Notes under the pieces: model-generated
Database searches by the model: none
Told to the model about the DNA's origin: nothing
The model's input: only the letters and a program-made list of their open reading frames with translations
Translations under genes and position numbers: made by a program
Shown: in pieces, positions 1-64,000 of the stretch
How positions within the stretch are numbered: position 1 is the first letter of the stretch
Layout: each line of letters begins with the position of its first letter
NCBI GenBank assembly: GCA_018401955.1
Contig: JAGYJT010000001.1
Span: forward strand, 1 to 64,000
Length of the DNA: 64,000 bases
Origin: Chitinophagales bacterium
Lineage (GTDB): Bacteria; Bacteroidota; Bacteroidia; Chitinophagales; CAIOSU01
Direction: 5' to 3'

Positions 1-1770
1 TATAGTGTAGTACTTACCGTAACCGATACCGTAACTGGTTGCAGCGATGTAGCTAGCGATACGGTTACCATTTTCCACCGTGCAGTACCTGCGTTTACAA
101 CTGCTGATGTTTGCTTGGGCAGTACCGCTAGCTTTACCAACGGTACCACCATTGGCGTGGGCACTGTGAGCTACTTCTGGGACTTTGGTGACAGCACATA
201 CAGCACCGACATTAACCCAAGCCACGTATACGATAGCATTGGTATTAAAACGGTTACTTTGGTGGTGACTACTGATAACGGGTGCAGCGATACCGTAACG
301 CAAACCTTGATTGTACATCCATTGCCTGTAACTGACTTCTCAGTAGGCCCAACTTGCTTTGGCAACCCAACCGACTTTACTAACCTTACTACTATTGCAT
401 TTGGCACTACCACCTACTTGTGGAACTTTGGCGATGGTGTAACCGATACGGCTACTAACCCAAGCCACACTTATACCGTGTTGGGCAACTACACCGTAAC
501 ACTTACTGCTACCAGCAACGCTGGCTGCTCAACTGATACTAGTGTAGTAATTACCGTTCACCCTAACCCAACTGCTGACTTTATTGCAGCCAATGTTTGC
601 GAAGACGATTCGGTAATGTTTGACAACAACTCTACCGTGCCTTACGGTACTTTAACCAGTTTCTGGGATTTTGGTGATGGCTTTACCTCGGTAAGCGATA
701 ACCCTACCTATGCTTACACTGGTTTTGGCGATTTTGACGTAACCTTGGTAAGTACTAGCAACCATGGCTGTACCGATACCATTACCAAAACGGTAACCAT
801 TTACCCTAAACCGACCGTGGCATTTGATGTAGAGGATGTTTGCATAGGCGAAATTGTTCAGTTTGACAATCTTTCGGCTGTGCCTAACAATGGCATTATT
901 GCTGATTTGAGGTGGTTCTTTGGTGATGGTGCTGTTTCGTTGGAAACCAGCCCTGACCACTTGTACACTAGCCCTAGCATCTATGAGCCTTACTTGGTAG
1001 TTACCTCTACCCAAGGTTGTACTGATACCTTAAGAAAAACAGTTGTAGTGCATGAGTTGCCACCTGCAAACATACAAGCATTAGGTCCATTGGCGTTCTG
1101 CGATGGCGGTAGCGTTGATCTTCGTGCACCTGCTGGCCAAGCTGGCTATGAGTGGAGCACTGGCGAAACTACACAAACTATCACCGTTACTACATCTGGC
1201 GTTTATACGGTAACGGTAACTAGCATATTTAACTGTACCAACGTTGATAGCATTGAAGTTATCGTATGGCCATTGCCAATAGCTGATGCTGGAAACGATA
1301 CCACCATAAGCAAAGGCTACAGTGCACAATTGAACGGCAGCGGTGGCAATGACTACGAATGGTCACCAATGGAGACATTGAGCAACCCAAGCATTGCTAA
1401 CCCAATTGCGACACCACTTGAAACTACTACCTATACATTATTGGTAACTGATACCAATGGCTGCCAAGACACGGATGAGGTTACAGTATTTGTAAACGAG
1501 GATTACCTTGTAGAAGCGACCAACACCCTTACCCCTAACGGTGACGGTAAAAACGACTTCTGGTATATCATAAACATCGAAACCTACCCAGATGTGGAAG
1601 TGCTCATTTTTGATAGATGGGGTACGGAGGTATTCGCAAGCAAAGCATACAACAACGAATGGGACGGTACTTATAAGGACAATAAGCTACCAGAAGGAAC
1701 CTACTATTATGTAATCCGCTTTGAAGGCTCTGACCGCTTGTACAAAGGGGCTGTAAACATTCTTCGCTAA
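1..1770 (+). CDS. PKD-repeat protein with gliding motility-associated C-terminal (CHU_C/type B T9SS sorting) domain; 5' partial
   Basis: Frame 1 is open from base 1 (YSVVLTVTDTVTGCSD...), so the listed ORF start at 115 is internal. Repeated 'WDFGDG..S...NP.H.Y...G.Y.VTL' PKD motifs; C-term 'TLTPNGDGKNDFW..FDRWGTEVF...WDGTYKDNKLPEGTYYYVI'. Confidence 0.93.
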   Translation, partial: YSVVLTVTDTVTGCSDVASDTVTIFHRAVPAFTTADVCLGSTASFTNGTTIGVGTVSYFWDFGDSTYSTDINPSHVYDSIGIKTVTLVVTTDNGCSDTVTQTLIVHPLPVTDFSVGPTCFGNPTDFTNLTTIAFGTTTYLWNFGDGVTDTATNPSHTYTVLGNYTVTLTATSNAGCSTDTSVVITVHPNPTADFIAANVCEDDSVMFDNNSTVPYGTLTSFWDFGDGFTSVSDNPTYAYTGFGDFDVTLVSTSNHGCTDTITKTVTIYPKPTVAFDVEDVCIGEIVQFDNLSAVPNNGIIADLRWFFGDGAVSLETSPDHLYTSPSIYEPYLVVTSTQGCTDTLRKTVVVHELPPANIQALGPLAFCDGGSVDLRAPAGQAGYEWSTGETTQTITVTTSGVYTVTVTSIFNCTNVDSIEVIVWPLPIADAGNDTTISKGYSAQLNGSGGNDYEWSPMETLSNPSIANPIATPLETTTYTLLVTDTNGCQDTDEVTVFVNEDYLVEATNTLTPNGDGKNDFWYIINIETYPDVEVLIFDRWGTEVFASKAYNNEWDGTYKDNKLPEGTYYYVIRFEGSDRLYKGAVNILR

Positions 1771-1791
1771 ACCACAGGAAACGGACTAACC

Positions 1792-3282
1792 ATGAAAAAG
1801 CTGTTTATCATCATAGCATTTGCCGCGGCCGCTTTCACAGGCTTACAGGCTCAACAGATACCACTTTACTCACAATATTGGTATCACCCATTCCTTTATA
1901 ACCCAGCGCTCACCGGTGCTAGTGGCGATGCGCAGTTGTACTTTATTTATCGCCGCCAATGGGCTGGCTTTAATGAAGCACCTGAAACGCGCGCCATGAC
2001 CTTTGATATGCCCGTAATGAGCAACAAAGCAGGTTTTGGCGGATATGTGTACAACGACCAAAGCAGCATTTTCCGCCGTTGGGGAGGTAGCTTTACCTAT
2101 GCTTACCACATCAACTTTGCCGAAAACCACCGTTTATCAATGGGGCTTTCTGCCGGTGGTCAAGCCATCAGTATCAATTACGATGATGTATTTGTGATTG
2201 ACCCAACCGATGAGGTAATTATTAACGGCATTCGTCGCAACTCATACTTTGAGGCAGGCTTTGGTATCAATTACCAATTTAAAGATTGGACTTTGGGCCT
2301 TTCGGCTCCTAGCATTTTTGGTACTGATTTGAAGTTCTTGAGCCAAAGCGGTGTGCCGGGCTACGAATCGCAACGTCATTATGTGGCGCAAACGGCCTAC
2401 AAAATCCGTTTGGCACAGGACAAGTTCACCATACAGCCTACGGTAATGTTCCGCACTACCGAAGCCTTTAATTTCCAAATTGACGGTGGTGTATCGTTTA
2501 TGTACAAAGACTGGATTTGGTTAAACGGGATGTACCGCTACGACTATGCTGCATCAGTTGGTGGCGGCTTTAAAGTACACGACATGATTACCGTAGGGTA
2601 CTCTTACGATTTGCCAATAAACAACCTTAACGGTTACACTACTGGTAGCCACGAAATTTTGTTAGGTATTACCTTCGGCAAAAAGAAAAAAGGTGATGAA
2701 CTAAATGAAGAATTGGTTGACAAGCTAGCCGAAGTAACTGCCAAAAATGATAGCTTACTATCTGAACTTTTGGGTAAAGTTGATTCTTTAGGCGGAGAAG
2801 TGGATTCACTTAAAAATTTGCTTGAAAATGGTGAATTTGAAGGCGGTGGAGCTGACCAAGACCAACTAGATAGTTTGAACCAGCGCATTCAAAACTTAGA
2901 AGACCAATTGCAAAGCAAACTTGACTCATTGCAAAATCAAGTAAACAAAACCGTTGATAAAGTTAACGACCAAAATGAAGAGCGTACCCGCATAGTGGAC
3001 GAGGATGACCTTGAATACAAGCGCGGTGCTACCCTTGGTAACTACTTTATGGTAGTAGGTTCGTTCCGTATTGAGCAAAACTCATACAATTTCCAAGAAC
3101 AGTTAACCAGAGAGAACTTCAAGGCAGGTGTTGTTTACGATAAGAAACGTAAATGGTACTATGTTTATCTATCGCAGCCAGATAACTGGGAGAAAGGCCT
3201 GGAGCAATTGTTCAAACTACGCGAAGAGAACGAGCGTTTCCACGATGCATGGATCCACATTATGGAGAAATCATTTAAGTAA
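1792..3282 (+). CDS. PorP/SprF family T9SS membrane protein with C-terminal coiled coil and SPOR-like domain
   Basis: Signal peptide, 'QQIPLYSQYWYHPFLYNPALTGASGDAQLYFIYRRQWAGF' PorP/SprF signature; C-term 'GNYFMVVGSFRIEQNSYNFQEQL...YYVYLSQ' SPOR-like. Confidence 0.9.
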   Translation: MKKLFIIIAFAAAAFTGLQAQQIPLYSQYWYHPFLYNPALTGASGDAQLYFIYRRQWAGFNEAPETRAMTFDMPVMSNKAGFGGYVYNDQSSIFRRWGGSFTYAYHINFAENHRLSMGLSAGGQAISINYDDVFVIDPTDEVIINGIRRNSYFEAGFGINYQFKDWTLGLSAPSIFGTDLKFLSQSGVPGYESQRHYVAQTAYKIRLAQDKFTIQPTVMFRTTEAFNFQIDGGVSFMYKDWIWLNGMYRYDYAASVGGGFKVHDMITVGYSYDLPINNLNGYTTGSHEILLGITFGKKKKGDELNEELVDKLAEVTAKNDSLLSELLGKVDSLGGEVDSLKNLLENGEFEGGGADQDQLDSLNQRIQNLEDQLQSKLDSLQNQVNKTVDKVNDQNEERTRIVDEDDLEYKRGATLGNYFMVVGSFRIEQNSYNFQEQLTRENFKAGVVYDKKRKWYYVYLSQPDNWEKGLEQLFKLREENERFHDAWIHIMEKSFK

Positions 3283-3334
3283 CTAGTTGCTAGTGATTAG
3301 TAACTAGCACTTACAAATAATTACCACCAACCAT

Positions 3335-3368
3335 AAATGGGCTACTCGCAAGGGTAGCCCATTTTTTT
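3335..3368 (+). terminator. Rho-independent-type terminator
   Basis: aaatgggcta-ctcgcaagg-tagcccattt followed by a T run. Confidence 0.8.
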
Positions 3369-3485
3369 GTGCAGTCCTCCCTAAGCGATTACTTAAAAGT
3401 CAATTTAGTAAAAATCAACCTTTAGCTATGCTGCTTTGGTTGAAACAAGAGTAACCCAATACTCAAAATAACTATCTTAGCAATC

Positions 3486-4949
3486 ATGAAAATTGATTAT
3501 CAGGTAGGTATTATTGGTGCTGGTTTTGGCGGCTTGGTGGCGGCATTACGTCTACAAAAAGAAGGCAACAACTCCTTTGTGATTTTTGAGAGAGCTGCAG
3601 AGGTTGGTGGCACCTGGCGCGACAATGTTTACCCCGGTTGCGCCTGCGACGTACCCTCGCACCTATACTCGTTTGCTGATGAGTTGAACCCAAACTGGAG
3701 CCGCGCTTTTAGCACCCAACCAGAAATACTGGAGTACATAAAAGCGGTGGTAGATAAAAAGGGCTTGCGCCAGCATATTCGCTTTAACAGCGACATTACC
3801 AGTCTAAAGTTTGTTGAAGAATATGGTCTTTGGGAGGTTACCGACCGTAACGGTACCATTACGCATGTAAAAATGGTTATCGCTGCCACCGGGCCACTTA
3901 ACCGCCCCAACACGCCCAAGTTTAAGGGTATGGAACTGTTTGAAGGTAAAGTGTTCCATAGTGCGGAATGGGACAAGAGCTATGACTTACGTGGAAAGCG
4001 AGTAGCCGTTATAGGCACAGGTGCGAGTAGTATACAGATAGTACCCAACATTGCACCAATTGTAGAGCAGCTAACGGTTTATCAGCGCACGGCGGCTTGG
4101 GTGCAAATGCGCCCCGACCATGCTTTCCCAAGCTTTATGCAGGGCCTCTTTAAAACCGTGCCTGCAGTAAATACCCTTTATAGGGAGATGATTTACTGGC
4201 GCAACGAGTTTTTTGGGAAAGCCTTTGTGGGCAATAATATGATTAACAGCATCGGATCAAAACTAGCACTTAGACACTTAAAGAAACAAGTGCATGACCC
4301 CGAAACCCGCAAAAAACTTACGCCCACTTATAAAATGGGCTGCAAGCGGGTGCTGGTAAGCAACGATTACTATCCTGCTTTCAACAGACCTAATGTGACC
4401 CTTGAAACCACCCCCATCCAAGAGTGGACTGCTAATGGCATCTTAACCACCGATGGCAAGCTACATGAGTTTGATGCTATAATTTTGGCCACGGGTTTTG
4501 TGGCTGCCGAAATTGAGCTGTATACCACCATTATTGGCCTAAACAATCGCGACCTGCTAAGCGAGTGGCGTAAAAAGGGTGCAGAAGCTTACCATGGCAC
4601 CACGGTGTCGGGCTACCCGAATTTGGCTTTCATTTTAGGACCCAACACGGGCCTTGGGCATACCTCGGTAGTACACATGATGGAAAGCCAAATGAACTAT
4701 ATAAGTGACTACCTAAAGTTATTGGAAAAGCAAGGTAGCAATGGTTACCTTGATGTGAAAGCCGATTTGCAAGATCAACACAACCAAAGCTTGCAAGACC
4801 AGTTTGAAGGTACCGTTTGGCAATCGGGCTGCCAAAGCTGGTACCTAAACCATGAAGGCAAAAACACTACACTATACCCAAGGCTAACCGTGCAATTTAG
4901 AAAAGAGCTAAAGCATTTGGATAAGAGTGCTTATGTGGTGGTGGGGTAA
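3486..4949 (+). CDS. Flavin-containing monooxygenase / Baeyer-Villiger-type FAD-NAD(P) oxidoreductase
   Basis: GAGFGGL FAD motif, 'GGTWRDNVYPGCACDVPSHLYSF', GTGASS NADP motif, 'ATGF'. Confidence 0.9.
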   Translation: MKIDYQVGIIGAGFGGLVAALRLQKEGNNSFVIFERAAEVGGTWRDNVYPGCACDVPSHLYSFADELNPNWSRAFSTQPEILEYIKAVVDKKGLRQHIRFNSDITSLKFVEEYGLWEVTDRNGTITHVKMVIAATGPLNRPNTPKFKGMELFEGKVFHSAEWDKSYDLRGKRVAVIGTGASSIQIVPNIAPIVEQLTVYQRTAAWVQMRPDHAFPSFMQGLFKTVPAVNTLYREMIYWRNEFFGKAFVGNNMINSIGSKLALRHLKKQVHDPETRKKLTPTYKMGCKRVLVSNDYYPAFNRPNVTLETTPIQEWTANGILTTDGKLHEFDAIILATGFVAAEIELYTTIIGLNNRDLLSEWRKKGAEAYHGTTVSGYPNLAFILGPNTGLGHTSVVHMMESQMNYISDYLKLLEKQGSNGYLDVKADLQDQHNQSLQDQFEGTVWQSGCQSWYLNHEGKNTTLYPRLTVQFRKELKHLDKSAYVVVG

Positions 4950-5005
4950 TTTATAGGTACGATTTAAGCGGTACATTACCAAACTTACCGTCATTGAGCC
5001 CCCAA

Positions 5006-5224
5006 CCGTCATTGCGAAAGCCCACTCTAAATCTCAATATGGATAATACCTTTCAAGGGCTTGTGGCAATCCCCTGAGCCGATGACAGGTGCCCACCAAC
5101 GCAATAATGCATGTCCAAAAAATGGAAGAAGGCAGTAGTGAAATTAACAGAGCCTATCTCTCAAGGGATTGCCACGTCGAAACTTGCACGCGAAAAGCGC
5201 GAAAGTCTCTCCTCGCAATGACGG
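5006..5224. repeat. Extragenic nested-palindrome repeat element (219 bp)
   Basis: Perfect 12-bp terminal inverted repeats CCGTCATTGCGA (5006-5017) / TCGCAATGACGG (5213-5224); inner inverted repeat gtggcaatcccctgag (5063-5078) / ctcaagggattgccac (5160-5175), 15/16 matched. Confidence 0.8.
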
Positions 5225-5237
5225 GGAATTTCCAAAT

Positions 5238-5615
5238 TCACTTATCTCCCCTAAACTTCCCCATATCCCTGCGTTCCTTTTTAGTGGGGCGGCCTTCTCC
5301 GCGCTCACGAGTGGGAAAACGGAAAACTGAGGGCATAGCTGCACTTTGGCGCTCTTCTGGTGGAGTTAGGTCTTCATAGCACAATTGCGCTTCGGGTGCC
5401 CCTACTCTTTTCTCAATTAGCTTAATGATTTTGTAAGTTAAGCGCTGTTGCTCTTTCGAGATGGTAAGCGTGTCGCCTACTTTCAATTCTTTGGCAGGTT
5501 TAATACTATCACCGTTGAGCTTTACCTTGCCCGCATTACATGCATCACTAGCCAAGCCACGGGTTTTAAACAACCTTATAGCCCAAAGCCATTTATCTGC
5601 ACGTACTTTTTCCAT
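5238..5615 (-). CDS. S4-domain RNA-binding protein (Hsp15-like)
   Basis: 'VRADKWLWAIRLFKTRGLASDACNAGKVKLNGDSIKPAKELKVGDTL' S4 motif. Confidence 0.9.
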   Translation of the reverse strand: MEKVRADKWLWAIRLFKTRGLASDACNAGKVKLNGDSIKPAKELKVGDTLTISKEQQRLTYKIIKLIEKRVGAPEAQLCYEDLTPPEERQSAAMPSVFRFPTRERGEGRPTKKERRDMGKFRGDK

Positions 5616-5617
5616 TT

Positions 5618-5651
5618 GGGTTGCGGGTTACGAGTTACGGGTTGCGAGTTA
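5618..5651. repeat. Period-7 extragenic array (GGGTTGC GGGTTAC GAGTTAC GGGTTGC GAGTTA)
   Basis: Direct reading: five consecutive heptamers of form G-R-G-T-T-R-C. Confidence 0.8.
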
Positions 5652-5756
5652 AATATACCCCAAAACAGCCATTTTGCTGTTTCTTTTCTTAGCGCCCTTT
5701 GCGCCATTATTTCTTTGCGATCGTTGCGGTTAATTACGAATTGAACAACCACCATA

Positions 5757-6170
5757 CTACTTGGTAACCGCACTCCCTATTTTATGAAATACTTCATCAA
5801 CCGGCTCCCAAAGCTCAATGGCATTACCTTCTGGGTCGAGGATGTGCACAAACTTGCCGTACTCATAATATGCAATCTCATCAATTATCGTTACACCTTC
5901 TTTCTTTAGCTCACCTACTAGCCATTCCAGGTTTTCTACCCTATAGTTTACCATAAACTCCTTTTTGCTGGGCTCAAAGTACTTGGTATCTTCCGCAAAA
6001 GGGCTCCATTGGCTATAACCTCTTTTGGTACCTTCGTCAGCCTGTCGCCACTCAAATACAGTGCCCCACTGGTCGGTATTGAAACCAAGGTGCTGTTTGT
6101 ACCATTCCTTAATTTTATCTGGGTCTTGGCATTTAAAGAAAATACCACCGATGGAAGTTACACGTTTCAT
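5757..6170 (-). CDS. VOC (glyoxalase/bleomycin-resistance) family protein
   Basis: 'KRVTSIGGIFFKCQDPDKIKEWYKQHLGF', 'GKFVHILDPEGNAIELWEP'. Confidence 0.9.
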   Translation of the reverse strand: MKRVTSIGGIFFKCQDPDKIKEWYKQHLGFNTDQWGTVFEWRQADEGTKRGYSQWSPFAEDTKYFEPSKKEFMVNYRVENLEWLVGELKKEGVTIIDEIAYYEYGKFVHILDPEGNAIELWEPVDEVFHKIGSAVTK

Positions 6171-6278
6171 GATTGGTTATGGGTTGATTGAGTTAATGGT
6201 TATTGGTAAAAATAGGAGCAATTGTATTTGGTACAAAATCAGCCCATCGCAGCCAATTAACTAATAATCGAAAACCAG

Positions 6279-6890
6279 TTACATCTTCCCCGCTAACACC
6301 AGCAGCACCTGTATTACGCCTATCATGAAGCCCAATACGGCACCGATGAGCTCAATAAACTGGAACTCTTTTTTGAGGATGCCCATAATGAGGTTCTCCA
6401 ACGTAACGGGCGATAGCAAAGAAACCTTTTGGCGTACAATCTTTTCTACATCAAAGGTACCTTCTAGGTTTTCCATATACTTATCGATAACTGCTGGCGT
6501 TACCTGCTGCACTTCTTGAAGAAACTCGTTTTTCATTTTCACCCGCGTCTTCTTGCCCAATAGCATCGACATCATTGGGTATTTGTTCGGGAAAGTCTCA
6601 TCCAGATATTGATCTACCTTGGCTTCTATGTTGGTATTTATAGAGGCTAGATTCTTAGGGTCGTTAATGCGCTCTTTAAAATCGCTCACGTTGAGCAACT
6701 CCGTCGCAACCATTTTGCCTATTTTTTCGGCCATTGCATATTGGCGCTTCGGGAAGATACCCTGAATGTCGAAAAAGAGAATACGGATTTTTTTCCTAGG
6801 GTGGAAAAGCATTTTTACGGCTATCCAGTTAGTAAACCACCCAATGGCAGCTGCAATAACTGGTAGTAAAAGATATGATAACCATTCCAT
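6279..6890 (-). CDS. DUF445-family membrane protein
   Basis: 'IGWFTNWIAVKMLFHPRKKIRIL...GIFPKRQYAMAEKIGKMVATELL' DUF445 signature. Confidence 0.85.
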   Translation of the reverse strand: MEWLSYLLLPVIAAAIGWFTNWIAVKMLFHPRKKIRILFFDIQGIFPKRQYAMAEKIGKMVATELLNVSDFKERINDPKNLASINTNIEAKVDQYLDETFPNKYPMMSMLLGKKTRVKMKNEFLQEVQQVTPAVIDKYMENLEGTFDVEKIVRQKVSLLSPVTLENLIMGILKKEFQFIELIGAVLGFMIGVIQVLLVLAGKM

Positions 6891-6987
6891 CTAGTCGCGC
6901 TAATGCTGTAAAACCAACTACCACATACGTGATAGCGAGGTAAATATACTAATTCAGCGGATATTGCCTAAATCTGTAATCGTTAAG

Positions 6988-7713
6988 TTATGCACCCTTG
7001 CGTGTGCCCCATGCGAATAAGTATTGTGAGGTAATGTAAGTACTCATTATTACCAACGGTGCAAAAGTGTAAGGCGTATGAAATTTGTTGATAGCAATAT
7101 TACTATCTGAGAACATAAACAGCAGTGCGCCAGCCAATACGGCACCGTAACTAGCAACTGATACCTTCCCATACCTATTGATAGCAAATATAACCATCGC
7201 CGTAATTACCGATGCATAAACAATAACCGGTATCAACATGTCGGGCTCATAGGCTTGTATTGCTGGAAGCAGAAAAGCCAACAGCCCTGCATAAGCTGCC
7301 AAAATAGGCAACACTAGCCATGGTTTTGCTTTAAGCAAAGTAGGGTGTGCGTTGTTGCTTAAATCTTTTCTAAACGAGAGCATATATAGCACATGCGTAA
7401 TCAAAAAAGATACCAGGCCTACCAGAAAAAACAGCTCCTCGTATGGTTTAAGGCTTTCCAAACGTGGCATCATCAAGTTTACATCGCCCGACCATGAAAA
7501 GATAAAGCCCACCAAAATAAGCTTTTGCACTGCGCCCAAACTTGGCCCAGAAACTTTGTAATAATACCAAATTAGAACAGGCATCAGCAATGCTTTGGAA
7601 ACCATTGCTGGTAGCAGCATTTGTGGCATATCCGCAATAAGCAATGCCTCAAACACCAAGTGTAGTATAGCTATAAGCCAGAATAGTATAGATAGTGGTT
7701 TTCCGTTAGTCAT
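6988..7713 (-). CDS. Lysoplasmalogenase (YhhN/TMEM86 family)
   Basis: Multi-TM; 'KALLMPVLIWYY', 'LVGFIFSWSGDVNLM', 'FMFSDSNIAINKF' match conserved YhhN motifs. Confidence 0.82.
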   Translation of the reverse strand: MTNGKPLSILFWLIAILHLVFEALLIADMPQMLLPAMVSKALLMPVLIWYYYKVSGPSLGAVQKLILVGFIFSWSGDVNLMMPRLESLKPYEELFFLVGLVSFLITHVLYMLSFRKDLSNNAHPTLLKAKPWLVLPILAAYAGLLAFLLPAIQAYEPDMLIPVIVYASVITAMVIFAINRYGKVSVASYGAVLAGALLFMFSDSNIAINKFHTPYTFAPLVIMSTYITSQYLFAWGTRKGA

Positions 7714-7735
7714 GCAGTTGGTGGTTTATGTGGTA

Positions 7736-8236
7736 CTATTCAGTAAGCTCAAACGATTGCACCATTTTTCTGATATCATCGCCATACTTATCCTTCCGTC
7801 GTTCAAGCGTCCAACCAAGTATTTGATAATACTTTTCATTATCCTCCACAATGGCTAGATAGTACCAAATACCCTCGCCAGTAATAACGCCCTCAATATC
7901 ATACACCATGGTATTGGCACCACTAATGGAAATGCTATCATTTAATTGCACCAATGAGTCTTTAAGCACGTTGGCTATATTATTGGCGGAGAGCTTAGCA
8001 TAGTCTTCCAGCGTCAGGTTGTTCTTTGAAGTATCTAAAACCACTAAATATACGGTACGGTATGGGCTCGAGTATTGGAAAACTGCATTGGGGTGCAAGT
8101 CATCTGCCTTGCTCAAGTAATCGGTTACGCTAATTTTGAACTTACCAGGCACCTCTTTCACTTCCAACTCGCCTGTGTATTTACAAGCAGCCATGGTGGT
8201 GGCCAACAATAACATCATCCAATATTTCATGCTCAT
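7736..8236 (-). CDS. Hypothetical lipoprotein
   Basis: N-term 'LLLATTMAACKYTG' lipobox; ORF in a same-strand run. Confidence 0.7.
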   Translation of the reverse strand: MSMKYWMMLLLATTMAACKYTGELEVKEVPGKFKISVTDYLSKADDLHPNAVFQYSSPYRTVYLVVLDTSKNNLTLEDYAKLSANNIANVLKDSLVQLNDSISISGANTMVYDIEGVITGEGIWYYLAIVEDNEKYYQILGWTLERRKDKYGDDIRKMVQSFELTE

Positions 8237-9225
8237 GCCGCTATGGTTTCCGATTGGGGTTTTGGTGCTTTCTCTGCATCCTTGTGAGATGGTTTAATAA
8301 CACCGGTACGTTGCTCCTCCAAATGTAGCTGTTTTTGCAAGAACCTTGCCGTTTGATTAGGTCCATTGGGGCTCCACCCTGGAGGGTTTATCAATAAACG
8401 TATCTTATCGGTAAAAGTTGGCATTTGCTTTAAATCATGCCAAATAGCGCTATACTCGTGCGTAGCAATTTTCACTGGGTTATAAGTATCAATATTATTG
8501 GTAATTCCATAAATAGGTTCATCTACCTCTAGCTCTTCTTGGTAGGTGCCAAAAAGACGATCCCAAATAATAAGCATACCCGCATGGTTTTTATCCATAT
8601 AGCGTACATTACTGGCATGGTGCACACGGTGTGCCGAAGGGGTGTTAAAAACCCACTCCAATGGCCCCAATTTGCCTACCAGCTTGGTATGCTGCAAAAA
8701 CTGGAAGATGAGGCTAAAGCTCATCATGGTTAATATCATCCAAGGTTGGAAACCCACAATAGGCAACCATAGCCAAAAGAAGTACTTGTGGAACAACTCC
8801 GTCCAGCTTTGGCGCAAAGCCGTTGAGTAATTAAGATTAGTACTGCTGTGATGGTTTACATGTGCGGCCCACAGTATACGCACCTCATGGCTTAAGCGAT
8901 GATGCCAATAGAAGCTTAAGTCATCTGCAAAAAAGAGAATCAGCCAAACCCACCAAACACTGTCAAGCTCAAAGATGCGAAAGTGGGTGTATAAAAACGT
9001 GTAAGCGAAAAAAGCTGCTGCCTTCATTATCAAATTCACCACCAACGAGCCCAAACCCATAACAATAGAGGCAACGCTGTCTTTGCCGTGGTAAAGGTTA
9101 CGTGCCTGCAAAAAGTTAACTACCAGCTCAAGCAGTATAGCTGTGGCAAACAATGGAAAAGCATAAAGCACCACCTTATCAGAAGGCGTGAGAGATTCAA
9201 ACAAGGCTTGCAATTTACTGAGCAT
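8233..9225 (-). CDS. Sterol desaturase / fatty acid hydroxylase family protein (AGMO-like)
   Basis: His clusters 'HHRLSHE', 'HVNHHSSTNLNYSTALRQSW', 'HRVHHASNVRYMDKNHAGMLIIWDRLFGT'. The ATG at 9225 is preferred to the listed TTG at 9231. Confidence 0.88.
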   Translation of the reverse strand: MLSKLQALFESLTPSDKVVLYAFPLFATAILLELVVNFLQARNLYHGKDSVASIVMGLGSLVVNLIMKAAAFFAYTFLYTHFRIFELDSVWWVWLILFFADDLSFYWHHRLSHEVRILWAAHVNHHSSTNLNYSTALRQSWTELFHKYFFWLWLPIVGFQPWMILTMMSFSLIFQFLQHTKLVGKLGPLEWVFNTPSAHRVHHASNVRYMDKNHAGMLIIWDRLFGTYQEELEVDEPIYGITNNIDTYNPVKIATHEYSAIWHDLKQMPTFTDKIRLLINPPGWSPNGPNQTARFLQKQLHLEEQRTGVIKPSHKDAEKAPKPQSETIAA

Positions 9226-10504
9226 TGGCAACTACAGACTCCGGTTCTGCTGGCTTTAAAGTATTATGGAATGGAACCAACCACCCAATAGAAACCAAGG
9301 TAATAATGGGGATGGCAATAGTTATTATCATAGGGTTGGCAATTGATTGCAACAGCAAAATAGCAACAGGAGCCGTAGCCAAAAGCCTCAAGAGTTCAAC
9401 AAAAAAAGCCCATCGCTTGTTTTCGAGCAAGCCACCTAATGACACCAACGTGGTGATTATAAGTAAGGCTACACCTGTTTTGGCAGGCCAATCCAGCCCT
9501 TCGGCAGCAAAAAGGTAGCCAGTGGTACCGCCCAACACAATCACAAATTGAACGAAAATATAATAAGCTAACCCCACGGCAATTTGGGTGTCGTATTTAC
9601 GGAACGTTTGCGGGGTAACCTCTTTGAAAGGCTGCACTCCCCCCAAATAATCGGGCCTCCATCCAGGTTTCAGCGCTAGCATTTTAACAGCATCCTTTAA
9701 ATTTCGTGCTTTGGCAACATCCTTAAACAAGCCACCCCAATATTCAAAATTCAACCATAATGGGTTCCAGCTTTTGGGTTGACTGGTAATACCAAACACT
9801 ACTTCCTCTTCCTCTTTTTGGAAAGTTCCGAACATCCTGTCGAAGATAATTAGCGTACCGCCGTGGTTTTTATCAATGTACTTTGGGTTAACACCATGGT
9901 GCACTCGGTGGTGACTGGGGGTATTAAAAACATACTCAAACCAAGCTGGCATTTTATTGATGGCTTTAGTATGAATCCAAAATTGATACAAGGTTTGAAA
10001 GGAACCAACGGTAAGAAACATGAGCGGTTCGAAACCAAAAATGGCCAATGGCAAATAGAATACCCACGAAAAAGCTCCTTGCAGCCAAGCTTGGCGCAGT
10101 GCCACTGTAAGGTTGTATTCTTCGCTTTGGTGGTGTACCACATGGCTGCCCCAAAGTACACTAATCTCATGCGCCAAGCGGTGAAACCAGTAATAAAAGA
10201 AATCAACACCGATAAACAATACCACAAAAGTAAGAACCACTGCCCAAGCAGGTGCAGCACTATCTACTAAACCTGGCATGGTGGTTAAGCGATAATGATC
10301 GTACAGGTAGTAATAACCTACATATACAAACAACTTAAGAAAAATACCCGATACCTGAGAGCCAACACCTAAACTGAGGTTAACTATGGCATCATTAAAA
10401 CGGTAATAATTGGTTTTTCGCAAACGATCTACCAATAGCTCAATCCCGATGAGGAGAAAGAACACTGGTATAGCTAATACAATATAACTGACCGCCTTAT
10501 CCAT
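9215..10504 (-). CDS. Sterol desaturase family protein, alkylglycerol monooxygenase-like, with extra C-terminal TM region
   Basis: 'HRLAHEISVLWGSHVVHHQSEEYNLTVALRQAWLQ', 'YQFWIHTKAIN', 'NTPSHHRVHHGVNPKYIDKNHGGTLIIFDRMFGTF'. Confidence 0.88.
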   Translation of the reverse strand: MDKAVSYIVLAIPVFFLLIGIELLVDRLRKTNYYRFNDAIVNLSLGVGSQVSGIFLKLFVYVGYYYLYDHYRLTTMPGLVDSAAPAWAVVLTFVVLFIGVDFFYYWFHRLAHEISVLWGSHVVHHQSEEYNLTVALRQAWLQGAFSWVFYLPLAIFGFEPLMFLTVGSFQTLYQFWIHTKAINKMPAWFEYVFNTPSHHRVHHGVNPKYIDKNHGGTLIIFDRMFGTFQKEEEEVVFGITSQPKSWNPLWLNFEYWGGLFKDVAKARNLKDAVKMLALKPGWRPDYLGGVQPFKEVTPQTFRKYDTQIAVGLAYYIFVQFVIVLGGTTGYLFAAEGLDWPAKTGVALLIITTLVSLGGLLENKRWAFFVELLRLLATAPVAILLLQSIANPMIITIAIPIITLVSIGWLVPFHNTLKPAEPESVVANAQ

Positions 10505-10853
10505 AACTATTAACCTAAAGTACTGCTGTACTACAAATTAAAACAAAATTATGCGATTGTAGTTTCAAAAACGCAGCAGATTTAGGTGAAAACACGCAAA
10601 TTAATCTTAATTACCATTAACTAAACACAAACATAGGCTGCCAGGTTGTCTAATTCTTGAAAACCAGTTATTGAATTTTGATGAACATAATATTTGAAAA
10701 GCAACCTATCAGAGTGCACTAGTTTATTACAATCGTAAAAAGATACCTAATGGCGATAATTTCAGCGTGATAACCTTTGATTTACAAGTTAATTTTAATG
10801 TTAAAATTCGTCGCTAACAATACTTCAGTACAAAATATTTTCATATTTTGGCT

Positions 10854-11324
10854 ATGCAACTTACACAAAACTCCATGAAGTCCATTTTAGTATCCATAAC
10901 AATAGTTTCTATACTATCAATACTTGTTACCAGCTGTAAAACCAGCGCCCAATTGGTTGACGCACTTGCAGAATATAATGGCAGGAGCGTATCATATGGC
11001 AGCCAAGGTGGTATTGCAGGTGGTGGCACTACCATTATTTTGTTAGAAAACGGGCAGGTATTTTCTACAACCATTTTACCCAAGGGGGAAAGCTACCATG
11101 GCAAAGCAGACATCAAAGAAGCCAAAGCGCTGATTGATGAAGCTATGACCTTAACACAAAAACATAGTAATTTATCGGGCACTGGCAACATGACTTATTT
11201 CTTGGTTTACAAAGATGGCGCAACTGAAAAAAAGATATCGTGGCCAGCTGAGGTATACCCCCCAAACGAGGTGAGAGCATTTGCCCAAAAACTAAATGAA
11301 TTTACGCAAACCAAAACCAAATAG
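10854..11324 (+). CDS. Hypothetical lipoprotein
   Basis: 'SILSILVTSCKTSAQ' lipobox; 3 bp upstream of the M4 peptidase gene. ATG at 10854 preferred to the listed TTG. Confidence 0.65.
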   Translation: MQLTQNSMKSILVSITIVSILSILVTSCKTSAQLVDALAEYNGRSVSYGSQGGIAGGGTTIILLENGQVFSTTILPKGESYHGKADIKEAKALIDEAMTLTQKHSNLSGTGNMTYFLVYKDGATEKKISWPAEVYPPNEVRAFAQKLNEFTQTKTK

Positions 11325-11326
11325 AC

Positions 11327-14300
11327 ATGCTAAATAAATACACGCTTATAACCTTATTGTGGGTCATTAGCTTAGGTGCATTTGCGCAGCAACAAGTTTT
11401 CCCTGGCAAACCAACCCAGCATAATACCTATACCCCTATGACTATTACCCCAGTGGTAATTAATGGCGCTCAGCAGCCGATAGTTTATACCAGTGGGGTA
11501 AACCAAGCATATGGTCCATTAGTTTTTCCGCGGCGTTTTTCGCAGGGTCCACAATTAAAACCTTACGAGATAAGTGTAACCCGCCACCCAAAAACAGGTA
11601 TGCCTGTAGCAGTAAATTTTACCGAAGGCAGTTTTATTGGTTTGGCTGGAAATGAGGACAAGGCAAATGCTGAAATCAATAACATCTTTAGTTCGATAGC
11701 TTATCTATTTGGTTTGAAAGATGCTAATGAACTCTCGCCAATACATATCGAAACTGATAAGCTAGGACATACCCACGTTAAATTACAGCAAGTCTATAAA
11801 GGGGTGCCGGTATGCGGTGCGCAGCTTATTGTGCACTTTTACACCGATGGCAGTGCCATGGTAAACGGCCGCAACCAGCCATCGCCCGTAATAACCAGCA
11901 CTGTACCTGCAGTTGATGCCAACACAGCAAACGGCATAGCCATAGCAGATGTGGCCACCCGCGATTACTACCGCCCCCTTACTGATGCTGAACAGGATAT
12001 GTTACATCAGCACCAGCCCGAGGTAGTGGTGTACCCCTCTCGCAACCAATTCGGCCAATTTAATTTAGCTTGGCACATTACGGTACACAATACCTTTATG
12101 AAGGTGTGGGAGTACTTTATTGATGCCGAAACTGGCGAAGTGCTCAATGCTTATGATCATACTTGCAGTGTGGGGCCGTTTACTGCCAATGCTACTGATT
12201 TAAAGGGTGCAAACGTCGTAATCAACACTTTTCAAGCGACCAACAATACCTATTTTATGATTGATGCCTCACGTATAATGTACACAGGCCCTACCAACAC
12301 ATTACCAGGGGCTGGTAAAGGCTCAATTGTAACGCTCGATTTGCAAAATACCAGCTTAAATAGCCCAAGCTCAGCAGATATCACATCACCCAATAATAGT
12401 TGGAGCAATCCTACTGCCGTTTCTGCACATAATAACGCTGCTATATCGTACGAGTATTTCCGTACCGTGCATGGCCGCAACTCTATTAATGGGCTTGGTG
12501 GTGATGTTATTTCTTTTATAAACGTAGCCGATGAAAATGGCCAAAGTTTGGATAACGCCTTTTGGAACGGACAGTTTATGTTTTATGGCAATGGCGGACA
12601 AACATTTAGCCAGCCAATGGCCCGTAGCTTGGATGTGGGCGGCCACGAAATGAGCCATGGTGTAATTCAAGAAACCGCTGGCTTAGAGTATCAAGATGAA
12701 TCGGGCGCCATAAACGAGTCGTTTGCCGATGTGTTTGGTGCCATGATTGACCGTAGCAACTGGATATTGGGCGAAGATGTGGTAAATCCGGCTGTTTTTC
12801 CTACGGGTGCCTTACGTAGTTTCCAAGACCCGCACAATGGAGGAACCAGCCTCAACGACCCTGGTTTTCAACCAAAGCACGTAGATGAGCAATATTTTGG
12901 CACCAACGACAATGGTGGTGTGCACATTAATAGCGGCATACCCAACCATGCGTTTTATCTGTTTGCTACCGCAACTACCAAAGAAATAGCAGAGCAGGTT
13001 TACTATCGCGCTTTGGCAAACTACCTGACCAAATCATCTAATTTTATCGATTTGCGTATAGCGGTGGTGCGTGCCGCTACTGATATACATGGGGCTGGCT
13101 CTGCCCAAGTGCTAGCCGTGGAAAATGCCTTTAGCACAGTTGGCATTGGTGCCGGCACCGGAACCAATACCAACCCTACATTGCCTACCAACCCTGGTAC
13201 CGATTTCGTGTTGATAACGGATATAAACACACAAGACCCCAACACATTGTACGTAGCCAATAGCGGTGCCACTACCTTCACTCCTATTACCACTACTGGG
13301 GTTAACTTTCGCCCATCGATAGTAGATGATGGCAGCTTAGCTGTTTTTGTAAATACTGCCAACAACATACGAGTGGTAGGGTTGCAGAGCAACAATTTGT
13401 TTGAAAACGAACTAACCAATGATAATTTCTTCCGGACAGTAGCTGTATCAAAGGATGGTAGCAAAATGGCGGGTATATCTGTCAATCAAGATACTTCTAT
13501 CTATGTTTATGATTTTACTAGCCAACAATGGGGCAGATATATGCTTTATAACCCTACTACTGGGCAAGGAATAAATATAGCAGGGCCCTTGTTTGCCGAA
13601 GCGCTGGAGTGGGACTATACCGGAGAGTATTTAGTATATGATGCTTATAATGAAATACCTGGTACGCCAGGCTATTGGGATGTAAGCTTTATAAGGGTTT
13701 GGAACAATGCCGCCAACACTTGGGGGGATGGTATGGTAAGTAAATTGTTTACCGGTTTGCCGTTTGGAGTAAGTATTGGTAACCCATCGTTTTCTAAAAA
13801 CTCCCCTAACGTATTGGCCTTCGACTATTATGATGCCAACACCAATATATTCTCGGTGCTAGGGGCTAATATTGAAACAGGAGATGTTGGCACTATCTAT
13901 CAGCAATCGGTTGTTGGTACACCTTCGTACTCTACAAATGACAACGTGATGGTATTTTCTGGCCGCGACGCCAACAACACTACTGATGTAATTGGTATAA
14001 TAAACCTAAACCCTGATAAGCTAACAGCTGCAGCTGCGCCGGTTATATTTACTGACAATGCCAAATGGCCTGTTTGGTTTGCCACCGGCAGCCGCAATAT
14101 TACCATAGGTGTAGAAGATGTAACACCTAATGATTGGACCTTTGGCGCTTTTCCCAATCCGTTTAACAATGAGGTTAATTTAACATTAAAGGGCATTAAC
14201 CAAGGTAAATGGAGCGTGAGCCTGTATAACTTAATGGGTCAGCAAGTGTATATGGATAGCGGCATGGCCAATAGCGACAGTCAAAATGTTTCTATTACCA

Positions 14301-14383
14301 CCAGTGAGCTGCCAGCAGGCTATTATCTTGTAAAAGCAAGTAACGGTAAAACGGTGAAAACCCTTAAAATCGTGAAACAATAA
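11327..14383 (+). CDS. M4 (thermolysin-like) metallopeptidase with beta-propeller-like region and T9SS type A sorting domain
   Basis: 'DVGGHEMSHGVIQETAGLEYQDESGAINESFADVFG' (HEXXH + E); 'FGAFPNPFNNEVNLTLKG...LYNLMGQQVY...LPAGYYLVKASNGKTVKTLKIVKQ' CTD. Confidence 0.95.
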   Translation: MLNKYTLITLLWVISLGAFAQQQVFPGKPTQHNTYTPMTITPVVINGAQQPIVYTSGVNQAYGPLVFPRRFSQGPQLKPYEISVTRHPKTGMPVAVNFTEGSFIGLAGNEDKANAEINNIFSSIAYLFGLKDANELSPIHIETDKLGHTHVKLQQVYKGVPVCGAQLIVHFYTDGSAMVNGRNQPSPVITSTVPAVDANTANGIAIADVATRDYYRPLTDAEQDMLHQHQPEVVVYPSRNQFGQFNLAWHITVHNTFMKVWEYFIDAETGEVLNAYDHTCSVGPFTANATDLKGANVVINTFQATNNTYFMIDASRIMYTGPTNTLPGAGKGSIVTLDLQNTSLNSPSSADITSPNNSWSNPTAVSAHNNAAISYEYFRTVHGRNSINGLGGDVISFINVADENGQSLDNAFWNGQFMFYGNGGQTFSQPMARSLDVGGHEMSHGVIQETAGLEYQDESGAINESFADVFGAMIDRSNWILGEDVVNPAVFPTGALRSFQDPHNGGTSLNDPGFQPKHVDEQYFGTNDNGGVHINSGIPNHAFYLFATATTKEIAEQVYYRALANYLTKSSNFIDLRIAVVRAATDIHGAGSAQVLAVENAFSTVGIGAGTGTNTNPTLPTNPGTDFVLITDINTQDPNTLYVANSGATTFTPITTTGVNFRPSIVDDGSLAVFVNTANNIRVVGLQSNNLFENELTNDNFFRTVAVSKDGSKMAGISVNQDTSIYVYDFTSQQWGRYMLYNPTTGQGINIAGPLFAEALEWDYTGEYLVYDAYNEIPGTPGYWDVSFIRVWNNAANTWGDGMVSKLFTGLPFGVSIGNPSFSKNSPNVLAFDYYDANTNIFSVLGANIETGDVGTIYQQSVVGTPSYSTNDNVMVFSGRDANNTTDVIGIINLNPDKLTAAAAPVIFTDNAKWPVWFATGSRNITIGVEDVTPNDWTFGAFPNPFNNEVNLTLKGINQGKWSVSLYNLMGQQVYMDSGMANSDSQNVSITTSELPAGYYLVKASNGKTVKTLKIVKQ

Positions 14384-14405
14384 GGACGAAACATTAAACT
14401 AAAAT

Positions 14406-14445
14406 AAAAACGCCCTTGCAGTGATTTACTGCAAGGGCGTTTTTC
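14406..14445 (+). terminator. Rho-independent-type terminator, symmetric (may serve both convergent genes)
   Basis: aaaaacgcccttgcagt-gattt-actgcaagggcgttttt near-perfect hairpin. Confidence 0.9.
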
Positions 14446-14466
14446 TATATCTGGCAGAAAACTATC

Positions 14467-14961
14467 TTACTCTGCTGCTTTAGGGTTCTTTTCGGGCGAG
14501 CGCTCCACGCGCAACCCAAATGCCAATACGTCCTTTAAATCGTCGGTACGCATTATCTGTTCAAATGCCAATTTGTAAGTGCCTGTTTGATTTAAGTATG
14601 CCCGCTGCTGAATATACTGCTGCACATTGCAAATATCACCAGTGCATTCGCCAAACCACTCCCCTTTTTCATCGGCCATGGTAAGTTCTAAGCGCTGCTC
14701 TTGCTCAGTACCATCTGGATAGGTAGTGTATACCATTACCCACATATTGCTATTTGGGTAAAAGGTGGTGTGGCGCAAATTAACAATAATGTCGTAATGC
14801 TGCGTGGTATCGGTAATGTCAAAATCAAACGCAACCATATGGTCTTTGTTCCATACCTGCCCCGGTATATCCTTGTTTTCCTCGTACACCTTAGCAGGGT
14901 CTTCGCACCCAACTAATGCCACGGTTGCTACAGCCACCAATATCATTAAATGCCTCATCAT
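14467..14961 (-). CDS. gldH: Gliding motility lipoprotein GldH
   Basis: Lipobox 'VALVGC'; 'YEENKDIPGQVWNKDHMVAFDFDITDT..YDIIVNLRHTTFYPNSNMWVM'; upstream neighbours are ricT and holB, as is common in Bacteroidota. Confidence 0.85.
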   Translation of the reverse strand: MMRHLMILVAVATVALVGCEDPAKVYEENKDIPGQVWNKDHMVAFDFDITDTTQHYDIIVNLRHTTFYPNSNMWVMVYTTYPDGTEQEQRLELTMADEKGEWFGECTGDICNVQQYIQQRAYLNQTGTYKLAFEQIMRTDDLKDVLAFGLRVERSPEKNPKAAE

Positions 14962-16418
14962 GACTGCTCCCCTCCTCCTTGGTTAGCATTACCGCCACCT
15001 TCACCGCCACGGTTGCGGTTGCCACGGTTACGGTTACGGCCACCTCTGTTGCGGTTATTACCACCCTCTCTTGGTTTAGCATCTCCACCACCTTCTGGTT
15101 TAGGGCCTGCATTAGCTTGTGGATTGGTATTATCACCATCGGCAGGCTTTTGTCCGCTTGAAGGACGTGGTTTATTGCGCTGGTTGCGATTTGGTTGCCC
15201 CTCGGTACGTTGGCGTGGCTGACCTTCGCTTTGGCGCTGATTTTGTTGTTGTGGCTTACCATCACGTTGGCCACCGCCGCCGCTACCAGGCTTGCGTTTT
15301 TTCTTGCGTTTTTTACCCGTTTTTTCCAGGGCGCTCAAGGTTATCTGGCCAACCGTGTCAGCATATTCAGCTTCCACTTCTTCCTCGTCAACCTCTTCAA
15401 TTATTACCAATTGGCCTAGCGGCTTGGCTTTTTTACCTGCATCGTTCAATTCAATTATCTCAGCAACTTGCTCAACTGTAAGTGGGTAAAAGTTAGGATC
15501 GCCGGCATAAGTATACCACATCAACCTTTTAAGAATATCGGTTTTGGTTAAGAAAACCACACCATTCTCTGTCTCTAGCTTATCGGCCTTTTTAGGGAAG
15601 TCTTGTAAGGCCTCCATGTAAGTATCCAACTCATAGTTAAGGCAGCATTTCAAACGACCACACTGCCCAGATAGCTTAGCAAGATTGATTGATAAGTTTT
15701 GATATCGGGCTGCGTTGGTTGATACCGATTTGAAATCGGTTAACCAAGTGGAGCAGCAGAGCTCGCGACCACAAGAACCGATACCCCCAATTTTACCCGC
15801 CTCTTGGCGGGCACCAATTTGGCGCATCTCAACCTTAACCTTAAATACACGGGCATACTCCTTAATCAATTCGCGAAAATCCACACGGTCTTCGGCGGTG
15901 TAATAAAAGGTAGCCTTCTTTTTATCAGCCTGAAACTCCACTTGGCCCACTTTCATGTCAAGCTTTAAGGTGCGGGCTATAGCACGAGCTTGCACCATGG
16001 TTTCTTGCTCCAGGGCTTTCGCCTCTTTCATCAAATCAAACTCAGCTTCAACGGGTATGCGCAAAATGTTCCTAAAGTCAGTATTGCGTTCTTTAACCTT
16101 CTTTTTGCGCATCTGCAACTTAACCAACTCACCCGAAAGCGAAATTTGGCCAATATCATATCCCATTGAGGTATCTACCACTACCCAGTCGCCAGTGCTT
16201 ACCGGTACTTTGTTATCGTTTTTATAAAACTCCTTGCGGCTACCCCCGTTAAACGAAATCTCGTAATAATGCGGGCCATCGTTATTGCCAAAAGCTATCG
16301 GCATTTCGGCAAGCCAATCAAAAGTGTTTAACATATTGCAAGCACCGCTAGCACAACTGCCATGCGATTTGCAGCCCTTCGGCAATCCATTATCTGTGGC
16401 ACAACTAGTGCATCCCAT
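14958..16418 (-). CDS. ricT: PSP1 domain protein, RicT family, with Cys-rich N-terminus and G/R/N-rich tail
   Basis: 'GDWVVVDTSMGYDIGQI', 'MRQIGARQEAGKIGGIGSCGRELCCSTWL', 'SGQCGRLKCCLNYE' PSP1 hallmarks. Confidence 0.93.
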   Translation of the reverse strand: MGCTSCATDNGLPKGCKSHGSCASGACNMLNTFDWLAEMPIAFGNNDGPHYYEISFNGGSRKEFYKNDNKVPVSTGDWVVVDTSMGYDIGQISLSGELVKLQMRKKKVKERNTDFRNILRIPVEAEFDLMKEAKALEQETMVQARAIARTLKLDMKVGQVEFQADKKKATFYYTAEDRVDFRELIKEYARVFKVKVEMRQIGARQEAGKIGGIGSCGRELCCSTWLTDFKSVSTNAARYQNLSINLAKLSGQCGRLKCCLNYELDTYMEALQDFPKKADKLETENGVVFLTKTDILKRLMWYTYAGDPNFYPLTVEQVAEIIELNDAGKKAKPLGQLVIIEEVDEEEVEAEYADTVGQITLSALEKTGKKRKKKRKPGSGGGGQRDGKPQQQNQRQSEGQPRQRTEGQPNRNQRNKPRPSSGQKPADGDNTNPQANAGPKPEGGGDAKPREGGNNRNRGGRNRNRGNRNRGGEGGGNANQGGGEQS

Positions 16419-16426
16419 ATCTAATT

Positions 16427-16459
16427 ATTTACGAAGTACGATTTACGAAGTACGATTTA
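16427..16459. repeat. Tandem extragenic repeat, unit ATTTACGAAGTACG (2 x 14 bp plus partial)
   Basis: Direct reading: atttacgaagtacg atttacgaagtacg attta. Confidence 0.85.
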
Positions 16460-16512
16460 GTTTTAGCTAAATGCCCAACGCCGCACTGTTATTTTAAAAA
16501 TCCATTCAACAT

Positions 16513-16539
16513 GGTACCATGTACATCGTACATTGTACC
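16513..16539. repeat. Period-7 extragenic array (GGTACCA TGTACAT CGTACAT TGTACC)
   Basis: Direct reading: N-GTAC-NN heptamers adjacent to the holB stop. Confidence 0.7.
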
Positions 16540-17667
16540 TCAAACTTTAACCAGCACCTTCACCAGCTTACTTACCCTAATGCTTAAATCAAGCATCAGC
16601 ATTTTGCCACTGGCATTGCGTTCTATATGGTAATAAGCCTCATTGAGCCAATCGGCAAAACGGGCCATTTTTTCTTGATCAAACTTAGCAGACATCTCGC
16701 TAACTACACTTTTCTCAGAACCCGTAAGCACCTCTGATGGTCTGTTGTACACCTGTAAATATAATACTTCCCTGAGCATGTGCAGCGCATACAGCATAAA
16801 GGTTTTTTGCGACTCGCGGCCCAGTGCACCAAAGGTATCAGACCACTTTACGTAAGCCATCGGATCATTATTACGCGACAAAAGCGCACCCATCCACTGC
16901 TCAAACAAACCTGCATGTTCTGCCGCGGCATGGTTTATAAGATCTTGCGCCTCAATATAGTCACCATTGGCCAAACCTGCAATTCGGTATGCCTCTTCAG
17001 GCTGCAATTGTTGTTTTTCAACTAAAGCATCTGCCAGCTCTTGTTGGTTAATTGGCGATACCTTTATTATCTGTGTGCGCGATATGATAGTATTTAGCAC
17101 CGTCTCAATATTCTCGGCTACCAGCAAAAAAACCGTTTGTGCAGGCGGTTCTTCCAAAATTTTAAGTAGTGTATTGCCCTCTTTACCCAAAAACTCCGGC
17201 AACCATATCAGCATTATTTTATAACCCTGCTCGTATGCCTTAAAGCTCAACCTGCGCATCACATCGTGGCACTCGGTAATAGGTATGTTGGGCTGCTTGT
17301 TTTCAGCATTGAACTTTACCATCCACCTATGTAGACTCAAATACGGGCTTTGATTTAGCACCTCGCGCCACTCTGTAATACTTTCAGTACTTGTTTTGCG
17401 CTTCTCTACACTTGGGAACGGAAAACTAAAGTGCAAATCAGGGTGCGCCAGCTTTTGCATTTTTAGGCAGCTCGGGCACTCGCCACAACTGTCATCGGGT
17501 TGCGGGTTAGCGCAGTTAAGAAACTGCGCATAAGCCAAAGCAATAGGCAAACCACCATAGCCTAGCTGCCCCAAAAACATTTGGGCATGGGGCACATGCC
17601 CTTCGCGCACTTGCGAAATGAGCTGCTGCTTTAAGTGGCCTTGGCCTATGATGTCTTTAAACTGCAT
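16540..17667 (-). CDS. holB: DNA polymerase III subunit delta'
   Basis: 'QFKDIIGQGHLKQQLISQVREGHVPHAQMFLG', 'CGECPSCLKMQKLAHPDLHF', 'GNTLLKILEEPPAQTVFLLVAEN'. Confidence 0.93.
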   Translation of the reverse strand: MQFKDIIGQGHLKQQLISQVREGHVPHAQMFLGQLGYGGLPIALAYAQFLNCANPQPDDSCGECPSCLKMQKLAHPDLHFSFPFPSVEKRKTSTESITEWREVLNQSPYLSLHRWMVKFNAENKQPNIPITECHDVMRRLSFKAYEQGYKIMLIWLPEFLGKEGNTLLKILEEPPAQTVFLLVAENIETVLNTIISRTQIIKVSPINQQELADALVEKQQLQPEEAYRIAGLANGDYIEAQDLINHAAAEHAGLFEQWMGALLSRNNDPMAYVKWSDTFGALGRESQKTFMLYALHMLREVLYLQVYNRPSEVLTGSEKSVVSEMSAKFDQEKMARFADWLNEAYYHIERNASGKMLMLDLSIRVSKLVKVLVKV

Positions 17668-17740
17668 GGTTATACTGTTGTATTTATGGTGATGGGTTTA
17701 ATTTACAAACCAATTACCTTTCAACTGAGAACTACCCACC

Positions 17741-17770
17741 GTGTCATGGTGAGCGTAGTCGAACCATGGC
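17741..17770. repeat. Fragment resembling a dispersed 'GTCATnnTGAGCGnAGTCGAA' extragenic repeat
   Basis: gtgtcatggtgagcgtagtcgaaccatggc; resemblance judged from memory, only one fragment here. Confidence 0.4.
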
Positions 17771-17806
17771 GGCATCGACTCTAACTCAATTACCTACAAC
17801 AGGAAC

Positions 17807-18289
17807 TTACACGGGCATGTACTTCAACATGGCTTCAATGGGGTCGGCTGTTGAAGGAAACGAAGCTATAAGCTTGCCTTCTTCGTCCAGCAAAAATTTA
17901 TGGAAGTTCCATTTTATCTCATCATCCTGCAATCCGTTCATTTCTTTGGTGGTAAGAAACTGGAATATAGGTGCTTGATTAGGAGCCTTCGTACTCAGTT
18001 TTTCGGTAAGCGGAAAGGTAACGCCATAGTTGCGCTCGCAAAACGAGGCAATGGTATCAGCGCTGCCGGGCTCTTGTCCGCCAAAATCGTTGCAAGGGAT
18101 GCCCACCACTACCAAATCGTCTTTAAACTGACTTTGCAACTCTTGTAGTTGCTGGTATTGTGGTGTCAATCCGCACTCGCTGGCCGTATTGACCAGCAAA
18201 ATCTTCTTGCCACTAAAAGTGCTAAAATCAACGGTATTGCCCGTTAATCCCTTTATGATAAACTGATGTATACTATTGTTTGAAGCCAT
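17807..18289 (-). CDS. Glutathione peroxidase family protein
   Basis: 'GKKILLVNTASECGLTPQYQQLQELQ', 'VVGIPCNDFGGQEPG', 'IKWNFHKFLLDEEGK'. Confidence 0.95.
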   Translation of the reverse strand: MASNNSIHQFIIKGLTGNTVDFSTFSGKKILLVNTASECGLTPQYQQLQELQSQFKDDLVVVGIPCNDFGGQEPGSADTIASFCERNYGVTFPLTEKLSTKAPNQAPIFQFLTTKEMNGLQDDEIKWNFHKFLLDEEGKLIASFPSTADPIEAMLKYMPV

Positions 18290-18450
18290 GCCGGTAGCCT
18301 TTAGGTAGTTCCGGTTGATAAGGTAAAGTTCGTGAAAATTTGTGAATAGTCCACGATTAGATGCATACTAACTAGTCATAAAAAATGAACAGTTACAGAT
18401 AAAATTCAACAATCTTTATACACCCACAGAAAGGTGGAAAGAGTTTACTG

Positions 18451-19491
18451 CTACAACTTAGCCTGCGACATAGAAAGCTCCACTACAAACCTATCATCCA
18501 GCACATTGAGGTATCGGGCAGCACCTGCTGAGAGTTTTACTATGATGTTTTCGTTGGTCTTATTGTTAGGCAGCTTACCAATTACTTTGGCATACACTAC
18601 CCTATTGTTCATCAGATTGCGCACCATAATTACGGAGCCTATTGGCGCAGACTTGTGCATGGCATAAAAACGAAACTGGTTTTCGTGCGAGGCATCATTT
18701 ATCCAAATAGCAGTGCCTTTCACGGCTTCAACCTTACCATCAGCCAAGGAAGCATTGTATTTTCCTTCCAAATCAACGAGCATATTCATATCAAAAGAGG
18801 CTACGGTTACCGCGCCGTTATCTTCTTCATCCAATATCATGGCTTGGCTGCTGTCATTTGCAGGTACCACACTTCCAGAAGGCCTGCTAGGTGCATAAAG
18901 GGCATTAGAATCAACTGGCGCTTTTGCGGGCGGTGTAGCTGGTTTTGGCGCAACTGTGTTGTTTGGGTTAATAATGCTACCTGAAGGAATTAATAATACT
19001 TGGCCAATACTCAGGCCATCCGCTTCCAACTTGTTAGCAGCTTGTATAGCCGCTACATTGGTATGGGGATATTGCCTGGCAACCGAGTACAAGGTTTCGC
19101 CAGTAACCACCGTATGCTTTATGTAGCCACCATTTATAGGTGGAGCCACAACTGTAATTGAAGGTGCAGTGTTGTTTACAGCAGGTGCGGTAGGCGCAAC
19201 AAATATGGCATTAGCATCTGTTTTACCTGCATACAACGGCACAACCAACATATCGCCTGGGTGTAGGGCCGATGTTTCATCCATTAAGCGGTTTACGCTA
19301 CGCAAGCTATCTACTTGTACCCTGTAGCTTTGGGCTATGGAGTAAAAGGTTTCGCCTTGCTGCACTTGGTGCACCGTGTAGGCCTTACCGTTAATGGTAA
19401 CCATATTGGTTTGGGCAAACAGACTGCCAGCAAACAACGTACAGGTTAGCAATAAAACGGTTGCAATATGGGTGCGAAACATGTTGAGCAA
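18451..19491 (-). CDS. LysM (x2) protein with C-terminal RlpA-like double-psi beta-barrel
   Basis: Two LysM motifs ('YTVHQVQQGETFYSIAQSYRV', 'HTVVTGETLYSVARQYP'); 'GTAIWINDASHENQFRFYAMHKSAPIGSVIMVRNLMNNRVVYAKVIGKLP'. Confidence 0.87.
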   Translation of the reverse strand: MLNMFRTHIATVLLLTCTLFAGSLFAQTNMVTINGKAYTVHQVQQGETFYSIAQSYRVQVDSLRSVNRLMDETSALHPGDMLVVPLYAGKTDANAIFVAPTAPAVNNTAPSITVVAPPINGGYIKHTVVTGETLYSVARQYPHTNVAAIQAANKLEADGLSIGQVLLIPSGSIINPNNTVAPKPATPPAKAPVDSNALYAPSRPSGSVVPANDSSQAMILDEEDNGAVTVASFDMNMLVDLEGKYNASLADGKVEAVKGTAIWINDASHENQFRFYAMHKSAPIGSVIMVRNLMNNRVVYAKVIGKLPNNKTNENIIVKLSAGAARYLNVLDDRFVVELSMSQAKL

Positions 19492-19569
19492 AATGGTTAA
19501 ATTTGAATGGATTAGTTACACTTCAACTAATAAACCGAATTTAAGGGCAAATTATTATCCAAGCACTAT

Positions 19570-21006
19570 ATGAAACGTAGCATTTACAAACGATTAGCAC
19601 TTTGGGTGTTCAGCTTAATGGTCACCATACCCGCATTATTGAGCGCACAAGATACTGCCAATACCGCTGCAGATACAGGCTATATAACGCCTGTGTTTAA
19701 GGACACCTTGAGTACAGTGAAAACACTTGAAGGCAAACAAAAGGTATACTACTTTAAACTAGACGATGAGATAATGCCGCCAGCGGGCCGATTGGTAAAC
19801 AAAGCCATTGATGATGCCGAAGCATGGGGGGCTACCTTAATTGTAATGGAGCTGAACACATTTGGCGGTAGAGTAGATATTGCTGATGAAATTAGGAGTA
19901 AATTGTTAGATGCTACCGTACCCGTTGCCGTTTGGATAAACGATAATGCCGCCTCAGCTGGTGCGTTAATTTCTATTGCGTGCGATAGTATTTATATGGC
20001 GCCGGGCAGTAGCATTGGTGCTGCTACCGTGGTGAGCGGTGAAGACGGCACCCAAATGCCTGATAAATACCAAAGCTACATGCGCAGTACCATGCGCAGT
20101 ACCGCAGAGGCTAATGGTCGCGACCCGATTATTGCAGAAGCGATGGTTGATGACCGTATTGTAATACCTGGTATTATCGACTCTGGATACACACTTACCT
20201 TTACCACTACCGAGGCACTAAAATATGGTTATGCCGAGGGCATAGCAGATAGCCGCAAAGAAGTATTGGACCTACTTGGCGTGGTAGACCATGAGATAAA
20301 AGAATACGAACCCGATACTTTAGATGCCGTTATTGGCTTTTTGATGAACCCTGCGGTAAACTCTTTATTACTTTTGGCAATAATTGGCGGTATTTACTTT
20401 GAGCTACAAACCCCTGGTGTGGGCTTTCCGCTGGCAGTGGCTGTAACTGCCGCAGTGCTGTTTTTTGCTCCGCTGTACCTTGAGGGTTTAGCCGCCAATT
20501 GGGAGATATTGTTGTTTGTGATAGGAGTGATACTCTTAGCGGTAGAGATATTCGTTATCCCTGGTTTTGGGGTAGCGGGCATTAGTGGTATTATACTTAT
20601 TGTGGGCTCCCTAATTTTGTCTTTAGTTGCCAATATTGATGGTTTCGACTTTACTTTTGCCTCTAGCGAACAGCTTACCCGAGCGGTGCTGCAAGTTACC
20701 ATTATCCTTACCCTAGCTATTGTAGGCTTTTTGGTGTTTAATGAGCGCATTACAAACTCAGCGGCATTTAAAAAACTAACCTTACAAGATACTTTGGGTG
20801 GCGAAGGCTCAACTGCGGCCCTTAGCGAGCTAGATGCCTTGGTAGGCAAAACCGGCATTGCTGCTACCGACCTTCGCCCAACTGGCCGCATAACTGTTGA
20901 CGACGAACGCTACGAGGCAGCCACAGATGGGGAGCTACTTGAAAAGGGAACAGAAATAGTAGTAGTGCGCAGCAGGGGAAACTACGTGCAGGTAAAAAAG
21001 GCATGA
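19570..21006 (+). CDS. NfeD family membrane protein with ClpP-class serine protease domain
   Basis: 'NDNAASAGALISIACDSIYMAPGSSIGAATVV'; TM bundle; C-term 'LVGKTGIAATDLRPTGRITVDDERYEAATDGELLEKGTEIVVV'. Confidence 0.93.
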   Translation: MKRSIYKRLALWVFSLMVTIPALLSAQDTANTAADTGYITPVFKDTLSTVKTLEGKQKVYYFKLDDEIMPPAGRLVNKAIDDAEAWGATLIVMELNTFGGRVDIADEIRSKLLDATVPVAVWINDNAASAGALISIACDSIYMAPGSSIGAATVVSGEDGTQMPDKYQSYMRSTMRSTAEANGRDPIIAEAMVDDRIVIPGIIDSGYTLTFTTTEALKYGYAEGIADSRKEVLDLLGVVDHEIKEYEPDTLDAVIGFLMNPAVNSLLLLAIIGGIYFELQTPGVGFPLAVAVTAAVLFFAPLYLEGLAANWEILLFVIGVILLAVEIFVIPGFGVAGISGIILIVGSLILSLVANIDGFDFTFASSEQLTRAVLQVTIILTLAIVGFLVFNERITNSAAFKKLTLQDTLGGEGSTAALSELDALVGKTGIAATDLRPTGRITVDDERYEAATDGELLEKGTEIVVVRSRGNYVQVKKA

Positions 21007-21387
21007 TTAACCATGCAAACGAGTGCCTAACCATAGACCGCCAAAGGCAAGCAAAATGCCCAGCACGTTGCTTAGCAGTAAATATAGCAAGGCTGCTTTC
21101 ATATCGCCTGCTTGAAAGCGCTGCATCATTTCGAGGGCAAAGGTAGAAAAGGTAGTAAAGCCGCCCAAGAAGCCTACGAATAGGAAGTTTTTAAGCGTAT
21201 CTGGCATTTGCGGTACATCTAAGTAACCCCAAAGGAAGCCGATAAGCAATGAGCCGACCATATTAACGGTAAACGTGCTGGCCGGGATACCCAGCCATTG
21301 TTGCCTACCCAGCCAAAGTACCACGCCATAGCGCCCAAGGATGCCCATTGAACCTCCAACAACAAGTGATAGCATGTTATACCACAT
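21007..21387 (-). CDS. crcB: Fluoride efflux transporter CrcB
   Basis: 'GGSMGILGRYGVVLWL', 'TFTVNMVGSLLIGFLWGYL', 'VGFLGGFTTFSTFALEM'. Confidence 0.95.
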   Translation of the reverse strand: MWYNMLSLVVGGSMGILGRYGVVLWLGRQQWLGIPASTFTVNMVGSLLIGFLWGYLDVPQMPDTLKNFLFVGFLGGFTTFSTFALEMMQRFQAGDMKAALLYLLLSNVLGILLAFGGLWLGTRLHG

Positions 21388-21410
21388 ATGACAAAGGTAA
21401 TTGTTTTAGT

Positions 21411-21534
21411 CGATGGTCCATAGTCCACGGGACATGGATTCCAAGCTTCGTTTAATATCGTTAGTATCAGCTTGGAGTAAGCTATTTACATGGTAACTAA
21501 AGTACATAAAACTATGGACTATGGACCATTGACA
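21411..21534. repeat. Extragenic inverted pair of short-word repeats (CGATGGTCCATAGTCC ... GGACTATGGACCATTG) with nested inner palindrome
   Basis: Outer arms 15/16 complementary; inner arms ccaagct (21441-21447) / agcttgg (21469-21475). Confidence 0.8.
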
Positions 21535-21638
21535 ATCGTCCAACTAAATATTTCACCAACTATACTTGGGTATGATAGCCAAAGCACCTATTTTTACCCT
21601 CGCAAAACATACCAAGATAATTTACCTTATAACCGATC

Positions 21639-21971
21639 ATGAAAAATACTACCAATAAAGCGTTGTTTGACAAGGCCGAGAAAATTGCCCAAGACGGCAA
21701 AGACCTAACTGCTGCCATACCTGTGTTAATGAAGTTGCGCGAAGAAGCAAAAGCTGCCGGAGACCCGCTAGTAACCAAGGTATTACGACTTGCTAGCCAG
21801 TACATTGAAAACACAGGTGGTTTTGAATTGGGACAATATTTTGAAGAGGAGCCTCTGCCCGATGATATGAGTAACCTAGAGTACTTTTTGCAACTAATTG
21901 CAGAAAGCGACAACAAGTTTAACCGTGAAGAGTTAGCTAACTTTCGCGATGTGTTTAACCAATTAGCATAA
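21639..21971 (+). CDS. Hypothetical protein, ~110 aa, helical
   Basis: Intact ORF followed by a terminator; antisense ORF 21560-22039 less plausible. Confidence 0.7.
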   Translation: MKNTTNKALFDKAEKIAQDGKDLTAAIPVLMKLREEAKAAGDPLVTKVLRLASQYIENTGGFELGQYFEEEPLPDDMSNLEYFLQLIAESDNKFNREELANFRDVFNQLA

Positions 21972-21991
21972 GCAATACCCTTAAACAATAA

Positions 21992-22028
21992 AAAAATCCC
22001 GTTTTGCTGGTTGCGAAACGGGATTTTT
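21992..22028 (+). terminator. Rho-independent-type terminator between convergent genes
   Basis: aaaaatcccgttt-tgctggttgc-gaaacgggattttta. Confidence 0.88.
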
Positions 22029-22056
22029 ATTTTCATCATCTAATGTTCATTTAGCA

Positions 22057-23712
22057 CTACTCCACAATAAGTTTCCCACTTGCTACTTTACCACTTGTAG
22101 TTACTATTTGGTATAAGTACATCCCTTTTGCTACTGAGGGTAATTTGATATTGTTATCACCGGCATATAGTTCTATATAACTTATTACCGCGCCCGATAT
22201 GGCAGTAACAGTAATAGTACCACCCTCATTGTTTGGCACGCTTACACTAAGGCTACCATTGGTTGGGTTGGGATAAATGTTTGGATTAAAACCCAAAAGC
22301 GTACCTGTACCTACTGTGGTGTCTGCTACATAAATGCTACAATTGCTGGCCAGTGGATTTAACTCAATAGGGCCCTGTGGGGTTAAGTTTTTGCCTAAAA
22401 ATGCTGGATAATCATATCCATAACGGCTCACTTGAAAGGTATTATTTGATATCGCAACATTACCTTGCGTAATAGGCCCCACACCGTTTACGGGCACTTC
22501 ATAATGCCAAACTATAGAATCATCTGGTCCAATTTCAAACAACCTACCCTTTGCACCTTCACAAACCAAAATATTGCCATTAGGTAGCGCTTGTGCCCCG
22601 CTTATGTTTCGAGAATAAAAACTCAAGGGCGGATTAGCGGTGTAACGATAAAACAAGCTATCGGGGCCAAAAGGTTGCCCCTGGTTAATGGTATAATTAC
22701 CATCAACAAGCAGTGGAGGTGTAAAGATATCTATTGTCGAATATTCGCCATCAGGTCTACCTTGCCCATTGTTGTATACAGTAATCTTGCCACTATTAGG
22801 ATACCCATCATTAATCCAGCGAGCATCATGTTGTTCAAAAAATATCTGGTCGGCTGCAGTACCTCGGCGGTAAGCGGCAGGGTTACCCCAGCGGTATAGT
22901 AAATCGCCTCCATGCCCTGCGTTGCCGCCGGTAGAACCAGCAGCCTCTGCCGTAGTAGTGCTATGGTCAATTATCCATACTTCACAAAACCTATGCGAAC
23001 TCAACAAAATTTGGTCAAGCGCCTCATTATACTCTATGCCGTTCACATGCATCCAATCTGGATCTAAAGTTCCTGGGTAATTAATATTAAACTTACGCGG
23101 ATTGGCACCCACCACACCAAAATTAGCCTTAGTACTATCAAAATCTTGCACCACATGGTCAGATGCGTGCCATTCCCATACGATATTACCTGTTCCCATA
23201 CCGGTAGGCTCTACTTCAATTATACTACACTCCCAAAAACTTGCATCTACCTTGGCAGGATCTTTACCTAGTGCTATGGCTGCATTTTCGCCAATATCAT
23301 AAAACGCAAGCATCAAAACGTTACCATTCGGCAAAGCCTGCACATCGTGGTTAGAACACTTAACACTATCGCTATAATCATAGTACCAAATTAGGTTGCC
23401 ATCCCAATCAAACAACTCAACCCTGCCCGCTGCACCACCTGCCCTAAAACTAATATTGTTATTAGTTGCAGCAGAGCGCAGTAAATTGCCATTAGGTAGC
23501 AAATACCCTGCAAGGCCCGGTTGGTATGCAGATTGCCACGTGTTTACCACCTCCCCACAATTATCAATTAGGTAACTGGTTTCGTAAGCCACTGGACACA
23601 CTAGGGTATAACCGTTGAATGATAGGCTATCGTTGAAAAACAACCCTACTGTTTGCTGGGCATAAGCAGCAAAGGAAAATACTACAATTAGAAAGGTGAG
23701 AATATGGCGCAT
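22057..23712 (-). CDS. Arylsulfotransferase-like (ASST) protein with T9SS type A sorting domain
   Basis: 'GNLIWYYDYSDSVKCSNHDVQALPNGNVLMLAF', 'EHDARWIN', 'SGAQALPNGNILVCEGAKGRLFEI'; C-term 'NIYPNPTNGSLSVSV...GMYLYQIVTTSGKVASGKLIVE'. Confidence 0.88.
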   Translation of the reverse strand: MRHILTFLIVVFSFAAYAQQTVGLFFNDSLSFNGYTLVCPVAYETSYLIDNCGEVVNTWQSAYQPGLAGYLLPNGNLLRSAATNNNISFRAGGAAGRVELFDWDGNLIWYYDYSDSVKCSNHDVQALPNGNVLMLAFYDIGENAAIALGKDPAKVDASFWECSIIEVEPTGMGTGNIVWEWHASDHVVQDFDSTKANFGVVGANPRKFNINYPGTLDPDWMHVNGIEYNEALDQILLSSHRFCEVWIIDHSTTTAEAAGSTGGNAGHGGDLLYRWGNPAAYRRGTAADQIFFEQHDARWINDGYPNSGKITVYNNGQGRPDGEYSTIDIFTPPLLVDGNYTINQGQPFGPDSLFYRYTANPPLSFYSRNISGAQALPNGNILVCEGAKGRLFEIGPDDSIVWHYEVPVNGVGPITQGNVAISNNTFQVSRYGYDYPAFLGKNLTPQGPIELNPLASNCSIYVADTTVGTGTLLGFNPNIYPNPTNGSLSVSVPNNEGGTITVTAISGAVISYIELYAGDNNIKLPSVAKGMYLYQIVTTSGKVASGKLIVE

Positions 23713-23763
23713 AGGACTTTACTATACCCATAAAGATAGCGAGAAATACATGATTAAAGAGGC

Positions 23764-24432
23764 TTAGTGACAGCTAGCGCCCACCGCTGGGCTGATGAAC
23801 GGAATACCCAAGCCCATACCGCGCAATATAAACAGGCAGCCAATAATACACACAAATGTAGGGATAACATATGGAGACAGATTGGCTAACCGCTTACCAA
23901 GCCAGCCACCGCCTAAGGTTACTGCAACCAGGGTACTTGCGGTACCCATACCGAACATAGCCATAAACCCAGCAGATTGGAATAAGTTATTACCCGCCAA
24001 TGAGCCGGCCACTGCCACGTATACCATACCACAGGGCAATAATCCATTAAGCATACCTGTAATGCCGCTTGAGAGCATGGTGCGTTTCTGCATTTGCTGG
24101 CTGATGCGGCTGGTAATTGGTTGAAAGTTGATACCGCGACCCTTAAACCAACCTAAGCGAGGCACAAAGTAAATACCCAATATCATAATACCCGATATAA
24201 TAGAAAGCCATTGCTGCCAGCCCCCAATGCGCACGCCTAAACCAAGCAAGCCTGCCAACAGGCCCAAAGTTATATAGGTAGTAATGCGACCGCTATGATA
24301 AAGCAAGAGTCTGGCCCAGCCATTTTGCTTTAGTCCACTTACTCGATTAAGCGCAAGTACAATGGGTCCACACATACCCACGCAATGAAGGCTAGATGCC
24401 AACCCCAACAATAAGCCACTCAGCACAAACAT
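23764..24432 (-). CDS. Sulfite exporter TauE/SafE-family (cbb3 maturation-associated) membrane protein
   Basis: 'GLLLGLASSLHCVGMCGPIVLAL', 'GMLNGLLPCGMVYVAVAGSLA'. Confidence 0.88.
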   Translation of the reverse strand: MFVLSGLLLGLASSLHCVGMCGPIVLALNRVSGLKQNGWARLLLYHSGRITTYITLGLLAGLLGLGVRIGGWQQWLSIISGIMILGIYFVPRLGWFKGRGINFQPITSRISQQMQKRTMLSSGITGMLNGLLPCGMVYVAVAGSLAGNNLFQSAGFMAMFGMGTASTLVAVTLGGGWLGKRLANLSPYVIPTFVCIIGCLFILRGMGLGIPFISPAVGASCH

Positions 24433-24433
24433 A

Positions 24434-24865
24434 TCAATAGGTTAAAACCTGTTCTGTTAGATAATCTTGCCCGCCCGCATTAAAGGTTACTTTTATGCGC
24501 CATAAGCCAAAAGGTTTTCCTTTCATTGGAAGTACAATAGGTTCGCCGGCAGCAACACTAAAGGTACTATGCTCATCTTGGCTACTATCCGAGGGGCGAT
24601 AAAGCCATACCTTACCCGTAACCGCATCATCCATAGGAAAAGTAACGGTAACCATCTCCGCTTCGCGTAAAGGTTCTATCAAGGGTTTTTTACCAGTGCT
24701 GTTAGTCAGTTCTCGCTGTTCCATTTCGTTCTGAAACGTCAAAGTTTGCGTATAGTAATCTGGTGCTACCAAGCTTACATCTTGTTGCATGGCCATGTAC
24801 ACCATAAACAAAATAAGGCTTGCAAAACTGCCGTAAAGTATCGCTATTTTCCATCCCCAGCTCAT
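24434..24865 (-). CDS. FixH family protein (CcoH-like)
   Basis: 'SWGWKIAILYGSFASLILFMVYMAMQQDVSLVAPDYYTQTLTFQ'; position after ccoG. Confidence 0.9.
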   Translation of the reverse strand: MSWGWKIAILYGSFASLILFMVYMAMQQDVSLVAPDYYTQTLTFQNEMEQRELTNSTGKKPLIEPLREAEMVTVTFPMDDAVTGKVWLYRPSDSSQDEHSTFSVAAGEPIVLPMKGKPFGLWRIKVTFNAGGQDYLTEQVLTY

Positions 24866-24902
24866 AGTATATTATTTTAGGTATGCTTTTAATAATTATC
24901 AA

Positions 24903-26300
24903 TCATTTATTACCTGCTGGACCCAAAAAGCCCGTTTTTACGCTGCCCACTTTTTTGTCTCCATCCATTAAGCTTATGCGCACATTGGTTTTTATACCAT
25001 CCAAATCGTTGGGGTCTACATCCAAAAAGAAACTCGACTCTGCCATACCACCTGAGGGTACCGTAAGAATGCTGTCTTTGCCAATCAACCTAATTGTAGC
25101 GTTCACGTTTGGCGACAGGGCAATGTGCATGGTGTCAAATGTTTTGTTGATGATTTTTACCTGATAGAGATTGCTTACACGGCCATCATCAAGCTTTTGA
25201 AACAACGTACCTGGCGTGCGCAACACAGTTGCCTCCACATCGCTACGAATAAACAATAGCGTAACCATAACGCCAACCAAAAGCACCAATACCCCGGTAT
25301 ATGCCTTCATACGTGTGGTAAAAATAAAGCCACGGTTCTCTTTAATACTGTTTTCTGAGGCATAGCGTATCAAGTCAAGCGGCCTATGCACCTTTTCCAT
25401 CACCTCATTGCAAGCATCAATACAAGCGGTGCAGTTTACGCACTCCATTTGGGTGCCGTTTCTGATGTCAATACCAGTAGGGCAAACCCTTACACAAAGG
25501 CCACAATCTATACAGTCGCCAAGGTCCTTGTTTTCAGTGTCTTTTTTAATCTTACCCCTGGGTTCGCCGCGCACATGGTCATAGGCAACAATCATGCTAT
25601 CATCATCCAACAGTACCCCTTGCAGGCGACCATAAGGGCAAAACGTAGTGCACATTTGCTCTCTAAACCGTGCATAAACACCATAAAAAAGGAACGTTCC
25701 GGCAATCATGGCAATAAAACCGCCTTGCTGTTTAAGTGGCGAGGTATTCACTAAATTCCAAAGGCTATCAACACCTATTACCCAAGCGATAACCGTGTGA
25801 GAGATGATAAAAGCAATCAGTAAAAACAAACTGTGCTTACCAACCCGTTTTAATACCTTTTCGCGGTTCCATGGGGCATGTACCAGTTTTCGCTGGGCAC
25901 TGGCATCGCCCTCAATCCAATATTCTATTTTTCTAAATACCAGCTCCATGAAAATGGTTTGGGGACAAACCCAACCACAAAACACCCTGCCATATACTAC
26001 CGTAAACAAAATGATAAACACAAAAAAGGTAATCATAGCCAAGCCGAAGAGGTAAAAATCTTGTGGCCAAAATACCGCACCAAACAGAATGAACTTCCTA
26101 GCGAAAACATCCAAAAGAAACAACGGATGCCCATTTATCTTTATCCAAGGCACTAGTAGCAAAAAAGCTAAAAGACCAAAGCTAACCCAGGTGCGATACT
26201 TATAGTACTTACCCGATGGCTTGGTAGGGAACAACCAAATTCTTCCTCCCGATTCGTCAACGGTTGCAAGGCTATCCCTAAAATCTTCGTGCTTATCCAT
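24903..26300 (-). CDS. ccoG: cbb3 oxidase accessory protein CcoG (FixG), 4Fe-4S ferredoxin type
   Basis: 'GRVFCGWVCPQTIFMELVFRKIEYWIEGD', 'CIDCGLCVRVCPTGIDIRNGTQMECVNCTACIDACNEVM'. Confidence 0.96.
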   Translation of the reverse strand: MDKHEDFRDSLATVDESGGRIWLFPTKPSGKYYKYRTWVSFGLLAFLLLVPWIKINGHPLFLLDVFARKFILFGAVFWPQDFYLFGLAMITFFVFIILFTVVYGRVFCGWVCPQTIFMELVFRKIEYWIEGDASAQRKLVHAPWNREKVLKRVGKHSLFLLIAFIISHTVIAWVIGVDSLWNLVNTSPLKQQGGFIAMIAGTFLFYGVYARFREQMCTTFCPYGRLQGVLLDDDSMIVAYDHVRGEPRGKIKKDTENKDLGDCIDCGLCVRVCPTGIDIRNGTQMECVNCTACIDACNEVMEKVHRPLDLIRYASENSIKENRGFIFTTRMKAYTGVLVLLVGVMVTLLFIRSDVEATVLRTPGTLFQKLDDGRVSNLYQVKIINKTFDTMHIALSPNVNATIRLIGKDSILTVPSGGMAESSFFLDVDPNDLDGIKTNVRISLMDGDKKVGSVKTGFLGPAGNK

Positions 26301-26305
26301 AATAG

Positions 26306-27277
26306 TTACTCTTGTATAGTGCTATCCGCTGCAGATGCAGGGATAGTATCGGTAGCGGGTGCAGCAGTATCACTATCAGCACCATCTGCTGTCCAAATAG
26401 TACCTTGTGCCTCTTTTTGGTTAGCTGGGTTGGTGCCTTGCAAAGTCAAAATATAGCTTGATACATCTTGTATATCCTTAGCTCCCATTTGGTCTTTCCA
26501 AGAAATCATACCTTTTTCTGGCACCCCGTACTTAATGGTAGCAAATACATTTTTAATGCCTCCACCATGTATCCAGTACTCATCGGCAAAGTTAGGTCCT
26601 ACCCCGCCCTCGCCAGATGCACCATGGCAAGCTGCGCAATAGGTTATAAAAATTTGCTTACCATTACTTAAGCTACTTGCATCAGCTAATAAGGTCACAT
26701 TGTTTTCATTGACCAAATTGGCCATTTTGGCTAAGTATGCATCCTTTTGCTCTTTGGCAATAGCCATATCTTGCTCATACTCGGCATATTGGCTCCTATC
26801 TGTACCCGAAAGTTGATAATAGAAGAAGTAGACAAAGGCAATTACGATGGATGCATAAAACATGGCGGTCCACCAAGGCGGCAAGTGGTTATCAAGCTCT
26901 TTGATGCCGTCGTAATCATGATCGAGCATAATATCTTCCTCTTGCTCAATTGGTACGGCATCGGTGAGCGTTTTAGATATTCTATTCCAGCTAAAGAATT
27001 TAATAGTTGGAAAGAACTCCACACCTTCTAAATGCTCTTGCTGCGCTCCAGTTAAGGTTGCCTTGGTCATGGAAACCAACATGCTAGAAAGTAAAAACAC
27101 TACGAACAACATGATACCCATAACTATGGCAAATAGCCCGATAAGTATCTCTGACTGGTGCGTATCCATAAAATTGGGCAACTGCTCGGCCGGCGCTGAT
27201 GTTTGGGCAAAAGCAGGTACTGCCATGCACAACATAAATGCTATGGTAGCTATATGGTTGAACAACTTATTTTTCAT
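26306..27277 (-). CDS. ccoP: cbb3-type cytochrome c oxidase subunit III (CcoP), single c-type heme motif
   Basis: 'IFITYCAACHGASGEGGVGPNFADEYWIHGGG'; only one CXXCH in 323 aa. Confidence 0.9.
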   Translation of the reverse strand: MKNKLFNHIATIAFMLCMAVPAFAQTSAPAEQLPNFMDTHQSEILIGLFAIVMGIMLFVVFLLSSMLVSMTKATLTGAQQEHLEGVEFFPTIKFFSWNRISKTLTDAVPIEQEEDIMLDHDYDGIKELDNHLPPWWTAMFYASIVIAFVYFFYYQLSGTDRSQYAEYEQDMAIAKEQKDAYLAKMANLVNENNVTLLADASSLSNGKQIFITYCAACHGASGEGGVGPNFADEYWIHGGGIKNVFATIKYGVPEKGMISWKDQMGAKDIQDVSSYILTLQGTNPANQKEAQGTIWTADGADSDTAAPATDTIPASAADSTIQE

Positions 27278-27470
27278 TGCTGGCGTTTTGAAATGGTTTA
27301 TTCACTGCGTTATCATCTTCCAAGGGCATCGTTCTCATGTGTGCTAAATGCGCTTTATTGGCGGTTACAACATAAATCAACAGCCCTAAAAAGAACAAGA
27401 AGAATATGGCAAACGAAATGGTAGGGAAAATGCCAATGTTATCCACACCACGAAGTATCTCTTTATACAT
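27267..27470 (-). CDS. ccoQ: CcoQ-like small membrane protein
   Basis: Single TM, between ccoNO and ccoP, overlaps ccoP start. Confidence 0.75.
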   Translation of the reverse strand: MYKEILRGVDNIGIFPTISFAIFFLFFLGLLIYVVTANKAHLAHMRTMPLEDDNAVNKPFQNASNEK

Positions 27471-27473
27471 GGC

Positions 27474-29609
27474 TTATTTTTTACTTTCGGGTTGTTGAAT
27501 GTCTTTCACTTTTATATCGGTACCCAAGCGCTGCAAGTAGGCTATTACCGCGATTATCTCACGGTCAGCCAATACCTCAATACCTTCCTTATTCAGTCCT
27601 GCGGCAATACTATCGGCTTGTGCAGTTAGGTTTTCATTAGCTATATCAGCAAAACCTGCCTCATAAGGCACACCCAACGTTTGCATCGCCTCAATTTTAG
27701 CCTTAGTGCTACTGGTGTCAAGCTTATCTTCAATGAGCCACGGGTAAGCTGGCATTAGAGAGCCGGGCGACATAAGCGGCGGACTCATCATGTGATAGTA
27801 GTGCCAGCTGTCAGGATACTTTTTACCTTCCCGGGCCAAATCCGGACCAGTACGTTTTGAGCCCCAAAGGAATGGATGGTCATATACAAACTCACCAGCC
27901 TTAGAGTATTCGCCATAGCGCTCTGTTTCGCTACGGAAAGGACGAATCATTTGGCTATGGCAACCAACACAACCTTCGCGTATGTATATATCACGGCCTT
28001 GCAGCTCTAACGGCGTATAGGGTTGTACCGATGCAATAGTAGGTATGTTTGATTTGATAAGGTAAGTAGGTATAATCTCAATCATACCTCCAATTAATAT
28101 AGCAACAACAGAAAGCGATGTAAAAATAAATGGACGGCTCTCTAACCAACGGTGCCAATGACCGCCGCCACTATGTGCTTTCGCTTCAAGTGCGGGCGCT
28201 TCAGCATCTTCGTTGGCAATAAATACACCTTGCTTGGCTGTTTTAAACAAGTTAAATACCATAACAAATACGCCACTTAGGTATAGCAAACCACCAAACG
28301 CACGCATGGCATACATGGGTTTTAGCTGTGTAACCGTTTCAAGGAAGTTAGGGTACCTTAAGAAACCTTCAGCGGTAAACTCTTTCCACATTAAGCTTTG
28401 TGTAAAGCCTGCCCAATACATAGGCAGCGCATAAAACAGGATACCCAATGTACCTACCCAAAAGTGGATATTGGCCAACCTGCGACTGAATAGCGAGGTG
28501 CCCCACATGCGAGGGATTAACCAATACAACACACCAAAGGTAAGGAAGCCGTTCCAGCCCAATCCGCCTACATGCACGTGGGCTACAATCCAATCAGTAT
28601 AGTGACCTATGGCATTTACGTTTTTAAGCGAGAGCATCGGGCCTTCGAAAGTGGCCATACCATAGGCGGTAACGGCTACTACCATAAATTTCAAAACCGG
28701 ATCGACCCTTACTTTATCCCACGCACCGCGCAAGGTAAGCAACCCGTTAAGCATACCGCCCCAGCTAGGTGCCAAAAGCATAATACTAAATACTACGCCC
28801 AATGATTGTGCCCAGCTAGGCAAGGCAGTATACAACAAGTGGTGAGGCCCCGCCCAGATGTAGATAAATATAAGGGCCCAAAAGTGAATGATGGATAAAC
28901 GATATGAGTATACTGGGCGGTTGGCTGCTTTGGGCAAGTAATAGTACATAAGGCCCAGGTAAGGGGTAGTAAGAAAAAACGCCACAGCATTGTGACCATA
29001 CCACCATTGTACCAAGGCATCTTGCACACCAGCGTAAACAGAATAACTTTTGAAAAACGAAACTGGCAACTCAAACGAGTTAACAATATGTAACACCGCT
29101 ACCGTAACAAAAGTGGCTATATAGAACCAAATGGCCACATACATATGACGCTCTCTGCGTTTTACAATAGTACCAATCATATTGACACCAAAAACCACCC
29201 AGATAAGCGCAATGGCTATATCAATTGGCCACTCCAACTCAGCATACTCTTTGCTAGTGGTTAAGCCCAAAGGCAAGGTAATAGCCGCGGCCACAATTAT
29301 AAGCTGCCAGCCCCAAAAGTGAATCCAGCTGAGTGCATCGCTAAACATACGAGCCTTAAGCAAGCGCTGCAATGAGTAGTATACACCCATAAAAATACCA
29401 TTGCCTACAAAGGCAAAAATCACTGCATTGGTGTGCAGTGGCCTTAAACGACCAAACGTGGTATACGGTAGGTCGAAATTGAGGGCTGGGATAAACAACT
29501 GGGTGGCTATTAAAAGCCCTACCAACATGCCCACTATGCCCCAAATAGAGGTGGCGATAGCAAAGTACTTCACTATCTTGTTGTCGTAAGAAAATCGTTC
29601 GAGTGCCAT
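27474..29609 (-). CDS. ccoNO: cbb3-type cytochrome c oxidase subunits I and II fused (CcoNO)
   Basis: N-term heme-copper oxidase ('HTNAVIFAFVGNGIFMGVYYSLQR', 'WWYGHNAVAFFLTTPYLGLMYY', 'DWIVAHVHVGGLGWNG'); C-term 'REGCVGCHSQMIRPFRSETERYGEYSKAGEFVYDHPFLWGSKRTGPDLAR'. Confidence 0.97.
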   Translation of the reverse strand: MALERFSYDNKIVKYFAIATSIWGIVGMLVGLLIATQLFIPALNFDLPYTTFGRLRPLHTNAVIFAFVGNGIFMGVYYSLQRLLKARMFSDALSWIHFWGWQLIIVAAAITLPLGLTTSKEYAELEWPIDIAIALIWVVFGVNMIGTIVKRRERHMYVAIWFYIATFVTVAVLHIVNSFELPVSFFKSYSVYAGVQDALVQWWYGHNAVAFFLTTPYLGLMYYYLPKAANRPVYSYRLSIIHFWALIFIYIWAGPHHLLYTALPSWAQSLGVVFSIMLLAPSWGGMLNGLLTLRGAWDKVRVDPVLKFMVVAVTAYGMATFEGPMLSLKNVNAIGHYTDWIVAHVHVGGLGWNGFLTFGVLYWLIPRMWGTSLFSRRLANIHFWVGTLGILFYALPMYWAGFTQSLMWKEFTAEGFLRYPNFLETVTQLKPMYAMRAFGGLLYLSGVFVMVFNLFKTAKQGVFIANEDAEAPALEAKAHSGGGHWHRWLESRPFIFTSLSVVAILIGGMIEIIPTYLIKSNIPTIASVQPYTPLELQGRDIYIREGCVGCHSQMIRPFRSETERYGEYSKAGEFVYDHPFLWGSKRTGPDLAREGKKYPDSWHYYHMMSPPLMSPGSLMPAYPWLIEDKLDTSSTKAKIEAMQTLGVPYEAGFADIANENLTAQADSIAAGLNKEGIEVLADREIIAVIAYLQRLGTDIKVKDIQQPESKK

Positions 29610-29637
29610 ATTTTTGTACTAGGAGTTAATAATAATG

Positions 29638-29681
29638 CAAAGGTATACTTGGCTGTAGTTGCTGAACATGACGTAAATCAG
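29638..29681 (-). promoter_or_regulatory. Putative ccoNO promoter: -7 element TACCTTTG plus CRP/FNR-like site CTGATTTACGTCAT
   Basis: On minus strand: TGA-N6-TCA core (29668-29681), 22 nt, then TACCTTTG (29638-29645, matches TANNTTTG), ATG at 29609; no TTG at the -33 position. Confidence 0.55.
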
Positions 29682-29775
29682 GTAACCAATAGACTTTAGT
29701 TTGGTGTGGAGCAGATATTGGTAACAAAATGTGCTATTGTGCACCGGAATACTTCAAGGAAAGGATAAATTAAAC

Positions 29776-29985
29776 TCAATCCTCGGTCTCGTTTTTACGG
29801 TTGCTAGCTGACTGAGTAACACCTGTTTTACTACTTTTTGAGGGTATGGTATTGTCAAACAGCATACGCATTGAGGGGGTGCTGGTGTCGTCAAACTGGC
29901 CATTGCGCATACTGAGGATAAAGGCTCCCAAGAACGCTAATGCCAGTAACAGACTAAATGCAATAAGAATAATGATAACTGACAT
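29776..29985 (-). CDS. ccoS: cbb3 oxidase assembly protein CcoS
   Basis: 'ALAFLGAFILSMRNGQFDDTSTPSMRMLFDN' typical CcoS. Confidence 0.92.
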   Translation of the reverse strand: MSVIIILIAFSLLLALAFLGAFILSMRNGQFDDTSTPSMRMLFDNTIPSKSSKTGVTQSASNRKNETED

Positions 29986-29988
29986 AGG

Positions 29989-32451
29989 TTAAGGTTTGAG
30001 AATTAAGCCGCGCTTGCGCGCCATAATATTTGTAGCAAGCGTAACCGCCAACACTACGCTAATACTGCTAAGTGGCATAAGGATAGCTGCTATAAGCGGG
30101 GTTAATAATCCTGCTACTGCTATGCTTATACCTACAACATTGTACATTAATGATATGACCAAACAGGCCTTGATAATGGTAATATTATCTTTACTGAAGC
30201 GTAAAAAACCAGGTAGCTTGTTAATGTGCTGTGCATGCAGCATACCATCACTTGCCGGAAAAAACTGGTTTACATTATCGGCTACGGCTAAACCAACCTC
30301 ACTTTGCTTTAAGGCACCGGCATCATTTAGCCCGTCGCCCAGCATTAGCACTTGGTGCCCTTGTTGCTGCAGTGAAGCCAAATTAGCCATCTTATCTGCT
30401 GGCGATTGGTTAAAAAGCATAGTGCTAGCGGCTCCTAAAAATGGTTTCAGGGTGTTGGCCTCGGCGTCGCTATCTCCGCTCAATAAGGTTAATTGGTAAT
30501 GACCACTTAGATTCTTCAACGTGCATTCAATGCCCGCACGATAACGATTGCCAAACAAAAATACCCCACAATACTGACCATTAATGGCCAAATATGTTTT
30601 GGTAAGTCCATCGGCCAAAGGGTTTAGCACGGTTACTTCAAAACGATGAAGGAAACTTCTTGACCCTAAGAGTATTTCTTGGTCATCAACAACCCCTCTA
30701 ATGCCCTCGCCAGCATACTCTTTAAACTCATCAACTTGCACCTTACCATCCTTGCTCAACTGTTGGCTAACACCGCGGCTAAGCGGGTGCGATGAGTTGC
30801 GCGCTACCCCACCTACAACTAATTTATCCAGCTCAGTAAGCTGTAAGCCGTTATAGCTTATTTCACTTTCATCATTTACCGTTAGCGTACCTGTTTTATC
30901 AAGCACCAAACTATCAACCGATGCCATTTTTTCAATTACAGTGCCGTTTTTGAGGTATAAACCAGCCTTAGCAAACAAACGCAAACTGTTGCCGTAAGTA
31001 AATGGGGCGGTAAGGGCAAGAGCGCAAGGGCAAGCCACTATCAATATGGTAGCAAACACATACACCGCTTGATGAAAATCAACGGTAATCCACCAACCGA
31101 TAAGAGATGCAGTAGCAATAGAGAGCACCACTAAAGTAAAGTTGCGGCTGATGCGGTCAATTAAAGCACTAAATCGCTCCTCATCCTTTTTGCGGAAAAT
31201 ATCTCGGTTCCAAAGGCTGGTTAAGTGGCTATTGCTTACTTCCTTTTGCACCTGCACGGTTATCTCGCTTCCGGTTTGTTTGCCCCCTGCATAAAGCAAG
31301 TCGCCAATATTTGCACGCACGGGCATAGCCTCACCGGTAACAAAACTATAATCAATGGTAGCGTTGCCAAGCAACAACAAACTATCAGCGGGTATCAAAT
31401 CATTATTACGAATAAGCAATACATCACCAGGCCTTACTTGTTCAATTGGCACGGTTTCTTCACCCGCTTCAGTTTTACGCTTTACCGCTAAGGGGAAAAA
31501 AGACCGATAATCTCTATCAAAAGAGAGAAAATCATAGGTGCGCTGCTGAAACCATTTACCAATCAAAAGAAAGAAAATCAACCCAGCCATTGAGTCTAAG
31601 TATCCATTACCCGCCTGGCTTGCTATTTCCCATAAACTCCAGCCAAATAGTGCTACTATGCCAATGGCAATGGGCACATCAATATTTATTTGCTTGTTTG
31701 TTATCGCCCGGTATCCAGCCTTTAAATAATCAAACCCACCGAAAAACAACACTGGTATAGAGAGCAGTATATTAAGTAAAGCAAACATCCTGTTTGCCGA
31801 CTCATCTGGCGCATCCCACAACGACAGGTATTCTGGGAAGCTAAACAGCATGATATTACCAAAGCAAAAGCCTGTAATACCAATCTGCATAACCAAGCGC
31901 CTATTTACATTGCTGGCGGCTTTATTGTCCTTTTGATCGGCCTCGGTGCGTATATCGGGTGGGTACCCCAATTTATCAAGCAACTCAGCAATTTGCCGCA
32001 GGCTCACTTCTTGCGGTTTGTATAGCAGGGTTATCTTCTTAGCCCCAAAATCAACTTGACTAATGGTAATGGCCGGATTGATTTTATATAACTGCTCAAG
32101 CAACCAGATACATGAGCTACAATGCATTTCAGGCAAATGAAAGCTCACGCGGGCCGTTTGGGCATCTTGATATTCCAGTATTTGATGTGCAATTTCGGGC
32201 AAATCAAGATGGCTGTAATCGCCCGTGCGTGCATTTATGCGGCTAGCGCCGGGCTGCTCATCAAGGTTATAAAACTCACAAAGCTCGTTGGTAGCCAAAA
32301 TTTGATAAACGGTTTCGCAACCCTGGCAACAAAAGTATTTTTCTTGATACGTAAAGTTATGGTCTTGGCAATCGTTACCGCAATGGGCACACGAAGTAAG
32401 CCCTTTGGGCGCTACTTTTTTATCCACCTGCTCATCCAGCAATATCCCCAT
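29989..32451 (-). CDS. ccoI: Heavy-metal (Cu) P-type ATPase CcoI/FixI
   Basis: Zn-ribbon 'CAHCGNDC..CCQGCETVYQIL', HMA 'CSSCIWLLEQLY', 'CPCALAL', 'DKTGTLT'. ATG at 32451 (MGILLDEQ) preferred to the listed 32493. Confidence 0.95.
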   Translation of the reverse strand: MGILLDEQVDKKVAPKGLTSCAHCGNDCQDHNFTYQEKYFCCQGCETVYQILATNELCEFYNLDEQPGASRINARTGDYSHLDLPEIAHQILEYQDAQTARVSFHLPEMHCSSCIWLLEQLYKINPAITISQVDFGAKKITLLYKPQEVSLRQIAELLDKLGYPPDIRTEADQKDNKAASNVNRRLVMQIGITGFCFGNIMLFSFPEYLSLWDAPDESANRMFALLNILLSIPVLFFGGFDYLKAGYRAITNKQINIDVPIAIGIVALFGWSLWEIASQAGNGYLDSMAGLIFFLLIGKWFQQRTYDFLSFDRDYRSFFPLAVKRKTEAGEETVPIEQVRPGDVLLIRNNDLIPADSLLLLGNATIDYSFVTGEAMPVRANIGDLLYAGGKQTGSEITVQVQKEVSNSHLTSLWNRDIFRKKDEERFSALIDRISRNFTLVVLSIATASLIGWWITVDFHQAVYVFATILIVACPCALALTAPFTYGNSLRLFAKAGLYLKNGTVIEKMASVDSLVLDKTGTLTVNDESEISYNGLQLTELDKLVVGGVARNSSHPLSRGVSQQLSKDGKVQVDEFKEYAGEGIRGVVDDQEILLGSRSFLHRFEVTVLNPLADGLTKTYLAINGQYCGVFLFGNRYRAGIECTLKNLSGHYQLTLLSGDSDAEANTLKPFLGAASTMLFNQSPADKMANLASLQQQGHQVLMLGDGLNDAGALKQSEVGLAVADNVNQFFPASDGMLHAQHINKLPGFLRFSKDNITIIKACLVISLMYNVVGISIAVAGLLTPLIAAILMPLSSISVVLAVTLATNIMARKRGLILKP

Positions 32452-32593
32452 ACCAGTTTTTTTGATGGTACAAAGATGATTACCAAAAAACACGCTGATT
32501 ATGAGCCTAGTTGCATCGTTTTATGACTTTTGTCAGATTAGCCAAAAGTAAGTGGCATATAAAAATGGCTAATTGCAAGCAGCCCAGCCCTTT

Positions 32594-35377
32594 TTAAAAG
32601 GCACTGTCAAACACGTTCTTTTTGCGAGAGAGCTTAAGCTCTTGCAGCACCTGCGATTTTACATTGAGCTGTATAGCATACGTTTGGCGCTCCAGTGGAA
32701 AAGGCACCCAGTTAAAGCTCAACATCCAGCAGTGCATATCGCGTATTACATTCATACTGGCGTATACCAAACTGTTTTTTGAGAAATCAAAAGCTGCCGA
32801 AACATCCACTTTCCATTTGCCTGTAATAGTTACATCGGCGCCCAAGGTTACACTATTGCTGGTTATTACCAGCGTATCGGCATTGTTGGCCACACCCCTA
32901 CGCATACCAAAGTTGTAGTTAAAATTAAAGCTCCAAGGCACATTAAAATCGTAGTAATTATTATAGTTGGCCATGATAATGTCGCGCTCTTGCTCTCGAC
33001 CTTGTTTCACGTTTGGCGCATCGCTACTACCTTGGTTTGAGCGGAAACTACTTCCTATGGTAAAGTTGAAGCTTCTCATTTTGGCCAACCGGCGCTCCTC
33101 TTGCCATAAAAAACGGTCAACCTTTACGTTTCGCTCATCATAAAAATATGGGTCGAGCACGGTATTGAAGTTAATATTGAGCTTGCCAAACAAAGTGGTG
33201 TTCATATTCATAGATAATGGTGCAAGCTTTAATGAATCAGCAGCAAAATTATAGTTGGTATTAAAAGAGAAGTTATCAATCAGTTTAATTTTCTTTTCGT
33301 TCTTGATGGTGTCGTCCTTGGAGAACACCTTCAGCTCTAGGTTATTGGTTACGTTTATACCCAAGCTCATTTGCTCGCCCACTGGCGGTGCCCCAAATAA
33401 AGATTGCACGGGTTCGTATATTGAGTATCGCTGCGTTTCGCCTTCTATACTAGTTTGAACCTCCTTATAATACCCCCACTTAGGTTTACTAAAATCAGGA
33501 CGATAGGTAAAGGTAAGTGTTGGGGTCATTACATGCCTTATTGCTTTTAGCTTGCTGTTTTTAAACTGCAACATGCCAAACAATTTGGTGGTAACGGCGG
33601 TTTGGAAATTAAAGTCGCGAGCCGGTTTAAACTTGTAAAAAGTATCAGACACCACGGTACCATATATCGTGTCGATAGTGGTAACAGTGCTATCACCAAT
33701 TAGCTCAGTAGTGGTTACAAATCTGGTAGTTGGGTCCCAGTCTTTCTGCACGTTTTTAATGTACCAAGTTTCGTTGTAATTAAAACGAGGGTTTACGGTA
33801 AAGTATTTAAATATCCTGAAGTTGCTACCTATCGGTATGTTGTGTTTCATACCCGTTTTCATGTCTTCAAAAGTCTTTACACTTAAAAAGTTAGAATCAA
33901 TAGCCTCAATACGGTTGGCTATGTTGGCGGTATAACCCACTGTTATGGTTTCGTACCAAGCCTTTTTACTGGCCGGTATTTTACGTTGAAAAGGCGCAAT
34001 AGTAGTTATCGAAAAATTGATATCGGGCAAGGTGAGGTTTACGGTACGGTTCACTAAGTTTTGATCATGCCGAATGTTTACACCAAAATTATACGGTTTT
34101 CCTGCCCACGATTTGCTGTACGATATGTTTGAGTTTAGCGTGTTTCTTATTACTTGGTCTTGGTTGGTGTTGTTGGTATTTCTATCGTAGGTAGAGGTAC
34201 CAAAATTGGCATTTGCCGAGAACCTACTACCAGGGCGCGCCTTGCTATCTTGGTTATGCGACCAAGTAACCCTAAAGTCGTTAATAACATTAAAAGTTGG
34301 AGCCTCTACGTCACCAGTTCTGTTTCGGTTATAACCTAGCATAAGGTTGCCATTAAACTTATACCGCTTGGTATACCGCATGGTATTGCCCAGCCCCCAG
34401 CTGCCATTGGTATATATAGAGCCCGTTAAGGCCATATCAAAATACTCGCTTACATGAAAATAGTATCCCCCGTCCCTAAAAAAGAAACCCCTGTTTGCCT
34501 CTGCGCCGTATTGTGGTAATATAATACCAGAGCGGCGAGTCTTTTGTATTGGGAAGATACCAAATGGCGCAAACAGCGGAGTCGGGATGTCGTGAATAAC
34601 CAAATTGGCCGGGCCCGAAACGATAACTTTATCAGGCACCAGCTTTAGTTTTTTGGCATTTATGTAAAAATGCGGATGGTCTAGGTCGCAAGTGGTATAC
34701 TTGCCGTTTCGGGCGTACCACTCTTCATGCTCGTTGCGCTTAATGGTATCAGCATGTATATATCCCTCCCCTTCTTGTGTGCGGGCCTCAATTACCTTGC
34801 CTTTTTTGGTTTTAAAGTTGTACATAATGGTTTTGGCCAAGTACTCACTTTCATTATCCTTAAACTTGGCTTTTTCAATTGGGTTACCCAACGAGTCAAG
34901 CTTTGACTGAGCCGTAACCATATTATTGGCCCAATCTAATTGAATGTAATACGCCTCAAGGGTAAGGTCTTTATATTTTATCACCGCATTGCCATACAGG
35001 TGCACTTTTTCGTCCAATATATCATAAATCAAAGAGTCGCTGGCGTTATACTGCACATCAGCATCAAATGAGTCTGCTGATACTTCATACATCATCTCGT
35101 CGGGCGTAAGCGGCCTAATGGTATCAAGGGCACTAAAGGCTGTATCTTGCACAATCGAGTCGTTTGGCAATACCACCAAGCTAGTATCCGTTGTATTAGT
35201 CGACAGCGAATCAGACAACCTAAGCTTCCCGCCCTTTTTACTGTTAGGAATAGTATCCACAGGCAGCCCTACCCAGTGGTCGGTTTCGTACACCAAATAG
35301 GACAAAACAGGGTTTGCACGGGTATATAACCCAACCGCAAATGCAAGTAATATCAACAAACCCAGCTGCCTCGCCAA
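32594..35377 (-). CDS. lptD: Putative LPS-assembly protein LptD (OstA-like N-term + beta-barrel)
   Basis: 'LYGNAVIKYKDLTLEAYYIQLDWANNMVTA', 'KTIMYNFKTKKGKVIEARTQEGEGYIHAD', 'PLFAPFGIFPIQKTRRSGIILPQYG'. Confidence 0.9.
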   Translation of the reverse strand: MARQLGLLILLAFAVGLYTRANPVLSYLVYETDHWVGLPVDTIPNSKKGGKLRLSDSLSTNTTDTSLVVLPNDSIVQDTAFSALDTIRPLTPDEMMYEVSADSFDADVQYNASDSLIYDILDEKVHLYGNAVIKYKDLTLEAYYIQLDWANNMVTAQSKLDSLGNPIEKAKFKDNESEYLAKTIMYNFKTKKGKVIEARTQEGEGYIHADTIKRNEHEEWYARNGKYTTCDLDHPHFYINAKKLKLVPDKVIVSGPANLVIHDIPTPLFAPFGIFPIQKTRRSGIILPQYGAEANRGFFFRDGGYYFHVSEYFDMALTGSIYTNGSWGLGNTMRYTKRYKFNGNLMLGYNRNRTGDVEAPTFNVINDFRVTWSHNQDSKARPGSRFSANANFGTSTYDRNTNNTNQDQVIRNTLNSNISYSKSWAGKPYNFGVNIRHDQNLVNRTVNLTLPDINFSITTIAPFQRKIPASKKAWYETITVGYTANIANRIEAIDSNFLSVKTFEDMKTGMKHNIPIGSNFRIFKYFTVNPRFNYNETWYIKNVQKDWDPTTRFVTTTELIGDSTVTTIDTIYGTVVSDTFYKFKPARDFNFQTAVTTKLFGMLQFKNSKLKAIRHVMTPTLTFTYRPDFSKPKWGYYKEVQTSIEGETQRYSIYEPVQSLFGAPPVGEQMSLGINVTNNLELKVFSKDDTIKNEKKIKLIDNFSFNTNYNFAADSLKLAPLSMNMNTTLFGKLNINFNTVLDPYFYDERNVKVDRFLWQEERRLAKMRSFNFTIGSSFRSNQGSSDAPNVKQGREQERDIIMANYNNYYDFNVPWSFNFNYNFGMRRGVANNADTLVITSNSVTLGADVTITGKWKVDVSAAFDFSKNSLVYASMNVIRDMHCWMLSFNWVPFPLERQTYAIQLNVKSQVLQELKLSRKKNVFDSAF

Positions 35378-35387
35378 AATTTTGCGT

Positions 35388-35395
35388 TATTTTTG
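35388..35395 (+). promoter_or_regulatory. Candidate Bacteroidota -7 element (TATTTTTG) upstream of the amidase gene
   Basis: TANNTTTG match 18 nt before ATG at 35414; no clear -33 TTG. Confidence 0.35.
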
Positions 35396-35413
35396 TGGTA
35401 TAGTTAGGTAATA

Positions 35414-36652
35414 ATGGGCGCTAAAATACAAAAGCTAAACGATACCCTATTGAACGCTAAACGTATCATCATATTATTGTTGGTTGCAATCATGGTTTCG
35501 TTACCAGTGGTTAACTTTTCGCTGCCAAGCGAGAACGAAGACTACAAGATTGATACTGTTGTAATTGATGCTGGGCATGGCGGGCACGACCCCGGTACCA
35601 TAGGCTATTCAAAAACCCACGAAAAAACCATCGCTTTAAAAGTAGCGTTGAAACTGGGAGGGTACATTAAGGAGAGTTTTCCGGATGTAAAAGTGATTTA
35701 CACCCGCGACAAGGATGCCTTTGTAGAGCTGCACGAACGCTCAAACATTGCCAATAAAAACAAGGCCGATTTGTTTATCTCCATCCATTGCAATGCCTTT
35801 AGCTCTAGTGCAGCATACGGCACTGAGGTGTTTGTATTGGGCCTACATAAGGAAAAAGACAACTTGGATGTGGCCATGCGCGAAAACTCAGTGATTTTGC
35901 AAGAGGATGACCATGAAAGCAATTATGATGGTTTCGACCCTAAGTCAACAGAGGCACTCATTATGATGTCGTTAGCTACTGGTGCATACCTTGAGCAAAG
36001 CATTAGTTTAGCCCAAAAAATAGATAGACAATTTAAAGAAAAAGTGCACCGTAGCAGCCGAGGTATAAAGCAAGCGGGGTTTGTGGTACTATGGAAAAGT
36101 GCCATGCCAAGCGTATTAGTGGAGCTGGGATTTATAAGCAACAAAAATGAGGAGGCTTTTTTAACTACCGAAGAGGGGCAAGCCTATATGGCATCAGCCA
36201 TTTACCGCGCATTTAAGGAGTACAAGTTGGATTATGATCAAAACGGGCCTAAAGGCTTGACCGATACAGAAATGCCAAAACCCGTTGAAGAAGAGCCCAA
36301 GAAAACACCTGAACAACCTAAGCCTGCGGTAACACCAACACCTGCACCACCCAAAACCGACCCTAAACCAGTGGTAACTCCACCAGCACCTGCAAAAGAC
36401 AAAGCGGAATTTAGAATCCAGTTTTTAGCATCGGATGTTGAGTTGCCCAAAGATGCTTCGGAGCTTAAAAAGGTAAAGAACTGGATGATGGTAAAAGAAG
36501 GCGTGTACTACAAATATCAAGCAGGGCCTACTTACACCTACGATGAAGCACTGCAACTGCAACGCCAGGTGCGGGCACATTTCCCTACGGCGTTTATGGT
36601 GGCCTATAAAAACGGTAAGCGTATAGATATTGCAGACGCCAAGAAACAGTAA
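35414..36652 (+). CDS. N-acetylmuramoyl-L-alanine amidase (Amidase_3) with C-terminal SPOR-like region
   Basis: 'VVIDAGHGGHDPGTIGYSKTHEKTIALKVALKLG', 'ERSNIANKNKADLFISIHCNAF', 'SVLVELGFISNKNEEAFL'. Confidence 0.95.
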   Translation: MGAKIQKLNDTLLNAKRIIILLLVAIMVSLPVVNFSLPSENEDYKIDTVVIDAGHGGHDPGTIGYSKTHEKTIALKVALKLGGYIKESFPDVKVIYTRDKDAFVELHERSNIANKNKADLFISIHCNAFSSSAAYGTEVFVLGLHKEKDNLDVAMRENSVILQEDDHESNYDGFDPKSTEALIMMSLATGAYLEQSISLAQKIDRQFKEKVHRSSRGIKQAGFVVLWKSAMPSVLVELGFISNKNEEAFLTTEEGQAYMASAIYRAFKEYKLDYDQNGPKGLTDTEMPKPVEEEPKKTPEQPKPAVTPTPAPPKTDPKPVVTPPAPAKDKAEFRIQFLASDVELPKDASELKKVKNWMMVKEGVYYKYQAGPTYTYDEALQLQRQVRAHFPTAFMVAYKNGKRIDIADAKKQ

Positions 36653-36786
36653 CCGATGCAGTATAATATACCGATTATCTGCTTCAAATTGTTTATTACA
36701 CAATATATTACTGGTCCAATCGACCATTGGCTATGTACTAGTAAATACTTTTAGCTAATTTTACCCTTTGACTAAAACTGCTCCCG

Positions 36787-37767
36787 TTGAAAATATCTGA
36801 TGAAACCAAGGTTGGCATAATGGCAGCATTCGGTATAGCCATAATGATAATAGGCTATAGCTTCCTAAAGGGCAATAATGTTTTTGACAAGTCCATTAAG
36901 GTGTATGCAGTATATGAACGCATTGATGGGCTTACTCAAAGCAGCTCGGTAGTTGTAAATGGTTATGGTATAGGGCGTGTAGGCAAAATACACATGATGC
37001 CAGATGGCCGCTTACTTACCGAAATTAAAATTACAGACGAAACCGTAAGGATACCCAAGGATGCCACTGCCAAACTAGTGAGTCTTGATATTATGGGTAC
37101 CCGCGCCATACAAATAATACTGCCTGACGACCTTTCGGCAGGTTACATTGAGTCAGGCGATACGCTTACATCTGCACTTGAACCTAAGCTCGCTGACATG
37201 GTAAACGAGCAGATTGCACCGTTGAAAAGTAAAGCAGAAGGCTTAATATCTTCGGTAGATACCGTAATGACGGTGGTACAGGGTATATTAGGCAACAACT
37301 CTATTAACAATAGCTTGACCAATGTAGAATCAGCAACCGCCAAGTTTGCCATCCTTGCTAAACACATCGATTCGCTACTGTTAAGTGAGATGCAATCCAT
37401 CCAAGGTATCATTCGCCATTTAGAGGGAGTATTGGCCATAGTAGAGCGCAACGGTGATAACCTAGACTCTACTTTTACTAACCTCAATCATCTTACTGGC
37501 TCGCTAGCTGATGCAGATATTGCTGGTATGATTAACACTTTAGACAGCACGCTTAACCATGCCAAGATATTGCTGAAGCAAATAAATGAGGGTGAGGGCA
37601 CTGTGGGCTTGCTGTTGAGAGACCGATCAGTATACGACAACCTTGAAAAAGCCACCGCTGACCTTGATAGCCTCTTGATAGACTTTAAAGAGTCGCCAGG
37701 AAGGTATATCCATTTCTCTGTTTTTGGTAAGAGCGACAAGCCAAAGGAGAACAAGAAGAAAAAGTAA
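36787..37767 (+). CDS. MlaD/MCE family protein (TTG start)
   Basis: 'KVGIMAAFGIAIMIIGYSFLKGNNVFDKSIKVYAVYERIDGLTQSSSVVVNGYGIGRVGKI'. Confidence 0.93.
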   Translation: MKISDETKVGIMAAFGIAIMIIGYSFLKGNNVFDKSIKVYAVYERIDGLTQSSSVVVNGYGIGRVGKIHMMPDGRLLTEIKITDETVRIPKDATAKLVSLDIMGTRAIQIILPDDLSAGYIESGDTLTSALEPKLADMVNEQIAPLKSKAEGLISSVDTVMTVVQGILGNNSINNSLTNVESATAKFAILAKHIDSLLLSEMQSIQGIIRHLEGVLAIVERNGDNLDSTFTNLNHLTGSLADADIAGMINTLDSTLNHAKILLKQINEGEGTVGLLLRDRSVYDNLEKATADLDSLLIDFKESPGRYIHFSVFGKSDKPKENKKKK

Positions 37768-37820
37768 TACCGCACATTGGCTTACTTTTTGCACATTGAG
37801 GGTCAAATTCCTAATATCAA

Positions 37821-39491
37821 ATGATAATAAGGCTAGTATTTGCTCTTTCCCTGTTTTGCACTTCGTTTTCTGCCACACAAGCGCAGGAGAAGAAAAAAAT
37901 TGAGATACTAGGGGCTGATGTGCTTACTACCGGCACCATAAACGGTGAAAAAGTCCGTAAGCTTATCGGTAACGTAAAAATGAAGCAGGACGATGTATAC
38001 ATGGACTGCGACAGTGCCTACTTTTATACCAACCGTAATGCTACCGACGCCTTTGGTAATGTTTACATTCACCAACAAGATTTACAGATTTATGCTGATT
38101 CGCTAAAGTATAATGGCGATGACCGTATTGCCGACCTATTTGGCAATGTGCGCCTTATTGAGCCTAGGATGAACCTCACAACCAAACGGCTTACTTACAA
38201 CATGGTGACCAAAACTGCCAAATACAGTATGGGCGGGCATGTAGTAAACGACCAAACCGACTTAGTTAGCCAAACAGGTTATTACAACTCTGAAAGCAAA
38301 ATGGCTTTTTTTAGGCACGATGTAAAACTGGTAAACCCCAACTATACCCTAGAGTGCGATACCCTGGGTTATAATATGGATACCGAAACCAGCTACTTTT
38401 ATGGCCCTACCAATATAACTACCAGCGATAGTAAAATATACTGCGAAAGTGGCTGGTATAATGGTAAAACCGAAATATCATCTTTCGGAAAGAATACGAT
38501 ACTAGACAACCCACCACAGATACTATACGCGGATAGCCTTTACTACGAAAAGAAAAACGGATACGGCGAGGCATATTATCACTTTGATTGGGTAGATACT
38601 AGCCAAAACATTGTGATGAGCGGCGGTAAGGCTATCTTTTTTGAAAAAACAGACTCCATTACTGCCACAGAAAAGCCGTTGCTTACTTACGTGCTTGATG
38701 GCGACTCGCTGCATATTGCCGCCGATACCCTTATCAGCCGAAAAGATACGGTTGAGGAGCGCGAGCTTTTTGCATATCACAAGGTGCGCCTCTATAAAAG
38801 TGATTTACAAGGTAAATGCGACTCGCTGGTGTATGCCTTTCGCGACTCTACTATACGCATGTACCGCGAGCCAATTTTATGGGGCGATGATAGCCAAATG
38901 ACGGGCGATACCATATACCTGTACATGAAAAACAACCAAATGGACCGGGTAGAGCTGTTCCCTAAAGGGTTTATCATCAATGAGTCGTTCCCTAAGCTAT
39001 ACGACCAGATAAAGGGTAGGCATATTTGGGGCTACTTTGTTGATGGTGACTTAAACAATATGCACGTGGTGGGTAATGGTGAAAGTATCTATTTTGGCAA
39101 AGATGAGCGAAAAGCCTTTTTGGGTATTAATAAAGCAGCATGCAGCGAGATGTGGATTTACCTAAAAGAAAACAAAGTAAGCCGCATTAAATTTTATACC
39201 AAGCCCACAGCCACCTTCCACCCGATACAGCTGGTAAACCCCGAAACCTTTAAGCTAGAAGATTTCAATTGGCGCTACGAACAGCGGCCTAAAAGCAAAG
39301 AGGACTTGCTTACCGAGCCAGTAGCAGACACAACTAGCAGTGCCATAAACGAGGTAAATACCAAAAAAAAGGGGTCAAAGATTGGTATGTCTCCTATCGA
39401 GGAGGTAATAGAAGACACCTTACCCCTGCCTGCGCCGTTACCTGTAACCAATGAAACGGACACCGTAGCACCTGAGCCAATTAAGCCCTAG
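37821..39491 (+). CDS. OstA-like (LptA-type) envelope protein
   Basis: 'RKLIGNVKMKQDDVYMDCDSAYFYTNRNATDAFGNVYIHQQDLQIYADSLKYNGDDRIADLFGNVRLIEP' OstA repeat motifs. Confidence 0.9.
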   Translation: MIIRLVFALSLFCTSFSATQAQEKKKIEILGADVLTTGTINGEKVRKLIGNVKMKQDDVYMDCDSAYFYTNRNATDAFGNVYIHQQDLQIYADSLKYNGDDRIADLFGNVRLIEPRMNLTTKRLTYNMVTKTAKYSMGGHVVNDQTDLVSQTGYYNSESKMAFFRHDVKLVNPNYTLECDTLGYNMDTETSYFYGPTNITTSDSKIYCESGWYNGKTEISSFGKNTILDNPPQILYADSLYYEKKNGYGEAYYHFDWVDTSQNIVMSGGKAIFFEKTDSITATEKPLLTYVLDGDSLHIAADTLISRKDTVEERELFAYHKVRLYKSDLQGKCDSLVYAFRDSTIRMYREPILWGDDSQMTGDTIYLYMKNNQMDRVELFPKGFIINESFPKLYDQIKGRHIWGYFVDGDLNNMHVVGNGESIYFGKDERKAFLGINKAACSEMWIYLKENKVSRIKFYTKPTATFHPIQLVNPETFKLEDFNWRYEQRPKSKEDLLTEPVADTTSSAINEVNTKKKGSKIGMSPIEEVIEDTLPLPAPLPVTNETDTVAPEPIKP

Positions 39492-40489
39492 GGCTCTGGC
39501 TGAGGTTCTGGCTCTGGCTCAATATAGATGGGTGTAGGCTCCTGATTAATATCGCCATGTACATTTTTTGATGCATCGGGCAGTGGCGGGTTGCCCCTAT
39601 CAATAGTTAGCTCGTAAACATTGCTAATGTAATTCCATTTGCCATCCTTCCATTCAAACGCATCGTAGCTACCATCAGGTATTAATGATATTGGCACATC
39701 TTTACCAAATGCATGGGTTGATTTGATATGGTCGAATACCACAATGTTGTCATCAGGGTTATAGTTGAGGGTTAGCTTGGCATCGAATTTATAATAAACA
39801 AAAAACCTAGTAAGCGGCTTTCTTACAGGGTACGGAAACTCCTGTGCAAAGGTATCTGGTATTTCAAATATTGGTGCACCAAACACAGGCTTACTATCTT
39901 CAAAGTGCAGCACATCCATCACCTTTACGTGGCTAAACAAATCGTTGCCATCAAAGCCGAATAAAGTATAATAGGTTTTGCCTTTCGCCTTGGTCTCAAC
40001 CATATTATAATAATAGGCTCCATACCAGCAACTAGGCGATAACAAGGTATCTTGAGGGTTAGCGATAGAGTCAGTTCTATCAATAAGCGGGTATAGTTTC
40101 AAGTCTTTGTTGTTCATTTGTATAGTACCAAAATAGCGATACGACCCGCCGTCTAACGCCACCTGCCAAGTAAAAATCCTGAAGCTACTATCGGCAGGAT
40201 ACAAGGTAGAGATAATGGGCACCGAATCGAACGGATAATTAAATGAGCCCGGTACCTTAAGCGCTTCTACAAACTTAGGTATAAAGGTATAGCAAGCGCG
40301 CATGCGCTCTAGGTTTGAGGTGTCGGTAAACATCACAAACGACAGCGGGTTAAGTTCTTCTTCGGCCATTTTCAACTTATCCCTATTTTCTTGGGTAAGT
40401 TCAACCGAAACTTTTCCAGAACCCTTCTTTTTACCTTGCCCAACGGCAAAAAACGGCAACAACACCAATAACAATATTATGTACTTCAT
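39488..40489 (-). CDS. Hypothetical secreted protein with C-terminal Pro-Glu tail
   Basis: Signal peptide 'IILLLVLLPFFAVGQG'; tail 'EPTPIYIEPEPEPQPEP'. Confidence 0.8.
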   Translation of the reverse strand: MKYIILLLVLLPFFAVGQGKKKGSGKVSVELTQENRDKLKMAEEELNPLSFVMFTDTSNLERMRACYTFIPKFVEALKVPGSFNYPFDSVPIISTLYPADSSFRIFTWQVALDGGSYRYFGTIQMNNKDLKLYPLIDRTDSIANPQDTLLSPSCWYGAYYYNMVETKAKGKTYYTLFGFDGNDLFSHVKVMDVLHFEDSKPVFGAPIFEIPDTFAQEFPYPVRKPLTRFFVYYKFDAKLTLNYNPDDNIVVFDHIKSTHAFGKDVPISLIPDGSYDAFEWKDGKWNYISNVYELTIDRGNPPLPDASKNVHGDINQEPTPIYIEPEPEPQPEP

Positions 40490-40585
40490 AGGGCAAAGTT
40501 AATGAGCGTAACCTGTGATAAGTAACTAGTAAATAGATTCCTTTATTGTGGGTGTAGCAAATACTTTGCCACACACCGTTTAAAA

Positions 40586-41827
40586 TCAAATCTTTACCAG
40601 GTACCTTCTAAACAGTTCAAGTGCCATTAGGGCAGTGAGTTCTATATTTTGATGGCGATTGCCCTTAAACGATAACTTCTTGGTACGCATATCAGTTGGC
40701 GAACCATAGGCCACCCAAACGGTTCCTACTGGTTTATCAGGCGTGCCCCCGTCTGGTCCAGCAATGCCCGAAGTGGCTATACCGTAGTCGGTGCCCAATT
40801 TACTGCATACACCCAATAGCATTTCGCGCACGGTTTCTTCACTTACAGCACCGTGGTTATCCAGCGTTTCTTGTTTTACACCAAGCACTTCTCGTTTCGA
40901 ATCGTAGGTATAGCTCACCACGCTACCATAGTAGTATGCTGAGCAACCAGGCACAAGCGTAAGCTGACTGGCAATATATCCACCCGTGCAACTCTCAGCT
41001 GTAGCAATGGTTTTACCTTTTTCCAAAAGTAGCTTACCCACTACTGCTTCCAGCTTGTCTTCATCAAAACCATATATACAGTGGTCAATTTGGGTAACCA
41101 GTTTAGTTACTTGTTCATCAAGCTGTTGCTGTACGGTGGCCCTATCGGTGCCATGTGCAGTTAGGCGCAGCTTTACCGACCCAATATTGGGTAAGTAGGC
41201 CAACTTAATGTTGGCTGGTAAGTTATCTTCAAATATGGCAATCTCCTCTGCCAAAAAAGACTCTCCCTTACCAGCGGTAAGTATATGTTTATGCACAATT
41301 ACTGGCAACCTAAAGTACTGCTTCACCTTGGGCAACACCTGCTGTTGCATTAGTGCCTCCATTTCAAACGGCACGCCTGGCATAGATACGAATGCTTTAC
41401 CGTTTTTTTCAAACCACATACCCCAAGCAGAACCTCTATCGTTGCGCAATGGTGTGCAAGCTTCGGGCATCAAGGCTTGGTCAATGTTTGACTGTAGCAT
41501 GGGCCTGTTTCTACTTGCAAAAAATGCTTCAAGTAGTGCCAATATCTCAGGGTTGCTAACCAATTGGGTATCAAAATATTGAGCTAGGGTTGATTTGGTA
41601 ATGTCGTCTTTAGTTGGGCCGAGGCCACCGGTAATAAGCACTAAATCAGATGCCTGTTCAGCCCTGGCAACTGCCTCCAATATGGCGGCCTTCTCATCGC
41701 TAATAGACAGTATTTCGCGCACTCTGATACCTAATAGGGCCAGCTCTCTACCCATATAAGCCGAATTGGTATCAACAGTTTGACCATACAACAATTCATC
41801 GCCGATGGTAATGATGGTGGCTTGCAT
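40586..41827 (-). CDS. cinA: Competence/damage-inducible protein CinA
   Basis: 'TIGDELLYGQTVDTNSAYMGRELALLGI', 'ITGGLGPTKDDITKSTLA', 'TAESCTGGYIASQLTLVPGCSAYYYGSVVSY'. Confidence 0.96.
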   Translation of the reverse strand: MQATIITIGDELLYGQTVDTNSAYMGRELALLGIRVREILSISDEKAAILEAVARAEQASDLVLITGGLGPTKDDITKSTLAQYFDTQLVSNPEILALLEAFFASRNRPMLQSNIDQALMPEACTPLRNDRGSAWGMWFEKNGKAFVSMPGVPFEMEALMQQQVLPKVKQYFRLPVIVHKHILTAGKGESFLAEEIAIFEDNLPANIKLAYLPNIGSVKLRLTAHGTDRATVQQQLDEQVTKLVTQIDHCIYGFDEDKLEAVVGKLLLEKGKTIATAESCTGGYIASQLTLVPGCSAYYYGSVVSYTYDSKREVLGVKQETLDNHGAVSEETVREMLLGVCSKLGTDYGIATSGIAGPDGGTPDKPVGTVWVAYGSPTDMRTKKLSFKGNRHQNIELTALMALELFRRYLVKI

Positions 41828-41879
41828 ATTGGTATATTTTACCAGTAAAGTTAATGGATGTAGGGTTGCGATTGAAAAA

Positions 41880-42629
41880 TTACTTCAACCCCTTGTACAT
41901 GGCAAAATTTGCCAAACCGATGCGCTGTAAAAAATGCTTAAAGCTAACCCCCAATACACCCAAACCATAAATGGTACTTCGGCGAAGGTTAATAGAGCTT
42001 GCCTCGGCAAAATACTTAGTAGGGCAAGTTACCTCGCCAATACCAAAACCTGCATAAATAATTTGTGAAAGCATTTGATTATCAAACACAAAATCATCTG
42101 AATTTATCTCCAAATCAAGCTTTAGCAGCACTTCTTTGCTAAATGCCCTGTAGCCTGTATGATACTCTGATAACTTTTGGCCGGTAAGCACGTTCTCGGT
42201 AAACGTAAGCAAGCGGTTGGCTATATACTTATATAGTGGCATGCCACCTTTTAGCGCGCCATTGCCCAATATGCGCGAACCCAATACTACTGGGTACAAA
42301 TCGTTGGCAATAATGCTAGCCATTGCTGGGATGAGCAAGGGTGTGTATTGGTAATCGGGGTGAACCATGATGACAATGTCGGCACCCAACTCCAAAGCAG
42401 TTTTGTAGCAGGTTTTTTGGTTACCACCATAGCCACGGTTGTTTTCGTGGCGCACTACATGCTTAATACCAAGTTGGCGGGCTAAATCTGATGTGGCATC
42501 CGTGCTGTGGTCATCAACCAACACCACATCATCCACTATATCCATCGGTATTTCGCGATAGGTTTTTTCCAGAGTTAACTCCGCATTATAAGCTGGTAAT
42601 ACTACTATTACCTTTTTACCGTTTATCAT
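41880..42629 (-). CDS. Family 2 glycosyltransferase
   Basis: 'VVLPAYNAELTLEKTYREIPMDIVDDVVLVDDHSTDAT', 'ADIVIMVHPDYQYTP', 'TGYRAFSKEVL'. Confidence 0.93.
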   Translation of the reverse strand: MINGKKVIVVLPAYNAELTLEKTYREIPMDIVDDVVLVDDHSTDATSDLARQLGIKHVVRHENNRGYGGNQKTCYKTALELGADIVIMVHPDYQYTPLLIPAMASIIANDLYPVVLGSRILGNGALKGGMPLYKYIANRLLTFTENVLTGQKLSEYHTGYRAFSKEVLLKLDLEINSDDFVFDNQMLSQIIYAGFGIGEVTCPTKYFAEASSINLRRSTIYGLGVLGVSFKHFLQRIGLANFAMYKGLK

Positions 42630-42650
42630 AGTAGGGCAAAAATAATAAAT

Positions 42651-42737
42651 AGTTACGGGTTGCGAGTTTTGAGTTTCGAGTTATTGAAAAAAGTCCATTT
42701 AATAAAAAACCACCAACCCGTAACCCGCAACCCGCAA
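42651..42737. repeat. Inverted pair of period-7 extragenic arrays (GGGTTRC/GAGTTNC words)
   Basis: Left arm agttacgggttgcgagttttgagtttcgagttat (42651-42684), right arm caacccgtaacccgcaacccgcaac (42713-42737), opposite orientation. Confidence 0.8.
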
Positions 42738-42745
42738 CTAAAAGC

Positions 42746-42753
42746 TAACTTTG
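42746..42753 (+). promoter_or_regulatory. Candidate -7 element TAACTTTG upstream of the asparaginase-domain gene
   Basis: TANNTTTG match 25 nt before ATG at 42779, immediately after the repeat array; no clear -33 TTG. Confidence 0.4.
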
Positions 42754-42778
42754 CACCCACAAAACAACCACAACACCT

Positions 42779-43282
42779 ATGCCTATTAATGTTTTTGTTA
42801 CCGGCGGTACGTTTGATAAGGAGTACGATATTATCAATGGTCGTTTGTTTTTTAAGGATACCCACTTACCTGAAATTATCAAATTGGGGCGCTGCACGCT
42901 GGATGTTAATATACGCACGCTGATGATGATTGATAGCTTAGAAATGACCGAAGAAGACCGTGAGCTGATAGTAAAGCATTGCAAGCGCTGCGCTGACGAC
43001 CAAATAGTGATAACCCATGGCACCGATACCATGGTAGATACTGCTAAAACCTTGGCCGCCGCAAATATTGCTAAAACCATTGTACTTACCGGTGCTATGA
43101 TACCATACAAGTTTGGCAGCAGCGATGGCCTTTTTAACCTAGGTAGCACTTTAGCCTTTGTGCAGGTGTTGCCACATGGCGTATACCTTGCCATGAACGG
43201 TAAGTTTTATACAGCCGATAACGTGCGCAAAAACAAGCGCACCGGGTATTTTGAAGAAATAAACGACCCAACTAAAGCTTGA
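42779..43282 (+). CDS. Stand-alone asparaginase N-terminal-domain protein (167 aa)
   Basis: 'VFVTGGTFDKEYD', 'ADDQIVITHGTDTMVDTAKTLAA', 'KTIVLTGAMIPYKFGSSDGLFNLGSTLA'. Confidence 0.9.
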   Translation: MPINVFVTGGTFDKEYDIINGRLFFKDTHLPEIIKLGRCTLDVNIRTLMMIDSLEMTEEDRELIVKHCKRCADDQIVITHGTDTMVDTAKTLAAANIAKTIVLTGAMIPYKFGSSDGLFNLGSTLAFVQVLPHGVYLAMNGKFYTADNVRKNKRTGYFEEINDPTKA

Positions 43283-43291
43283 TAACCACTA

Positions 43292-43957
43292 ATGGAAGAC
43301 TTTAGTAAATATTTAGCACCCACTGAGTTTGTTGATAGCGACAACCCAACTATTGTAGCCTTTGCGTACAAGTCGGTAGGTACCAGCACCGCCCCTATTG
43401 AGCAGGCCGTAAAGCTTTACTATGCCGTGCGCGACCATTTCCCATACAACCCTTATGAGGTAGACCTAAGCAAGCATGGCCTAAAAGCCAGCACAGCCCT
43501 GGCCCGAGGCTATGGCTATTGTGTGGAGAAAGCCAACATTATGGCTGCTTGCGCTAGGGTATTGGGTATTCCTAGCCGGTTTGGCTTCGCCGATGTGCGC
43601 AACCACGTGGGTACTGGTAAGTTAATGGAGGTTTTAAAATCAGACGTGATGGCGCTGCATGGTTACGTGGAGCTTTACTTAAACGAAAAATGGGTAAAAG
43701 CAACTCCCGCCTTTAACAAAGCGCTTTGCGAAAAACTAAATGTGGCTCCGCTGGAGTTTAACGGAAAAGACGATTCTATTTTCCAAGAAAACGATGGCGA
43801 TGGTGGCAGATTTATGGAATACGTTTACGACCATGGTACCTATGCCGACCTACCGCGCGAATATATGATACAAGTGCTGCGCAACCATTACCCACACTTG
43901 TTTCCTGAAAATGCCGATGCTGCTGCAGCCGCAGGTATGGCAGTGTTTAAAATGTAG
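43292..43957 (+). CDS. Transglutaminase-like domain protein
   Basis: 'LARGYGYCVEKANIMAACARVLGIPSRFGFADVRNH...ALHGYVELYLNEKWVKATPAFN' (C-H-D-type core). Confidence 0.92.
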   Translation: MEDFSKYLAPTEFVDSDNPTIVAFAYKSVGTSTAPIEQAVKLYYAVRDHFPYNPYEVDLSKHGLKASTALARGYGYCVEKANIMAACARVLGIPSRFGFADVRNHVGTGKLMEVLKSDVMALHGYVELYLNEKWVKATPAFNKALCEKLNVAPLEFNGKDDSIFQENDGDGGRFMEYVYDHGTYADLPREYMIQVLRNHYPHLFPENADAAAAAGMAVFKM

Positions 43958-44114
43958 GATTACAACAAGATTCTTTTATATGGTGCTTTATATTAAGTAC
44001 CCTACCCTATTTATTACACAAACTGTTGGTCGATTGTGCAAAACCGTAACCCGAATGTTAGCGGAATTCTACCTAATTTCACCACTCGAAATTTAAGTGT
44101 TGAATATTCAAATT

Positions 44115-46397
44115 ATGACCTTACGCATTTGGGCAATTTTTTTGCTAATTACCACCCTCGGCACAACAGTAATAGCGCAAGACAATGGTACCGTGCGCGG
44201 TACTGTATTCGATAAAGAAAATGGTGAGCCCATGATTTTCACCAATGTGTTTATCAAAGGCACTACTCGCGGCAGCACTACTGATATCAACGGTTTTTAT
44301 GCCATACCAAACGTACCCCTAGGTTCTTATACCTTGGTAAGCACCACTATTGGTTACGATACCATGGAGGTACAGATTAATATCTCAAAAAATGGGCAAA
44401 TTATTAGCCAAAACCTATACATATCCCCTCGCGATATAAAATTGGATATAGTGAGCATTTCTGCTGAACGGCAGAAAAAACAAACAGAAGTTGAAGTATC
44501 TCAGGTGCGGGTAACCACCAAAGAGATTAGCCAAATACCATCAGTTGGCGGCGAGCCAGATATTGCCCAATATCTGCAAATTATGCCAGGGGTAATTTTT
44601 ACAGGCGACCAAGGTGGGCAGCTATACATACGAGGTGGCTCACCAATACAAACTAGGGTGCTGCTCGATGGCTTGCTTATCTATAACCCTTTCCACTCTA
44701 TCGGTTTGTTCTCGGTATTTGAGACTGACATTGTGCGTAATATCGACATTAGCACTGGTGGTTTTAGCGCTGAGCATGGTGGCAGGCTTTCGGCTGTAAT
44801 GGATGTGAGGATGCAAGACGGTAACAAAAAACGTATTGCAGGTAAGTTTGGCATCAGCCCTTTTTTATCCAAGTTTATACTAGAAGGCCCGCTGGTAAAG
44901 CAAAAAGACAATGGCAGTAGCTTAACCTTTGTATTATCTGGCAGGTACTCATACTTGGATAGAACATCTAAAGTACTGTACCCATATGTGGAGGGCGATA
45001 ACGGCATTCCATTTTCGTTTGGCGACTTTTATGGTAAGCTTGCCTATAACGGTGGCAATGGCTCAAAAATAACGTTGTTCGGTTTCAATTTTAACGATGT
45101 AGCCAACTTTCAAGGCGTAGCCAAATACAAATGGAACTCGTTTGGCATGGGTACCAATTTTGTGTTGGTGCCAGGCGGCTCTAACTTATTGATGAATGGT
45201 ACTATAGGCTACACTAATTACAAAATTGCACTTCAAGAAGCTGACGACCGCCCGCGTGAGAGCGAAATTGGTGGTCTTAATGTAAACATGAATTTTACAT
45301 ACTTTGTTACCGGTGGCCAATTTGACTACGGGATAAATGTAAACTCCTTTAGAACCGATTATAGATTTTTTAACAGCACCGGTACTATCAGTAGCGAAAC
45401 ACAAAACACCACCGAGCTTGGCCTTTATTTCAAGTTCCGTAAGGTTATTGCCAAAAAATTGATTTTAGACCCTAGTATCCGTTTTGATTATTACGCATCG
45501 CTAGCCAATATTTCCGTTGAGCCGCGTTTAGGTATTAAATATAATGTGCACAATAGTTTCCGCCTAAAAGCTGCGGGTGGATTGTACTCTCAAAACTTGA
45601 TAAGTAGCCGCTCTGACAGAGATGTTGTTGACTTATTCAACGGTTTCCTTTCTGGTACCGACCAGACACTAACGCGACCTGATGGCTCAGAGGCCAACCA
45701 CAAGCTACAAAAGGCTTGGCACGCTATTGCCGGCTTTGAGGCCGACATAACCAATAACCTATCGCTTAACGTTGAAGGATACTACAAATGGTTTACCCAA
45801 TTAATCAGCCTAAACCGCGACAAGCTTTTTGTAAACGACCCCGATTACATGCTTGAAACCGGTAAAGCCTATGGTGTAGATGTAATGCTTAAGTTTCAAA
45901 ACAGAAACTGGTTGCTTTATGGTGCCTACTCACTGTCGTGGGTTACCCGCTTTGATGGTGAGCAAACCTACTACCCTTTTTACGATCGTAGGCACAATGC
46001 CAATTTTGTAGCATCATATACATTTGGTAAAACCCTTACTTGGCAAGCCAGCATACGCTACAACATTGGTTCGGGCTTTCCTTTCACACGCACGCAAGCA
46101 TTTTTTGAGCAGGTTGACTTTAGCAATGGCGTAAACACCAACTACACACAAAGCAATGGCGATTTGGGTGTAATATATGAAGAAGACTTAAATGCAGGCC
46201 GTTTGCCAGCCTACCATAGGTTGGATGCCTCCATCCAAAAAGAATTTGCATTGGGTACCAATACCTTGCTCAAAGTATCTGCAAGTGTTACCAATGCTTA
46301 CAACCGTGAAAATATTTTCTATTTCGACAGAGTAAGATACACACGCATAAACCAACTACCTATACTACCTAGCCTTGCTTTGTCGTTATCTTTCTGA
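44115..46397 (+). CDS. TonB-dependent receptor with carboxypeptidase-regulatory-like N-terminal domain
   Basis: 'GTVRGTVFDKENGEPMIFTNVFIKGTTRGSTTDINGFYAIPNVPLGSYTL', 'QLYIRGGSPIQTRVLLDGLLIYNPFHSIGLFSVF'. ATG at 44115 preferred to the listed GTG at 44097. Confidence 0.93.
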   Translation: MTLRIWAIFLLITTLGTTVIAQDNGTVRGTVFDKENGEPMIFTNVFIKGTTRGSTTDINGFYAIPNVPLGSYTLVSTTIGYDTMEVQINISKNGQIISQNLYISPRDIKLDIVSISAERQKKQTEVEVSQVRVTTKEISQIPSVGGEPDIAQYLQIMPGVIFTGDQGGQLYIRGGSPIQTRVLLDGLLIYNPFHSIGLFSVFETDIVRNIDISTGGFSAEHGGRLSAVMDVRMQDGNKKRIAGKFGISPFLSKFILEGPLVKQKDNGSSLTFVLSGRYSYLDRTSKVLYPYVEGDNGIPFSFGDFYGKLAYNGGNGSKITLFGFNFNDVANFQGVAKYKWNSFGMGTNFVLVPGGSNLLMNGTIGYTNYKIALQEADDRPRESEIGGLNVNMNFTYFVTGGQFDYGINVNSFRTDYRFFNSTGTISSETQNTTELGLYFKFRKVIAKKLILDPSIRFDYYASLANISVEPRLGIKYNVHNSFRLKAAGGLYSQNLISSRSDRDVVDLFNGFLSGTDQTLTRPDGSEANHKLQKAWHAIAGFEADITNNLSLNVEGYYKWFTQLISLNRDKLFVNDPDYMLETGKAYGVDVMLKFQNRNWLLYGAYSLSWVTRFDGEQTYYPFYDRRHNANFVASYTFGKTLTWQASIRYNIGSGFPFTRTQAFFEQVDFSNGVNTNYTQSNGDLGVIYEEDLNAGRLPAYHRLDASIQKEFALGTNTLLKVSASVTNAYNRENIFYFDRVRYTRINQLPILPSLALSLSF

Positions 46398-46406
46398 CCT
46401 AACTAA

Positions 46407-49400
46407 ATGGAGGCTGCCGTAATGAGAGTCCTATTAATACTATCCGTGTTGGGCATACTATCTGCCCCAAATATTTGCAAGGCCCAGCAAACTACCGTTT
46501 TTAAAGACCCTTGGGCCATTTACAACGAGGCGATTCAATTCTTCGATCAGCAGAATTACGAATCGGCACAGCGCTTGTTCCGCGATTACAACAATTTTAA
46601 GGTAACGGCTTATGACGTGCCCAATGGTACCGCCCGCAGCCATGCCCAGTTTATGATTGCGCTTTGTGCCGTTGAGCTTTTTCAACCCGATGCGGAAAAG
46701 TTACTGCTTGATTTTATATACAGTACCCCATACGAGAATCCCGATAAGCGAATGGCTTATTACCACTTGGGTCGTTATTACTTTAGGGAGCGCAATTATA
46801 AGGATGCCATTGAGTATTTCAAAAAAATTGACACAGGCGATTTGAGCCGTGCCGAAATGGACGAGTACCGCTTTATGATGGCCTATGCTTACTTTTTCAA
46901 TAAAGATTTTGAGAAAGCATATCCCTTGTTTAAGCAAACCAAGAACGTAAACAACAAGTACTTTTACGCGAGCAACTACTACCACGGCTATATTGCTTTT
47001 ACCAAAGGCGATGTAGACCAAGCGCTGGAAAGCTTTGAAAAAATAAAGGATAGTAAAACTTACGAAAAAATCATCCCATTTTATATTGCTCAAATACGTT
47101 TCAAAAAGGGACAATATAAAGAGGTGGTGCAATACCTAACCCCAATAATTGGCGATGAAAAACTAAGTAATCATGCAGAGCTTAACCTTACCCTAGGGCA
47201 AAGCCACTTTGAGCAAGAAAACTACCCCAATGCCATTAAGTATATGGAGGTATATGCTGAAAAAACAAGAAGCCTTCAAAAAAGTGAGTTGTACCAATTG
47301 GGCTATGCTTATTATCAAACTGGCGACTGCAAAAATGCCATAACCAACCTTACACAGCTTGCCGACCTAAAAGATACGGTTGGCCAAAATGCTCTTTATC
47401 TGTTAGGAGATTGCTACCTTAAATCTGGCAACAAACTCAATGCCCGTAGTGCTTTCCAAAAAGCAGGCTCGTTTGATTTTGATCCTGTAATTACCGAGAA
47501 CTCGCGCTTTAATTATGGTAAGCTTAGCTATGAGGCTGGGCTTGATAACGAAGCGGTGGTAGCGCTCGAAGGATTTATCAAAGAATACCCAAAATCAAAA
47601 TATGGTAACGAAGCTAAATCGCTGCTATCCATTTTATTGGTTTCATCAAGTGATTATGAGAAGGCCTTAAAAATTATAGAGGGCATAGCTGACAAATCAC
47701 CGCAGGTAAAGAAGGCATATCAAGTGGTTGCCTTCAACCGTGGGGTACAGCTATATAACCAGCTGCAATACGATGCAGCGCTAGAGCACTTTGACGTTTC
47801 GCTACAAAACCCCATTATACCTAAGTTTAAGGCAATGGCATACTACTGGAAAGGTGAGGCCTATTTTGCCAAAGGCGAATATCAAAAATCGGGATGGCAA
47901 TATGCCAACTTCAACGGCATTGCGGGCGTATCTGATATTGAAAACCAGGAGTGGTACACCATTAATGGTAACTACGGCTTAGGCTATGCTTTCCTTAAGC
48001 AAGAGCGTTACCGCGATGCTACCCTATACTTTGAAAAAGCCATTACCGACGCTCGAAAAAGCAAAAACAACGAAATACAGAAACGCATACTGCCCGATGC
48101 CATTTTGCGCAATGGCGATAGCTACTACCTGGTAAAAGACTATACCAAAGCCCTTGGCAACTACGATGAGATATACAGCACAGGTGCTAATGGTAAAGAT
48201 TATGCTATGTTTCAAAAAGGCATGATACAAGGCTTGCTTGGCAATAACGATGGTAAAATAAACTCATTATTGGAGTTGCAGAAACAATTTCCTAACTCAT
48301 TGTATGCTGATGATGCTTTGTTTGAAGCGGCCAATACCAGTTTTGAGCAGCAGAAAAACGCTACAGCTATTACCTACTATCAAAAACTGCAAAAGGAGTA
48401 CCCCAATACACAATATAAAGTAGAGAGCTACTTAAAGCTGGGCTTGATTTACTTTAACGAAAAAAACTACAACAAATCGGTAGCTAGCTACGAGAAGGTA
48501 TTGGAGCTGGCCCCAAATACCAACAAAGCCAAAGAGGCCTTTGCCGGCATACAAGAAGTTGCTATTGCCACGGGCGATAAAAGCATTGTACTCAATACCA
48601 TGAAAAAATACAACGTGCATGTTGATGAGGCCGATGAACTGAACTACCGTATTGCCGAAAACCAATTTATCAACAAAAACTATGCGCAGGCCATCAAGCT
48701 ATTCAATGAATATTTAATCGGTTTTTCTAAAGGTGCATATGCCCTTAACGCACATTACTACCGTGGTGATAGCTACATAGAAACCGATAAGTATCTTGAG
48801 GCATTGCCCGATTATGAAGCGGTAATAGATATGGCGCCCAACCACTTTATGGAGCCTGCCTTAGCCAAAGCATCATGGATAGCATTTTATAAAGCTAAAG
48901 ACTATGAGCGCTCGTATAAACTATACAAGTTGCTGCTTGAAAACACACAGGATAAGGATAACGTTTTTGCGGCCAACTTAGGCTTGATGCGAAGCACTTT
49001 TACCCTCAATAAGTACAGTGAAACTGAGAGCTACGCCAATTTTATCATTAACTCAACCCAAGCCAGCCCACAAGAAGTGTTTGAGGCCAATTATTATGTA
49101 GGCAAGGTAGCCTTTGCCAATAAAGATTATGTAAAAGCCGAAACGCAGTTTAAGAAAATTGAAGCAACCGATAACCTTGAAGGTACCGATGCTAAGTATC
49201 TACTTGCTAAAATATTGTACCTAAACAATAGCTACGATAAGAGTATTGACAAGGCCTATGAGGTGATAAACAAACGCGGTGGCTATCATGAAATCGTAAT
49301 TAAAAGCTACCTGTTGTTGGCTGACAATTACTTTAAGAAGGGTAACAACTTTCAAGCAAAGGCAACCCTACAGAGTATAATTGACAACTACGCGCCTGAA

Positions 49401-49547
49401 GACGAATACAAAGAAGAGGCACGTACCAAATTGCAAATGATAATTGATGCTGAGGCAGGTACCAACAAGTTGGCACCTGATACTGAGGATGATGGCGGAC
49501 CATTAGAACCCGACCCATCAGGAACTATTGATTTGAACCAACCTTAA
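46407..49547 (+). CDS. Large tetratricopeptide (TPR) repeat protein
   Basis: Many TPR/Sel1-like repeats, e.g. 'YHLGRYYFRERNYKDAIEYFKKI', 'YYWKGEAYFAKGEYQKSGWQYANF'; signal peptide. Confidence 0.92.
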   Translation: MEAAVMRVLLILSVLGILSAPNICKAQQTTVFKDPWAIYNEAIQFFDQQNYESAQRLFRDYNNFKVTAYDVPNGTARSHAQFMIALCAVELFQPDAEKLLLDFIYSTPYENPDKRMAYYHLGRYYFRERNYKDAIEYFKKIDTGDLSRAEMDEYRFMMAYAYFFNKDFEKAYPLFKQTKNVNNKYFYASNYYHGYIAFTKGDVDQALESFEKIKDSKTYEKIIPFYIAQIRFKKGQYKEVVQYLTPIIGDEKLSNHAELNLTLGQSHFEQENYPNAIKYMEVYAEKTRSLQKSELYQLGYAYYQTGDCKNAITNLTQLADLKDTVGQNALYLLGDCYLKSGNKLNARSAFQKAGSFDFDPVITENSRFNYGKLSYEAGLDNEAVVALEGFIKEYPKSKYGNEAKSLLSILLVSSSDYEKALKIIEGIADKSPQVKKAYQVVAFNRGVQLYNQLQYDAALEHFDVSLQNPIIPKFKAMAYYWKGEAYFAKGEYQKSGWQYANFNGIAGVSDIENQEWYTINGNYGLGYAFLKQERYRDATLYFEKAITDARKSKNNEIQKRILPDAILRNGDSYYLVKDYTKALGNYDEIYSTGANGKDYAMFQKGMIQGLLGNNDGKINSLLELQKQFPNSLYADDALFEAANTSFEQQKNATAITYYQKLQKEYPNTQYKVESYLKLGLIYFNEKNYNKSVASYEKVLELAPNTNKAKEAFAGIQEVAIATGDKSIVLNTMKKYNVHVDEADELNYRIAENQFINKNYAQAIKLFNEYLIGFSKGAYALNAHYYRGDSYIETDKYLEALPDYEAVIDMAPNHFMEPALAKASWIAFYKAKDYERSYKLYKLLLENTQDKDNVFAANLGLMRSTFTLNKYSETESYANFIINSTQASPQEVFEANYYVGKVAFANKDYVKAETQFKKIEATDNLEGTDAKYLLAKILYLNNSYDKSIDKAYEVINKRGGYHEIVIKSYLLLADNYFKKGNNFQAKATLQSIIDNYAPEDEYKEEARTKLQMIIDAEAGTNKLAPDTEDDGGPLEPDPSGTIDLNQP

Positions 49548-49558
49548 GTACCTTAACC

Positions 49559-51214
49559 ATGAAGACACTATATAAAAGCATATTAGTTGCCTTAGCTGGG
49601 TTGGTTTTCAATCCGCTAATGGCGCAAACCGGCGGTCCTAAAGACTCTATCGGCTCGCAATCGGTAGTGGTATTTTCTGACCAAACACCTGTGGTAGAAG
49701 ATGCTGACAAGTTGAACTACCCGGCTGAAATACCCGCCTATGAGCGCGAAACAACCGTACCCAAATACGAGGTGCCCAATAGGCAAGTAGCAGTTACCTA
49801 CGAGCCAGTAACCATTCGCCCGATGGGTATATCCAAAGAAAAGCCGCTTGATTTCCCCAGCAGTTTTATAAAACTGGGTTTTGGCACGCAGTTGAGCCCA
49901 TTTTTTGAAGCCATGCACAATGGAAGAAAAATGGTAAAGAACGAAGAGAAAATGAGCTACGGCGTTTACCTTAAGCACCATTCTGCATACGGTAGCAAAT
50001 TAGATTTTCAAGACTTTAGTGAGAACCGTGCCGCACTATTGGGTAGTGTATTTTTAGGTGCCGTGCGCGTTAATGCCAAGCTAGAGTACCGCCGTGATGC
50101 TCGCTTCTATTATGGCTTAAATGCAGCTGACTCTCTAGACCTAAAGAAAAAAGATGTAAGGCAGGTGTTCAATATGTTTAATGCCACCATTGAGTTGCTC
50201 AACACCAAAATCAACAAATCTCATTTTGACCACAGCACTTTGTTAAACTTTTACCACTTTAGCGATAGGTTTGGCCAAAGTGAATTTGGTATTATAGCCT
50301 CTGCAAAGCTTCAAAAGTCGTTTAAAGAGAAGCACTTTGTAGTACTTCGTTTGGATGAGGATTTCACGGGCTTTAAGAGCGATACCTACACCCGTAACCG
50401 AAACCTGTTCATGTTCCGTCCATTTTATGAGTATAATGACCTTACCTGGAAGATAAGCGGTGGCGTTGGTTTTGCTTATGAGGATAAAACATTCCACGTA
50501 TTACCACAATTGGGTTTTGAAAGACCCTTATTTAAAGAGTACTTGGTAATGTACAACGGTTGGAAAATGGAGCTACGCCGCCTAGGCTACCGCGAGCTGG
50601 CTGGCGCTAACCCTTGGATAATGGCCAATAACTTTGAGTTGAAGCATACCCGCTACGAAGAACGATTGATTGGAGGCTTTAAGGGCACAGCGGGCAAGTT
50701 TAGCTATGATGCAAGTGTGCGCCAAATAGTACTGCGCAGGGCACCATTGTTTATTAATGATGCTACCGACCCGAGCAAATTTGATGTGCTATATGCCCGA
50801 GGCCGCCTAAACATTATGAAACCAATGGCCGAGCTTGCTTATCGTGTAAACAGTAACCTCGATTTTACCTTGTTTGGCGAATACAATATGTATGAGGTAG
50901 AGATAGAAGAGCACGCCTGGCACATGCCTCGTTGGTATGCCAGTTTCACTACGCGCTTAAAAGTAGGCGATAAGTTGTTTTTAAATGCAAAGATTTATGC
51001 CATTGATGGGGTATACACCAAGCTAGCTGATGGCAGTGCATTAAAGTTAAAAGGTACCGTAGATATTAACTTGGGTGCTACCTATAAGTTCAACAAAAAC
51101 TTCTCGGCTTTTGCCAACCTCAACAATATTGCATCATTTAAGTACCAACAATATTATCTATATCCGGCCTATGGGTTTAATTGTATGGCGGGGATAATAT
51201 TTACTTATAACTAA
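49559..51214 (+). CDS. Outer-membrane beta-barrel (TonB-receptor-like) protein
   Basis: Signal peptide; alternating aromatic beta strands; C-term 'YYLYPAYGFNCMAGIIFTYN'; 11 bp downstream of the TPR gene. Confidence 0.75.
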   Translation: MKTLYKSILVALAGLVFNPLMAQTGGPKDSIGSQSVVVFSDQTPVVEDADKLNYPAEIPAYERETTVPKYEVPNRQVAVTYEPVTIRPMGISKEKPLDFPSSFIKLGFGTQLSPFFEAMHNGRKMVKNEEKMSYGVYLKHHSAYGSKLDFQDFSENRAALLGSVFLGAVRVNAKLEYRRDARFYYGLNAADSLDLKKKDVRQVFNMFNATIELLNTKINKSHFDHSTLLNFYHFSDRFGQSEFGIIASAKLQKSFKEKHFVVLRLDEDFTGFKSDTYTRNRNLFMFRPFYEYNDLTWKISGGVGFAYEDKTFHVLPQLGFERPLFKEYLVMYNGWKMELRRLGYRELAGANPWIMANNFELKHTRYEERLIGGFKGTAGKFSYDASVRQIVLRRAPLFINDATDPSKFDVLYARGRLNIMKPMAELAYRVNSNLDFTLFGEYNMYEVEIEEHAWHMPRWYASFTTRLKVGDKLFLNAKIYAIDGVYTKLADGSALKLKGTVDINLGATYKFNKNFSAFANLNNIASFKYQQYYLYPAYGFNCMAGIIFTYN

Positions 51215-51215
51215 G

Positions 51216-51361
51216 GCAATTTGAAAATGTGCCAATTTGAAAATTTGAAAATTGATTGAACACTATCTTTAAGCTACTGTGTTCTGCCTCAAACGAATGA
51301 AGCTAATTTGGGTTATCATTTCGTTTTTAGGCACATTTTCAAATTTTCAAATTAACACATT
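51216..51361. repeat. Inverted pair of AATTTGAAAA-word extragenic arrays
   Basis: Left: caatttgaaaatgtgccaatttgaaaatttgaaaattg (51218-51255); right: ggcacattttcaaattttcaaattaacacattg (51330-51362), reverse complementary words. Confidence 0.75.
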
Positions 51362-51451
51362 GCGTAATTAACACCCTTGCTGCTTCTCTATTTTTATCGT
51401 AAATTGCATAGTTTCGGCTCATAAGTGGCCTGTAAACTTTATTGTACTGCC

Positions 51452-52522
51452 ATGGAAATTAACCGTTACATTAAAGACCTGTTGCTTGAGCACGATTGTG
51501 TAGTAATACCCGGCTTGGGTGGCTTTATTGGTAGCGCTGCACGAGCAGAAGTGCTGAGCATAACCAAAACCATTAATCCGCCCGGTAAACGCATTAGCTT
51601 TAACGGGCAACTACAGCGCAACGATGGCTTGCTAATGCACCACATTGCTTATGTAGAGGGCATTAGCTATGATGCAGCAGAGCAAGGTGTGCAAGAGTTT
51701 GTAAAAGCCTGTAAAAAACGTTTGGAGCAGAACGGTTTAATTATTTTTCCTGAAGTGGGTAAATTAACCGTAGATGTGGAAGGCACTATCAGTTTTTACC
51801 CAACACCAGGCAGAAACCTGTTACAAGAGTCTTTCGGTTTAAAGCCCGTACATTATCGCCAAACTTTTGATACCGTGACACAAGCTAAAGTAGAAACCAC
51901 GCCAGTAAGCACGCCACTTCAGCCCGCTCGTTCTGAGCACGGCAAATCCAGAAGGTTTATTACTACTTACGGGGTATCTATTGCTGCAATGCTTGCCATT
52001 GTAATATTTATTGCGCAAGGCGTATATTTTGAGCCATTGGCACTCGAAAATTTCGGTTTCTTTAAGCCAGAGTCGGTATTCACATCTAATACAGAATCAC
52101 CCAATACGGTACAAACCAATATCGATGCTGAGCCCATAGCTGCCGGCAGCCTTGAGGTGAGCGGAACACTTGAAAATGTTGCCGAAACTAGCAATACCGA
52201 AACTACCCCACCAGCGATTGAGAACAATGAGCCTACCGATGTTGCCACAAACAACTCAGTAGCGCCTCATATAACTGAGATAAGCACAAGTGATGTTGCT
52301 GCTGGCTATTATATAGTGCTGGGTGCTTATTCATCAAAGCGTAATGCCAACAATTTTATTAAAGAGCACAATCACCTTGCTGGTTTAGTTACCATCCCAT
52401 CTAATGGACTTTTGCGGGTTGCCATGCCTGCTGGCACAACTGCTGGTGGTGCTTACCAATTGCTAGAAAAGCAAAGGCAGCAAGAAAATCCTGCTGCCTG
52501 GCTAGTGTATAACAACCTATAA
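51452..52522 (+). CDS. CCDC81-like HU-domain protein with TM and C-terminal SPOR domain
   Basis: 'INRYIKDLLLEHDCVVIPGLGGFIGSAARAE...RISFNGQLQRNDGLLMHHIAYVEGISYDAAEQGVQEFVK'; TM 'GVSIAAMLAIVIFIAQGVYF'; 'GYYIVLGAYSSKRNANNFIKEHN' SPOR. ATG at 51452 preferred. Confidence 0.9.
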   Translation: MEINRYIKDLLLEHDCVVIPGLGGFIGSAARAEVLSITKTINPPGKRISFNGQLQRNDGLLMHHIAYVEGISYDAAEQGVQEFVKACKKRLEQNGLIIFPEVGKLTVDVEGTISFYPTPGRNLLQESFGLKPVHYRQTFDTVTQAKVETTPVSTPLQPARSEHGKSRRFITTYGVSIAAMLAIVIFIAQGVYFEPLALENFGFFKPESVFTSNTESPNTVQTNIDAEPIAAGSLEVSGTLENVAETSNTETTPPAIENNEPTDVATNNSVAPHITEISTSDVAAGYYIVLGAYSSKRNANNFIKEHNHLAGLVTIPSNGLLRVAMPAGTTAGGAYQLLEKQRQQENPAAWLVYNNL

Positions 52523-52554
52523 TTCCCCTATTTTCCCGGAAGCCCGGAAAATCT

Positions 52555-53574
52555 TTACAATACCGGGCAATAATCGGTACGGCTTTTCTTGTTTTTAAGC
52601 TGGCCTGCATATATCAACGATATTTCAGGGCCACCATTCAATTTAGTTGCTTTGGTAAGTTTGCTTACGTTAAGGTCATAGCTAAAACCTATGTTAAATC
52701 CGCCGATATCAAATCGTGTAGCCAAAATCAAGGCATCCTTCAACCGGTAGTATCCACCAACATAAAACGAGGTAGTATTACTTGGTATTGAGGAGGTGCG
52801 GAATTTTACCAAGCTACCAAAATTCAACTGGTTATGCGGCCCTTGGTTTAAGTACATAAAGCTCGGTAGCAAGTGCACCATACGAGTAAGCTTAAAGTAT
52901 GCACCACCATGTATGGTGGCCTTCATGTAAAGCTTCTCTGTACGATCATCTAGAAATGATAGGTTTGGTTGGTTAACGTGAGTAACCGCCAAACCAGCAT
53001 AAAAGTTGGTATTCTTATTAGCGGTGTAACTCCATAACATACCTGCGCCTACATCAGCATAAATTCTCCTGTTATTAGCAAAGTTTTCGCCAGTTGGGTT
53101 ATTAGGGTCAAACCCTTGGTCGCCAAATTGGCTATCGGTAGTTACTTTCGAAAAATCGATACTGCGCTGTCCAAATCCACCAACAAGGCCGGTGGTAAGG
53201 GTTTGTGTACCTTTATTGTTGAGCAGTACCGTGTAGGTAAGGTGCAAGTTTACTTGCGTAGTACTAAAACTTAAATCACCAGCTCTGTCGTTAAAAAACG
53301 ATATACCCACACCACCGTAATTAGATTTTCTTGTTCTTTTAAGCACTGCCATGTCTGCCGAGGCTGCTACGGTATTAAACTTACCTAAGCCTGCCCACTG
53401 CGAGCGGTATGTAGCCGCCACACGATAGTCTCCACCATTTACACCAGCAAAGGCTGGGTTTAGAAACAAAGGTTGTTGATTATACTGGGAAAAATGAATA
53501 TCCTGTGCCTGTACCTTAAAAAAGGCAAGACAAAAAATGACTACCACCACTGGGCTCCACACACATCTCTTCAT
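52555..53574 (-). CDS. PorP/SprF family T9SS membrane protein
   Basis: 'QDIHFSQYNQQPLFLNPAFAGVNGGDYRVAATYRSQWAGLGKFNT'. Confidence 0.96.
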   Translation of the reverse strand: MKRCVWSPVVVVIFCLAFFKVQAQDIHFSQYNQQPLFLNPAFAGVNGGDYRVAATYRSQWAGLGKFNTVAASADMAVLKRTRKSNYGGVGISFFNDRAGDLSFSTTQVNLHLTYTVLLNNKGTQTLTTGLVGGFGQRSIDFSKVTTDSQFGDQGFDPNNPTGENFANNRRIYADVGAGMLWSYTANKNTNFYAGLAVTHVNQPNLSFLDDRTEKLYMKATIHGGAYFKLTRMVHLLPSFMYLNQGPHNQLNFGSLVKFRTSSIPSNTTSFYVGGYYRLKDALILATRFDIGGFNIGFSYDLNVSKLTKATKLNGGPEISLIYAGQLKNKKSRTDYCPVL

Positions 53575-53580
53575 AGTCGG

Positions 53581-56500
53581 TCAATTTATTATCGTCACAT
53601 TGCCCGTTTTAGTAATTATCGAACCACTAAAACATTCGGCCTCGACGATATATACGTAAACACCAGAATTAAGTTGCTTTCCTTTTGAATTATTACCATC
53701 CCAACCTATCGCAGGATCGTTGGTTTCGAAAACCAAATCGCCCCACCTATCGAATATACGGAATACGACCAAACCTTTCAAGCCCTGCAGCCTAGCAAAC
53801 GCCTTATCGTTTACCCCATCTCCATTAGGGGTAAATCCGTTGCCCACAAATATTTGATCTTCGCTGCATTTTTCTACCACCCTCACCAGTACGGTCTTGG
53901 TATTTATACAGCCCAAGCTATCAATTACCGTAACTGTGTAGGTGGTTGTACTGTCAGGCATGGCCCATGGCGATGCACAACTGGTGCAAGTTAACCCAGC
54001 AGCTGGTTCCCAAAATATGGTATCGTACAATCCAGTGGAGTTATCCAAAAATGCCGAATCGCCTTTCAGTATCTCAAAATCGCCAGCAACGCCCAGCTCT
54101 GGCGTAGGGTTAACGGCAACCACTACCCTAGCCGTATCAAATGGGCAAACACCGTAAGTAATGTTGGCCACATAAGTAGTACTCACTTGTGGAGATACTG
54201 TTGGGGTAAAGCTATTAGCATCATCAATATCAATAGCTGGTGTCCAATAAATGGTATCTCCGCCCACTGCTGTAAGCTGTATAGCATCACCAAAACAGAT
54301 AATCGTATCGGGCCCCGCTTCGGGCTCAGCTGGGTGGTCAACCCTTGCTATTTGCTGCAACGTATCAGTGCAACCAATCACATCCGTTAAGATAAGCGTA
54401 ACAGTATAATTGCCCGAGTCAGGATAGGTGTAATTAGGGCTGCGCACCAATGAGGTATCACCAGGTGGCGTATCCCCAAAATCCCAAAACCAATTTACGA
54501 TGGGCAAGTCACTTGTAGCACTTAAATCAACAATGTCCGTTCTGTCGCCAAGGCAAACACGCTCAACCCGGTAATCAGTAAAAAACTGATTGACCACTAC
54601 CCTAACTGAATCGGTGCGATTACAGCTATTACCATCAACGGTATATACCTCGTAAGTAGTGGTTTGCGCAGGTGTGGCTATGGGTGTTGATGAGTTAGGG
54701 TCATCTAGGCCTATTGTAGGCGACCATACATATGCTATGCCCGACCCTATTGCGCTTAGCTGCACGGTATCGCCTACACAAATTGCGGTATCAGGGTACG
54801 GACTAACAGTTAGAGACGGCAGTGGATTAACAATAACATGAATACTATCTACGGTAAAACACCCGAAAATATCAGTCGTAACAAGCTGGTAGGTTATGGT
54901 ATCCAGCGGCACGCTATATGGCCTTGCTATAGTTGAATCGCTTAAATAAGTGCCTGGTGTCCAATCATATATTGCGTAACTGGTATCACCCATTAACTGC
55001 AGGGTATCAAAAATACAAATGCGCACCGTATCAGGGTTAGCTAGGCCATTAGGGTTGGGGTATACATTAATTTCTTGAAAAGCCGTATCAAAACACCCGT
55101 TGCCGTCAGTTACCTGTAAGGATGCAATATATTGGCCAGTATCTCCATAAAAATAAGGCGGTGGATTTTGAATATTGCTGGTATCACTGGTTGAGTCTAT
55201 TACCCCAAAATCCCAAAACCAAGCGCTGATAGGTGCATCACCGGCAATTGATTGATCAGTATAGGTTACCGTTAACACTTCGCAACCTATGGTATCAGAG
55301 GCATCAAAGGCTGCCGTGGGCCTGCTCCAAACAAATATCTGCTTAGTAATGCTACCTACGCACCCAAAATTGTTATACGCGGTTAAAGTGACGTTTCGCA
55401 AGCCAGAAACCAAGAAACTATGTACTGGGTTTTGGTTTGTATCAATAGGCGATGTATCATCAAAATCCCACTCCCATGCCACAATTGGCTTGCCGGCCAA
55501 GGTAAACGATGTATCTGTAAACTGAACCGGTGCGTTTTGGCAAACAGTATCCAAATCAGCAAAAAATCCTGCAACAACACTGTCAACCACAATAGTATCA
55601 TCATAGCTAAGCACATACTGGCAAACAGGTACTTGTGTATCAATAAGTATTACGGCGGGTTGATAGAAACCCGCTTGAGTATAAAGATGACAAATGGTGT
55701 CATCCCCGTTTATGTAAGGGGTGTTATCGCCAAAAAACCATATTCGGTTTGCGGCCGAACCATCAGTATTGGCATCAAAGCATACATTAAGCGGAGAACA
55801 ACCAGTATCGGGTTCTGCTGTTATGGTGCCGGCTACACCACCAATATTAATATAGTCTGGATAACAGATACTATCTTGGCAACCATTGGCAAATACTACT
55901 TTGAGGCACACTGTAAAGCTACCTGCCGTATTGTATATGTAAGAAGGTTGAAACAAGGTAGAAAAACTACCATCACCAAAGCTCCATAATACACTTTGCA
56001 CCTGAACGGTATCAAAACTGGCAAAATTGTTAAAGTTAACTAGGTGTGGCGGGCAAAATCTAAAGGTATCGTTGGCTAAAAAGCGCAGTTCGGGTACATC
56101 TATGTTCACTACCGATGGCTTAGTAATAGAATCAGTGCAGCCCCAAAGTGGATCGGTAATAGTCATACTTACTGTATAACTACCTGTATCACTATACGTG
56201 TGGGTAGGGCTCCTAAGCACCGATGTATCGCTGTTTAGCCCTGTTTCGCCAAAATCCCAAAAATAACTGGTGCCAGTTGTATTACCTGTTGATGTATTAG
56301 TAAACTGGACAGGTTGCCCAACGCAAAACAGGTTAAAATTCGAGTTAAAATCAGCTATTACCTGCCTTACCCGTATATAATCTGGCCTGGTAAAGGTTGA
56401 TGTGCAGCCAGCCTGATTTGTTACTGTGAGCGTAACATCAAAGGCACCAACTGCCGTATATTGATGGGTAGGGTTTTGTACTGTTGAAGTAGGCGGCTGC

Positions 56501-59079
56501 CCAAAATCCCAATTGTATGATGTAATTGGCGACCCACCAAAAGAAGTAGATTGATCAGTAAAGTTAATAGTTGGGAAACTGGAAAAATTACCGGCTATAC
56601 AACCACCCAGCGGATTGGCCACAAACCTAGCATCAACTGAAGAGATAACAATAGTGTCTACCTTTATCATTACATCTTGACAGCCATAAACATCAGTAAC
56701 TGTGAGCCTTACCGTATATATACCCGGATTGTTGTAAGTGAACGAAGGATTGGCAACAGTACTGGTATTGTTTGGTCCTGGCCCTCCAAAATTCCATAAA
56801 TAAGTTAGGCCCGACCCTGTTGAGGTACTGGTAAAATTGATTCTCTGTGGCGCACATCCTGTATATCTATTGGCCCTAAAATCAGCATTTAGTATCGATA
56901 CCTCCACATCTGTTTCAAACTCGTGGGTACAGCCAGTGGTAGCATTGGTTACCGTAAGCGTTACGGTATAAGTACCAGAGTTTTGATATACATGAGTTGG
57001 GCTCTGTACATTAGCGGTTCCTCCATCGCCAAACTCCCAACTCCAGGCATCAGCCCCAATTGATTGATCTATAAAATTAACGGTTCCTGGGTTGGCACAA
57101 TCAACAGTAACCCTAAAATCCGCCTGAGGAGGCAATACCGTTACCGTAATTGAGGTATCACTTTGGCAGCCATTTTGCCCTACAGATAAGTTGATGATAT
57201 AGGTTCCAGGCTCATCAAAAGCGAAAGGAGCGGGATTATTACTACTACTGGTAGGTCCGCCCGGAAACCCAAATGTCCAAGTTGTTTGGTTAATTGTTCC
57301 TGTTGAATTGTTGCTGAAACTAATCGGCTCATCCACACAAACGGTAAGGTTGTTAACGTTAAACGCAGCCACTGGGGCATTACCTACCGATATATCAATA
57401 CACCTGGTACCCACACAACCTGATTGGGTAACGATAGTTAAACAGGCATTATAAACACCCACGGCGCTATACACGTGCGGAGGTGGGTTTCGTTGGGTAG
57501 AGGTATTGCTGCCCGAACCACCAGGATCTCCAAAATCCCAGCTCCATCCAATTATCGGATCGCTAGCTGGGGAAGTACTGCCATCCGTAAAATTTACCGT
57601 AAGTGGTGCGCACCCACTTGGTGTATCAACCGAAAAACTAACCGTAGTAGGTGCAATGTTAATAATGTTGTTGTAAACAATTTGGCTAGTGCAACCAAAT
57701 TGATTGCTTACACTTAAGCTCACCGAGTAAGTACCAGGTGTGTTGTAGGTGTAGGTAGGGTTTAGTTGACCCGTATTAAAAACAACTGATGGATGCTGAA
57801 ATAGCCAGTTACGTGAAGTGGCGCCAGTTGATTGATCAGTAAAAGTTACCGGAAATGGAGCTTGACAACTAGTTGCCGGATTGGGGCTATAGGTAAAATC
57901 AGCAGTGGGCAGCGGAAACACCGTGACCATATCTGGATAAACAGTATCATGCTCGCACCCATTTGCCGCAAATACTACCAACCTCACATCCCACGTGCCT
58001 GCTTGCGTATAGGTATAATTGGGGCTTAACTGTGTGCTAAAAGCACCCGCCGGCCCAAACTCCCAGCGCACACTGCTGTATGCCCCTGTAATAGTGGGTG
58101 TAAAGCGTACCGCCTGTCCTAAACAAAAAGAATCTCTGTTAGTGGTAAAACTAACCGATACATCGCTAGTACTTATGTATCCTGTTTTTACGATGGTATC
58201 AAAAGTATTGCAAACTAAATCTCTAACAATTAAACCCACAGTATAGCTATTGGTACCAGCCGGGTAAGTGTGGCTTGGGTTGGCAAGCGTTGAGCTTGGT
58301 GTGCCATTTGGAGAATTAAACCGCCACAAATAAGATAGTGGGTTGATAGACTGTGATGTATCAGTAAACTGAACGGTAAATGGTGTATCGCATACTATTT
58401 GAACGTCGGAAGTGAAGCCAGCCGTTGGTTTAGGGTCAATGCAGATATAATTACTCTTAGTTAAACTCCGCTCGCACCCAAATTGGTTGGTAGAAATTAA
58501 TGTTACCGAAAAACATCGAGCGCTTACGCCAGGGGTTTGGGTAAAAGTATGTGTTACTGTACACATATTGGTATATACCGTGCCATCGCCCATTGACCAC
58601 GTACAGTTGGTGCTACCTGTTGTGGTATCGGTAAAAGTAACGGTAAGCGGACTACACCCACTAAGCGTGGTAGCAGTAAAACCTACAACTGGCTGCGGGT
58701 GTACGGTAAGTTGTTTAGTAACGGTATCATACACAATACCATTGTGGGTAACAATCAAAGTAACGGTGTAAGTGCCGGCTGTTGAGTATACAAAATTTGG
58801 AGACTGTAGTGTTGAAGTAGCACCCAAGGTACCAAACAGCCATAAATGAGAGTCATAACTTCCGCCAGTTGCTACAGATACATAGGGAACAGGAGCACCA
58901 TTTATGGTAGAACTATCAACCATAAGAACCACCAGCGGCTGGCACCCGTTGGTTATCGAGTCTCCTGAAAAATTATTTATCCGGAAAGAACCTAACAATT
59001 GGGCACTTGCACTGATGGAAACCAACATCAGTAACCACAACAAAACCACCTTATTTATACTACTACAACCCATATTCAT
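53581..59079 (-). CDS. Giant multi-PKD adhesin-like protein (1832 aa) with gliding motility-associated C-terminal domain
   Basis: More than a dozen PKD repeats with W-DFGD motifs; C-term '[45 protein letters not shown]...[24 protein letters not shown]'. Confidence 0.96.
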   Translation of the reverse strand: [1832 protein letters not shown]

Positions 59080-59502
59080 TTATCACCTAGATAGGCACTA
59101 TTGAAATTACTAAAAAAGCCTTGAATTAAGTGAAAACTCGTAGATAAACTTAACAACATGGTAAACACCATATTGTAATATTCATGTGGCCATCAAAATC
59201 CACAATCACATAACGCGCGCACAACCAATAAGTTGCTAAGTAACCACCGCATAAATGTATTTATCCACAAATTTTCACCTTCAAATGCTCCATCTTGTTG
59301 GATTGTCAGAAACATAAGACCAGTAGTAATAGGTATCTACTTTGTTAACTTAATATACTTATTTCAATTGACAATTTATAGAATCAACCGTTAATTATTA
59401 ATAACGGTGATAAACACATAACATTGCTATCAAACTATCGAGAAAATAGATTGTTAGCTGCAACACAATAAATTAAGGTATTAGTATAATTGCCGAAATA
59501 GA

Positions 59503-60534
59503 CTAAAATCTAGGGCAGAACAATAATGATTTATTGTCCATTACACGAGGTAAGCCCAAAATAATAAGCGACATTTCGAAAGCACCAGTAGGCCGCGGCG
59601 TATTTTTAAGGGTGGATACTGTTGCATCGTAGCTAAAACCTAAGCGTACCACTTTGTACTCAAAGGCGGCATAAAATATACCTGCATCAGATGCTCCAAA
59701 CTTTCCGTCAAGCTTATCGGTCATACGATAGTATGCACCGGCATGCAAATATACGTCTTGGGTCATATCAAAGCCTACCGAAAAGCCTAAATTCAAGGCA
59801 TTTTCTTTGGCCTGGCTCAAAAATATAACCGAAGGCATTAAACGCACCACTTTACCTACTGCAATTTCAGCACCTGCATGTGCGGTATACCTGCGGTTTA
59901 ACTCATACTCACCTACACCAATAAGCTGTTCTTTAGGTTGTAGCACATGAAACATGGCACCACCATAATACAACGATACTTTTTTGCTTAGCTGGTTAAA
60001 ACCCAACAAACCAACTTGCAAATCAAAGTTACCATCGCTGGTTGCAATATTGGTTTCGTTGCTTGGTAGTCCTTGGTTAAATACATTGCCATCAAACTGG
60101 TTGTAAAAACGTAAATCGTTTCTATCCAATCGGCGTTGGTAGTAACCGGCCTGCACACCCAAACTTAAAGAGTGCTTACCTTTTTTATCAAGTGCTTTAT
60201 GATATGCGGCCGAACCCATAATAACGGTGTTGTTGTACAAGCCGTTATTTGTTTGGTCGTTTACGATAACCAAGCCTAAACCCAGTGCATCCTTTTTAAA
60301 CATAATTGGCGCATCAAAAGAGCCCGCATAGGTAATAAAGGGTTTTTCGGCAGGATTAAACCACTGGTTTCTATAGTTAAGAGCCACCCTAAACGTACCA
60401 CTCATTTTACCGGTTAAGGCTGGGTTGAGGGTAAGTGGTGAGTTAAAAAACTGTGAAAACTGATAATCTTGAGCATTTGCCCCTAACGTAAGGGTCATTA
60501 GCGCAAGCAAAAAAGCTAGAGCCTTAAGTTTCAT
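59503..60534 (-). CDS. PorP/SprF family T9SS membrane protein
   Basis: 'QDYQFSQFFNSPLTLNPALTGKMSGTFRVALNYRNQWFNPAEKPFITYAGSFD'. Confidence 0.96.
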   Translation of the reverse strand: MKLKALAFLLALMTLTLGANAQDYQFSQFFNSPLTLNPALTGKMSGTFRVALNYRNQWFNPAEKPFITYAGSFDAPIMFKKDALGLGLVIVNDQTNNGLYNNTVIMGSAAYHKALDKKGKHSLSLGVQAGYYQRRLDRNDLRFYNQFDGNVFNQGLPSNETNIATSDGNFDLQVGLLGFNQLSKKVSLYYGGAMFHVLQPKEQLIGVGEYELNRRYTAHAGAEIAVGKVVRLMPSVIFLSQAKENALNLGFSVGFDMTQDVYLHAGAYYRMTDKLDGKFGASDAGIFYAAFEYKVVRLGFSYDATVSTLKNTPRPTGAFEMSLIILGLPRVMDNKSLLFCPRF

Positions 60535-60581
60535 AGCGGTCGGTTAATCGGTCTGTTAGTAATCGTGCTTTAAAAGCCTAG

Positions 60582-60611
60582 CAAAAATAAGTAAAATGCT
60601 CTGCGATTCAA
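60582..60611 (-). promoter_or_regulatory. Bacteroidota-type promoter TTG-N19-TATTTTTG for the 59503-60534 PorP/SprF gene
   Basis: Minus strand reads ttg-aatcgcagagcattttact-TATTTTTG, ~48 nt upstream of the ATG. Confidence 0.6.
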
Positions 60612-60717
60612 GCTTCTCAAAAATGAGAAAAAAATGATGATAATACTAATATCCGCTGTTATTAATTACGCACTAAACTAAATTGGCAATGTTTAGTCAA
60701 CATTAGCAACTTACATC

Positions 60718-61104
60718 TCATATGGGTTGGTTCAATGTTATTATCAGCGTACCACCGTTCAAGGCTCCACTTTTATCAACTATTGTGGCAACTTTAATGT
60801 GCCCTACATGTCCTACCAAAAACTTACCCGACAAGGCTTCTGCAACCACCAAGGTGCCTCTTATGCTGTCGCTATTATCTTGCGTATTATTTAGGCCCAT
60901 CATGTTATCGAAAAGCTCTAGTATATTGTTGCCCATGCAATCGGTTTTGCTGAGCCCTATCAATTTCTCAACTGCTGGGTTCCAGTCAACTATTTCCAAT
61001 GCTGCATTAAAAACTAAAATTCCGTAAGGACTATCATCGTACACTGAATGTACAAAACCACTACTTTCAAACTCCTGTTGCATTGCCAATTCTGAATTTC
61101 GCAT
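60718..61104 (-). CDS. Single-PAS-domain protein
   Basis: 'VYDDSPYGILVFNAALEIVDWNPAVEKLIGLSKTDCMGNNILELF'. Confidence 0.85.
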   Translation of the reverse strand: MRNSELAMQQEFESSGFVHSVYDDSPYGILVFNAALEIVDWNPAVEKLIGLSKTDCMGNNILELFDNMMGLNNTQDNSDSIRGTLVVAEALSGKFLVGHVGHIKVATIVDKSGALNGGTLIITLNQPI

Positions 61105-61139
61105 AGTAACTTATTGCTATCAATTAAGTATTAACGATG

Positions 61140-61147
61140 CAAAACTA
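61140..61147 (-). promoter_or_regulatory. Candidate -7 element TAGTTTTG upstream of the PAS gene
   Basis: TANNTTTG match 36 nt upstream of the ATG; TTG spacing is short (15 nt). Confidence 0.3.
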
Positions 61148-61239
61148 GCGGTATTCAGATGACAAAAGACATTTATTCGTTAAGAGGTCAATAAACGTCG
61201 GTAAATGGTTCAGTTTATAAGTTTTGTGTAGTATCTTAA

Positions 61240-61563
61240 TTATCTAAACCCCAACGGGCGGTCTATCAATCTAAACTGCATACCCAAACCCACACGACGC
61301 CAAATACGGTCTTCAAGGGCGCAAAACAATGGTAACTTACCTTGGTTATAGCTATACACAGTGGTAGTAAACATTACCGAGCTGCTTTCGGTGGCGCTGT
61401 TGTTTGCCGGTAGCATCCGCAATCCAGGCCCCACAATATAAGGTACTAGGTTAGGCTGGTGCTTAGGGGGTGCCTTAAGCACTGTAATGGCATTGCTAGT
61501 GCTTTGTGCACACAACGAGGTTGCCATTGCTAATGATAAAACCATGATAAGTAGCCAACGCAT
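61240..61563 (-). CDS. Small secreted hypothetical protein (107 aa)
   Basis: Internal ATG gives signal peptide 'MRWLLIMVLSLAMATSLCAQ'; the longer listed ORF overlaps arfB. Confidence 0.65.
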   Translation of the reverse strand: MRWLLIMVLSLAMATSLCAQSTSNAITVLKAPPKHQPNLVPYIVGPGLRMLPANNSATESSSVMFTTTVYSYNQGKLPLFCALEDRIWRRVGLGMQFRLIDRPLGFR

Positions 61564-61612
61564 ATATAATGAACTAACTAACGGTACAAAAGGTTTTGTA
61601 TAATTTTGTAAA

Positions 61613-62026
61613 ATGAGTGCTCCTATTATTATTCCCATAGAATTACTGGAGTTCCGGGTATCGAGAAGCTCGGGGCCTGGGGGCCAGCATGTAAACAAAA
61701 CCGATACAAAAGTTGAGGCTCTGTTGCACATTGCCAGTGCGCCATGCTTTACCGAAGTGCAATGTGCACGCATATTGCAAAAACTTGCCAATAAAATTAA
61801 TAAGGATGGAAACCTGAGCGTAACCTGCCAACAGACCCGCTCTCAGTTAACGAATAAAGAAAAGGCCGTAAAAAAGCTCAATGAGCTGATAAACAAAGCT
61901 TTGGCCGAAGAGAAACCCCGCAAGCCTACTAAAATACCAAAGGCGGTTAATGAGAAAAGGATAAAAGCGAAGAAAATAACCGGCGAGAAAAAGCTAAACC
62001 GACAAGACTGGAAAAAACTGTTGTAA
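61613..62026 (+). CDS. arfB: Peptidyl-tRNA hydrolase ArfB-like / class I release-factor-like protein
   Basis: 'FRVSRSSGPGGQHVNKTDTKVEALLHI' GGQ motif; basic C-terminal tail. Confidence 0.95.
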   Translation: MSAPIIIPIELLEFRVSRSSGPGGQHVNKTDTKVEALLHIASAPCFTEVQCARILQKLANKINKDGNLSVTCQQTRSQLTNKEKAVKKLNELINKALAEEKPRKPTKIPKAVNEKRIKAKKITGEKKLNRQDWKKLL

Positions 62027-62030
62027 AAAC

Positions 62031-62066
62031 AAAAGCGGCCTCTATTATCTAGAAGCCGCTTTGCTT
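62031..62066 (+). terminator. Terminator hairpin between convergent genes
   Basis: aaaagcggcctct-attatct-agaagccgctttgcttt. Confidence 0.65.
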
Positions 62067-62089
62067 TATTAGTTGTTACCTAGCATCCG

Positions 62090-62959
62090 TTAAGGAAAGT
62101 CAACAAAAACTTCATCGTTGAACTTAGGGTTTACTACCACATTATGAAACTCATATCGCTCAAATTGGCCCACTTCATCGTGCATAATCTGCACTATAGG
62201 TAAGTTAGTTTGTTGGTCGATGTATAAGGTGGTCTTTTTAGCATAGGTGCTAGGCACTTTAATTACTTGGCCAGCGGTAATATCTTCTACATCATCTACG
62301 TCGGCATTTTTCTCTACTATCAAAAACCCACAAATGTTTTTGCTTTTGGCAATGGCATCAATGTTTTCACCAGCTTTTACGGTGTAGTTCTCATATTTAA
62401 AGGTAGGGTCGGTAATTACCACTTTGTAGCATTTCCTGTTGTTCCATACCACATCTCCTTCGTACACAAAATGCTTTTCAAACTCACCTGCGGCTTCGTT
62501 GTCGGCTTTGGCAATAGCAGCCCTAATAATTTTTGCAAGGAAGGTAAAGCCAGAGTTCATGATGGTATGATGCTGCCCCTTGCGCATTTTTGAACCATAT
62601 GGGTCAAGGTTTACATTTGGTATCCAAGCACCTGCATTTACGTGGGCTTTGGTACCATATTTTGCAGCATTGTATATTATCTGCACCCCATCATTTGGCT
62701 TGGCCTTACTGTACAGGTATACTTTAAATGGGTTAACGTTTAGCTTAGCATCAACCTCACTGTAATTATCTTTACCATTTACTCGCTCCCAACCTTTCAG
62801 CGTAAACTGCAAGGTTTTGGCATTATCAATGCTGGTAAGCATTTTGTTTAATATATCTCTTGAGCTGGCCGCTGTAGGATCTTCGGAGATGGAGGGGGCA
62901 AAACGGAAACTTACGATACCTACAAACGCAAGCATGAGCAATAAAACTGATTTTTTCAT
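62090..62959 (-). CDS. DUF1571-family protein with embedded LysM-like segment
   Basis: 'NPFKVYLYSKAKPNDGVQIIYNAAKYGTKAHVNAG', 'TTLYIDQQTNLPIVQIMHDEVGQFERYEFHNVVVNPKFNDEVF'; LysM-like 'YTVKAGENIDAIAKSKNI...ITAGQVIKVP'. ATG at 62959 preferred to the listed TTG. Confidence 0.8.
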   Translation of the reverse strand: MKKSVLLLMLAFVGIVSFRFAPSISEDPTAASSRDILNKMLTSIDNAKTLQFTLKGWERVNGKDNYSEVDAKLNVNPFKVYLYSKAKPNDGVQIIYNAAKYGTKAHVNAGAWIPNVNLDPYGSKMRKGQHHTIMNSGFTFLAKIIRAAIAKADNEAAGEFEKHFVYEGDVVWNNRKCYKVVITDPTFKYENYTVKAGENIDAIAKSKNICGFLIVEKNADVDDVEDITAGQVIKVPSTYAKKTTLYIDQQTNLPIVQIMHDEVGQFERYEFHNVVVNPKFNDEVFVDFP

Positions 62960-63057
62960 TGTGGTTTTGGGCAATTTGGGTGGTTATTAAAATACTAGGC
63001 AATGTGCACTACAAAAGTAATGCCATAATAGGGTATAATGTTCGGTAAACTAAAAAA

Positions 63058-63540
63058 TTACTTGTAAGGCAGCCCTACCTTTTTAAGTGCAAAGTGGAGC
63101 AACCATGCCGGACCAATCAATAAAAACTGCAAATCTTTAAAGAATGACGGTTTCTTGCCCTCAATATTGTGCCCGATAAATTGCCCTATCCAAGCAACCA
63201 CGAAAATGATTACCGAAGCTATAACCTGAAGCAATGGATTTTCTCCTAGTATATTATACAAGGCATGATTGCCAAATACTATACCTACCGCAATAAGTAT
63301 AAAACCCAAAAACAATGGTATAGATAAACGAACATAAAACAAGATGGCCAGCGCTAGCACAATGGTGCTCCAGTTTAGTGCCCAACCAACCGTTTTAAAC
63401 TGAGAGGGTACCGGAATAGCCCATAATATGCCAAACAAGCTGAACATTATAAGTGGTATGCATATCCAATGGATGAGCTTATTGGTTGCATTTTTGTGGC
63501 TTTCGCCATATTCATCTAGCCATTGATCAACGCTTTTCAT
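63058..63540 (-). CDS. DUF962 / Mpo1-like (2-hydroxy fatty acid dioxygenase family) membrane protein
   Basis: 'SVDQWLDEYGESHKNATNKLIHWICIPLIMFSLFGILWAIP', 'WIGQFIGHNIEGKKPSFFKDLQFLLIGPAWLL'. Confidence 0.92.
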   Translation of the reverse strand: MKSVDQWLDEYGESHKNATNKLIHWICIPLIMFSLFGILWAIPVPSQFKTVGWALNWSTIVLALAILFYVRLSIPLFLGFILIAVGIVFGNHALYNILGENPLLQVIASVIIFVVAWIGQFIGHNIEGKKPSFFKDLQFLLIGPAWLLHFALKKVGLPYK

Positions 63541-63613
63541 CGGCTTTATTTTTTGGGGAGTTAGTGAATAAACTTTTGATTCTTCCTAAAGTTATACAAT
63601 ACCCTTCATTATA

Positions 63614-63651
63614 CAAAAGGCCCTGTGCTTGTAACAACACAGGGCCTTCAT
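63614..63651 (-). terminator. Terminator hairpin
   Basis: aaaaggccctgtg-cttgtaaca-acacagggcctt, directly downstream of the minus-strand gene ending at 63675. Confidence 0.7.
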
Positions 63652-63674
63652 TAAGTTCGTAACGTTATCGTTGC

Positions 63675-64000
63675 TTACTCAGCAATCATCATACGGTTGT
63701 TAAGGCTGTGCTTGCCATTGCTAATGCTGTACACATACACACCAGCTGGCAAATTGTTACGCTCAACGCGGATGGTGTTAACACCTGGCTCGGCAGAAAT
63801 TTGCTCTTGGTAAACCACTGCACCTAGCATATTTACCACTTTCATGGTATATACTGCATTATCTTTAGCAGTAAACTCAATGTTGGTAAAGCTATTGAAA
63901 GGGTTTGGCTGGTTACGGAAAGAGGTTAGGTTGGCAGCTACCTCGTTGATGCTTACCACAGAGCAAGATGTCAAGGTATCGGTTACTGATGAACAAGCAG
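63675..64000 (-). CDS. C-terminal end of a secreted protein with T9SS type A sorting domain; 5' partial (runs off the window)
   Basis: Frame open to base 64000 ('ACSSVTDTLTSCSVV...FRNQPNPFNSFTNIEF...LPAGVYVYSISNGKHSLNNRMMIAE'). Confidence 0.88.
   Translation of the reverse strand, partial: ACSSVTDTLTSCSVVSINEVAANLTSFRNQPNPFNSFTNIEFTAKDNAVYTMKVVNMLGAVVYQEQISAEPGVNTIRVERNNLPAGVYVYSISNGKHSLNNRMMIAE

What the first reader, a model, noticed from the sequence alone, without database searches (positions are those of the whole stretch)
16427..16539. Two different short-word repeat arrays in one 120-bp gap, part of a window-wide family
Between ricT and holB there is a 14-bp tandem (ATTTACGAAGTACG)x2 and then a distinct period-7 array N-GTAC-NN. 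Similar arrays using different words occur at 3280-3310 (NNCTAGT/NNTTAGT), 5618-5651 (GRGTTRC), 21411-21534 (TGGTCCATAGTCC), 42651-42737 (GRGTTRC again) and 51216-51361 (AATTTGAAA). All are intergenic. The shared property is the period and imperfect word repetition, not the sequence. This resembles the heptanucleotide STRRs described in cyanobacteria, but here the word changes per locus. Word diversity with conserved period suggests a common generating process rather than copying of one element.
Basis: partly seen in the sequence, partly recalled or inferred. Interest (0 to 1): 0.6.

Follow-up and report, generated by a model that had tools for sequence, protein, structure and literature searches.

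The report
Seven-base arrays bordering S23-protein elements
The odd seven-letter repeats between genes are paired, mirror-image ends of small inserted DNA elements whose full-size versions carry a gene for the S23 'four-helix-bundle' protein known from elements inside ribosomal RNA genes, which ties together repeats seen for decades in cyanobacteria and other bacteria without a known cause.

Summary
The arrays are real: 66 lag-7 segments in 64 kb of this genome's intergenic DNA against 1 expected, almost none in genes. The two arrays at 16427-16459 and 16509-16538 are not different kinds. They are inward-facing copies of one word (TACGA type) at the two ends of the gap. This is the genus-wide rule: 112 inward against 24 outward arrays, and the same word at both ends in 21 of 28 gaps (5.7 expected).

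The vocabulary is small (about ten words) and shared between loci. At one site, sister species carry different word pairs between the same flanks.

The full-size version encloses a gene for the S23/23S-rRNA intervening-sequence protein (PF05635). In the genus, 13 of 14 testable copies have arrays on both sides and 12 are inverted; the count is 0 of 549 ordinary genes and 0 of 22 holB loci. The pattern recurs across Bacteroidota, in cyanobacteria and in Proteobacteria. Sampled genomes without this protein had no arrays in 366 kb.

Best reading: ends of mostly ORF-less relatives of S23-protein (IVS-like) elements. How they move, whether the protein reads the word, and whether RNase III trims them are inferred. 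I found no paper making this link.

The parts
16427..16459 (+). Left arm of the ricT-holB cassette: (ATTTACGAAGTACG)x2.4, TACGA word
   Evidence: score 20 to the arm of the TACGA S23-protein element L240
16460..16508 (.). Unique interior of the cassette, no ORF; not homologous to other cassettes or to S23-protein genes
16509..16538 (-). Right arm of the same cassette, same word inverted (reverse complement GTACAATGTACGATGTACATGGTAC); begins 1 nt after the holB stop codon
   Evidence: score 14 to the L240 arm
14958..16418 (-). PSP1/RicT-family gene downstream of the cassette
   Evidence: Pfam PSP1 2.8e-25
16540..17667 (-). holB (DNA polymerase III delta') upstream of the cassette
   Evidence: Pfam DNA_pol3_delta2 3.1e-37
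42651..42687 (+). Left arm, GRGTTRC word
   Evidence: score 21 to L230 arm; replaced by a GTCCAT pair in G003
42714..42738 (-). Right arm, GRGTTRC word inverted
   Evidence: score 23 to L230 arm
21411..21437 (+). Left arm, GTCCAT word
   Evidence: score 17 to L078 arm
21511..21536 (-). Right arm, GTCCAT word inverted
   Evidence: score 16 to L078 arm
51216..51253 (+). Left arm, AATTTGAAA word, period 8
   Evidence: score 23 to L233 arm
51335..51361 (-). Right arm, AATTTGAAA word inverted
   Evidence: score 19 to L233 arm
6171..6207 (+).
   Evidence: score 14 to L077 arm
6250..6285 (-). Right arm, GGTTATT word inverted, degenerate
   Evidence: score 14 to L077 arm
5618..5651 (+). Single GRGTTRC arm; the other end of the gap carries a different word (CGCAAAG type)
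   Evidence: score 29 to L230 arm
3279..3310 (+). Single TAGTRAY arm overlapping the stop codon of the upstream gene; no clear partner and no matching S23-protein element found

Best explanation
The arrays are the paired terminal arms of small, IVS-like inserted elements. An element is: arm of a 7-8 bp word, an interior, and the same word inverted. The full-size form (about 450-550 bp) carries a gene for the S23 / 23S-rRNA intervening-sequence protein (PF05635, TIGR02436 four-helix bundle). The commoner form, including the ricT-holB cassette at 16427-16538, is ORF-less (75-250 bp). Shown here: inward orientation, the same word at both ends, borders that nearly touch stop codons, the S23-protein gene as the only cargo seen, word families matching the S23-protein lineages of the genus, and replacement by another element at the same site in sister species. 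Inferred: (a) the oligomeric S23 protein (or a partner) recognises its word at both ends and mediates insertion or exchange, acting in trans on ORF-less forms; (b) in transcripts the arms pair in any 7-nt register and can be cut by RNase III, as in 23S rRNA IVSs, so insertions inside operons are tolerated; (c) slippage changes arm length and palindrome loss clears old elements, giving the turnover. Confidence in the S23-element identity alone is about 0.85; in the full mechanism about 0.45.
For: Inward orientation regardless of neighbouring gene strand: 112 against 24. Same word at both ends: 21 of 28 gaps, shuffled 5.7, maximum 13 of 2000. Outside the genus the pair is inverted 48 against direct 17 in loci picked by one word, random about 1:1. 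Link to the S23-protein gene: the ORFs of about 115-128 aa enclosed by inverted arrays were S23/four-helix-bundle proteins (family call for the genus copies). In the genus, arrays flank both sides in 13 of 14 testable copies and are inverted in 12 of 14; holB control 0 of 22; ordinary genes 0 of 549, of similar size 0 of 74. Bacteroidota-wide 18 of 27, a further 14 of 20. Cyanobacterial and Gemmatimonadota plasmids: arrays on both sides in 10 of 12, strictly inverted in 7 of 12. Two non-Bacteroidota loci: 2 of 2. Genome level: genomes without a PF05635 match had 0 arrays in 366 kb; rich genomes 26 in 388 kb of stretches not chosen for arrays. Word and protein lineage: 89% of 104 ORF-less arrays in the genus match an S23-element arm of the genus; G001's own word variant GTC.GT is on its S23 element and its ORF-less arrays and absent from 612 kb of G000; word similarity rises with protein identity. 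Site replacement. Published support: the Coxiella 23S IVS carries an S23p ORF, inverted termini, tandem heptamers (GACAGAT) and RNase III excision (PMC4990558). Xanthomonas GGGAATC heptamers occur as 70-75 inverted pairs near ORF ends (PMC4692102), and an S23 protein of X. campestris has been solved (2gsc; PMC4990558).
Against: Interiors of ORF-less cassettes are unique and not S23-gene remnants, so they are not ordinary deletion derivatives copied as units. Within a word family, an arm fits its own partner no better than any other partner (19.2 against 19.6 +/- 0.8 shuffled), so there is no base-level covariation. RNA folding energy shows no bias to the transcribed strand (12 of 28), so RNA-level selection is not supported. 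The TACGA S23 element was found in G002-G004 but not in G000, a 79% complete assembly with only two PF05635 genes. In G340 and G347 the sampled ORF-less arrays did not match the few S23-element arms sampled. G005 has nine PF05635 genes but no array in the 20 kb read. No clean empty-site insertion with a target duplication was seen.
Confidence: 0.68

Rival explanations
1. Plain simple-sequence repeats made by replication slippage with a 7-bp preference and tolerated only between genes; the pairing arises by hairpin template switching (quasi-palindrome correction).
For: Copy-number change between G003 and G004 in an AGACACA array; period preference is known for long simple repeats in bacteria (as reviewed in PMC4679880).
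Against: The same words recur at many unlinked loci. Arms of one cassette are not more alike than arms of other cassettes of that word, contrary to template switching. 0 of 549 ordinary genes but 12 of 14 S23-protein genes are bordered by inverted arrays. Genomes without a PF05635 match had none.
Confidence: 0.12
2. Conventional miniature transposable elements (MITEs) or REP/REPIN elements moved by a transposase or by RAYT (Y1_Tnp), with the S23 gene as a passenger.
For: Dispersed, intergenic, inverted ends, swaps at sites. Two Y1_Tnp matches exist in G000. Genuine REP-like sequences also occur in the window.
Against: Interiors are not conserved between copies. About ten unrelated words share one architecture. 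Arms are tandem arrays, not fixed palindromes. The cargo is always the S23 protein. The Y1_Tnp matches are weak and the search gives no indication of an associated word.
Confidence: 0.1
3. Hairpins selected for transcript ends: bidirectional terminators or mRNA-stabilising structures that happen to use repeated words.
For: Arms abut stop codons (median 2-3 nt; 78-86% within 10 nt) more closely than start codons; they fold into long hairpins.
Against: No preference for convergent gaps (co-directional 18%, convergent 24%, divergent 22%). No folding bias to the transcribed strand. Whole cassettes are swapped for unrelated ones between species whose proteins are 97.6% identical. Absent from other genera of the family in the stretches read.
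Confidence: 0.07
4. Binding-site arrays for a post-transcriptional regulator near start codons, as proposed for TAACTGA in Beggiatoaceae (MacGregor 2015, PMC4679880).
For: Heptamer arrays near gene starts in a related phenomenon.
Against: Arms lie closer to stops than to starts. Orientation is fixed by gap end, not by gene direction. Many words exist per genome.
Confidence: 0.03

Closest known systems
23S rRNA intervening sequences (IVS) with S23p ORF, e.g. Coxiella burnetii (PMC4990558); also reported in Leptospira and Brucella
   Same: S23 protein ORF or (in other bacteria) none, complementary ends, variable occupancy of fixed sites, heptameric tandem repeats at the 5' end of the Coxiella IVS
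   Different: Here they lie between protein-coding genes, not in rRNA; arms are word arrays; many words per genome; RNase III excision not shown
Cyanobacterial heptanucleotide STRRs (Calothrix, Nostoc)
   Same: 7-bp words, imperfect, intergenic; such arrays border S23-protein genes on cyanobacterial plasmids
   Different: STRRs were described (to my knowledge) as single direct-repeat arrays, not as inverted ends of an element
GGGAATC heptamer repeats of Xanthomonas (Rehm 2015, PMC4692102)
   Same: Heptamers near ORF ends irrespective of ORF orientation, 70-75 convergent inverted pairs per genome; X. campestris encodes an S23 protein (2gsc)
   Different: One G-rich word, interpreted through G-quadruplexes; no link to S23-protein genes in the passages read
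TAACTGA direct repeats of Beggiatoaceae (MacGregor 2015, PMC4679880)
   Same: Abundant intergenic heptamer arrays, patchy across phyla including Bacteroidetes and cyanobacteria
   Different: One word, placed upstream of starts, almost no inverted pairs
REP/REPIN elements and MITEs
   Same: Dispersed intergenic inverted repeats, sometimes ORF-less partners of a coding element
   Different: Conserved sequence or interior and a transposase; here only the word is shared and the cargo is S23 protein

Membership tests
23S rRNA intervening sequence (IVS) | Insertion within an rRNA gene | tested here: not met
   Window cassettes lie between protein genes; no Rfam match in the window or in 20 S23-element loci
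23S rRNA intervening sequence (IVS) | Complementary ends able to pair | tested here: met
   Inverted same-word arms, at word level
23S rRNA intervening sequence (IVS) | S23 protein ORF in some members | tested here: met
   Genus copies; the window's own cassettes are ORF-less
23S rRNA intervening sequence (IVS) | Excision of the transcript by RNase III | not testable with these tools
   No RNA data; no strand bias of folding
23S rRNA intervening sequence (IVS) | Variable elements at the same site in relatives | tested here: met
Cyanobacterial STRR | Imperfect tandem heptanucleotides, intergenic, dispersed | tested here: met
Cyanobacterial STRR | Single direct arrays without a paired inverted arm | tested here: not met
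   Inverted pairs dominate where both ends carry arrays; cyanobacterial S23-protein genes show paired arms too
MITE | Copies share interior sequence | tested here: not met
   Only orthologous cassettes share interiors
MITE | Target-site duplication | tested here: inconclusive
   No clean empty-site pair found; flanks flush with stop codons
REP/REPIN with RAYT | RAYT gene bordered by the same repeat | tested here: inconclusive
   Two weak Y1_Tnp loci; GTCCAT arrays lie in one of them but hundreds of bp from the match
Intrinsic or bidirectional terminator | Preference for convergent or gene-end gaps | tested here: not met
   co 18%, conv 24%, div 22%

The most novel reading that the evidence does not exclude
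The arms are written, not copied: an S23-protein-containing complex adds a lineage-specific heptamer by repeated copying of a short template (telomerase- or reverse-transcriptase-like) to both ends of whatever DNA is being inserted. That would explain why only the word, never the exact sequence or the interior, is shared between cassettes and why the two arms match by word but not base by base.
Probability: 0.1. Interest if true: 0.95.

Novelty: new variant of a known kind. Interest (0 to 1): 0.72.

Why it matters
Heptanucleotide arrays have been reported piecemeal in cyanobacteria, Xanthomonas and Beggiatoaceae without a cause. Tying them to S23-protein elements would give them one explanation, turn IVSs from an rRNA curiosity into a widespread class of intergenic elements, and make the function of a large uncharacterised protein family (four-helix bundle, TIGR02436) testable: does each protein bind its own word? 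It would also explain a visible share of intergenic turnover between close species.

Tried and rejected
1) Two unrelated arrays in one gap: rejected, same word inverted. 2) Words private to each locus: rejected, about ten recurring families. 3) Terminator function: no convergent bias. 4) Fine RNA base-pair covariation between arms: not found. 5) Strand bias of RNA folding: none. 6) ORF-less cassettes as deletion derivatives of S23 genes: interiors do not match. 7) Rfam families: none in the window or in 20 S23-element loci. 8) RAYT/Y1 transposase as driver: only two weak matches. 10) Searches of the held papers found none linking S23/four-helix-bundle proteins with heptamer arrays, apart from the heptamers noted in the Coxiella IVS. 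11) Clustering all arrays by shared 6-mers chained nearly everything into one cluster, so word families were defined by hand with orientation chosen by eye; the within-family consistency does not depend on that choice.

Full report
What is there. The gap between the ricT-type gene (14958-16418, minus strand; PSP1 domain) and holB (16540-17667, minus strand) is 121 bp. It starts with ATTTACGAAGTACGATTTACGAAGTACGATTTA and ends with GTACCATGTACATCGTACATTGTAC. Reversed and complemented, the second is GTACAATGTACGATGTACATGGTAC, a variant of the first word. The arrays are one inverted pair around a unique interior.

Is it more than chance. I read 460 kb of the same genome (window plus L009-L028), called genes with a simple hexamer model and compared intergenic DNA with shuffles. 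Lag-7 identity is 0.289 in gaps, 0.264 after shuffling and 0.249 in genes. Lag-7 segments scoring at least 11 number 66 against 1.0 expected, lag 8 gives 13 against 1, and lags 4-6 and 9-13 show no excess. The genome is a 3.49-Mb, 153-contig assembly of 79% completeness; four congeners G001-G004 are held.

The architecture. With nine word families defined by hand, arrays point inward from the ends of the gap whatever the strands of the neighbouring genes (112 against 24), and when both ends carry arrays the word is the same in 21 of 28 gaps (shuffled 5.7 +/- 2.1, maximum 13 of 2000). Gap types are equally affected (co-directional 18%, convergent 24%, divergent 22%). Arms almost touch stop codons (median 2-3 nt) and lie 11-19 nt from start codons. 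In some cases the stop codon is part of the arm.

Turnover. The ricT-holB gap holds a TACGA pair in G000, an AATTTGAAA pair in G002-G004, and AGTATCA/GTTAC arrays in G001; it is 2 bp long in another genus of the family. At 42630-42778, G000 and G004 have a GRGTTRC pair and G003 a GTCCAT pair between conserved flanks. G003 and G004, at a median 97.6% protein identity, differ at 26 of 92 gaps, some by whole-cassette replacement and others by differences in gene calls or small indels. Over the gaps where both have arrays, the word is shared in 12 and different in 2. One array changed copy number between them, as slippage would do.

The coding form. Searching for ORFs enclosed by inverted arrays returned four-helix-bundle S23 proteins in G000, G004, a Pseudoalteromonas and a proteobacterial MAG, besides ordinary genes and short spurious frames. 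Starting instead from PF05635 genes, independently of arrays, 13 of 14 testable copies in the genus have arrays on both sides and 12 are inverted, each lineage with its own word; holB loci gave 0 of 22. Ordinary genes gave 0 of 549. Bacteroidota-wide the count is 18 of 27 and 14 of 20 in a further set. On cyanobacterial and Gemmatimonadota plasmids, 10 of 12 have arrays on both sides and 7 of 12 pass the strict inverted test. There the genes sit at operon junctions such as cas6|cas4 (twice), cas10|cmr3 and nrdB|nrdA.

Genome-level link. The GRGTTRC word alone occurs as arrays in many phyla (at least 116 loci against an estimated 7-8 by chance at even base composition) but is patchy within the order. 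In stretches sampled from Bacteroidota genomes with no PF05635 match there was no array in 366 kb; in PF05635-rich genomes there were 26 in 388 kb. This sampling was not corrected for phylogeny.

Word and protein lineage. 89% of 104 ORF-less arrays of the genus match an arm of an S23 element of the genus, and every paired array of the window matches one word by word; the lone array at 3279 does not. The G001-specific variant GTC.GT appears in its S23 element and its ORF-less arrays but not in 612 kb of G000. Word similarity rises with protein identity (mean 14.7 above 65% identity, 6.9 below), though a few of the closest pairs may be unrecognised orthologous loci. At orthologous sites, proteins at least 85% identical keep their arms, whereas proteins 34-61% identical have unrelated or only weakly similar arms, so the whole element has been replaced. 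Between the CoA-transferase subunit genes (named from their sequence, not by a family search), G004 and G002 have one S23 protein with AATTTGAAA arms, G003 another (57% identical) with ATGTACC arms, and G001 an ORF-less CACTAAG pair.

What does not fit a simple picture. Interiors of ORF-less cassettes are unique. Arms match their partner only at the level of the word. Folding shows no preference for the transcribed strand. So neither standard MITE copying nor strict RNA hairpin selection is supported. What is constant is the word at both ends and the S23 protein as the only cargo.

How it probably works. By analogy with 23S rRNA IVSs, which carry S23p or no ORF, have complementary ends, occupy fixed sites variably and are cut out by RNase III (PMC4990558), I propose that S23 elements insert at gene junctions, that the protein or its partner reads the word at both ends, and that the arms pair in transcripts so that insertions inside operons are harmless. 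The Coxiella IVS itself has tandem GACAGAT heptamers at its 5' end, with strain-to-strain copy number change. None of these mechanistic steps is shown here.

Relation to known work. Inverted pairs of GGGAATC heptamers near ORF ends are already described in Xanthomonas (PMC4692102), single-word arrays in Beggiatoaceae (PMC4679880), and STRRs in cyanobacteria. The link between them and S23-protein elements was not found in the papers searched; most subscription papers are not in that library. Hence: a new variant and a unifying explanation of known kinds, rather than something categorically new.

Noticed in passing
window 5000-5240: Long inverted REP-like element with ends CGTCATTGCGA / TCGCAATGACG between two genes, replaced in G004 by TACGA and AATTTGAAA arrays.
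   Followed up: no
window 17745-17775: Imperfect palindrome TCATGGTGAGCGTAGTCGAACCATGG, a REP-like sequence also seen at the same gap in G001.
   Followed up: no
window 5695-5735; G001 holB-ricT gap (L033); L328: A further class of inverted word arrays of longer period (CGCAAAG / CACTAAG type) in the same gap positions; may be the same phenomenon with another period.
   Followed up: partly
L333, L337, L338: S23-protein genes with heptamer arms sit inside CRISPR operons of cyanobacterial plasmids (cas6|cas4 in two genera, cas10|cmr3 in a third).
   Followed up: partly
L113 (Chloroflexaceae MAG Prado088): 31 period-7 arrays in 8 kb, many as tight inverted pairs: an extreme density.
   Followed up: no
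L282, L251, L293: Tandem runs of several different S23-protein genes within a few kb, at the same site in related genomes.
   Followed up: no
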